Shown here in pieces: positions 1 to 34,186 of a stretch of DNA of 34,186 nucleotides. Every line of letters begins with the position of its first letter. The first letter of the stretch is position 1. The DNA lies in contig DYOP01000021.1 of the NCBI GenBank assembly GCA_020720425.1, positions 1 through 34,186 on the forward strand, in the 5' to 3' direction. Position numbers and translations under genes: made by a program. The DNA is from Bdellovibrio sp. (lineage in GTDB: Bacteria > Bdellovibrionota > Bdellovibrionia > Bdellovibrionales > Bdellovibrionaceae). The notes under the pieces were generated by a model. It searched no databases. It was given only the letters and a program-made list of their open reading frames with translations, and was not told where the DNA came from.

Positions 1-1
1 T

Positions 2-67
2 AAAGAAGTAATCCAAAACAATATAACAGGAGGACCTTCAAAGGTTATCATTAGACCCAGTAAGTAA
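2..67 (+). CDS. 3' end of an unidentified gene (partial)
   Basis: An open frame enters from the left edge and stops at TAA. It encodes 21 residues ending GGPSKVIIRPSK. Only the tail is visible, so no function can be given and the reading frame could be chance. The plus orientation matches the ATPase that follows about 80 bases later. Confidence 0.3.
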   Translation, partial: KEVIQNNITGGPSKVIIRPSK

Positions 68-147
68 AAAGTCTTTGGTAGCACTAATTCAGGACTTTAT
101 TTTATATAGTTTGCGTATTTGATAAAAGTAAAATACATTTATGGAGC

Positions 148-1319
148 ATGGTCCACAGAATTGCTAACTTATCGAAATCTAATAGCTTTTTCTTGTTCGG
201 AGCCCGAGGTACCGGAAAATCTCACCTTATTCATGAGCATTTTAAAAGTGAAGCTCACATTTTAAATATAGATCTTTTAAAGTCTGAATGGGAAGACGGA
301 TTATTGAAAAATCCAGACTCCCTGATAAAAATTATTGATGATCAAAAAATCATTCCTCGTTGGGTTGTTATTGATGAAGTTCAAAAAATTCCCAAATTAC
401 TTGATATCGTTCATCATCTTATAGAAAATCGAAAATTAAATTTGCGCTGACTGGCTCAAGCGCTAGAAAGTTAAAAAGAGGCTCTGCTAATTTGCTCGCA
501 GGTAGAGCTTTTAGTTTTGAGTTATTTCCTTTTTCGCCTCTTGAACTTGGAGATAAGTTTGATCTGAATAAATATTTATCCTATGGTGGGTTACCCGCTC
601 TTTCTAATCTTGAAAATCAAGAAGACATAAATTTATATCTCAAATCTTATATTTCAACTTACTTAAAAGAAGAAATTTTAGCTGAACAAATTGTTAGAAA
701 TCTAAAACCATTTCGATTGTTTTTAGATATAGCAGCCCAAATGAATGCGAAAATTTTAAACTACTCAAAAATTGGCCAAGATATCGGGGCTGACACAAAA
801 ACCGTTCAAAATTATTTTGAAATACTCCGAGATACTCATATTGGCATTATCTTAGCCTCTCATGACGAAAGCTTAAGAAAACGACAAAGAAAAAATCCAA
901 AATTTTACTATTTTGACACGGGAGTAACCCGAAGTTTGAATCGAAGATTGAATTTTTCATTAGTTGAATCCACTTTTGAATATGGTGATTTATTTGAACA
1001 ATTTATTGTTTTAGAATTGCATCGCTTGAATTCTTATTTTTCGCTAGACTTTCAGTTTTCTTACTTGAAAACTAATAATGATCTTGAAATTGATGTGATT
1101 ATTGATCGGCCCAGTTTACCAAAAGCCTATATCGTAATTAAATCTTCACGCCATGTTACCCATTCTGATTTAAACAATATTATTAGTATAAAAAAAGCAG
1201 ATCCAAAGGGAGAATACTTCTGCCTATCAAATGATTTAAACAATCAAAAAATTGAAGGGATTTCTGTACTGCATTGGAAAATGGGACTTACCGAACTAGG
1301 CTTTAACACGAGTGGTTAG
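148..1319 (+). pseudogene. AAA-family ATPase (AAA_14 / DUF4143 type), split by a -1 frameshift
   Basis: The first part (148-450, 100 aa) starts MVHRIANLSK and carries a Walker A motif (GARGTGKS, about residues 18-25) and a Walker B stretch (VVIDEVQ). The second part, in the frame one base back, continues with ALTGSSARKLKRG, LLAGRAFSFELF and a C-terminal DUF4143-like region that includes VIKSSRHVTHSDL. Together they make one normal-length protein of this family, which is common, poorly characterised, and often found in accessory or defence-like and toxin-like contexts. The zero frame stops at 448-450. The downstream family motif LTGSSARK is encoded from about 447 in the other frame. The heptamer A-AAT-TTG (438-444) lies immediately before the stop, so the join could be a programmed -1 shift, a one-base deletion or a sequencing error. 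A weak promoter candidate is TTGGTA at 75 with TATTTT 17 bases on. No good ribosome binding site is seen. Confidence 0.75.
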
Positions 1320-1335
1320 CCGAAGATGCCACATG

Positions 1336-1384
1336 GGGTCTCCGTTTTTTAGAAGGGGGTGTTTTATGCCAACTCACTTGGAAG
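1336..1384 (+). repeat. Dispersed intergenic repeat, copy A
   Basis: The blocks GGGTCTCCG, a T-run, AGGGGGTGTTTT and TGCC are followed by an ACTCACTTGGAAG block. The same order of blocks occurs at 34011-34067 with a few substitutions and an extra ten or so bases between the two halves. Both copies lie just downstream of plus-strand genes. No transposase or long terminal repeats are attached. Confidence 0.6.
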
Positions 1385-1475
1385 TCACTTAGAAGGTGTG
1401 ATTTTGATGCAATTTTCAATTGCCTTATAAATATTGCTACCGAAAAATTGAAACTTCTCTGCCGTTCATCTCATG

Positions 1476-1509
<34 letters not shown>

Positions 1510-1532
1510 ATTTATTTATATATTTATTATAA

Positions 1533-1572
1533 GTCCAAAAAATAATGCCGTACTTTATCGTACGGCATTATT
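1533..1572 (-). terminator. Rho-independent terminator of the flgD-flgE unit
   Basis: A perfect 13-bp stem (arms 1541-1553 and 1560-1572, AATAATGCCGTAC) encloses a 6-base loop. Read on the minus strand it is followed by a run of six T. It begins 14 bases after the flgE stop, which is the expected place for the end of the flagellar cluster. A shorter T-run on the plus side allows weak bidirectional use. Confidence 0.9.
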
Positions 1573-1585
1573 TGATTTAATTAAA

Positions 1586-2869
1586 TTAACGTTTTAACTG
1601 AATAACTTCTTCAAGTAACTGATCGGTTGTCGTAATTGTTTTCGCATTGGCCTGAAAGTTTCGTTGACCTTGGATAAGGTTCACAAACTCGCCCGCCAAA
1701 TCAACAGTTGATCGCTCAAGTGATTTTGCAAAAATTTTACCACGACCCGCTCGGTTTGGTTGCCCCACAGCGGCCACGCCGCTATCTCTTGATTCTTTAA
1801 GACGGTTGTTACCCTGTTTAAATAAGGCTTCTGGATTTTCAAATTTAGCTAACACAACTTGAGCTAAATCTTTAGTTTCACCATTTGAGTAAGCGGCACT
1901 TAGCACACCCTCATCATTAAAGCTTAAGCTTGTAATCGTACCAGCGGCGGCTCCATCTTGATTCCAAGAAATCATATCAGACTCTTTACCGTACTGCTTA
2001 GTACCATCTAAACCTTTACCGCCTTCAGCTATAGCATCACCAAAATTAAACTTTACTTTTTGATTTTGCAAAGCTCCGCCGGCAAAGTTAAGATCACTTT
2101 CGCTGACTTCTTGAGAATCCAGTTTACCATCGACTGTAAACTTTAAAGTCCCTTTAACAACTTGTGAAAGCTTGCCCTCTTCTCCGCTTGAAATTTCTTT
2201 GCCATCAACCATTCCGCGCCATTCCCAATTTCGATCTTCTGTTTTATTAAAAAAAACAGTCATTAAATGCTTGTTACCTTGTGAATCATAGATTTCAAGA
2301 CCTGTAGAATAGTGAGAAGTATAATAAGGATCTTTAGCATCAAATTTTTTGGTTGTTTCAACTCTAGAGTCAAGGTTGAGCTCTACCTTAACTTCCGAAG
2401 TAGGCTTGGCTGGAATCAAGGCTCTTGGAAATTTAATATCTCCTGTTTTATTAACAATTCGTCCCTGCTCATCGGTCATAAAACCTTGAACTCTTTGATT
2501 ATCGTTGGTAACTAAGTTACCCTCTCTGTCAAAATGAAATGATCCGTCTCTTGTAAAAGTCTGACCATCTGAACCTTTTACAGCAAAATATCCATCACCT
2601 GAAATAGCTAAATCTGTGACTTTTTCGGTAGAATCAACGTTACCTTGATTCAAAATTGGGTTTACAGCACCAATTTTAACACCGCGGCCAATCTGGTTAC
2701 CGCCCAAGATACCTTTTAACGATTTAGAAATGATATCCTGAAATTCGGCTCTTGAAGCCTTAAAACCTGTAGTGCCCGCATTGGCAATATTATCTGCGGT
2801 TACACCAAGAGCTTCACCATGAGCGGTTAAGCCTGATACACCCGTATACATTGATGATAAAATACCCAT
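1586..2869 (-). CDS. flgE: Flagellar hook protein FlgE
   Basis: This is the structural subunit of the extracellular hook that joins rod and filament. The 427-aa protein has the N-terminal flagellar rod/hook motif (MGILSSMYTGVSGL, then DNIANAGTTGFK), a middle FlgE D2-type region (LEIYDSQGNKHLMTVFF) and a C-terminal helix ending TTTDQLLEEVIQLKR. These terminal helices are the coiled-coil parts shared by all axial proteins. Length is normal. The start is an ATG with GGAGG 7-8 bases upstream. It is the last gene of the cluster, followed by a strong terminator and preceded by a leader with two hairpins. The hook is needed in many copies, so the strong ribosome site and separate leader may raise its output relative to flgD (inference). 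Confidence 0.97.
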   Translation of the reverse strand: MGILSSMYTGVSGLTAHGEALGVTADNIANAGTTGFKASRAEFQDIISKSLKGILGGNQIGRGVKIGAVNPILNQGNVDSTEKVTDLAISGDGYFAVKGSDGQTFTRDGSFHFDREGNLVTNDNQRVQGFMTDEQGRIVNKTGDIKFPRALIPAKPTSEVKVELNLDSRVETTKKFDAKDPYYTSHYSTGLEIYDSQGNKHLMTVFFNKTEDRNWEWRGMVDGKEISSGEEGKLSQVVKGTLKFTVDGKLDSQEVSESDLNFAGGALQNQKVKFNFGDAIAEGGKGLDGTKQYGKESDMISWNQDGAAAGTITSLSFNDEGVLSAAYSNGETKDLAQVVLAKFENPEALFKQGNNRLKESRDSGVAAVGQPNRAGRGKIFAKSLERSTVDLAGEFVNLIQGQRNFQANAKTITTTDQLLEEVIQLKR

Positions 2870-2888
2870 AACACAACCTCCATGTTGT

Positions 2889-2957
2889 TTGCAGATTCCT
2901 TCAGTCAGTCAGAATCTGCGGTTCATGAAGAGCCCCCCGTCCTGGGACCAGCTCTTA
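2889..2957 (-). promoter_or_regulatory. Structured leader between the small flagellar-operon gene and flgE
   Basis: Two hairpins lie within about 70 bases. One has arms AAGAGC/GCTCTT (2928-2933, 2951-2956) with an inner GTCC/GGAC stem. The other has 8-bp arms GCAGATTC/GAATCTGC (2891-2898, 2912-2919) with a 13-base loop. Neither is followed by a T-run on the minus strand, so they do not look like terminators. They sit just upstream of the flgE Shine-Dalgarno sequence and could be RNA processing or stability elements. Confidence 0.5.
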
Positions 2958-2965
2958 ATTAATTT

Positions 2966-3394
2966 TTATATTACAACTGTACTATCTATATTGGTAAAAA
3001 CATTTTCTTTTAAATTTGCTTTGTCCATAACAGTCACTACAGTTTTATTTTTTACACTCACTATTAATGCCGCTTGATCCATAAGGACCAAGGTATCTCT
3101 AGCTCCTTTTAAACTCGCTTTTTCAATTGCCGCTTCGAGTTTTTGAAGATCTGCGGACCCAAACTGAATCCCCCGATGCATCATTCGTTCGACTGCGTGA
3201 TTTGAAAACTTGACCCCCTTTGTTGTTTCTTGTGCCGCAGTTTTAATCTGCCCTTGTGGCACACTTTGTTCGAGTTTTTTTAAGGCATCCTTAAACCCGT
3301 TTGTATCACCACTTTTTACTCGGCCATCCAAAGGCCTATTATAAGTTGATGATACGTTACCCTTATCAAGCAGTCCTTTTACAAGTTCTGACAT
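2966..3394 (-). CDS. Small flagellar-operon protein (TIGR02530 / DUF3766 type)
   Basis: A protein of about 142 aa. Its C-terminal half has the pattern of the putative flagellar operon family found next to flgD/flgE in many bacteria: FSNHAVERMMHRGI, then KASLKGARDTLVLMDQAALI, then VVTVMDKANLKENVFTNID. The biochemical role is not established; proximity suggests hook assembly. The N-terminal part is short and variable. The start was set at the ATG at 3394 because AGGTGAG lies 5 bases upstream and it begins one base after the flgD stop. A longer in-frame start at 3424 would overlap flgD and has no ribosome site. Translation is probably coupled to flgD. Confidence 0.85.
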   Translation of the reverse strand: MSELVKGLLDKGNVSSTYNRPLDGRVKSGDTNGFKDALKKLEQSVPQGQIKTAAQETTKGVKFSNHAVERMMHRGIQFGSADLQKLEAAIEKASLKGARDTLVLMDQAALIVSVKNKTVVTVMDKANLKENVFTNIDSTVVI

Positions 3395-3395
3395 G

Positions 3396-4421
3396 TTACT
3401 CACCTGCCTTTTGCGGTGGTCCACTTATCTGCCTTGCAACTTTCTCCATCATTTCTCGAGAAAGTGCTGCTTGGTCAAGAACCCTTGAGGTTGCTTCTTC
3501 CGGAGCTTCCTGTGCGCCCTTTTCATCATTAGAACCTGCATTGGGTGTCACATTCAAGTCTGGTTTTGCTTGAGCCTGAACATTCTGGTCTTTGTTTTTA
3601 AGACTTGGGTCGACTATTTTACGAACGTCTTGTAGACGAACGTTTTGATTTCCAATCAAAAGTACTGCTCCTTCGGGAGTAAAATTAACTCCGCTGATCA
3701 CTCCTTCAAAATCAGTTTTAACTTGCAGCTTTTGATCTGCTGAATTTAAAGCTGTTACCTCAACCTTATAGTTACCAATTGGCATGGTAACATCTTTATC
3801 ATTTCGACCATTCCATGACCATTTTTGATTTCCTAATTTAGCATTATTCATAGTAACAGTGCGAACTTTTTCTCCGAGCTCATTTTTAATGTTTAGTGTT
3901 ACCAACTTGGCATCTGCAGGCAACGAGTAGGTAATATCATGATCTCTGTCTCCTTTTCCTCTATAAATTTTTGCCGAGTCACCCTGAACCATTTTACCTA
4001 AAAGATTGAGTGTTTGAAAGGTTTCTGCGGGTTTGGCTTCTGATTTCATTTCGGAAAGAGTGGTATTAATATTTTGCAACTGTTCAAGCTGAGTAAACTG
4101 AGCTAGCTGAGCCGCCATTTCGTGCGACTTAAGAGGATTGGTTGGATCTTGATGCTTCATTTGAGTTAGCATAATTTTCATAAAAGCATCCTTATCTAAT
4201 TTGTCACTACCCACACCTCGAAGCTTTGACTTTGGATCAACCCAATTTGAATCTGATACCTTATTTAGTAACTCACCGACATCTCGCACACCTAGTTTTT
4301 CTAACTCTTTTGAATCTAGGTTTTTTGCTTGCTTAGAAAGTGAGGCAGAAGAAGAAAGGCTATTGCCATCTTGATTGTTAGCATAAGAAACCGTATCTCT
4401 TGTTAAACCCATTATTGCCAT
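3396..4421 (-). CDS. flgD: Flagellar hook assembly scaffold FlgD
   Basis: FlgD caps the growing hook and promotes polymerisation of FlgE, and is then discarded. This 341-aa protein has the diagnostic N-terminal block KDAFMKIMLTQMKHQDPTNP, followed by AAQLAQFTQLEQLQNINTTL. The C-terminal half is the FlgD Ig-like/tudor region (GKMVQGDSAKIYRG, WNGRNDKDVTMPIGNYKVEV). A Q/N/A/E-rich tail of about 60 residues makes it longer than many homologues. The ATG has GGGGAG 6 bases upstream. It starts a three-gene unit with the small operon protein and flgE. The upstream 250-base gap carries two inverted repeats. No sigma-54 pattern was found there. Confidence 0.97.
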   Translation of the reverse strand: MAIMGLTRDTVSYANNQDGNSLSSSASLSKQAKNLDSKELEKLGVRDVGELLNKVSDSNWVDPKSKLRGVGSDKLDKDAFMKIMLTQMKHQDPTNPLKSHEMAAQLAQFTQLEQLQNINTTLSEMKSEAKPAETFQTLNLLGKMVQGDSAKIYRGKGDRDHDITYSLPADAKLVTLNIKNELGEKVRTVTMNNAKLGNQKWSWNGRNDKDVTMPIGNYKVEVTALNSADQKLQVKTDFEGVISGVNFTPEGAVLLIGNQNVRLQDVRKIVDPSLKNKDQNVQAQAKPDLNVTPNAGSNDEKGAQEAPEEATSRVLDQAALSREMMEKVARQISGPPQKAGE

Positions 4422-4486
4422 ACAACTCCCCTTTAGTTAAAACAGATAAATGGCGTAAATAATACAAAATCAGAGTAACAATTTAA

Positions 4487-4521
4487 CTAGACTTACTCAA
4501 AAGATTAACTTCAAAGTCTAG
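4487..4521. repeat. Inverted repeat in the flgD upstream region
   Basis: Arms CTAGACTT (4487-4494) and AAGTCTAG (4514-4521) are perfect, with a 19-base spacer. The element lies about 65 bases upstream of the flgD start. It could be a protein-binding dyad or an RNA hairpin in the leader. Confidence 0.5.
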
Positions 4522-4594
4522 CCCTCAATAATATTTTTCACATAAACTCAACTTTTGGTTAAAATAACAAGCAAGTTTAATAACTGATTAGCTC

Positions 4595-4638
4595 CTTAGC
4601 TTGATGCTTAAATATCACTATCTAAGCATCAAGCTAAG
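4595..4638. repeat. Perfect 16-bp inverted repeat between fliK and flgD
   Basis: Arms CTTAGCTTGATGCTTA (4595-4610) and TAAGCATCAAGCTAAG (4623-4638) enclose a 12-base loop. It begins about 33 bases after the fliK stop. It has no T-tract on either strand, so it is not a standard intrinsic terminator. It may protect the 3' end of the upstream operon RNA or act with Rho. Confidence 0.8.
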
Positions 4639-4670
4639 GGCTCATTAACTATTATAAATCCGCTTGCGAT

Positions 4671-6314
4671 TTAGCCAACCATACTCAATCTTTCACCCTT
4701 TCCGTCACCACGTGGGGCTTGCCTAACTCTTCGACCTTGAATAGCTTGAGGCTCTAAGGGATCTACTTCAGTAACTCCCCTTTGACGGTTATATTTTGTT
4801 ATTTTTGGGCTTTCATAAAAACTGTTACTTTGCCGTGAAAATTGCTCTCCTCGCCCCTGCTGCAACATTTCTCTTAAAATATCTAAAGATTGATGAGCCT
4901 GATCTTTATTTTGATTTAAAGACGAACCCAAATCACTCGAACTCGCCCCTTGGCTTGATACAACTTTTAGATCTTCAAGATTCATTTTATGTTGAGCTAA
5001 CTGAGAGCGCAAATCACTTAATGAATTTTCAAAAAGTTCTTTAACTTCAGGCTTATCAGTTAATAGCTCAACTCTAACCTGCCCACCCACGACTTTAACT
5101 CTAAGCTCAATTTCACCTAATCCTTCGGGATTAAGTTTAATTTTTGCCTGCCCACCACCACTGGCTGCCATTTGATCCACGCGTTCACTAATCCGGGCTA
5201 GGTTACCCTGAATATCCATTTTATCTATTTTACCAATGCTTGAAAAATCACGGGTAGCAAGGCCCGAACCAATCATTGATTGATTAAAATCTTTTAGCTC
5301 AGACTTTTCATCATGCGAGGCTTGGCCCTCAGCGTTTAGTTCTTTAATATTTTTCTTATCACTCTCGCCTATGGTAACCAGACCTTGATTTGCTTTTAAC
5401 GGCTCAGCCTGAGCCTCGATACCCATTTTTCTCGCATCAACCAATTTAGAATTTGCTAATGGATTTATAAAAAATTCATTAACAGTATTCTTACTTGCGG
5501 CAACCGAAGCCTCTGTCATCGACTTCTGATCAATACTGTCTGAGGACTCACCTGATAGCTCATCAGCGGCCTCTAACATTGACTCCTCGTCAAAACGCCT
5601 AGCAAGGTTGCCTGCATTTATATTTTCTTGTGTTGCCAGATACCCCGAAGCGGCGATCCCAATTTTATTTTGATTCAACAAATCAGAATCTATTGCTCCA
5701 TTGGCCAATGCAAGTAATTCGCTATTATCATTTAAACCAACGCTCGGATCATTTATTTGGCCACTATCTAATTTATTTTCCATAAAAAACTGAGAGTACA
5801 TTTGAGCTAAATCTTTTTTAGATTGTGGCGAATGAACTCCCTTAAATACCGATTCATTCATCCTAAAAAAACTTTTATTCATATCTAAAATTGATGGCTT
5901 TATCGCTTCAGCAGCAACTGGAGTCTCAGCACTTTTATAATCAGCCGACAAATCAGAAAGTAAACTTGTCTCACTTGGATCGACTGATTTTTGAGGTTTT
6001 GATGTATTTTGAAACATCAATGCAGCAAGCAGAGCGCCAATATCAGAATTTACTTCTTCGGGATTTTCACCAGGGTTACTCTCGTTTGAGTCCATAACTT
6101 CTGGCTTATTTTCGTTTAAATCCTTTAAAGTAACATCTTCTAACTGATCAAGCTCATTCGCATCACCGCCACCGTAAGCCTGCAATACCTGACTAAATTG
6201 GGCTGGGCCAGTCCCCTTATTAGCTGAGCTATTTGCCGCCTGTTCGCCATTTGTTGTTGGCAATTGGGGCGCCAAATATTGGCTCGAGCCTTGGCCCTGA
6301 TTAACGATTTCCAA
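4671..6314 (-). CDS. fliK: Flagellar hook-length control protein FliK
   Basis: FliK is the secreted ruler that stops hook growth and switches export specificity through FlhB. The long N-terminal region (about 400 residues) is rich in S/N/E/Q and poorly conserved, as is usual. The C-terminal Flg_hook domain is clear: AKIKLNPEGLGEIELRVKV, GQVRVELLTDKPEVKELFEN, LRSQLAQHKMNLEDLKV. A basic tail follows (QGRRVRQAPRGDGKGERL). The start is set at TTG 6314, where GGAGG stands 7 bases upstream, 13 bases after the stop of the MotE-like gene. The longer open frame to 6380 overlaps that gene and has no ribosome site. The product is about 547 aa. It is the last gene of the TPR-flgB operon. Confidence 0.9.
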   Translation of the reverse strand: MEIVNQGQGSSQYLAPQLPTTNGEQAANSSANKGTGPAQFSQVLQAYGGGDANELDQLEDVTLKDLNENKPEVMDSNESNPGENPEEVNSDIGALLAALMFQNTSKPQKSVDPSETSLLSDLSADYKSAETPVAAEAIKPSILDMNKSFFRMNESVFKGVHSPQSKKDLAQMYSQFFMENKLDSGQINDPSVGLNDNSELLALANGAIDSDLLNQNKIGIAASGYLATQENINAGNLARRFDEESMLEAADELSGESSDSIDQKSMTEASVAASKNTVNEFFINPLANSKLVDARKMGIEAQAEPLKANQGLVTIGESDKKNIKELNAEGQASHDEKSELKDFNQSMIGSGLATRDFSSIGKIDKMDIQGNLARISERVDQMAASGGGQAKIKLNPEGLGEIELRVKVVGGQVRVELLTDKPEVKELFENSLSDLRSQLAQHKMNLEDLKVVSSQGASSSDLGSSLNQNKDQAHQSLDILREMLQQGRGEQFSRQSNSFYESPKITKYNRQRGVTEVDPLEPQAIQGRRVRQAPRGDGKGERLSMVG

Positions 6315-6327
6315 ACAAACACCTCCT

Positions 6328-7152
6328 TCATTTTTGCTCCAAATCGGCTGATCTTCGAAATCCCGAATACATTTCGGCAAATTTTTTAGCCTTTGCTGTA
6401 TCCATTAGATTTAAAATTTCAGCCGCATTTTTTTTCTTCATTTTTCCGATAACAGCCACAGCAAGGTCTTCGTCAATTTCCTCAAAAATTTTTGCGGCTT
6501 TTTCTGCTCGCATTGACGAATAAACTTCAACAAGTTGATTGACCTTAACTTCATCAACTTGAATTTGCTCTTTTAACCTTTCTGAAATTGCTTTTTGCAT
6601 TTGCTCTAGCTTAGCAATTTTCTTGTTTAGCTCTTCTGATCTATTAGCTAAATCAGATTCGACTCGAGCTAACTCTTGCTCCCGGGCATCCAACTCTTTT
6701 GATCGTTTTACTAAACTGCTAAGATGATCTACGCTTAACGTACGACCACTATTATGACCATCTTGCTCTGCACTCCCAGAAGCCGCGTCAGCCAATTCAC
6801 CAGGGGCTTTATTTGAATTATCATGCGTTGTTGATTTAACTTCACTACCACCGTGCACCGAATCTACTTCGGTTTTATGGTTACCCTCTTTTTCTTGAGA
6901 GCTGGCAAATGAAACCGGAAACATATTAAAACTAATTTTTGGAAAATTAAATGATTCATCAATTGCTAAAAGACCTAGCATACAAGCGCCCACACCAAAC
7001 AAACTGAGCAGAATGGGTGTTGATTTATTTTTTTTGATTTTTTTTGAATTTTGCTTAAGTTTAGATTTAGGCATAGCTTTTTTACTAAGATCACTGTGGT
7101 CTTTTACTGAGTTAACTTTTTTAAAAAAATCTTGGTAACCATTTTGACTCAT
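6328..7152 (-). CDS. MotE-like protein (MgtE N-terminal-type domain), membrane anchored
   Basis: 274 aa. A basic N-terminus (residues 1-44) leads to one membrane segment (about 45-65, STPILLSLFGVGACMLGLL). A low-complexity linker, a heptad-rich coiled coil (about 145-205) and a C-terminal helical repeat (KAAKIFEEIDEDLAVAVIGKM, KNAAEILNLMDTAKAKKFAEM) follow. That repeat is typical of MgtE N-domain/MotE proteins found beside fliJ and fliK in many flagellar operons. In rhizobia MotE is a periplasmic chaperone for the motility protein MotC; whether that applies here is unknown. The topology suggests that most of the protein is periplasmic. ATG overlaps the fliJ stop (ATGA), so translation is coupled. 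Confidence 0.8.
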   Translation of the reverse strand: MSQNGYQDFFKKVNSVKDHSDLSKKAMPKSKLKQNSKKIKKNKSTPILLSLFGVGACMLGLLAIDESFNFPKISFNMFPVSFASSQEKEGNHKTEVDSVHGGSEVKSTTHDNSNKAPGELADAASGSAEQDGHNSGRTLSVDHLSSLVKRSKELDAREQELARVESDLANRSEELNKKIAKLEQMQKAISERLKEQIQVDEVKVNQLVEVYSSMRAEKAAKIFEEIDEDLAVAVIGKMKKKNAAEILNLMDTAKAKKFAEMYSGFRRSADLEQK

Positions 7153-7616
7153 TTATTAACCTGCTTTGCCCTTCTCATTAAAATTAAATCATCTGTTTCT
7201 TTCGCTTCAAACAAATCAACTTCTTTTGTCCAAGACTCAAATTGTAATTGCTTTACCTTTTCTAACATTTTCTGCTCTCGATCTTTCTCAATCAAGCTTT
7301 GTCTTATTTTCTCGACTTTTGATTTTTGTTCTTCTATTCTTTGGTCGATCATTTTAATACGAATGTCTTGGCCGATAATAAAATTTTCTATTTCATTAAC
7401 CATTTCTATATTTGTCTGATTTCCTGATTGACTGGCTTTACTGAGCAATTGCTGTCTTGTAACAAAGGATTTTGTTTTTTCAGATTGCATATGAGTTTTC
7501 ATTTGCTCAAATTTTATTTGTTCAGCCATAGCCAATGATAAATCTTTAGAAATGACTTTAGCTTGAATATTTTTAATATTCATAATTTTTTGCAGTCTAA
7601 AGTTAAATTTTTTCAT
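7149..7616 (-). CDS. fliJ: Flagellar export chaperone FliJ
   Basis: A 155-aa, almost wholly helical, charged protein beginning MKKFNFRLQKIMNIKN, the usual FliJ opening (F-x-F-R-L-x-x-L/I). FliJ forms the coiled-coil stalk inside the FliI hexamer and escorts export substrates to FlhA. Length is close to the usual 140-150. It lies 3 bases after fliI and overlaps the MotE-like gene by 4 bases. Identification rests on the N-terminal pattern, coiled-coil character and position, since FliJ sequences diverge strongly. Confidence 0.9.
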   Translation of the reverse strand: MKKFNFRLQKIMNIKNIQAKVISKDLSLAMAEQIKFEQMKTHMQSEKTKSFVTRQQLLSKASQSGNQTNIEMVNEIENFIIGQDIRIKMIDQRIEEQKSKVEKIRQSLIEKDREQKMLEKVKQLQFESWTKEVDLFEAKETDDLILMRRAKQVNK

Positions 7617-7619
7617 GGC

Positions 7620-8939
7620 CTACAACCTCGTTGATAGCTCTTGCAAATTTCGCAGAGTTTGAGTCATATTTGACCCTTCTTCAAAATGCTGAGTTAAAAA
7701 CATACGAATGGCTTCGATTTCTTGATAGGCACGATCTAATTTGGGATTGATACCTTTTTGATAAGCTCCAATCTGAATAAGATCTTCATACTCAGTATAA
7801 ATTGCTAAGGCCTGCTTAAGATTTTGCGACCACTTCTGGTGTTCTTTTGAAGTAACATTTTTCATAACACGCGAACTACTTTGTAATATATCAATCGCCG
7901 GAAAATGCCCTTTATGAGACAGCTTTCTAGAAAGCACAATATGACCATCAACAATAGATCTGACCGCATCCCCAATGGGATCGTTCATATCATCACCTTC
8001 TACTAAAACAGTATATAATCCGGTAATACTACCTTCTCCTTCAAATTGACCAGCTCTTTCTAAAAGCTTTGGTAACGTTGAAAATACACTTGGAGTATAC
8101 CCTTTAGACGCCGGAGGCTCTCCTGCGGATAAACCAATTTCTCTTTGAGCCATAGCAAAACGAGTAACAGAATCCATCATAAACAAAACATTTTTTCCGA
8201 GTGAGGCAAAATACTCAGCAATGGCTGTGGCAAAAAAGGCTCCCCTCATGCGCAAAAGCGGAGACTGATCTGAGGTGGCCACAATAATAACAGTTTTTTT
8301 TAATCCCTCCGGCCCAAGATCATTTTCAATAAATTCCCTGACCTCGCGGCCCCTTTCGCCAATTAGAGCAACAACATTTACATCAGCTTGACTTGATCTA
8401 GCCATCTGCCCAAGTAACATTGATTTTCCAACACCAGAGCCAGCCATAATAGCAACCCGCTGGCCTTTGCCAACAGTATTTAATCCATTTAATGCTCTTA
8501 TTCCTAAATCAAGAGGTTCTCTAATCGGTGACCGCTTAAGAGGATTTCTAACTTCTTGATACAATGGCCAATCAATGTAACCTTGCAATGCGGGTAACTC
8601 ATCAATTGGGTTACCAATTGGATCAAGCACTCGGCCCAGCATTTGCTCTGTCACACGAATTCTTGTTTCGTTATCTTTTAGTTTAAGCTCTGCGCCATTT
8701 CCCACTCCAAAAAAATGAGAAAGCGACATGAGTAACACTTGCTCATCTTTAAATGCTACAACTTCAGCTAAAAATGGTTTTTCACCACCTCTTGGCAAGA
8801 TTTCAACGAGGGCCCCCATTTGGGCTCCAGGTAAGTAGCCCTTTATCATAAGACCAATCACTTCGGTCACACGTCCCGTATCTTTAGTAATATGAGCTGA
8901 ATTGATTGTACTTTTGTACTTATCAAAATCAATGATCAC
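7620..8939 (-). CDS. fliI: Flagellum-specific export ATPase FliI
   Basis: A 439-aa F1-beta-like ATPase that energises flagellar type III export. Walker A is AGSGVGKS at about residues 166-173. Other hallmarks are ALIGERGREVREF, the Walker B region NVLFMMDSVTRFA, and the long signature EIGLSAGEPPASKGYTPSVF, which separates FliI and type III ATPases from true F1 subunits. Length is normal. The start is GTG (8937-8939), overlapping the fliH stop as TAGTG, so it depends on coupling to fliH. Partners FliH and FliJ are its direct neighbours. Confidence 0.97.
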   Translation of the reverse strand: MIIDFDKYKSTINSAHITKDTGRVTEVIGLMIKGYLPGAQMGALVEILPRGGEKPFLAEVVAFKDEQVLLMSLSHFFGVGNGAELKLKDNETRIRVTEQMLGRVLDPIGNPIDELPALQGYIDWPLYQEVRNPLKRSPIREPLDLGIRALNGLNTVGKGQRVAIMAGSGVGKSMLLGQMARSSQADVNVVALIGERGREVREFIENDLGPEGLKKTVIIVATSDQSPLLRMRGAFFATAIAEYFASLGKNVLFMMDSVTRFAMAQREIGLSAGEPPASKGYTPSVFSTLPKLLERAGQFEGEGSITGLYTVLVEGDDMNDPIGDAVRSIVDGHIVLSRKLSHKGHFPAIDILQSSSRVMKNVTSKEHQKWSQNLKQALAIYTEYEDLIQIGAYQKGINPKLDRAYQEIEAIRMFLTQHFEEGSNMTQTLRNLQELSTRL

Positions 8940-9721
8940 TATGACACCCGAGGCATAACGTGCCTAATTTCATTAAATAGGTTTTCAGCTCGAACATCAA
9001 ACTCAGCATTAAGCTCGCCAAATTCTGTTTTTACAATACAATCAATCGGCTTTAATGATTCATTTTCTTGAATAATTACATTTTTTAAAAATGCATACTC
9101 CCTGCCAGAATGAGTCTGAAGCTGCTCAAAAATATTAAGCATCGAAGGATTGAGTTCTAATATAACTTTGTCGCGCACAACGGCTGAATCAATAACTCCG
9201 CGAACGACACTCACAAGGGCTGCGTTATTAACTGAAAGCTCATAAGCCGCCAATCTTTTACCAATTTCAAAAGCGAGCTCAATTAATCTGGCTTCGTTAA
9301 TTTTATATAATTTTTCAAGCTGTCTATACATGTTACTTGTTAGCTCATCGAGTGATTCAATTTCAGATTGAATACCCGCCTGAGTATCTTCAAAGGCCTT
9401 ATTTTTACCTTCTTCTAAACCCAGTTCAAAACCCTTTTGATAGGCTTCTTCTTGGATAGGGCCTAGCCTTTCTAGCACAGCTTGTTGCACCTTATCTTCT
9501 ATAGATTTTTGCTCAGCTTTTTGAATGCCTGATATGATTTTTTGAGGCTCATCCATAATAAAATCGCAAGTCGCAGCATTACTCTCAGGCAAATAGTCAT
9601 CTCCCATGATAAGAGTGCCCTCTGAGCTAACTAAATTTTCAGCGCTAATTTGAGGAGCTGAGTAACTCATGATTTGCTCAAAAGTGCTGTTACTAATGAC
9701 TCCCGTATTAAACAAGCGCAT
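8939..9721 (-). CDS. fliH: Flagellar assembly protein FliH
   Basis: FliH is the peripheral-stalk-like regulator of FliI that links it to the C-ring. The protein (about 260 aa) has a variable N-terminus, a central helical run with Gly-x3-Gly-like spacing (AYQKGFELGLEEGKNKAF) and a C-terminal FliH/V-ATPase E-like region (LAFEIGKRLAAYELSVN, VILELNPSML, ELNAEFDVRAENLFNEI). The ATG at 9721 was preferred because it gives MRLFNTGVIS and overlaps the fliG 3' end by 14 bases. An in-frame TTG at 9742 lies deeper inside fliG. The product connects FliG/FliN to FliI, matching its place between fliG and fliI. Confidence 0.92.
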   Translation of the reverse strand: MRLFNTGVISNSTFEQIMSYSAPQISAENLVSSEGTLIMGDDYLPESNAATCDFIMDEPQKIISGIQKAEQKSIEDKVQQAVLERLGPIQEEAYQKGFELGLEEGKNKAFEDTQAGIQSEIESLDELTSNMYRQLEKLYKINEARLIELAFEIGKRLAAYELSVNNAALVSVVRGVIDSAVVRDKVILELNPSMLNIFEQLQTHSGREYAFLKNVIIQENESLKPIDCIVKTEFGELNAEFDVRAENLFNEIRHVMPRVS

Positions 9722-10742
9722 CGTCTGACCCGCCTCTTGCAATCATGATTTTTCCTTCGGTTTCAAGCCTTCTTGCAATATTTACGATTTCTTGCTGCGC
9801 GCCCTCTACATCGCTTAATCGACTAGGCCCCATGTTACTTAAGTCTTCTTTAAGCATTTCAGCAGCTCGAGATGAAAGATTTTTAAAGAATTTATTTTTA
9901 ATATCTTCATTAGCTGTTTTAAGCGCCAATAAAAGTTTATCGTTAGGAACTTCTTTAAGTAACATAGCAATTCCACGATCATCAATTTTAACAATGTCTT
10001 CAAATACAAACATAAGTTTTCGAATTTCTTCAGCTAAAATGGGGTCCTTTTCTTCGATTCTAGACATGATCGAACTTTCTGTATTTTTATCCATTACGTT
10101 TAGCATATCAGCAATAGGCTGAAAGCCCCCAAGAGCCGTTTGCTCAACAGATGACAATGATGAAAGTTCGCGTTTTAAAAGCTGATCGACTTCGGCAATA
10201 AGCTCTGGGGAGACATTTTCTAAATGAGCCATCCGCAGAACAACTTCTGTTTGAACTGAATCTTTAAGACGCTTTAATACTTCACTTCGCTTTTCTGCTT
10301 CAAGATGGGCTAAAATAACAGCGATCGTTTGAGGATGCTCATTTTGCAAAAAATTCGCGAGTGACTTTGCATCAACTAATTCGAGAGATTCAAGGGTGCG
10401 CCCCGAACCCGAACCTACATTAATCCCACCTAAAATGGCACGTGCGCGCTCTTCACCAAGAGCAATCGTAATTGTTTCTTTTGACATGGTATTATGCGAA
10501 AAAATATACTCCTGTGACTCACTAATAACTTCGTAAAATTCTTCTAATACTCGTTTAGTAACATGAACCGGAATAACCCGATATTTTGGCATTATATTTA
10601 AAAGCTTTCTAACATCGGCATCATCTAGCCCTGTTAATAATGGCCGCAAAGAGTCCTGACCCAAATAATTAAGCAAAATTGCGGCTTTTTCTATACCGCG
10701 AAGATGCTCATATTGTATATTTTCTAGCTTATATAACTTCAT
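9708..10742 (-). CDS. fliG: Flagellar motor switch protein FliG
   Basis: A 344-aa C-ring protein that binds FliF at its N-terminus and interacts with the stator through its C-terminus. Visible landmarks are the N-domain GIEKAAILLNYLGQDSL, the middle-domain EHPQTIAVILAHLE (the EHPQR-like FliM-binding motif) and the C-terminal charged torque helix region (VFEDIVKIDDRGIAMLLKEV, LLLALKTANEDIKNKFFKN, SRAAEMLKEDL). It ends with GKIMIARG and a short acidic tail. The ATG lies 3 bases after the fliF stop, with the ribosome site AGGGAG inside the fliF end. All segments expected for torque generation are present. Confidence 0.97.
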   Translation of the reverse strand: MKLYKLENIQYEHLRGIEKAAILLNYLGQDSLRPLLTGLDDADVRKLLNIMPKYRVIPVHVTKRVLEEFYEVISESQEYIFSHNTMSKETITIALGEERARAILGGINVGSGSGRTLESLELVDAKSLANFLQNEHPQTIAVILAHLEAEKRSEVLKRLKDSVQTEVVLRMAHLENVSPELIAEVDQLLKRELSSLSSVEQTALGGFQPIADMLNVMDKNTESSIMSRIEEKDPILAEEIRKLMFVFEDIVKIDDRGIAMLLKEVPNDKLLLALKTANEDIKNKFFKNLSSRAAEMLKEDLSNMGPSRLSDVEGAQQEIVNIARRLETEGKIMIARGGSDDALV

Positions 10743-10745
10743 TCA

Positions 10746-12401
10746 TTACTCCCTTTTGGCAACCCACATACCCAATGCTCCCGCTGCTTTTTCAGAGTCA
10801 TCTTCTAAAATAGTCATAATACGATCTTTTAAAAGTTCAGCTTCAGCTTTTTCAGGATCAATATTTTGTTCTAAAACGGGCAATGCCGAGCTCATCCCAG
10901 GTAATGTCGAATCAACCGAGTGAAGCTCTTCTAATTCTTCGATAGTTCGGGGTAACATTTCATCGACTGTTTGCTGAAAGCTATCAGTTATCCATTGCAT
11001 AAATGGTCTTACAACTAAAAAGAAAAATAGGGCTAACGAAAACCCAAGTAGGCCCCATTTCATAAAGGTACTGATTAGTTTTTTTCTTTCAAGCGTAGTT
11101 AAAATTTTTTCAGATTCACTAAAATCTTCGATAGCAAATTGCATACTTTCTACTTTTACCGAATCCCCACGGGCCGCATTAAATCCGATAGCTCCTTTTA
11201 TAAGCTCTTCATATTTTTTTAAATCTTCGGGTGTTCTTGGACTCCAAACGGGCTCTTTTGTATCGCCTTCAGCATTGGGTTTAACTGTGCCATCAACAAT
11301 AACGGCCACACTTATTTTTTCGAGCTGGCCTGCCATTTCTTTAATATTTTTAATTGTTTTTGGCACTTCATAATTAAGTGTTTTAATTTCGCGCTTAACA
11401 TCTTGCTTAAATCCAACCTGTGACCCCGCTGGGTTTGATGTTTCAGAGTTTGGTAAATTCGATTGCACTCCCGGAATTCCTGATGGCTGCAGCCGGGCTC
11501 CATCCATTTTTTCTTCTTCTGATTGCTGAGAGCGGATTGCTGTTTTTTCGGGATCTATAATTTCTTCAACAGACTGGATCACTTTAGAGCTTAAAGTCAC
11601 ATCAACTTTTGTAACGACTTTAGCTTGTCCTGCAACTTTTGACAAAAGAGTTTGTATACGATCTTCAAACTCCGACTCAGTTCGCTTTTTTATATCTAAA
11701 AGCTCACTTGAACCACCCGTCGAAGCCGAGTCAATCCGACTTAACATTTTTCCGCGGTCATCCAACACTGTTACCTTATCCGGATCCAAACTTTCAACAG
11801 CTGATGCCACCAAATGCTGAACGCCCCTGACTTGATCAGGGTTTAGAGTTTTACCTGCATACAACTCAATAACAACGCTCGCACTTGGTTTTGCACCTTC
11901 TTCGATAAATGTTTTTTTATTTGGAATAGCTAGTAACACCTTAGATTGTTTAACTGAGGACAAGGTATTAATTGCCCTAATCAGCTCACCTTGAATCGCC
12001 CTTTGATAATTAATTTTTTGAGAATAAGAGCTTGCCGAATAATCTTGTTTATCAAATAGCTCTAAACCGATTGAGCCAATTTTTGTCGAACCAAGCTCAC
12101 TCATGATCCCCATTTGAGTAGCTGGTAGCAATTCCTTAGGTACGGATATTGTTTGACCATCTTCATTAATTTTGAATGGAATTTTTTTTTCATTGAGTTT
12201 AGAAACAATCAAAGGAATCTGATCGCTTGGAACATTCGTAAGTAACACAGCATAATCCTTACCTGCAACCATAAACACAGATACAATCGCCGAAATAAAA
12301 ATCACCGCAGTTGCGGCAATTAATGACATTCGCTTTGTGGGCCCAAGGCCCTTAAAATACTCTCTAAATTGAGCAAAAATCTGCAAAAACAGTTTGTTCA
12401 A
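10746..12401 (-). CDS. fliF: Flagellar MS-ring protein FliF
   Basis: FliF forms the inner-membrane MS ring on which the export apparatus and rod assemble. The 551-aa protein has TM1 (about 26-46), a periplasmic YscJ/FliF-type region (DYAVLLTNVPSDQIPLIVSKL, QKINYQRAIQGELIRAINTL, VKQSKVLLAIPNKKTF), a disordered middle (SNLPNSETSNPAG), TM2 near the C-terminus (WGLLGFSLALFFFLVVRPFM) and a cytoplasmic tail ending GALGMWVAKRE that binds FliG. The start is TTG, preceded closely by AGGGGGA. The resulting N-terminus MNKLFLQIFAQFREYF is typical of FliF, and no better ATG exists before TM1. Confidence 0.96.
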   Translation of the reverse strand: MNKLFLQIFAQFREYFKGLGPTKRMSLIAATAVIFISAIVSVFMVAGKDYAVLLTNVPSDQIPLIVSKLNEKKIPFKINEDGQTISVPKELLPATQMGIMSELGSTKIGSIGLELFDKQDYSASSYSQKINYQRAIQGELIRAINTLSSVKQSKVLLAIPNKKTFIEEGAKPSASVVIELYAGKTLNPDQVRGVQHLVASAVESLDPDKVTVLDDRGKMLSRIDSASTGGSSELLDIKKRTESEFEDRIQTLLSKVAGQAKVVTKVDVTLSSKVIQSVEEIIDPEKTAIRSQQSEEEKMDGARLQPSGIPGVQSNLPNSETSNPAGSQVGFKQDVKREIKTLNYEVPKTIKNIKEMAGQLEKISVAVIVDGTVKPNAEGDTKEPVWSPRTPEDLKKYEELIKGAIGFNAARGDSVKVESMQFAIEDFSESEKILTTLERKKLISTFMKWGLLGFSLALFFFLVVRPFMQWITDSFQQTVDEMLPRTIEELEELHSVDSTLPGMSSALPVLEQNIDPEKAEAELLKDRIMTILEDDSEKAAGALGMWVAKRE

Positions 12402-12410
12402 AAATCCCCC

Positions 12411-12725
12411 TTATGCCTGCATTTTCATTATTTCTTGATATGCCTCTAACATTTTATTTCGTACCTGTACCATTAATCTTAAGGCGATATCTGCTTTTTC
12501 AGCCGTTATGAGTACGTCAGAAATATTATCTGTTCTTCCTGTAGCAAGTTTTTCAGCTTCTTTGTTTGCTGTTACTTGCAAATCATTAACATCGGTTATG
12601 GCTTTGGTAAGGGTATCTGAAAAACTAGCACCCGCAGAAGTCGAGTGAGAAAGATCTTTTGACTTTATATCAAAAGAGTTTTCACCTTTTAAGGCTTGAT
12701 TAGGAATATATCGAATACCATCCAT
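12411..12725 (-). CDS. fliE: Flagellar hook-basal body protein FliE
   Basis: A 104-aa protein at the MS ring-rod junction, the first export substrate. The C-terminal two thirds match FliE: SFSDTLTKAITDVNDLQVTANKEAEKLATG, then DVLITAEKADIALRLMVQVRNKMLEAYQEIMKMQA. The ATG has AGGAGA upstream. It is separated from flgC by about 80 AT-rich bases with no obvious terminator, so it is probably in the same transcript. It is followed directly by fliF, its ring partner. Confidence 0.96.
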   Translation of the reverse strand: MDGIRYIPNQALKGENSFDIKSKDLSHSTSAGASFSDTLTKAITDVNDLQVTANKEAEKLATGRTDNISDVLITAEKADIALRLMVQVRNKMLEAYQEIMKMQA

Positions 12726-12805
12726 GGCAATCTCCTGTCTTAGACTTCACTCCTTCTGAGTAGAGCCTTATTATATTTTATATTCTAAATATATAAATTC
12801 AACTT

Positions 12806-13249
12806 TTATCTACCAATTTCTAGCGAGGCTAGGGCCATATCTTTTGCTGCCTGTAAGGCTGAGACGTTAGCTTCGTAGGCACGAGTGGCTTGCATCATAT
12901 TAGTCATTTCTTCCATCATATTAATATTAGGATAAGCCACATAGCCGTCTTTATTAGCATCCACATGATTTGGCTCATATTTAAGAAGGGGCATCGATTT
13001 ACTTTCTTGAATGTCTACAACTTGCACTCGGTCGATCTCAGACCTTGGGCTAGATACTCCTAACACCTCACCAAAACTTTTTGTGTCAGGAATAGCTTGA
13101 AATATAACATCCTTTTTTTTATATGGCCCACCCTCATTAGTTCGTGTGGTATTAATATTAGCAATATTACTTGATATGGTGTTAAGCCTTGTGCGCTGAG
13201 CACTTAGCCCGCTTCCGCTTACGCGAAACCCAGAAAAAAAATTATCCAT
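12806..13249 (-). CDS. flgC: Flagellar basal-body rod protein FlgC
   Basis: A 147-aa proximal rod protein. It carries the rod N-terminal motif (FRVSGSGLSAQRTRLNTISSNIANINTTRT), the GGPYKKKDVIF segment that follows it in FlgC, and the C-terminal helix (MMEEMTNMMQATRAYEANVSALQAAKDMALASLEIGR). Length is the usual one. The ATG begins 2 bases after the flgB stop, so the pair is translationally coupled. Confidence 0.97.
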   Translation of the reverse strand: MDNFFSGFRVSGSGLSAQRTRLNTISSNIANINTTRTNEGGPYKKKDVIFQAIPDTKSFGEVLGVSSPRSEIDRVQVVDIQESKSMPLLKYEPNHVDANKDGYVAYPNINMMEEMTNMMQATRAYEANVSALQAAKDMALASLEIGR

Positions 13250-13251
13250 AA

Positions 13252-13662
13252 CTATCTGCCCTCGCTCACAGCATATTTAAGCTGAGCTAGTTTTTTATTA
13301 ATTAACTGAATTGCCGCCTTATGCTGAAGTTGATTTTCGGCGAGCATGGTCATTTCACTTTCTAAATCGACCGTGTTACCATCATTTGAGGTAGCCCCAA
13401 CAGGGTTGTCATATATTTCAGTTTTAACAGCCGCTGACAAATCCCCACCAACCGAAAAATGATCATTATGACTTGTTGATACTTTTCTTAAACCATCTAA
13501 ATCTACACTTCGAGCAAGTGCTTCTTCGAAATCCATTTTTTTGGCGTGGTAACCTGGGGTTTCGGCATTTGCAATATTGGACGAAATTAAATTATGCCTT
13601 AATAGTCTCATATTAGCCGCAGTGGCAAGAGCTTGAGTTGTTTTATCAAATATTTGGCTCAT
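13252..13662 (-). CDS. flgB: Flagellar basal-body rod protein FlgB
   Basis: A 136-aa proximal rod protein. Diagnostic features are the N-terminal NLISSNIANAETPGYHAKKMDFEEAL and the NTVDLESEMTMLAENQLQHKAAIQLINKKL C-terminal helix. It has a ribosome site AAAGGAG 7 bases before ATG, formed by the last codons of the upstream TPR gene, so its translation may be coupled to that gene. It is followed at once by flgC. Confidence 0.97.
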   Translation of the reverse strand: MSQIFDKTTQALATAANMRLLRHNLISSNIANAETPGYHAKKMDFEEALARSVDLDGLRKVSTSHNDHFSVGGDLSAAVKTEIYDNPVGATSNDGNTVDLESEMTMLAENQLQHKAAIQLINKKLAQLKYAVSEGR

Positions 13663-13666
13663 AAGT

Positions 13667-16600
13667 TTACTCCTTTACGTTACTTGCTGGACTATCTGTT
13701 TGAGAAAAGGCAGGAATACGCTTAATATAGTTTCGATAATCACTTTTAAAAGCCTCACTCGATTTTTCAGATTTGACTAATTTGCTCCAAACACTTTCTT
13801 TATTTTCTAGCGGGTTCCATGTAGCTACCGCATTTTTTAAATCCCCTTTTTCAAGATATAGCTTTCCTAACTCAAATCGTTTACTTTCTAATGGAAATTT
13901 ATTTTCATACCGAATTAAATAATCAGACAATAAAGTCATATATTCTGGCTTAGTAACTGTCGGCTTTAAATCACTATCAGAAGAGGCTGTATTCGCACTT
14001 TTCGAATTGTTAGATAGACCCGCAGCTCTCATAGCAACAGTAGAACTTTCAGCATTCGCTTTATCAATATCCGCTTTAATAACATTAATATACTTTGATT
14101 CAGCTTGAAAACATTTGAAAAGATCTTCTTCGGCAACCGATTTACAAAGCTTTGAAAGGCGAGGTCCAATATTTATTATTTCAACTGTATTATTGGCCTG
14201 TGATAATAGATTTACTTTTTCTAACACTAAACTTAATTCATTACCTTTTGAATAATTTTTTATGGTCAGCAAATCATTAATATATCTTAAAGCGTACTCT
14301 GATTGACCCCTCTCAGATAAAAGCTTTGAGTGTAATATTGATTTTTTAATTTTTAAATCTTCTGATAATAAATCACTTTGTTTATCAGATTCTTTTAAAT
14401 ACTCCGATGCATCTGAATATTTTTTATCCTGAATCAAAGCATCGGCAAGTTCTAATTTAATTTGTGCTAACTCAGGTAATTTTTCATTATAAATTCTAAT
14501 TTTTCCATTTACAGATTCTTTATCTAAAGAACTCAATATTTTGATTGAATCAATATAATATTGAGCCGCCTGTTGATACTGACCCAACTTATGAAATATA
14601 TTACCAATGGTATATTGAACATCCATTCGATGAGTACCCTTTAGCCACTTATCGCTTTCTGATTGATGAAATTTCAATGAATCAATTTTATTAGAGGCTG
14701 CCATTTGCACAAACTTTTTTGAGGTTTCATTTTGAATTTTTGAATAATAGATTTTTGAAAGAGGCCCTGAGGGGTTAGCTTGGTAACTCTGGATAAGCAT
14801 CTCTAAGGATTTATCGTAATCACCTTTTTCACTGAGGGCTTGAGCAATTACGAACTCTGCAAAATTATCGGCAAATTTGAGATTTGATTGATTTGCAAGT
14901 TTTTTTATTTCATTAATTGCCGAAACTTGGGCTTTTTCTTTTAAAGTAGGCAATTGTTTTTGCAACATTCGAATTCTAGAAAAAATTGCAGTCGAGCTTT
15001 CACCCGTGCCATAGCGAAAATAGGCTTCTTGATAAGCTCCAAGCGATCGGGCCGAATTGACCGATAGAATATCAATAATTTCACCAATTCGAGTCAGAGC
15101 ATAACCAGAAAATTTATCCGAAGGAAATGCTTTTACAAAATCTAAATATCTCTCAAGAGCTAACTCAAATTTATCAAGTCGAAATAAAACCGAAGCCCAA
15201 TTATATAAAAATCTTTCTTCACTTAATATCATATTTTTATGAATATTATATATATTTAAAAACACATCATCAGCGTCTTTCCATTGAGATTGGGCAATAT
15301 ATGTATCTGCCAATATAAGTTTCCATTTAAGTAAACATAATTGTTCGGCTTGATTACAACCTTCAGCAATCATTTTTTTTGAAATCGTAGTCGCATCAGC
15401 ATATTGTGCAGCCCCCATTAAGGCTTTGACTAAGGCCAATTTGCTTTGACTCGACCGGGGCGAATCCTGAAATTTTGTTGTGTGCCTTTGAAGCCATTTT
15501 ACAGCCATAATATAGTCTTTACTTTCTAGCGCTGTATATCCCATAAATAATACAGCTCTCTCGGTCATATTGGATTGAGGATACTGCTCTATGGCCTCTT
15601 CATAAAATGACTGAGCAATACTAAGATGCTTTTGATATTTCTTTTTATCATCTTGAAAAAGCAAATAATGCGAATCTGCTTTCATAAATTTAACAAGCTC
15701 ATCATATTTTGATTTTGTAAATTTTTTATTAAACCATTCTGCAGTTTTAAAAAACACAAAGTATCTTTTATTTTTAAATAATTTTACAAGCAGCTGTGCC
15801 ATTTTAACTTCTTCAGCTGATATGTCTTTATTTGTAATATCTTGTTCTAATACCTCATAGGTCGGCATATTTTGTTTCATTTTATCAAGGGCCTTAAGCC
15901 TATCATTTAAAAATGGATAATCGATGTAGTCTTGTAACCTAGAATAAACAAGGGGATCAGCTCTTAGCTCAGATCGCGGGACTTTAAATCTTTCAAAATC
16001 AAGATCGGCCCCATCTAATAAGCCAGCGGGCAGTGTCGATACGGGTTCTTCATTTAAAAGAACAATTTCTTGAGCCGGATTACGCTGAATAGAAAAATCT
16101 TGAACAAGCTTATCAAACTTTGAACTTTTAGGAGATGCTATTTTTTTTTCGCTTAATATAGTTGGTTTTAATTTTTTATTTTTCGACTCGGATTCACTAT
16201 TCTGTGCTTTTGTGACCTGCTTTTCATCTGCGTAAAAATCAATTATAAGACTTGAGGGCTTACCATTAAAATATTCAAACACGCTCCATTTATTTTTACT
16301 TTTTGATGAATCAATCCTAATAACATCATAGCTAACCGTCGACTGCGCTTTGTCATAACTCATAACAATACCATCTGGTAACTTTAATTTAAGAGCCGCA
16401 TTTAGCTGCTCAAGGTTAAGTTTAGGTAGTTTAATGCTATAGATATCTAAAGCTGATTCAACTTTATAATCCCATTGATCAGCTCCCGTAAAACTAAGAC
16501 TAATAGAACTCGGATTGATCTTGGGGCTTAAATTGACTTGAGCAACGAGTGAATTTGAAAACAAATAAATTAATAGAAAATTGAGAGCCTTAACTTTCAA
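13667..16600 (-). CDS. Large secreted TPR-repeat protein, first gene of the flgB operon
   Basis: About 977 aa. The N-terminus MKVKALNFLLIYLFSNSLVAQVNL is a classic signal peptide with cleavage expected after the VAQ region, so the mature protein is probably periplasmic or outer-membrane associated; no lipobox Cys is seen. Residues up to about 130 look like a beta-rich domain. The rest is a series of helical repeats of TPR type, for example YTIGNIFHKLGQYQQAAQYYIDSIK, ILADTYIAQSQWKDADDVFLNIYN and FELGKLYLEKGDLKNAVATW. The start is TTG 16600 with AGGAGG 6 bases upstream; a TTG 18 bases earlier lacks a site. I cannot match it to a named flagellar protein. Its place as the first gene behind a sigma-54-like promoter, ending 4 bases before flgB, argues for a role in building or anchoring the basal body (inference). 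Confidence 0.85.
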   Translation of the reverse strand: MKVKALNFLLIYLFSNSLVAQVNLSPKINPSSISLSFTGADQWDYKVESALDIYSIKLPKLNLEQLNAALKLKLPDGIVMSYDKAQSTVSYDVIRIDSSKSKNKWSVFEYFNGKPSSLIIDFYADEKQVTKAQNSESESKNKKLKPTILSEKKIASPKSSKFDKLVQDFSIQRNPAQEIVLLNEEPVSTLPAGLLDGADLDFERFKVPRSELRADPLVYSRLQDYIDYPFLNDRLKALDKMKQNMPTYEVLEQDITNKDISAEEVKMAQLLVKLFKNKRYFVFFKTAEWFNKKFTKSKYDELVKFMKADSHYLLFQDDKKKYQKHLSIAQSFYEEAIEQYPQSNMTERAVLFMGYTALESKDYIMAVKWLQRHTTKFQDSPRSSQSKLALVKALMGAAQYADATTISKKMIAEGCNQAEQLCLLKWKLILADTYIAQSQWKDADDVFLNIYNIHKNMILSEERFLYNWASVLFRLDKFELALERYLDFVKAFPSDKFSGYALTRIGEIIDILSVNSARSLGAYQEAYFRYGTGESSTAIFSRIRMLQKQLPTLKEKAQVSAINEIKKLANQSNLKFADNFAEFVIAQALSEKGDYDKSLEMLIQSYQANPSGPLSKIYYSKIQNETSKKFVQMAASNKIDSLKFHQSESDKWLKGTHRMDVQYTIGNIFHKLGQYQQAAQYYIDSIKILSSLDKESVNGKIRIYNEKLPELAQIKLELADALIQDKKYSDASEYLKESDKQSDLLSEDLKIKKSILHSKLLSERGQSEYALRYINDLLTIKNYSKGNELSLVLEKVNLLSQANNTVEIINIGPRLSKLCKSVAEEDLFKCFQAESKYINVIKADIDKANAESSTVAMRAAGLSNNSKSANTASSDSDLKPTVTKPEYMTLLSDYLIRYENKFPLESKRFELGKLYLEKGDLKNAVATWNPLENKESVWSKLVKSEKSSEAFKSDYRNYIKRIPAFSQTDSPASNVKE

Positions 16601-16640
16601 AATGCGCCTCCTGCACAAACATTGAGTTCAATCATATTAA

Positions 16641-16656
16641 TGCATTTTCGGTGCCA
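16641..16656 (-). promoter_or_regulatory. Sigma-54 (-24/-12) promoter for the TPR-flgB operon
   Basis: On the minus strand TGGCACCGAAAATGCA shows the invariant GG (16655-16654) and GC (16643-16642) with ten bases between. The -24 hexamer is perfect, and the -12 element differs from TTGCA at one base. The expected start of transcription is near 16630, giving a leader of about 30 bases that contains the AGGAGG site of the TPR gene. Confidence 0.75.
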
Positions 16657-16683
16657 TATTTTTTTGACATATTGACAACATAT

Positions 16684-16722
16684 CCAGACCTTAGTCTGGT
16701 AACATCGTCAGAATCCTTTCTG
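16684..16722. promoter_or_regulatory. Two tandem dyads, likely activator sites for the sigma-54 promoter
   Basis: Two copies of CAGA-N6-TCTG (16685-16698 and 16709-16722) have centres 24 bp apart. The first extends to the perfect CCAGAC-CTTA-GTCTGG. They lie roughly 60 and 85 bases upstream of the predicted transcription start. Sigma-54 promoters need an enhancer-binding protein, which often binds paired dyads like these. The identity of that regulator is not known from this window. Confidence 0.55.
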
Positions 16723-16859
16723 GACATGACAAAAATCTGACGTAAAATATTTTTGAATATCATAAGCCTGCCGCTCTCACGCCAAATTGCTCTAAAAATA
16801 CGCGGCATTTACTTCAAACTCTTCATCAAAAAAAAACAAAGCTGGCGCAATTAAATGAG

Positions 16860-17648
16860 CTAAGCAATTTCTAAATCAGTAGCTCCAATGCTTTCATCAA
16901 TCTTCACTCTTAAACGAATAACCGCATTAGCATGAAGCTGAGAAATACGACTTTCAGTAACACTCATGATTTCTGCAATTTCTCTAAAGTTTAAGTCTTC
17001 ATAGTAATAGAGGCTTAAAATAAATCGCATTTTTTCGGGCAACTCTTCAATCGCTCGCGACATAACTTTTTTGATTGCTTTATGATTGAGCTGAAAAAGG
17101 GGGGAGTTTATTTTTGCTGCTTCTAATAAATTAAGTAACGATTTTTTTTCATTATCACTCATTAACGCTTCATCAATAGATAGTACAGAAACTGGTCTAA
17201 TTTCTAATAAAATATTTCTGAAATCCTCTAAAGGAATTCCCATTTCATCAGCAATTTCAAGTTCCTCAGGAGATCTATCAAGCCTTGCTTCAAGCTTACG
17301 AATTGTTCTTTCAACAAGTTTCGTCTTATCACGCACTGACCTTGGGACCCAGTCTTGCGCCCTTAGCTCATCTAATATAGCTCCGCGAATTCTAAATTCA
17401 GCGTATGTTTTTAATTTGGTTTCACGTGTAGGGTCCCACTTTTCAAGCGCATCCATTAACCCTAATACACCTGCAGAAATGAGATCATCAATCATAATAC
17501 TTGGCGGAAGACGAGAAGCAATTTTATAGGCCACCATTTTAACAGTCGGAGCGTACTCAATAACAAGAGCATCTTTTTCGCCCTGACTTAAATTGTTAGG
17601 CCCATTAGCTTTATATTTTTTAATGGCAAGAACTGACTGACTGCTCAT
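16860..17648 (-). CDS. fliA: Flagellar RNA polymerase sigma factor FliA (sigma-28)
   Basis: A 262-aa sigma-70-family factor of the FliA/WhiG type. Region 2 is clear (LVIEYAPTVKMVAYKIASRL, DDLISAGVLGLMDALEKWDPTRETKLKTYAEFRIRGAILDELRAQDWVPRSVR). Region 3 (KLEARLDRSPEELEIADEMGI) and region 4 with its helix-turn-helix (LPEKMRFILSLYYYEDLNFREIAEIMSVTESRISQLHANAVIRLR) follow. It directs late genes such as flagellin and motor genes, which are not in this window. The ATG has AAAGGGAG upstream. It is the last gene of the fliL block. The 241-base gap after it holds the promoter of the next operon. Confidence 0.96.
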   Translation of the reverse strand: MSSQSVLAIKKYKANGPNNLSQGEKDALVIEYAPTVKMVAYKIASRLPPSIMIDDLISAGVLGLMDALEKWDPTRETKLKTYAEFRIRGAILDELRAQDWVPRSVRDKTKLVERTIRKLEARLDRSPEELEIADEMGIPLEDFRNILLEIRPVSVLSIDEALMSDNEKKSLLNLLEAAKINSPLFQLNHKAIKKVMSRAIEELPEKMRFILSLYYYEDLNFREIAEIMSVTESRISQLHANAVIRLRVKIDESIGATDLEIA

Positions 17649-17712
17649 ACAAAAACTCCCTTTTTTGTATTCTACCTGTTCAATTGATATTTAAAAATAA
17701 AAAAATTTCAAC

Positions 17713-18516
17713 CTAGGCTACACCACTTAATTCTGTCCAAAATTGAGACAATTCTGGTCTAGACATAAGATAGAGTTCAAATTGTTTTGATACTTTTTTA
17801 ATCATATGTGTGTGTTCAGACGAAGGGTTTTGTCTTATTGGTAGTTTTTGGGATGCAACCAATTTTTTTACATTTTCATCAAACGGTACAGATCCAAGGT
17901 AGTCTAAACTGACAATTAAAAACCGGCTACACACTTCTGCAAATTTTTGAAATAAAAAATCACCTTTGGTTTCTGTTTCTACCATATTGGTTACCACACA
18001 AAATCGATCTTTTTTAAAATCCTGAACCATAACTTTAATCATCCCATACAAATCAGTAAAACTAGAAGGCTCTGGTGTCAGTAAACAAATAATTTCGTCT
18101 GACATCGAAGCCAGTTGCAATGAAAATTCAGACATACCAGAACTTGTATCAATAAGAATAGCATCATACTTATATTGAAGATCTAAAATTGATGATACCA
18201 AACCCTGCCGATCAAGTGATGATAAAAAATTGAGTTCGCGCACACCTGAGCCGCTTGATATCACATCAATACGAGGCGAGGCTTGAGTTATAATATCATT
18301 TATACTTTTTCCGTAATTAATAACATCATTTAACGTTCCTTTTGTTTTAATGTTAAAAACAACTTCAATATTTGATAGCCCCATATCACCATCAATAATT
18401 AAAATTCGCCTTCCTAACGAAGAAAGGTAATATGCTAGTTCAGCTGTAAATAGGCTTTTTCCAACCCCACCTTTACCGCTGATAATTGAATATACTTTAG
18501 CATTACCTATGAGCAT
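17713..18516 (-). CDS. flhG: Flagellar number regulator FlhG (FleN/YlxH, MinD-like ATPase)
   Basis: About 267 aa. ParA/MinD-type ATPase: deviant Walker A GKGGVGKS near residue 15, then RRILIIDGDMGLSNIEVVFNI and DAILIDTSSGMSEFS. FlhG partners with FlhF to limit the number and set the place of flagella, and in several bacteria it antagonises the flagellar master activator. The start was set at ATG 18516 because AAGGAGG lies 6-7 bases upstream and it overlaps flhF by 14 bases. The longer frame runs inside flhF and adds a non-homologous basic segment. It is located between flhF and fliA, as in polar flagellates. Confidence 0.95.
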   Translation of the reverse strand: MLIGNAKVYSIISGKGGVGKSLFTAELAYYLSSLGRRILIIDGDMGLSNIEVVFNIKTKGTLNDVINYGKSINDIITQASPRIDVISSGSGVRELNFLSSLDRQGLVSSILDLQYKYDAILIDTSSGMSEFSLQLASMSDEIICLLTPEPSSFTDLYGMIKVMVQDFKKDRFCVVTNMVETETKGDFLFQKFAEVCSRFLIVSLDYLGSVPFDENVKKLVASQKLPIRQNPSSEHTHMIKKVSKQFELYLMSRPELSQFWTELSGVA

Positions 18517-19951
18517 CTCTTCCTCCTTGAGTCGAAATTTGCAAAACAAAATCAACAATTCGTTCTTTAGTAACAATTTCAAAATCATCCGGAATTTTTG
18601 GTCCAACACCGAGTGCAAAAAATGGAATTTTATATTTATGACTTAACTCAAAAACAAGGCCTTTTTCGGTACACTCATCCATGTGTGAAAAAATTAAATG
18701 ATTAGGCTTAAGCATCAAATACTTTAAAAATGTTTGTTTCATTTCACCATGATTCATTACCGACGACATAACTAAAATCGAGTCATACTGGATATCAGGA
18801 AGAGGTAAAATTGATTTAAGCTCTAAAACTTGACTGTCATCTTTTAGGCTCATCCCCTGAAGATCACATAAAATATAATCTACATCCGAAAGTTCACGTA
18901 AATAATAATTCCAATCGCTTGATTTTCGAACAATCGAAAAGGGAACATTTAATATTTTTGCAAACTGTCGCATTTGTATATCAGATCCAATTTTGTTATG
19001 ATCTGATGTTACCAAGGCAATTCTCTTTTTCTTTTCTAAAAGTAAATAGGACGCCCATTTTATCATGGATGAGGTTTTACCAGAACCTTGTGGACCCATA
19101 AATATCTGAATTTTATTTTTAGGCTGAGCGCACTTGATTTGCTCTATAAGATAACGAACGAGCCATCCTTCGATATAGACTTTATTGTTAAGTTTATCTG
19201 CCGATAACTCTTTTTGGACCTCTGAAATTAAGGCATTTGATTGAGACTCTGAAACCCCTGCTCTAACTAGTTTTTTATAAGTACTCGCCAGCTCTGTTGG
19301 TAAATTTTCCGATTGAGGGGGTATTGTTTTTATCTCATTTTGAGTTGAGCTATTCTTAAGTGACTGGATCATTGATTTTAGTTGGTTAATTTCGTTTTTA
19401 AGATCCAGTATATCGTCTGTTTTTAGAAAATTTTTATTATCATTAAATTGAAATTGAAATTGAGGCTCTTTATGCTGGGGAGCCTCTGAATTTAAAATAA
19501 TCTTTGCGTTAGACTTATTTTGAGTCTCAATTGATAATGGTTCATCATCATATATATCAATATATGATTTCTGAATTGGATTTTTTTGTTCGGCATATTT
19601 ACCTGAAGTCCCCGATGTTGACGCAGACGCTGTTGATGCAGACGCTGTTGAGGCAGCCGTATGAGATTGCCAATTTTCAACAAATTTATTAACTAATTTT
19701 TTTTGCGAACTCGCCGAGGCACTTTGAAATTGTTGTTTCGTTTGAGTATTCATTTTGCTTTCAGCAAACTGCTTTCTATTAAGTGCCATTTCTGAAATTG
19801 CAGCTGTTACCTCAACACTGGTTTGTGCGAGTATCCCCGAGCGCTTACCATTATCTTTAGCAGATAAAATGATAGCCTCTGGTCCTAGCTCTTTTTTGAC
19901 CATATCCAGCGCTTCTTTCATTGTACGAGCTTCAAATTTTTTAACCTGCAT
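18503..19951 (-). CDS. flhF: Flagellar placement SRP-type GTPase FlhF (divergent)
   Basis: A 482-aa protein with the FlhF N-terminal B-domain opening MQVKKFEARTMKEALDMVKKELGPEAIILS. A long S/T/A/Q-rich linker includes an ASTASAST repeat encoded by two 15-bp tandem units at 19623-19652. An N domain and a G domain follow. G1 is GPQGSGKTS (about 286-294). The other motifs are eroded: G2 SDHNKIG instead of D-T/x-Y-R-I, G3 CDLQGMS instead of DTAGR, G4 SHMDE instead of TKLDE. FlhF normally recruits the first basal-body parts to the pole and dimerises with GTP. Identity is firm from the B domain and gene context. The ATG overlaps the flhA end by 11 bases. Confidence 0.93.
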   Translation of the reverse strand: MQVKKFEARTMKEALDMVKKELGPEAIILSAKDNGKRSGILAQTSVEVTAAISEMALNRKQFAESKMNTQTKQQFQSASASSQKKLVNKFVENWQSHTAASTASASTASASTSGTSGKYAEQKNPIQKSYIDIYDDEPLSIETQNKSNAKIILNSEAPQHKEPQFQFQFNDNKNFLKTDDILDLKNEINQLKSMIQSLKNSSTQNEIKTIPPQSENLPTELASTYKKLVRAGVSESQSNALISEVQKELSADKLNNKVYIEGWLVRYLIEQIKCAQPKNKIQIFMGPQGSGKTSSMIKWASYLLLEKKKRIALVTSDHNKIGSDIQMRQFAKILNVPFSIVRKSSDWNYYLRELSDVDYILCDLQGMSLKDDSQVLELKSILPLPDIQYDSILVMSSVMNHGEMKQTFLKYLMLKPNHLIFSHMDECTEKGLVFELSHKYKIPFFALGVGPKIPDDFEIVTKERIVDFVLQISTQGGRDAHR

Positions 19952-22040
19952 ATGACAACTCCACGCTACCTACAGATTCAATTTCAGACTCTGAGGATAT
20001 TTCTGAATGAGACAAAACAATTAACTGAGGAATAAATCTAATAAGAAGTTTTGATAAATGACGGCGCAACGAAGGCGATGTGAGCAAAATAGGCTGTGCT
20101 GCTATTTCGGGATGATACTCAATGGCTTTTGCCACCGATGAAATTATTTTTTGTGCTGTCTGAGGGTCCATTATTAATTGCACTCCGTTTTCGGTTTGCA
20201 AAAGACTATTCGTTAAAATTTCTTCAATTTCTGAGTTAAAAGTAAGAACTTGAACTTTTTGAAACTCATTTGTAAATTTTGAGGTAATCGATCGAGCTAA
20301 GGCTTTACGCACCGATTCAGTTAGAGCCTCAGTATCTTTTGTTTTAGAACCTTCGTCAGCGAGTGTTTCTAAAATTGTTCTTAAATCTCGAATTGTAATT
20401 TGCTCTTTAAGTAAATTTTGCAAGACGCGAACCACTTGTCCCAGTGGGAGCAGATCCGGGATAAGATCTTCAACCACCTTCGGGTGAGTCTTTTTAAAAT
20501 TATCGAGTAACCCCATAGCCTCTTGGCGCCCTAGTAACTCATGGGCATGCTTTCTTATAATTTCGGTAATATGAGTTGCCATAACAGTTGGAATATCAAC
20601 AACTGTATACCCAGATAGCTCAGCTGATTCTTTATTTTTTGAAATAATCCAAAGCGCATCTAATCCAAACGCTGGTTCTTTTGTTGGGATGCCATCAATT
20701 TTATCAGTTACGTTACCAGGGTCCATGGCCAGCATATTGTCAGGCCTTAAAATACCACCACCCACTTTATTGCCTTTAATCATAAGACGGTATTCGCCAG
20801 GGGTCAGCTGCAAATTGTCTCGAATATGAATACTTGGAACTACGACTCCCAAATCTAAGGCAAATTGTTTTCTGATGGATCTAATTCTTTCGAGCAAATC
20901 TCCAGGGCCTTCTTTTTCGATCATCGGAATAAGCCCATAGCCTACTTCAAGCTCGATTAAATCAAGTGGTAACATTGACTCAATATTTTCTTTAGCAGGT
21001 TTATTTTGCTCTTCAGCTTCTTTGGCTTTTATATTTATAAGATCTTCTTGCTTTGTCTTATGAACTACAAATGAAATTAGCCCAAGCGCACCACCAATCA
21101 TAAGAAATGGAAAAGTAGGCAAACCCGGAACAAGTGCCATAAGTGATATAACAGCAGCTGATACCCCGACAGCTCTTTGATTACTAAACAACTGATTGAC
21201 GACTTCGGCCCCCATATTATCGTCAGTTTTTGCACTTCGGGTTACAACAATACCTGCTGCGGTTGAAATAATAAGCGCCGGTATTTGCGCAAGTAACCCA
21301 TCACCAATTGTTAGCATGGTATAATATTTGGCAGCAGTCCCTATATCTAAACCCTTTTGTAATACTCCAATAAGTAAACCACCTACAACGTTTATAATCG
21401 TTATAATTATGCCAGCTATCGCATCTCCTCGTGTAAACTTGCTGGCACCATCCATAGCTCCATAAAAATCAGCTTCTCGCTCGATCTCTTGTCTTCGTTT
21501 TCGAGCATCTGTCTCGTTAATAATTCCAGCGTTAAGGTCAGCATCAATAGACATTTGTTTACCAGGCATAGCATCTAATGTAAAACGAGCTGATACCTCA
21601 GCGACCCGGCCCGCACCTTTGGTAATCACTATAAAATTAATGACAACTAAAATACTAAAAATGACTAATCCAATAACATAGTTTGAACCAACCACAAAGT
21701 TACCAAAAGATTGAATAACAGCGCCGGCTGCAGACTCCCCCTCATGACCATGACTGAGTATAATTCGAGTTGTCGCCACATTTAGTGATAATCTAAATAG
21801 TGTTGTTATCAAAAGGAGTGAGGGAAATACCGAAAACTCAAGTGGCTTATTTATGTACATAGATACAAGCAAAATGAGAATTCCGGAAGCTAACGAAAGT
21901 GACAAAGCTAAATCGAGTAAAAAAATAGGTAACGGTATAATCATGACCATTAAGATAACAAGCAAGGCTACTGCCATCATCAGATCAGTATTTTTTGTAA
22001 ACTTCTCAAATTTTTTTAAAAATTGAAATACATCATCCAT
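19941..22040 (-). CDS. flhA: Flagellar export gate protein FlhA
   Basis: A 699-aa inner-membrane component of the flagellar type III export gate. The N-terminal half has about eight hydrophobic segments and the highly conserved FHIPEP-family loop GAGRVAEVSARFTLDAMPGKQMSIDADLNAGIINETDARKRR (about 140-180). The C-terminal half is the cytosolic substrate-docking ring (LPLDLIELEVGYGLIPMI, GVVVPSIHIRDNLQL, THITEIIRKHAHELLGRQE). Length is normal. The ATG lies 2 bases after the flhB stop. Confidence 0.98.
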   Translation of the reverse strand: MDDVFQFLKKFEKFTKNTDLMMAVALLVILMVMIIPLPIFLLDLALSLSLASGILILLVSMYINKPLEFSVFPSLLLITTLFRLSLNVATTRIILSHGHEGESAAGAVIQSFGNFVVGSNYVIGLVIFSILVVINFIVITKGAGRVAEVSARFTLDAMPGKQMSIDADLNAGIINETDARKRRQEIEREADFYGAMDGASKFTRGDAIAGIIITIINVVGGLLIGVLQKGLDIGTAAKYYTMLTIGDGLLAQIPALIISTAAGIVVTRSAKTDDNMGAEVVNQLFSNQRAVGVSAAVISLMALVPGLPTFPFLMIGGALGLISFVVHKTKQEDLINIKAKEAEEQNKPAKENIESMLPLDLIELEVGYGLIPMIEKEGPGDLLERIRSIRKQFALDLGVVVPSIHIRDNLQLTPGEYRLMIKGNKVGGGILRPDNMLAMDPGNVTDKIDGIPTKEPAFGLDALWIISKNKESAELSGYTVVDIPTVMATHITEIIRKHAHELLGRQEAMGLLDNFKKTHPKVVEDLIPDLLPLGQVVRVLQNLLKEQITIRDLRTILETLADEGSKTKDTEALTESVRKALARSITSKFTNEFQKVQVLTFNSEIEEILTNSLLQTENGVQLIMDPQTAQKIISSVAKAIEYHPEIAAQPILLTSPSLRRHLSKLLIRFIPQLIVLSHSEISSESEIESVGSVELSYAG

Positions 22041-22042
22041 AC

Positions 22043-23113
22043 TTATAAGGCTCGCTTTCGTTTAAGCTTATAAACATAGGATAGCACTTCTGCTACGGCC
22101 ACATAAAGGTCTCTCGGAATAAACTGGTCCAACTTCATAGTCTTAAATATTGTCCTTGCCAGCGGCTTGTTTTCAATGATCGGAATTTTATGTTCTCTGG
22201 CTATATCCTTTATTCTTTGAGCCACCAAATCAGCTCCCTTAGCAATAAGCTGAGGAGCGGCCATATTAGGTCCATATTTTAATGCCACAGCGATATGCGT
22301 AGGATTTGTAATAATAACATCGGCTTCAGGAACTTTTTGCATCATACGTTTATTGGCCATTTCTCTTTGCATTCTTCGAACGCGGCCTTTAATTTGCGGA
22401 TCAACCTCTCGGTTTTTCATTTCTTCTTTAATTTCTTGTTTGGTCATTTTCATACGCTTTTCAAGTTCCCACCATTGAAAAAAGTAATCAAAAGCCGCAA
22501 CCACTATAACCGAAAAGCCAATCGCAATTAAAATTTTAAAAGTCATTTTTCCTAAAAAGCTAAGGGATTGATCAAGTTCCCAATCCATACTTTTTAATAA
22601 TAATGGCACATCTGTTTGAATCACTTTATAGGCTATAAAGCCAATAAGAATCATTTTTAAAAGTGCTTTTACACCTTCAACTAAAGCTCGCATCGAGAAC
22701 ATTCGTTTTAATCCCTCGACAGGATTTAATTTTTCAAATTTTGGCATTAAAGCATCTTCCACTTGCAACGAACCTACCTGCAAAACAGATGACATAACTC
22801 CTAAAACCAAACTAACTAATAATACAGGTCCTAAAAGAATCGCCAATTTTTTACCGACAATACTTGCCACTTGAGCTAATGGATTATCATATGATTTATA
22901 AGTAAATGCTATTTCAATAATCTGCTCAATTAAACCTGATAAATGCTCAAAAAAGAAACCAGCTGCTACGATAATAAGCACACCTGATGCAAAAAAAAAT
23001 AAACTTGAGGCAAGCTCTTTTGTTTGTACGACCTGGCCTTGCTTACGAAACTCTTCGCGCCTGGTCTGCGTGGCCTCTTCTGTTCTGTCATCACTTTGAC
23101 TATCATCAGACAT
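22043..23113 (-). CDS. flhB: Flagellar export specificity-switch protein FlhB
   Basis: A 356-aa membrane protein of the export gate. The N-terminus DDRTEEATQTRREEFRKQGQV is typical of the family. Four membrane segments follow, and then the cytosolic linker and the autocleavage site NPTH (about residue 270, NPTHIAVALKYGP), where FlhB cuts itself to permit the FliK-induced switch from hook to filament export. All the expected features are intact. The ATG shares a base with the fliR stop (TAATG). Confidence 0.97.
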   Translation of the reverse strand: MSDDSQSDDRTEEATQTRREEFRKQGQVVQTKELASSLFFFASGVLIIVAAGFFFEHLSGLIEQIIEIAFTYKSYDNPLAQVASIVGKKLAILLGPVLLVSLVLGVMSSVLQVGSLQVEDALMPKFEKLNPVEGLKRMFSMRALVEGVKALLKMILIGFIAYKVIQTDVPLLLKSMDWELDQSLSFLGKMTFKILIAIGFSVIVVAAFDYFFQWWELEKRMKMTKQEIKEEMKNREVDPQIKGRVRRMQREMANKRMMQKVPEADVIITNPTHIAVALKYGPNMAAPQLIAKGADLVAQRIKDIAREHKIPIIENKPLARTIFKTMKLDQFIPRDLYVAVAEVLSYVYKLKRKRAL

Positions 23114-23886
23114 TAGAGGACCTCGATAAAATTTTTAAATTGCGATAACGAAATTGAAAATATTTTTTCAAGCTCATCACCCAGTAACGGTAAAGAAATA
23201 ATCATTACAATAATTGTTAGCATAAAATTTATTTGCAAACTGGTTGCAAATACATTCATTTGTGGAACTACCCGAGCCAGTACCCCCATAATAATATTTG
23301 CAATCAATATAGCCAAGGTAACAGGGAGCGCAAGTTTAATTCCATAGATAAGGGCCTGAACAAATTGACTCATTATAAACTGAATATTTAGTTGCGCTAA
23401 ATTCATTGCAGAAGGATCAAAAACCCTAAAACTATCTACAAAATAAGTAATAAGAACATGATGAGCACCCAAAGTAAGAAATAATAAACTCGCAAGGGTC
23501 ATATAAAAATGATCAAATATATTACTCATCCCGCCTTGAGCCGGATTAAATATTTGAGAACTGGTAGCTCCCGAAGCAATACCAATCCACTCACCAGTTA
23601 TACTCAACGAAAAAAAAACCATTCTCGATACAAAACCAAATACAATCCCTACAAACACTTGCATTATACTGATAACCCACAAAGTCCCATCACTCATTTT
23701 TTCGATTTCACTTAATGATATTGAATTAACAACCGGAGCAATAATTGAAGTTAATACAACAGCAAATAAAATTTTTATGGGCGTAAAACTTAAATGCGTT
23801 CCCCAAATAGGCATAGTAAAAGTAAACCCTGTTACTCTTAAAAATATAAGCGCATAAAAAAGTAAACTCCCCTGAGATAAAACCAC
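23113..23886 (-). CDS. fliR: Flagellar export gate protein FliR
   Basis: A 257-aa protein with six predicted membrane segments, part of the FliPQR core that forms the export channel. Recognisable blocks are FLRVTGFTFTMPIWG near the N-terminus, GEWIGIASGATSSQIFNPAQGG in the middle, and ALPVTLAILIANIIMGVLARVVPQMNVFATSLQINF near the C-terminus. The start is GTG (23884-23886), directly after the fliQ stop as TAAGTG. There is no fusion to FlhB. Confidence 0.96.
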   Translation of the reverse strand: MVLSQGSLLFYALIFLRVTGFTFTMPIWGTHLSFTPIKILFAVVLTSIIAPVVNSISLSEIEKMSDGTLWVISIMQVFVGIVFGFVSRMVFFSLSITGEWIGIASGATSSQIFNPAQGGMSNIFDHFYMTLASLLFLTLGAHHVLITYFVDSFRVFDPSAMNLAQLNIQFIMSQFVQALIYGIKLALPVTLAILIANIIMGVLARVVPQMNVFATSLQINFMLTIIVMIISLPLLGDELEKIFSISLSQFKNFIEVL

Positions 23887-24165
23887 TTATTCTCCTGCTC
23901 TTACAAAATCCGGAATCGACTCAAATAAACTAATTGTATAATTCATAACAACATCTAACATCCAAGGGCCAGCTAATGCGATAATCAGTCCCACAATAAC
24001 AATTTTCGGAATAAAGCTAAGGGTGGCTTCGTTAATTTGAGTTATGGCCTGAAAAATACTTACGGCAAGACCCACTCCCAAAGTAGCTATCAATATTGGC
24101 CCTGACAACTTCGCCGTTGTTAAAAGAGCATCATGTGTTAATTTCATAACCACAGCATCAGTCAT
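23887..24165 (-). CDS. fliQ: Flagellar export gate protein FliQ
   Basis: About 92 aa with two membrane segments (LLTTAKLSGPILIATLGVGLAVSIFQAITQINEATLSFIPKIVIVGL, then a second near the C-terminus), matching FliQ in size and in the Q-x-x-T-Q-I-N-E-x-T-L-S-F-x-P-K motif. The ATG at 24165 was chosen because GGAGG, formed by the last fliP codons, lies 6 bases before it. An in-frame TTG two codons earlier is too close to that site. Confidence 0.97.
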   Translation of the reverse strand: MTDAVVMKLTHDALLTTAKLSGPILIATLGVGLAVSIFQAITQINEATLSFIPKIVIVGLIIALAGPWMLDVVMNYTISLFESIPDFVRAGE

Positions 24166-24167
24166 TA

Positions 24168-24923
24168 TCAACCTCCAAAACTTTTAACGAGTGCACCAAT
24201 GGTCAAACTCCATCCATCAACTAAAACAAATAGCATTATTTTTAATGGCAATGATATGACCACAGGTGGTAACATCATCATCCCCATCGCCATCAATACA
24301 CTTGAAACTACAATATCAATAACTAAAAAAGGTAAAAACAACATAAACCCAATTTGAAATGATGTTTTTAGCTCGGAGATAATAAATGATGGCACCAAAA
24401 CAAAAGTAGAAACCTCTGCTAAACTTTTTGGAGCTTCTGATTTTGATAACCTTACAAAAAGAGATAAGTCTTCGTTACGAGTTTGTTTAAACATAAACAT
24501 ACGAAGGGGCTTGAGGGCATTATCTAAAGCTACCGACTGAGATAAGGTCCCATCCATATATGGCTTTAATGCGTTGGCATTTATTTCTTCAAATGCTGGC
24601 TTCATAATAAATGCAGTTAAAAATAGAGCCAGTCCAACCAACAATTGATTAGGGGGTAGCTGTTGCACTCCTAATGCCTGACGCAAAAATGATAACACGA
24701 CGATAATGCGAGTAAAACTTGTCATCATTATTAAAATAGCTGGGGCTAATGTTAATACCGTTAACATTAAAATAATTTTTATTGCTGATACAACTTCCGT
24801 TGGATTATCCGTCGTTTTAAATCCCATATTTATACTAGGATAAGCAATTTGAGCCTGGAGTTTTGCACCAATAAAAATCACAAAAAAGGCAATAAAAAAT
24901 AAAAAATATTTATTATTTTTCAT
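24168..24923 (-). CDS. fliP: Flagellar export gate protein FliP
   Basis: A 251-aa protein. A cleavable signal sequence ([25 protein letters not shown]) is followed by the conserved core: [51 protein letters not shown], then [41 protein letters not shown]. FliP forms the pentameric base of the export channel with FliQ and FliR encoded just downstream. The ATG lies 3 bases after the fliO stop. Confidence 0.98.
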
Positions 24924-24926
24924 TTT

Positions 24927-25523
24927 TCACAACCTTCTCATTTGACTTAATTTTTTTGAAAGAATTGTTTTTACTTCAGAAATTGAAAATTCATCTTCTA
25001 CAAAGTCATCAAACTTTTTGCTTTGATTTTGGTCCGTAGTTTTAAGCTCATCATCAAGCTGATTTTTAAATGTTTTAGTTTTAGTTTCTCTTTCGCTTTG
25101 TGATAGATCTATATCTTCATCTAAAATTGATAAACTTTTTATTAACGATATATGATGGTCAGTAACACCGATTAACACATGCTCTCCGCCCACCTCTACA
25201 ATGGTTAATTGCTTTTTGGGCCCAAGTGGCAAATGATTAACTAATTTCATCTTAATAGGCGCATGCTTTCGAGTCGATTTTTGTTTTGATTTTTTTACCA
25301 AAATAAAGCTACCCAAACTGATGATCCCTAAAAAGGCTAGAGCAATCATGATTTTTGAAAGGGCTTGATTATCGTTATCTGGGCTTAGCTTTGCGGCCTG
25401 CTCAATATTAATTTTTATCTGACTTTCTTGAGGGGCACTATTAGCACTATTTTCGGTACTATACGAATAGGAACTATAGCTAAAGATTATTACAATCAAA
25501 GCACCAATTAAAGTTTTCATCAT
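24927..25523 (-). CDS. fliO: Flagellar protein FliO
   Basis: A 198-aa protein with an N-terminal hydrophobic segment, a short periplasmic stretch, a second membrane segment (IMIALAFLGIISLGSFILV, about 59-77) and the FliO cytosolic motif KLVNHLPLGPKKQLTIVEVGGEHVLIGVTDHHISLI. FliO helps assemble FliP. The C-terminal 60 residues are charged and poorly conserved. It overlaps the fliN stop by 3 bases. Two consecutive ATG codons are present, and the first was kept. Confidence 0.93.
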   Translation of the reverse strand: MMKTLIGALIVIIFSYSSYSYSTENSANSAPQESQIKINIEQAAKLSPDNDNQALSKIMIALAFLGIISLGSFILVKKSKQKSTRKHAPIKMKLVNHLPLGPKKQLTIVEVGGEHVLIGVTDHHISLIKSLSILDEDIDLSQSERETKTKTFKNQLDDELKTTDQNQSKKFDDFVEDEFSISEVKTILSKKLSQMRRL

Positions 25524-25873
25524 TTAAGCTGCTCCACTCTTTCTTTAGTCGAAATAATGTCGGTCAGCCTAACTCCAAATTTTTCGTTTACAACAACAGC
25601 TTCTCCCCGGGCAATGAGCTTATCATTTACAAATACTTCTAAGGGTTCACCGGCTAATTTACTTAGCTCAATAACAGCTCCCTGACCTAAATTAACAAGA
25701 TCTCGAACTGACATTTTTGTTCTTCCAAGCTCTACAGTCACCCTAAGTGGAATGTCTAAAATCATTTTCAAATTAGGATCAATATCTTTATCTTCAATTT
25801 TTGCTTCTTTGTTTTTTGGCTTTTCAGTTTCGGCCAGAAGTTTATCAGCTAAATCATCTAAATTATTTGACAT
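25520..25873 (-). CDS. fliN: Flagellar motor switch protein FliN
   Basis: About 117 aa. A variable N-terminal part is followed by the SpoA/FliN domain: LKMILDIPLRVTVELGRTKMSVRDLVNLGQGAVIELSKLAGEPLEVFVNDKLIARGEAVVVNEKFGVRLTDIIS. FliN forms the base of the C-ring and docks FliH. The ATG at 25873 has AAGGA 7 bases upstream. An upstream in-frame TTG would overlap the fliM end with no ribosome site. Confidence 0.97.
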   Translation of the reverse strand: MSNNLDDLADKLLAETEKPKNKEAKIEDKDIDPNLKMILDIPLRVTVELGRTKMSVRDLVNLGQGAVIELSKLAGEPLEVFVNDKLIARGEAVVVNEKFGVRLTDIISTKERVEQLK

Positions 25874-25883
25874 ACTTACATCC

Positions 25884-26915
25884 TTATTTGTTATCAATTA
25901 TTCTTGTAATTTTAGTTGCAATAGATCCATGGTGAATGCCGTAAAACCCTTTAAAATAAGGCATCTCCTCAATCTGAATATCTAATTCACCAGTTGCATC
26001 TTGATCTAACGGTATAACATCTCCGACTTTTAAATTCATAATGTTACCAAGTTGAAGCTGAGAGTAACCAAGGTTTACTTTTACATCAACTTGTGCATCA
26101 AATAATTGCTGTTGAATAATTTTTGACCAAATCATTTTTTCTGCCTGATCGCTTTCTACCTGAAATCCACTTGATAATTTTTGTTTGATCGGCTCAATGG
26201 TTGCATAAGGCATAACAATGGTAACCGTACCATTTGCGATTTCTAGTTCGACATCAAATGTAGTTGCTATAACAATATCTGTCGGCGGAACGATACCCAC
26301 GAATTGCGGGTTCACTTCTGTTCTGACAAAGGAGCACCCGATTTTTTCGATATGTTCCCAGGCATTTTCTAAATCATGAATGGCTAATTCAACCACTTTT
26401 CGAACAATATTAAGTTCGATGGCTGTAAAATCTTTTCCTTCGATTCGTGCGTAGGATCTATTTGATCCACCAAAAAAAGAATCTACTAAGGCATAAGCCA
26501 ATTTGCTTTCAATCACAAAAAGTCCACTGCCTCTTAACGATTGAAACCTCAGCACACTCATACAAGTCGGCAAGGGAAGAGTATTAATAAACTCTCCAAA
26601 TTTTAAAAAATCGGTACTGGCAATTGATATGGTTGCGATTTTTCGTAGCGAACCCGATAACGATACCCTAAAGGCTCTCATAAATTTTTCGTAAATGACA
26701 TCCAGCTGGGGAAAGCGACCTCTAACGACCCTATCACGACTGGTTAGATCGTAATTTTGAACATTTTTTTGGCTAACGTTACCTGAATATTTACTTGATT
26801 GCTGTTCGGCAGCCCCTTTATCCCCTCCGCCAGAAGCCCCGCTATCCGAAGAATCACCACCATCAGCAACCGCAGCTAATAGAGCATCGACTTCACTTTG
26901 TGATAAACTACTCAT
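25884..26915 (-). CDS. fliM: Flagellar motor switch protein FliM
   Basis: A 343-aa C-ring protein. The N-terminus MSSLSQSEVDALLAAV is the CheY-P binding helix. A Gly/Ser-rich linker (about 17-45) and the CheC-like middle domain follow (YDLTSRDRVVRGRFPQLDVIYEKFMRAFRVSLSGSLRK, FVIESKLAYALVDSFFGG), then a SpoA domain that pairs with FliN (VKVNLGYSQLQLGNIMNLKVGDVIPLD). Switching by chemotaxis is therefore likely. It begins 11 bases after fliL, with GGGGT as a modest ribosome site. Confidence 0.97.
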   Translation of the reverse strand: MSSLSQSEVDALLAAVADGGDSSDSGASGGGDKGAAEQQSSKYSGNVSQKNVQNYDLTSRDRVVRGRFPQLDVIYEKFMRAFRVSLSGSLRKIATISIASTDFLKFGEFINTLPLPTCMSVLRFQSLRGSGLFVIESKLAYALVDSFFGGSNRSYARIEGKDFTAIELNIVRKVVELAIHDLENAWEHIEKIGCSFVRTEVNPQFVGIVPPTDIVIATTFDVELEIANGTVTIVMPYATIEPIKQKLSSGFQVESDQAEKMIWSKIIQQQLFDAQVDVKVNLGYSQLQLGNIMNLKVGDVIPLDQDATGELDIQIEEMPYFKGFYGIHHGSIATKITRIIDNK

Positions 26916-26926
26916 CGTTACCCCGT

Positions 26927-27478
26927 TTAGTTATATATAAATCCTGTAAAATAAATATTTTCAACTTTACCCTCTGACATAAAAGCATTTATTGTATCTT
27001 TCATTTCTACCCTTAATTTTTCTCTTCCTTCAGTGGTTGAAACAGACTCATAGGTTTTGCTCGATAAAAGCATGATTATAATATCTCGAATTTGAGCATT
27101 TCTACGATCGACTTCATCTTTGGCTTCAAGGTTATTTAGCTCAAGTTCGACACTTACTTTGGCTACCCTTCGACCTCGGCTTCCTGATAAATTGACAACA
27201 AAAGTTTCAAGCGGAATGATTGGCTTTACCGACTGCGCTTCGTGTTCGCGCTCTTTATGCTGAGTTTCTATTTCTCCCCTTACAACAGCATCAATTCCTG
27301 GACTTTTTTCTTCGGCTTTTTTTGCCTGATATACCATAAAGGCGATGGCACCAACTACGATGGTATTAACTAAAACCAAGGCCAAAACAATGATATTCAT
27401 TTTGCTACCCGACTTCGCACTTCCGTGCGCGCCCCCCTCAGCTGCTGAAGTTGCCGGCGTTGCCGCTTCTTCTGCCAT
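26927..27478 (-). CDS. fliL: Flagellar basal-body-associated protein FliL
   Basis: A 183-aa single-pass membrane protein that surrounds the stator and supports torque. An Ala/Gly/Ser-rich cytosolic N-terminus precedes one membrane segment (about 27-49, MNIIVLALVLVNTIVVGAIAFMV) and a periplasmic FliL domain (IPLETFVVNLSGSRGRRVAKVSVELEL, RDIIIMLLSSKTYESVSTTEGREKLRVEMKDTINAF, VENIYFTGFIYN). The ATG has AAGGAGG 7 bases upstream. It is the first gene of the fliL-fliA block, with a sigma-54-like promoter about 75 bases upstream. Confidence 0.96.
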   Translation of the reverse strand: MAEEAATPATSAAEGGAHGSAKSGSKMNIIVLALVLVNTIVVGAIAFMVYQAKKAEEKSPGIDAVVRGEIETQHKEREHEAQSVKPIIPLETFVVNLSGSRGRRVAKVSVELELNNLEAKDEVDRRNAQIRDIIIMLLSSKTYESVSTTEGREKLRVEMKDTINAFMSEGKVENIYFTGFIYN

Positions 27479-27550
27479 TGCGATCCTCCTTGATCATATA
27501 AAAAGACAGCATCAAAATATTGACACTTATTTTAATCCTAATGGTTATTG

Positions 27551-27566
27551 AGCAACAAAGATGCCA
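27551..27566 (-). promoter_or_regulatory. Sigma-54 (-24/-12) promoter upstream of fliL
   Basis: The minus strand reads TGGCATCTTTGTTGCT, with GG (27565-27564) and GC (27553-27552) ten bases apart. It differs from the TGGCAC-N5-TTGCT consensus at a single -24 base. Predicted transcription start is near 27540, leaving a leader of about 60 bases before fliL. No paired CAGA-N6-TCTG dyads were seen upstream. Confidence 0.7.
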
Positions 27567-27630
27567 TCCCGATTTTAGTCTAGGCAAATTAGTTTGAATG
27601 ATTAAAAATGACTGATGAATAGTTGCTAAA

Positions 27631-28452
27631 TTACTCTGAATCAGCCCGAATCACAGGCTTTATGAGTTCTTGAATTTGCTGGACTAAACCCAAACTCCCA
27701 GCAATGACTGTGTTTTTAAGTGGGTGATAGGGACTTGCTCGGTAACTTTGAACAACACCGCCCGCCTCTGTTACTAACAAAGAGCCTGCCGCCGAATCCC
27801 ATGGTTTTAGACCTCTTTCCCAGTAACCGTCAAAAACCCCACGCGCGACCAAAGCCAAGTCATAGGCCGCAGCCCCCGCCCTTCGAACAGCCCTAGCTTT
27901 TCGAACAACATGGTTAAATATATCGACCTGCTCAACTAATTGCTCTTCAAAATCGGCAATAAATCCCGTGGCTAAAAAAGCATCTCCTAATATAACATTT
28001 TGCCTGACCCTTAATCTTTGATTATCTAAAAAAGCACCTTTACCACGAATTGCCCAGTAACTTTCGCCATGCTCTCCCATTTTAGGAGCTGAAACGATTC
28101 CGAGTACGATTTGCCCCTGCCAATAAAGCCCTAAGCTGATAGCAAATATAGGAAAGCCGTGAACAAAGTTAGTCGTGCCATCTAGTGGATCTAAGATCCA
28201 AACAGGGTCTCGCCCCTGAAGGTAAGATGATTGAGATTCTTGAAAGCTTTCTTCGCCCAAAAATAAAAAGTCATGCCCCGATTGTTTAAGTGATTGAGCA
28301 ATCGTAAATTCTGATTCTTTATCAGCCTCAGTAACCAAACCCGCAAGATGTTTACGCTCGATTTGTTTAACTCGACCAAAGTAAGACTCGAGTACCGATT
28401 CGCCCTTATTAACCGCCTCAAATGCACTTTGTAAAACATTTTCTAAATCCAT
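27631..28452 (-). CDS. suhB: Inositol-monophosphatase family phosphatase (SuhB-like)
   Basis: About 273 aa, a Mg2+-dependent, Li+-sensitive-type sugar phosphatase. The metal and substrate motifs are FLGEESFQ (the Glu-Glu-Ser loop), WILDPLDGTTNFVHGFP (the DPLDGT motif), and KPWDSAAGSLLVTEAGG near the C-terminus. Substrate could be inositol-1-phosphate or a related sugar phosphate; SuhB relatives also act in rRNA transcription, so the symbol is by similarity only. The ATG at 28452 gives MDLENVLQSAFEAVNKG and has AAGG upstream. The longer frame from a TTG adds an unrelated hydrophobic extension. It is divergent from the SPOR gene. Confidence 0.9.
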   Translation of the reverse strand: MDLENVLQSAFEAVNKGESVLESYFGRVKQIERKHLAGLVTEADKESEFTIAQSLKQSGHDFLFLGEESFQESQSSYLQGRDPVWILDPLDGTTNFVHGFPIFAISLGLYWQGQIVLGIVSAPKMGEHGESYWAIRGKGAFLDNQRLRVRQNVILGDAFLATGFIADFEEQLVEQVDIFNHVVRKARAVRRAGAAAYDLALVARGVFDGYWERGLKPWDSAAGSLLVTEAGGVVQSYRASPYHPLKNTVIAGSLGLVQQIQELIKPVIRADSE

Positions 28453-28541
28453 TTGCCTTATTGACCCCTTTGCTTGTCCTAAGATAGCATGAGATAAGTT
28501 AGGGGCAATCAAAAATACCACCCCCAAAGGAGAAAGCTAAA

Positions 28542-29462
28542 ATGTCAAAAATTCCTGCCGCCAAAATGGACACATTAGTTACTGTTATTATCGTTTTTTT
28601 TGTATGTCTTTTGTCTTTTTCTGTAGGGACTTATGTCGGTAAACGATTTAGTGACTACCAACATCAAATCGCTCTTCTTAAAGGCAGCCCCACTGAAGAG
28701 AGCCTTGCTTTAAATCCTGAAACTCACGACGCCTCAATAGCCCATTCAACAGAAGAACAAGATCACTCTTCACCCTCTGCAGCCCTATCTGACGATGATG
28801 TTGCAAAACTGGCCCAAGAGTTCGCCACCACTTCTGACGAAGCCCTGCATGATACTACAAGCGAAAAACCAACTGAAATCCCCACCCATAGTGATGAACA
28901 TCAAGAAGAGGCTACGCATCAGGCCGGTAACAAAGACCAACACACAAATAAAGATGACCGCCACCTCGCTTCTGAAACTCCTACGGAGCCAGCTCCAAGT
29001 AAAACAGTAACGGCCAAGGCCTCTACCACTCATACACCGGCCACTCAAACGGCTACTACTACAACTAAAGCTGCTCACACTTCAACAGCTGCCACAGCAA
29101 ACTCTAAAGCAAATGTTACCGAAGAAAAGCAAAGCCATGACGCTGATCATGTAGATCAACAAACCGTTGCTAAAAATTTAGCTACTAGCCGAGCCGGAAA
29201 ATATACGGTTCAAGTTGGCTCTTTCCCTACAGAAATCGAAGCCTCTCAATTAACTGAAACTTTAAAAAAGCAAGGCTTGAGTGCCTATTTTGTAGCCGCA
29301 CGAGTACCTTCTAAAAATGCCGATGAAAAAGAAAAATACAAAACCTGGTACCGCGTAAGTGTTGGGCTATACGGCGACCTAAAAGAAGCTGAAAGCACAA
29401 AAAATCAGCTCGTAACAGATAAAAAAATCAAAAGTGGAATGGTTCTTAAATTGACTGAATAG
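28542..29462 (+). CDS. Membrane-anchored SPOR-domain protein
   Basis: 306 aa. A short cytosolic N-terminus precedes one membrane segment (about 10-30, LVTVIIVFFVCLLSFSVGTYVG). A long Thr/Ala/His/Glu-rich, probably disordered periplasmic linker runs over about 50-215. A C-terminal SPOR domain follows (about 218-304: KYTVQVGSFPTEIEASQLTETLKKQGLSAYFVAARV, KTWYRVSVGLYGDLKEAES). SPOR domains bind glycan strands stripped of stem peptides and direct proteins to division or remodelling sites. The layout resembles FtsN/DedD, but no FtsN-specific motif was recognised, so only a general cell-wall role is inferred. The ATG has AAAGGAG about 8 bases upstream. It is followed by convergent uvrD. Confidence 0.9.
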   Translation: MSKIPAAKMDTLVTVIIVFFVCLLSFSVGTYVGKRFSDYQHQIALLKGSPTEESLALNPETHDASIAHSTEEQDHSSPSAALSDDDVAKLAQEFATTSDEALHDTTSEKPTEIPTHSDEHQEEATHQAGNKDQHTNKDDRHLASETPTEPAPSKTVTAKASTTHTPATQTATTTTKAAHTSTAATANSKANVTEEKQSHDADHVDQQTVAKNLATSRAGKYTVQVGSFPTEIEASQLTETLKKQGLSAYFVAARVPSKNADEKEKYKTWYRVSVGLYGDLKEAESTKNQLVTDKKIKSGMVLKLTE

Positions 29463-29470
29463 GCCTTTGT

Positions 29471-29498
29471 TTAAACCTGACCCGTTTAACCTGACCCG
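29471..29498. repeat. Two tandem 14-bp units between convergent genes
   Basis: TTAAACCTGACCCG and TTTAACCTGACCCG stand head to tail, with 13 of 14 bases alike, in the 42-base gap between the SPOR gene and the helicase. GTTTAA and TTAAAC arms (29484-29489, 29500-29505) could form a weak hairpin; no T-run makes it a clear terminator. Confidence 0.7.
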
Positions 29499-29504
29499 CT
29501 TAAA

Positions 29505-31748
29505 CTAACTTAATCTTTCAAGCTTAGCATATTTAGCAATAAATTTTTTCATCAGTGTCCCTTCAAATAATATAGTAAGCCTTGTTTCTTCGCCATCTCC
29601 TTCAACCTGACGAATAACTCCTTTCCCAAAATGGGGATGCTTAACATGCCCCCCTTGTGACCAGGAATTTAATGAGGAGCCCGTTGAAGCTCCTAACGAA
29701 GAACTTGTTTCGTCATAAAAACTTTGGGACTCAAACACATCTTTGTTTATATTGGCAGATTGGGTCCGGTATCGATTTGCAAATCCACTTTGCCTTTGTC
29801 CAATTCGATTAATATTAGTAACCATACATTTTTTGGGAACTTCCGAGATAAAGCGAGCTACGGGGTTCATTTGCTCCTGACCCCAAACACGCCTCACCTG
29901 AGCCGCCGTTAAATATAATTTTTTCTTAGCCCGAGTCATAGCTACATAAAAAAGGCGTCTTTCTTCTTCAAGGTCATCTGGGTCCATAAAGCCACCACGC
30001 GCTTGCGGAAATAACCCCTCTTCAAGACCAACGACAAACACATACGCAAACTCAAGGCCTTTTGACATATGAACCGTCATAAGTGTTACCGTATTTTGCC
30101 CTTGCTCCATTTTATCTAAATCTGACACAAGAGCCATTTCTTCTAAAAATAAAGAAAGTGTTGGCTCGGTTGACTCTTTCATATATTGCTCAATAGCATT
30201 CGAAAAAGCTTCTAAGTTATCTATTCGCGCTTGAGATTCGGCAGAAATATCTTGTTTAAGACTTTGCAAATATCCTGATTGCTCGAGTAAAAAAACATAA
30301 AACTCTAAAAGTGTTCGATTAGAAAGGGCTGCGCTCAAACTTTCAAGCAAAGCTAAAAAATCTTTAATTTTTGACAAAGTCCCCGCTGGTAACAATTTAT
30401 CTTCCACCACAAAATAAAGAGTTTCCCAAAGCGAAAACCCATTTTGACTGGCTATCATCATAATTTTATCTAAAGACGTTTTGCCAATACCACGAGCGGG
30501 AACATTAATAATTCTTCTTAGTGCCACATCGTCTTTGGGGTTATAAATCAATCTCATATAACTTAAAACATCTTTGACTTCAGCTCGATCATAAAACTTA
30601 AGGCCGCCAAAAATACGATAGGGGATAGAATTTAATCTAAGCTGCTCTTCAAGCAATCGCGACTGAGCATTGGTTCGATATAAAATAGCAATTTCTTTAG
30701 GCGACACATCCCCTTGAGAAACTAATTGAGCCACAATACGGGCGACGGCTTTAGCCTCTTCGTAGTCGCTAGCTTCCATAATAAAATCAATAAGCTCACC
30801 TTCTTGATTGCGGGTAAAAAGCTCTTTCCCTTTTCGATTTTGATTATTTTTAATTACCTCAGAGGCTGCATTTATTATATTTTGAGTTGATCTATAATTT
30901 TGTTCAAGCCTAAATACCGAAGCCCCTTGAAAGTCATTTTCAAAATTTAAAATGTTACTAATATCAGCCCCGCGCCAGCTATAAATCGACTGATCTTCAT
31001 CGCCAACCACACACAAGTTTTTATGACCCATCGACAAAAGTCGAATGAGCTCGTACTGAAGTTCATTTGTATCTTGATACTCATCAACAAGAATATATTT
31101 AAACTGCTCCTGATAAAAATTTAATATTTCTTTATTGTTTTTAAACAGTTGATACGTTTTAAAAAGCAAATCAGAAAAATCCATAGCTTGATTGGCTTTC
31201 ATTTGCTTTTCATATTTTAAATAAATGGTTTCGATCATTTGTGATTTTTGCCCAAAAGGCTTTTTATCAAAATAAATTTGTTTTTTTGATTTAATTTGAT
31301 TAATCATTTTTTGAGCATCTTTAGCTTCTATTTGCGCATCTAAATTTAAATCTTTAAGTAATTTTTTAATCATTGAGATCTGATCTGAATCATCAAAAAT
31401 TGTAAATTCTGTTTGGTAACCTAAAGCCGAAGCATGGAGTCGTAATATTTTTGCACCAAAGCTATGAAATGTTGACAACCATGAAGGAGAAAAAAAATGT
31501 TTAGCAATTTCAGATTCGCTCAGTAAAATATCCACTCGATGCTTCATTTCAGTAGCTGCTTTATTTGTAAAGGTAACAGCTAATATTTGGTCTGGTTGAG
31601 CCAGCTGCTGCTCTATGATATAGGCCAAACGATGGGTTAGGGCTTTGGTTTTTCCAGATCCCGCTCCCGCTAAAACCAATACCGGCCCCTCTACGGATTT
31701 AACCACATTAAGCTGCTCCGGATTAAGCCCCTCAAATAAAAAAGACAT
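29505..31748 (-). CDS. pcrA: ATP-dependent 3'-5' DNA helicase, UvrD/PcrA family
   Basis: A 747-aa superfamily 1 helicase for nucleotide excision and mismatch repair and for removing proteins from DNA. In order: Q-motif GLNPEQLNVV, Walker A AGAGSGKT (about 27-34), AVTFTNKAATEMKHRV (Ia), LVDEYQDTN (II), GDEDQSIYSWRGAD (III), LEQNYRST (IV), VTLMTVHMSKGLEFAYVFVVGLEEGLFP (V) and EERRLFYVAMTRAKKKLYLT (VI). The C-terminus HPHFGKGVIRQVEGDGEETRLTILFEGTLMKKFIAKYAKLERL is the tudor-like domain typical of PcrA. It is convergent with the SPOR gene. The upstream gap holds a CGTGAA-N6-TTCACG dyad. Confidence 0.95.
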   Translation of the reverse strand: MSFLFEGLNPEQLNVVKSVEGPVLVLAGAGSGKTKALTHRLAYIIEQQLAQPDQILAVTFTNKAATEMKHRVDILLSESEIAKHFFSPSWLSTFHSFGAKILRLHASALGYQTEFTIFDDSDQISMIKKLLKDLNLDAQIEAKDAQKMINQIKSKKQIYFDKKPFGQKSQMIETIYLKYEKQMKANQAMDFSDLLFKTYQLFKNNKEILNFYQEQFKYILVDEYQDTNELQYELIRLLSMGHKNLCVVGDEDQSIYSWRGADISNILNFENDFQGASVFRLEQNYRSTQNIINAASEVIKNNQNRKGKELFTRNQEGELIDFIMEASDYEEAKAVARIVAQLVSQGDVSPKEIAILYRTNAQSRLLEEQLRLNSIPYRIFGGLKFYDRAEVKDVLSYMRLIYNPKDDVALRRIINVPARGIGKTSLDKIMMIASQNGFSLWETLYFVVEDKLLPAGTLSKIKDFLALLESLSAALSNRTLLEFYVFLLEQSGYLQSLKQDISAESQARIDNLEAFSNAIEQYMKESTEPTLSLFLEEMALVSDLDKMEQGQNTVTLMTVHMSKGLEFAYVFVVGLEEGLFPQARGGFMDPDDLEEERRLFYVAMTRAKKKLYLTAAQVRRVWGQEQMNPVARFISEVPKKCMVTNINRIGQRQSGFANRYRTQSANINKDVFESQSFYDETSSSLGASTGSSLNSWSQGGHVKHPHFGKGVIRQVEGDGEETRLTILFEGTLMKKFIAKYAKLERLS

Positions 31749-32055
31749 AAAACCTCATCTGTCATACGTGAAGCTAATTTCACGCCGTTAAGTACTTCCA
31801 CATGTACAAATCATTTTACGCAGAGTTAAGTGTATAAAAGGCATCGACTTGTTTAACAAAGCTAATTTAATAGCTCTGTTCGTTTATGACGAGGCGGTCC
31901 ACAGCCCCGAGGGGCAATGCCCCAAAAAAGTCCCTACAGCTAGTTTATATACACATTTTTAAATAAAATAGCCATTTTTAAGGGGGTGTTTCCCCTAAAA
32001 ATTCAATTCCAGCCTACCTTATGTTGGCCCAGCTAATGCATTACATAAACTCTAT
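31749..32055. other. Gene-free stretch between uvrD and the CapA-like gene, rich in inverted repeats
   Basis: No convincing coding frame. Elements seen are: CGTGAA-GCTAAT-TTCACG (31767-31784) just upstream of the helicase start; AACAAAGCTA/TAGCTCTGTT (31855-31880, 9 of 10 pairs); overlapping G/C hairpins made by GCCCC-GAG-GGGC and GGGGCA-A-TGCCCC (about 31900-31923); AGGGG/CCCCT around 31981-31996, containing AGGGGGTGTTT, which is also in the dispersed repeat; and a -24/-12-like sequence at 32025-32040. The two flanking genes are divergent, so promoters for both must lie here. Confidence 0.65.
32025..32040 (+). promoter_or_regulatory. Possible sigma-54 promoter for the CapA-like gene
   Basis: The plus strand reads TGGCCCAGCTAATGCA (32025-32040). 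GG (32026-32027) and GC (32038-32039) are ten bases apart, and it shares AATGCATTA with the TPR-operon promoter. The predicted start near 32051 would leave only about 5 bases before the ATG, which would explain why no ribosome site is visible but is unusual. Confidence 0.35.
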
Positions 32056-33207
32056 ATGACCATTAATATTTTTAATTCACCCAAGCCGTTTGCTTTTATC
32101 CAATTTTTTACTATATTTTTTAACTTATTTTTAGTTTTGTTTTTAGCTCCTTTTTCTACGCATGCTAATAGCTCAAGTGAAATTAACATTAAAGCTGTAG
32201 GCGATATGATGCTTGGACTCAATGCGCCCAGTAAATATCCCGATCATTTTTTCTTAGAAGAAGTATCTGATATCCTTTCTAACTCTGATATTTCATTTGG
32301 TAACCAAGAAGGATCCATTTGCGACCTTGAAACCTTAAGCCCCAAATGCAATAGCTCAAACAAAGAGTGCCATGCTTTTAAATCGCCTAGCCATCTTATT
32401 TTGCAATATAAAAAAGCTGGATTTGATGTGTTAAGCTTAGCTAATAATCATATTTTTGATTATGGCTCAGCTTGCGCTTCTGAAACAAAAAACAAAATTG
32501 AAAATAATAATATATTAGCTATTGGATTAACTGATAAAATTCGAAAATATTCAAAAGACGAAAAAAACCTTCTTTCTTCTGTTCGATTTATAAATAAAAA
32601 CAATCAAGTCATCGCTTTTATTGGGTTTCACTTTTCTAACTCAGGACAAAGACTTTTATCAATTCACGAAACTCAGCTTGCACAAAACATAATACAGTTT
32701 TTAAAACAAAAATCTGATATTGTTATTGTCTCAATGCATGCAGGCTCTGAGGGACACTTAGCTCGCCATACCTTAAATAGTAACGAATTTTTTAAGGGTG
32801 AAAATCGTGGTAACAGCATTAAATTTGCTCATACTGTCATTGATGCCGGTGCTGATTTGGTTTTAGGGCATGGCCCCCATGTTTTAAGGGGACTTGAGAT
32901 TTATAAAGATCGGCTTATAGCTTACTCTTTAGGCAACTTCGCCACCTACTCGGGCTTTTCTCTTATTTATCCAAAAAATTTAGGAGCCATACTCGATATT
33001 ACTCTAAGTCACACGGGCGCATTTAAAAGAGGTCAAATTTTTTCGACCATTCAAAAAAAAGATGCTCAAGGTAAAACTAGGCTTAAACTTGATCTAAGTC
33101 ACCAAGCTCTCAAAGAAATTTATTTACTATCGAATGAAGACTTTTCTCAATCTTCACCTCAAATATACAATGATGGAAGTGTGCGTCCAATAGCCAATAG
33201 CCAATAG
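32056..33207 (+). CDS. Secreted CapA-like protein (PGA_cap / metallophosphatase-like)
   Basis: 383 aa. A long hydrophobic N-terminus (residues about 11-38) ending FSTHANSSS looks like a signal peptide. The body matches the CapA family: IKAVGDMMLGLN, GNQEGSICDL, FKSPSHLILQYKKAGFDVLSLANNHIFDYG, DIVIVSMHAGSEGHLARH, and GADLVLGHGPHVLRGLEIYKDRLIAYSLGNF. The Asp, Asn-His and His-Gly-x-His residues suggest a calcineurin-like metal site. Family members act in poly-gamma-glutamate or capsule synthesis, but without capBC neighbours a polymer role is not shown. No Shine-Dalgarno sequence precedes the ATG. The last seven codons are a 7-bp CCAATAG triplicate that ends in the stop. Confidence 0.88.
   Translation: MTINIFNSPKPFAFIQFFTIFFNLFLVLFLAPFSTHANSSSEINIKAVGDMMLGLNAPSKYPDHFFLEEVSDILSNSDISFGNQEGSICDLETLSPKCNSSNKECHAFKSPSHLILQYKKAGFDVLSLANNHIFDYGSACASETKNKIENNNILAIGLTDKIRKYSKDEKNLLSSVRFINKNNQVIAFIGFHFSNSGQRLLSIHETQLAQNIIQFLKQKSDIVIVSMHAGSEGHLARHTLNSNEFFKGENRGNSIKFAHTVIDAGADLVLGHGPHVLRGLEIYKDRLIAYSLGNFATYSGFSLIYPKNLGAILDITLSHTGAFKRGQIFSTIQKKDAQGKTRLKLDLSHQALKEIYLLSNEDFSQSSPQIYNDGSVRPIANSQ
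33187..33207 (+). repeat. Three tandem CCAATAG heptamers at the capA-like stop codon
   Basis: Three perfect 7-bp units end exactly at the TAG stop. Because seven is not a multiple of three, gain or loss of a unit would change the reading frame of the C-terminal residues. Confidence 0.9.
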
Positions 33208-33291
33208 CCTATCGCATAAGATAGCTAAACTCTATCAAAACATAATTTTAATCAATTAGACAAATAGTGCGGTCAGAACTACACTGGCTTT

Positions 33292-33319
33292 GTACCAAAA
33301 TAAATAAACCCAATGGTAC
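33292..33319. repeat. Inverted repeat upstream of the peroxiredoxin gene
   Basis: GTACCA (33292-33297) and TGGTAC (33314-33319) with a 16-base AT-rich spacer lie just before the ribosome site. This is a candidate operator or leader hairpin; the regulator is unknown. Confidence 0.4.
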
Positions 33320-33337
33320 TTAACAAAAGGAGAGATT

Positions 33338-33985
33338 ATGGAGAATCAACAAAACCAATCAACTCGTATGCCTCTTATTAACGAGCGCGCACCCGAGTTT
33401 GAAGCCAAAACAACCCATGGGCTAAAAAAGCTAAAAGATTACGAAGGTCGATGGCTCGTTTTATTTTCGCATCCTGCGGATTTCACCCCTGTGTGCACAA
33501 CCGAATTTATGGGCTTTGCAAAACACTATGAAGATTTCAAAAAAGCTAATACTGAACTTTTAGGTCTATCGATTGATAGCTTATTTTCACACATTGCCTG
33601 GATTAGAAGCATCAAAGAAAAGTTTGGCGTAGATATTCAGTTTCCGATTATCGAAGACCTTAGCATGAACGTGGCAAAATCATTTGGCATGATTCATCCC
33701 GGAGCTTCTGACACTTCGGCTGTACGTGCCACTTTTATTATCGACCCTAAAGGAATTTTAAGAGCCATGATCTATTACCCCATGTCAAATGGTCGCTCAA
33801 TTCCTGAAGTGCTACGTTTAGTTATGGCCCTTCAAGAGTCAGACAAAACGGGATTTGCTACCCCTGAAGGTTGGGAGCAAGGCCAAGCTTGTATTGTTCC
33901 TCCGCCAAAAACCACTCAAGAGGCCGAAGCGAGAATGAAATCTGACTACAAAGTCACAGATTGGTATTTTTCAAAAACCAAGTAA
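33338..33985 (+). CDS. Peroxiredoxin, Prx6 (1-Cys) type
   Basis: A 215-aa thiol peroxidase that reduces hydrogen peroxide, organic peroxides or peroxynitrite. The peroxidatic Cys is residue 53 in [14 protein letters not shown], the P-x-x-x-T/S-x-x-C active site, with the conserved Arg in [15 protein letters not shown]-terminal extension typical of the Prx6 group follows ([29 protein letters not shown]). A second Cys lies in it at about residue 185 and could act as a resolving residue, as in archaeal Prx6 members. It has a strong ribosome site AAAGGAG 5-6 bases before ATG. It has its own upstream region with an inverted repeat and stands alone. Confidence 0.95.
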
Positions 33986-33991
33986 TTTTTA
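33961..33991 (+). terminator. Possible AT-rich terminator overlapping the peroxiredoxin stop
   Basis: TTGG and CCAA arms with an inner T/A stem (33961-33981, one bulge) are followed by a run of five T after the stop codon. The stem is AT-rich and weak, so termination here is only a suggestion. Confidence 0.3.
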
Positions 33992-34010
33992 ATATTTGTA
34001 TTTAGTCTTT

Positions 34011-34067
34011 GGGTCTCCGATTTTAGAGGGGGTGTTTTGTGCCATTATCCACCAATTCACTTGGAAG
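34011..34067 (+). repeat. Dispersed intergenic repeat, copy B
   Basis: GGGTCTCCG, TTTTAG, AGGGGGTGTTTT and TGCC, then after about ten extra bases AATTCACTTGGAAG. It matches copy A at 1336-1384 in block order and nearly in sequence, and like it follows a plus-strand gene. Confidence 0.6.
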
Positions 34068-34104
34068 GCTCCAAAACCAGCTTGTTGTGTCAACATACCG
34101 AGAG

Positions 34105-34129
34105 ATTAAACCCATAATGAGGGTTTAAT
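34105..34129. repeat. Perfect 9-bp hairpin near the right edge
   Basis: Arms ATTAAACCC (34105-34113) and GGGTTTAAT (34121-34129) enclose a 7-base loop. There is no T-run after it on either strand. Its role is unknown; it may be a weak terminator or part of a region beyond the window. Confidence 0.6.
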
Positions 34130-34186
34130 AAAGTCCATGTTGAAAAAACATTGCAAAGATCAAAGGTGAGCTAATCCTTTTATCCT

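Follow-up and report, generated by a model that had tools for sequence, protein, structure and literature searches.

What does a 977-aa protein with an apparent signal peptide and many TPR-like repeats do at the head of a run of flagellar rod and MS-ring genes? The gene (here the spoke gene, after the role proposed for its product) lies in a 34,186-nucleotide stretch of Bdellovibrio sp. DNA (contig DYOP01000021.1; the window), which carries two minus-strand runs of flagellar genes.

The Gene and Its Product

The open frame of the spoke gene spans 13667..16618 on the minus strand, with a likely TTG start at 16600 preceded by AGGAGG (Table 1); the length and extent given in the first-pass annotation hold, as does the interval of 4 bp between its stop and the start of flgB. 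The gene heads its run at a distance of 259 bp from fliA, and this spacing and the sigma-54 promoter match in front of it bear out the promoter-proximal position that had been claimed. The upstream run comprises fliL, fliM, fliN, fliO, fliP, a short open reading frame (ORF) at the fliQ position, fliR, flhB, flhA, flhF, a gene for an flhG-type ATPase, and fliA. The spoke gene is followed by flgB, flgC, fliE, fliF, fliG, fliH, fliI, fliJ, a gene with an MgtE_N domain, a fliK-type gene, flgD, a small "Flagellar_put" gene, and a flgE-type hook gene; exact names in both runs were assigned from Pfam domain and position.

Table 1. Features of the spoke gene, its product and its surroundings (positions in the window)
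Feature	Residues	Position	Strand	Basis or remark
Probable AMIN-TPR spoke gene, PflA type	1-977	13667..16600	minus	TTG start at 16600, stop codon included; 977 aa
Putative signal peptide, MKVKALNFLLIYLFSNSLVAQ	1 to about 21	16538..16600	minus	TTG read as M; classical type, read by eye
Predicted AMIN-type beta-sandwich	22-124	16229..16537	minus	AlphaFold model, structural realignment
Predicted disordered linker	134-196	16013..16201	minus	pLDDT < 50
Main TPR-like superhelix	262-862	14015..15817	minus	Pfam matches and model
Conserved C-terminal TPR-like module	894-967	13700..13921	minus	Conservation and model
flgB		13252..13662	minus	Rod-protein domain and position before flgC
flgC		12806..13249	minus	Domains and position
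fliE		12411..12725	minus	Pfam domain
fliF (MS ring)		10746..12401	minus	Pfam domain
Probable E-ring protein (FlgY/MotE/FlbB type)		6328-7152	minus	Between fliJ and fliK-type gene
Short ORF at fliQ position		23887-24171	minus	Placed by position
fliL		26927..27478	minus	First gene of upstream flagellar gene run
Sigma-54 promoter match, TGGCACCGAAAATGCA		16641-16656	minus	Ahead of spoke gene
Second sigma-54 match of the window		27551-27566	minus	Ahead of fliL

Read by eye, the N-terminus is that of a classical signal peptide, in agreement with the earlier claim; the three top hydropathy windows of the protein all begin at residues 1-6, and most of the complete orthologues have an N-terminus that looks comparably hydrophobic. 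The many TPR-like repeats that had been noticed are likewise evident, with Pfam matches above cut-off to TPR_12 (4e-11) and TPR_2 (6e-10).

Orthologues were compared in two alignments, one of 24 proteins (A1) and one of 57 rows including the window (A2). Ten of the 70 named loci were left out: eight with cut, truncated or fused proteins, and two on short contigs without flgB (L062 and L077). Also omitted were L040 (with a long 5' extension), L069 (97% identical to L063), L083, and L091, which has no stop. The best-conserved 25-residue blocks are 501-525, 101-125, 651-675, and 201-225; between 801 and 900 the sequence varies, and conservation returns from 901, in the C-terminal module. The linker is not conserved in length, the segment at 129-172 varying from 16 to 92 aa in the 57 rows. 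Residues 173-233, directly C-terminal of this variable linker, are conserved and partly disordered in the predicted structure, and are a candidate segment for partner binding.

Predicted Structure

An AlphaFold2 model built from the 57 orthologues (mean pLDDT 82.3) consists of a hydrophobic N-terminus, a beta-sandwich, a disordered linker and TPR helices, with the C-terminal TPR-like module modelled at residues 884-966. By hand count, 33 helices of more than four residues lie between residues 262 and 961, corresponding to about 16 hairpins and some 16-17 TPRs. The beta-rich N-domain that had been proposed as possible appears in the model as strands spanning 22-124, where the block pLDDT is mostly 86-92 and never below 70, and the domain predicted alone reaches a pLDDT of 92.9.

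When the full-length model was compared with 350,542 PDB chains using Foldseek, the first-ranked match was a chain of the Campylobacter jejuni flagellar periplasmic scaffold (9hmf_K; E 6.2e-13), followed by a chain of a Pol II elongation complex (E 4.5e-9). We take 9hmf_K to be PflA because its 773 residues equal PflA 16-788, a construct named in PMC11870540. The alignment extends over 975 columns of the alpha-carbon trace of a flexible superhelix, with an rmsd of 35 and low TM-scores (0.20/0.24), as is expected when a bent superhelix is carried by a flexible linker; entry 9hmf is missing from the best 50 rows returned for the full-length model by a second structural aligner. We regard the full-length match of the predicted structure as suggestive, not as proof.

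In a Foldseek search with the N-domain by itself, no match reached E ≤ 0.001; the list is headed by small heat-shock proteins and AmiC, with 9hmf_K at rank 41. Structural realignment placed it closest to AMIN domains, namely those of AmiC (Z 12.0, rmsd 2.4, 99 residues) and PilQ (Z 10.6, rmsd 2.9, 98 residues), and the solved N-domain of PflA (9leq_A) ranked sixth (rmsd 3.5, 92 residues) with a Z of 8.0, which is the aligner's own margin for a common arrangement; small heat-shock proteins score below AMIN domains and PflA (Z 6.9 and below, versus Z 8-12). At the sequence level, no Pfam family is found in more of the orthologue N-domains than AMIN (15 of 57 with E values up to 10, the best being 1.5e-4; three for the runner-up), and the window protein's own N-domain is without such a match. 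A profile of the N-domain found nothing among PDB sequences up to E 10, and a whole-protein profile found no bacterial flagellar chain among the 60 of its 120 matches listed; in what these searches listed, no sequence match to PflA was seen. As modelled, the N-domain is an AMIN-type beta-sandwich. AMIN domains of amidases bind peptidoglycan.

Distribution and Gene Order

Strong matches to the spoke protein (E 3e-35 or better) were found in 56 of 59 genomes, including the window's own; the corresponding counts are 55 for FliF and 54 for the MgtE_N protein. Where a strong match is lacking (G025, which is 54% complete, G038 and G039), FliF and the MgtE_N protein are missing as well, G038 having a spoke match at E 7e-4 only. 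One genome has the spoke protein and no FliF match (G049), and two have the spoke protein and FliF and no MgtE_N match (G009 and G013); all three assemblies are incomplete (72-86%).

A table of class genomes, restricted to those of at least 90% completeness and to strong spoke matches, contains 106 genomes among the matches listed: 94 have both the spoke protein and FliF, two the spoke protein only (G161 and G176, incomplete or fragmented assemblies), none FliF only, and ten neither. The associated Fisher p of 2e-12 overstates the evidence because the genomes are related, nine of the ten that have neither belonging to one family (f4) and the tenth (G141) to another (f1). Weak spoke matches (5e-12 to 3e-5) occur in eight of these ten and are taken as generic TPR proteins. 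Joint loss of the two genes is in part a consequence of their shared locus: in 92 of 96 class genomes they lie on one contig and strand, 1.2-3.0 kb apart, and the other four have no FliF match or have FliF on another contig, owing to contig breaks. The follow-up search of orthologues and synteny asked whether the spoke gene is absent or has moved in relatives with motors, and its outcome did not refute the proposed flagellar association. Nine small genomes of the order, all in family f4 (1.2-2.4 Mb; G039, G164, G165, and G178-G183) are without FliF and without a strong spoke match, and are apparently non-flagellated, as judged by FliF alone.

The association extends outside the class. At all nine distant loci chosen among the matches listed (L102-L110), a protein of 798-982 aa is encoded upstream of flgB-flgC-fliE-fliF, and profiles of the class and distant groups align with a probability of 100% (E 8e-68, 822 columns), a score to which the TPRs themselves contribute; two of the nine proteins (L106 and L107) show by eye no AMIN-like start. 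FliF is listed for 27 of the 47 distant genomes among the matches listed and is co-linear with the spoke gene in 25 (2.3-5.6 kb), the two genes being on different contigs in the other two. Weak TPR matches outside the class, above all those in family f12, were excluded from the orthologue counts.

The spoke gene is upstream of flgB or fliF at every one of the 66 named loci (of 70) that extend as far as flgB. Direct contact with flgB, as in the window's lineage and a few others, is the rarer arrangement; at 60 of the 66 the spoke gene is separated from flgB by a match to a further gene (about 280 aa). In three examples (L102, L104, and G036) Pfam identifies this as a sigma-54 activator with a Fis-type HTH; the best NCBIfam match of the G036 activator is FlbD, below cut-off. 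The window's genome has no close copy of it, the best match (36% identical) being in a 463-aa frame. At L018/L044 a single open frame of 1217 aa spans the spoke and activator genes, through either a fusion or an assembly error. A record titled as a Streptomyces griseus MAG (L042) has the Bdellovibrionia-type flagellar gene order and is probably a mislabelled bin.

Promoter and Probable E-Ring Partner

The window contains exactly two exact matches to TGGCAYN6TGCW, one ahead of the spoke gene and one ahead of fliL, that is, one for each flagellar gene run (0.35 expected; at least two occurred in five of 100 shuffles). As rpoN is present in the window's genome, both runs appear from these matches to be sigma-54 driven. 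Among related and hence non-independent loci (65 of the 70 named), a site scoring at least 8 of 10 is found near the start of the spoke gene in 61, compared with 249 of 2,975 control stretches (8.4%) from the same loci; with the window added, the count is 62 of 66, compared with 4.0 expected from shuffles. Two of the 62 sites (L072 and L099) do not begin with TGGCAY and are probably due to chance. Outside the class, four of the nine distant loci have a site, and no high-scoring one was found at the other five (L102, L104, L105, L106, and L110).

The run headed by the spoke gene also includes a gene whose product carries MgtE_N (PF03448; 33.8 bits, cut-off 25.9) at its C-terminus, a domain used in this position as a marker of E-ring proteins in the literature. 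The protein has a hydrophobic stretch at about 46-64 and, by eye, a probable coiled coil. Its score against the FlbB equivalog NF047368 (38.1 bits, E 1.3e-9) is below the cut-off of 110; judged by its sequence, it may be a relative of FlbB, not the spirochaete equivalog itself.

A Proposed Role as a Motor Spoke

The literature drawn on includes PMC13023049, PMC5758724, PMC11870540, PMC12222027, PMC11656739, and PMC12546842. According to it, PflA of C. jejuni is the spoke of the proximal disk, located near the inner membrane; the spokes contact FlgY, the PflA linker wraps PflB, and motors of cells without pflA have no stator densities. C. jejuni cells that lose FlgY keep their stators and their motility, so contact with the E ring need not be essential. 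In Bdellovibrio bacteriovorus, a 12-fold inner-membrane ring was described in the motor, and a PflA-like TPR protein was speculated to form it (Chaban et al. 2018); the authors of a 2025 C. jejuni structure paper state that their own data support this speculation. A 2025 preprint (PMC11870540) counts as possible relatives the TPR proteins that about 52% of flagellated species encode close to flagellar genes. For the spoke protein itself, no functional study, motor image or mutant was found in the open-licence literature searched.

Our analysis supports, with a probability of roughly 0.8, the identification of the spoke gene as the Bdellovibrionota counterpart of PflA, encoding spokes that would join a collar at the MS ring to the stators and peptidoglycan; we infer the location, orientation, partners and effect on stators. 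The protein would be exported to the periplasm, where its TPR superhelix would serve as one of the spokes set radially about the MS ring. For the inner, axis-side end the conserved C-terminal module is the strongest candidate; it may grip the coiled coil of the probable E-ring protein from the same run, and the AMIN domain, on its flexible linker, would point outward to the zone of peptidoglycan, of the stator (FliL/MotB), or of both. Arranged in a ring, such spokes would define where the stators sit and hold them there, and this ring might correspond to the 12-fold ring of B. bacteriovorus motors.

The first-pass annotation had envisaged a scaffold for a ring-like periplasmic addition to the basal body, specific to the lineage. 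The repeat scaffold of a basal-body ring is retained, on the basis of the PflA fold and the position upstream of flgB or fliF; its novelty is not, since the B. bacteriovorus protein had already been noted by Chaban et al. 2018.

Three other roles were weighed. The protein could assist assembly of the early basal body (rod or MS ring) as a chaperone or periplasmic adaptor, its TPRs holding exported subunits without its becoming a permanent part of a ring. That its gene shares a run, and the conserved promoter match ahead of it, with genes for the rod and the MS ring would suit such a role, as would the common use of TPRs to bind partner segments, but the combination of AMIN domain, linker and TPRs is the architecture of a structural spoke, and the ring of the B. 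bacteriovorus motor awaits a protein; we consider a chaperone improbable. The link to the outer membrane or a flagellar sheath that had also been suggested found no support and is very improbable: the N-terminus shows by eye no lipobox cysteine, the protein has an AMIN domain, which points to the peptidoglycan or stator side, instead of an outer-membrane anchor, and its solved counterpart PflA occupies the inner-membrane-proximal disk; with no anchor visible, this role was set aside. It is scarcely credible that the gene encodes a general envelope TPR protein (YbgF/CpoB/BamD type) merely housed in a flagellar operon, and a Tol-Pal YbgF identity (TIGR02795) was rejected, since the NCBIfam scores of the window protein for tol_pal_ybgF (38.8 bits) and BamD (18.8 bits) are far below the cut-offs of 90.1 and 81.4, the one higher score, 95.8 bits for tol_pal_ybgF in the G036 orthologue, spans only a stretch of its TPRs and is taken for a generic TPR hit, PRK10803 CpoB (263 positions) has less than a third of the protein's length, and full-length matches adjoin flagellar genes, the ten class genomes without FliF being also without a strong match.

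A spoke of the PflA type could be part of a simpler machine than that of Campylobacter. Tentatively, and with more doubt than attaches to the spoke itself, we suggest that Bdellovibrionota may possess a minimal two-part scaffold, in which an E-ring collar and a single AMIN-TPR spoke gripping peptidoglycan, with no PflB rim and encoded with the MS ring in one sigma-54-driven run, would set 12 stator positions. If this is correct, the two-part scaffold would be a surviving example of the earlier state that the high-torque disk of Campylobacter was later built upon.

A PflA-like role for the sister protein in B. bacteriovorus had been proposed in 2018. Our additions comprise a structural match, the AMIN assignment, the data on gene order and on co-occurrence with FliF, and the promoter, none of which was found for Bdellovibrionota in the literature covered. 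The identity of the protein behind the Bdellovibrio inner-membrane ring has been a guess since 2018; it is now directly testable, given the kinship to PflA by structure, the gene order in the class and at the nine loci outside it, and the E-ring-type gene in the same run.

Comparison with Known Systems

It had been stated that no standard flagellar protein has such an architecture; this is incorrect, since C. jejuni PflA and C. sphaeroides MotK share it. PflA (C. jejuni / Helicobacter pylori) and the spoke protein each have a signal peptide, an AMIN-like beta-sandwich, a disordered linker and about 16 TPRs; both are flagellar, and both occur alongside an E-ring protein of the FlgY type, a probable one in the case of the spoke protein. 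The spoke protein is the larger (977 aa, versus 788 for PflA), and its linker length is not conserved.

MotK and MotC of Sinorhizobium meliloti, likened here by their published descriptions, are TPR flagellar proteins that act with MotE, an MgtE_N protein; MotK has an N-terminal AMIN domain, as does the spoke protein, and both MotK and MotC are alphaproteobacterial, unlike it. FlcA contains TPRs. With FlcB, it belongs to the collar proteins that in Borrelia are built on FlbB around the MS ring, a likeness again drawn from published descriptions.

Also comparable is WP_011165745.1 of B. bacteriovorus, a TPR protein of ~1000 aa from a flagellar operon, described by its domain layout in Chaban et al. 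2018; compared by description of the accession, it is very probably the orthologue of the spoke protein. The spoke gene and the E-ring-type gene of its run fit the published view in which E ring and spoke are an old shared module and the Campylobacter disk is a later elaboration.
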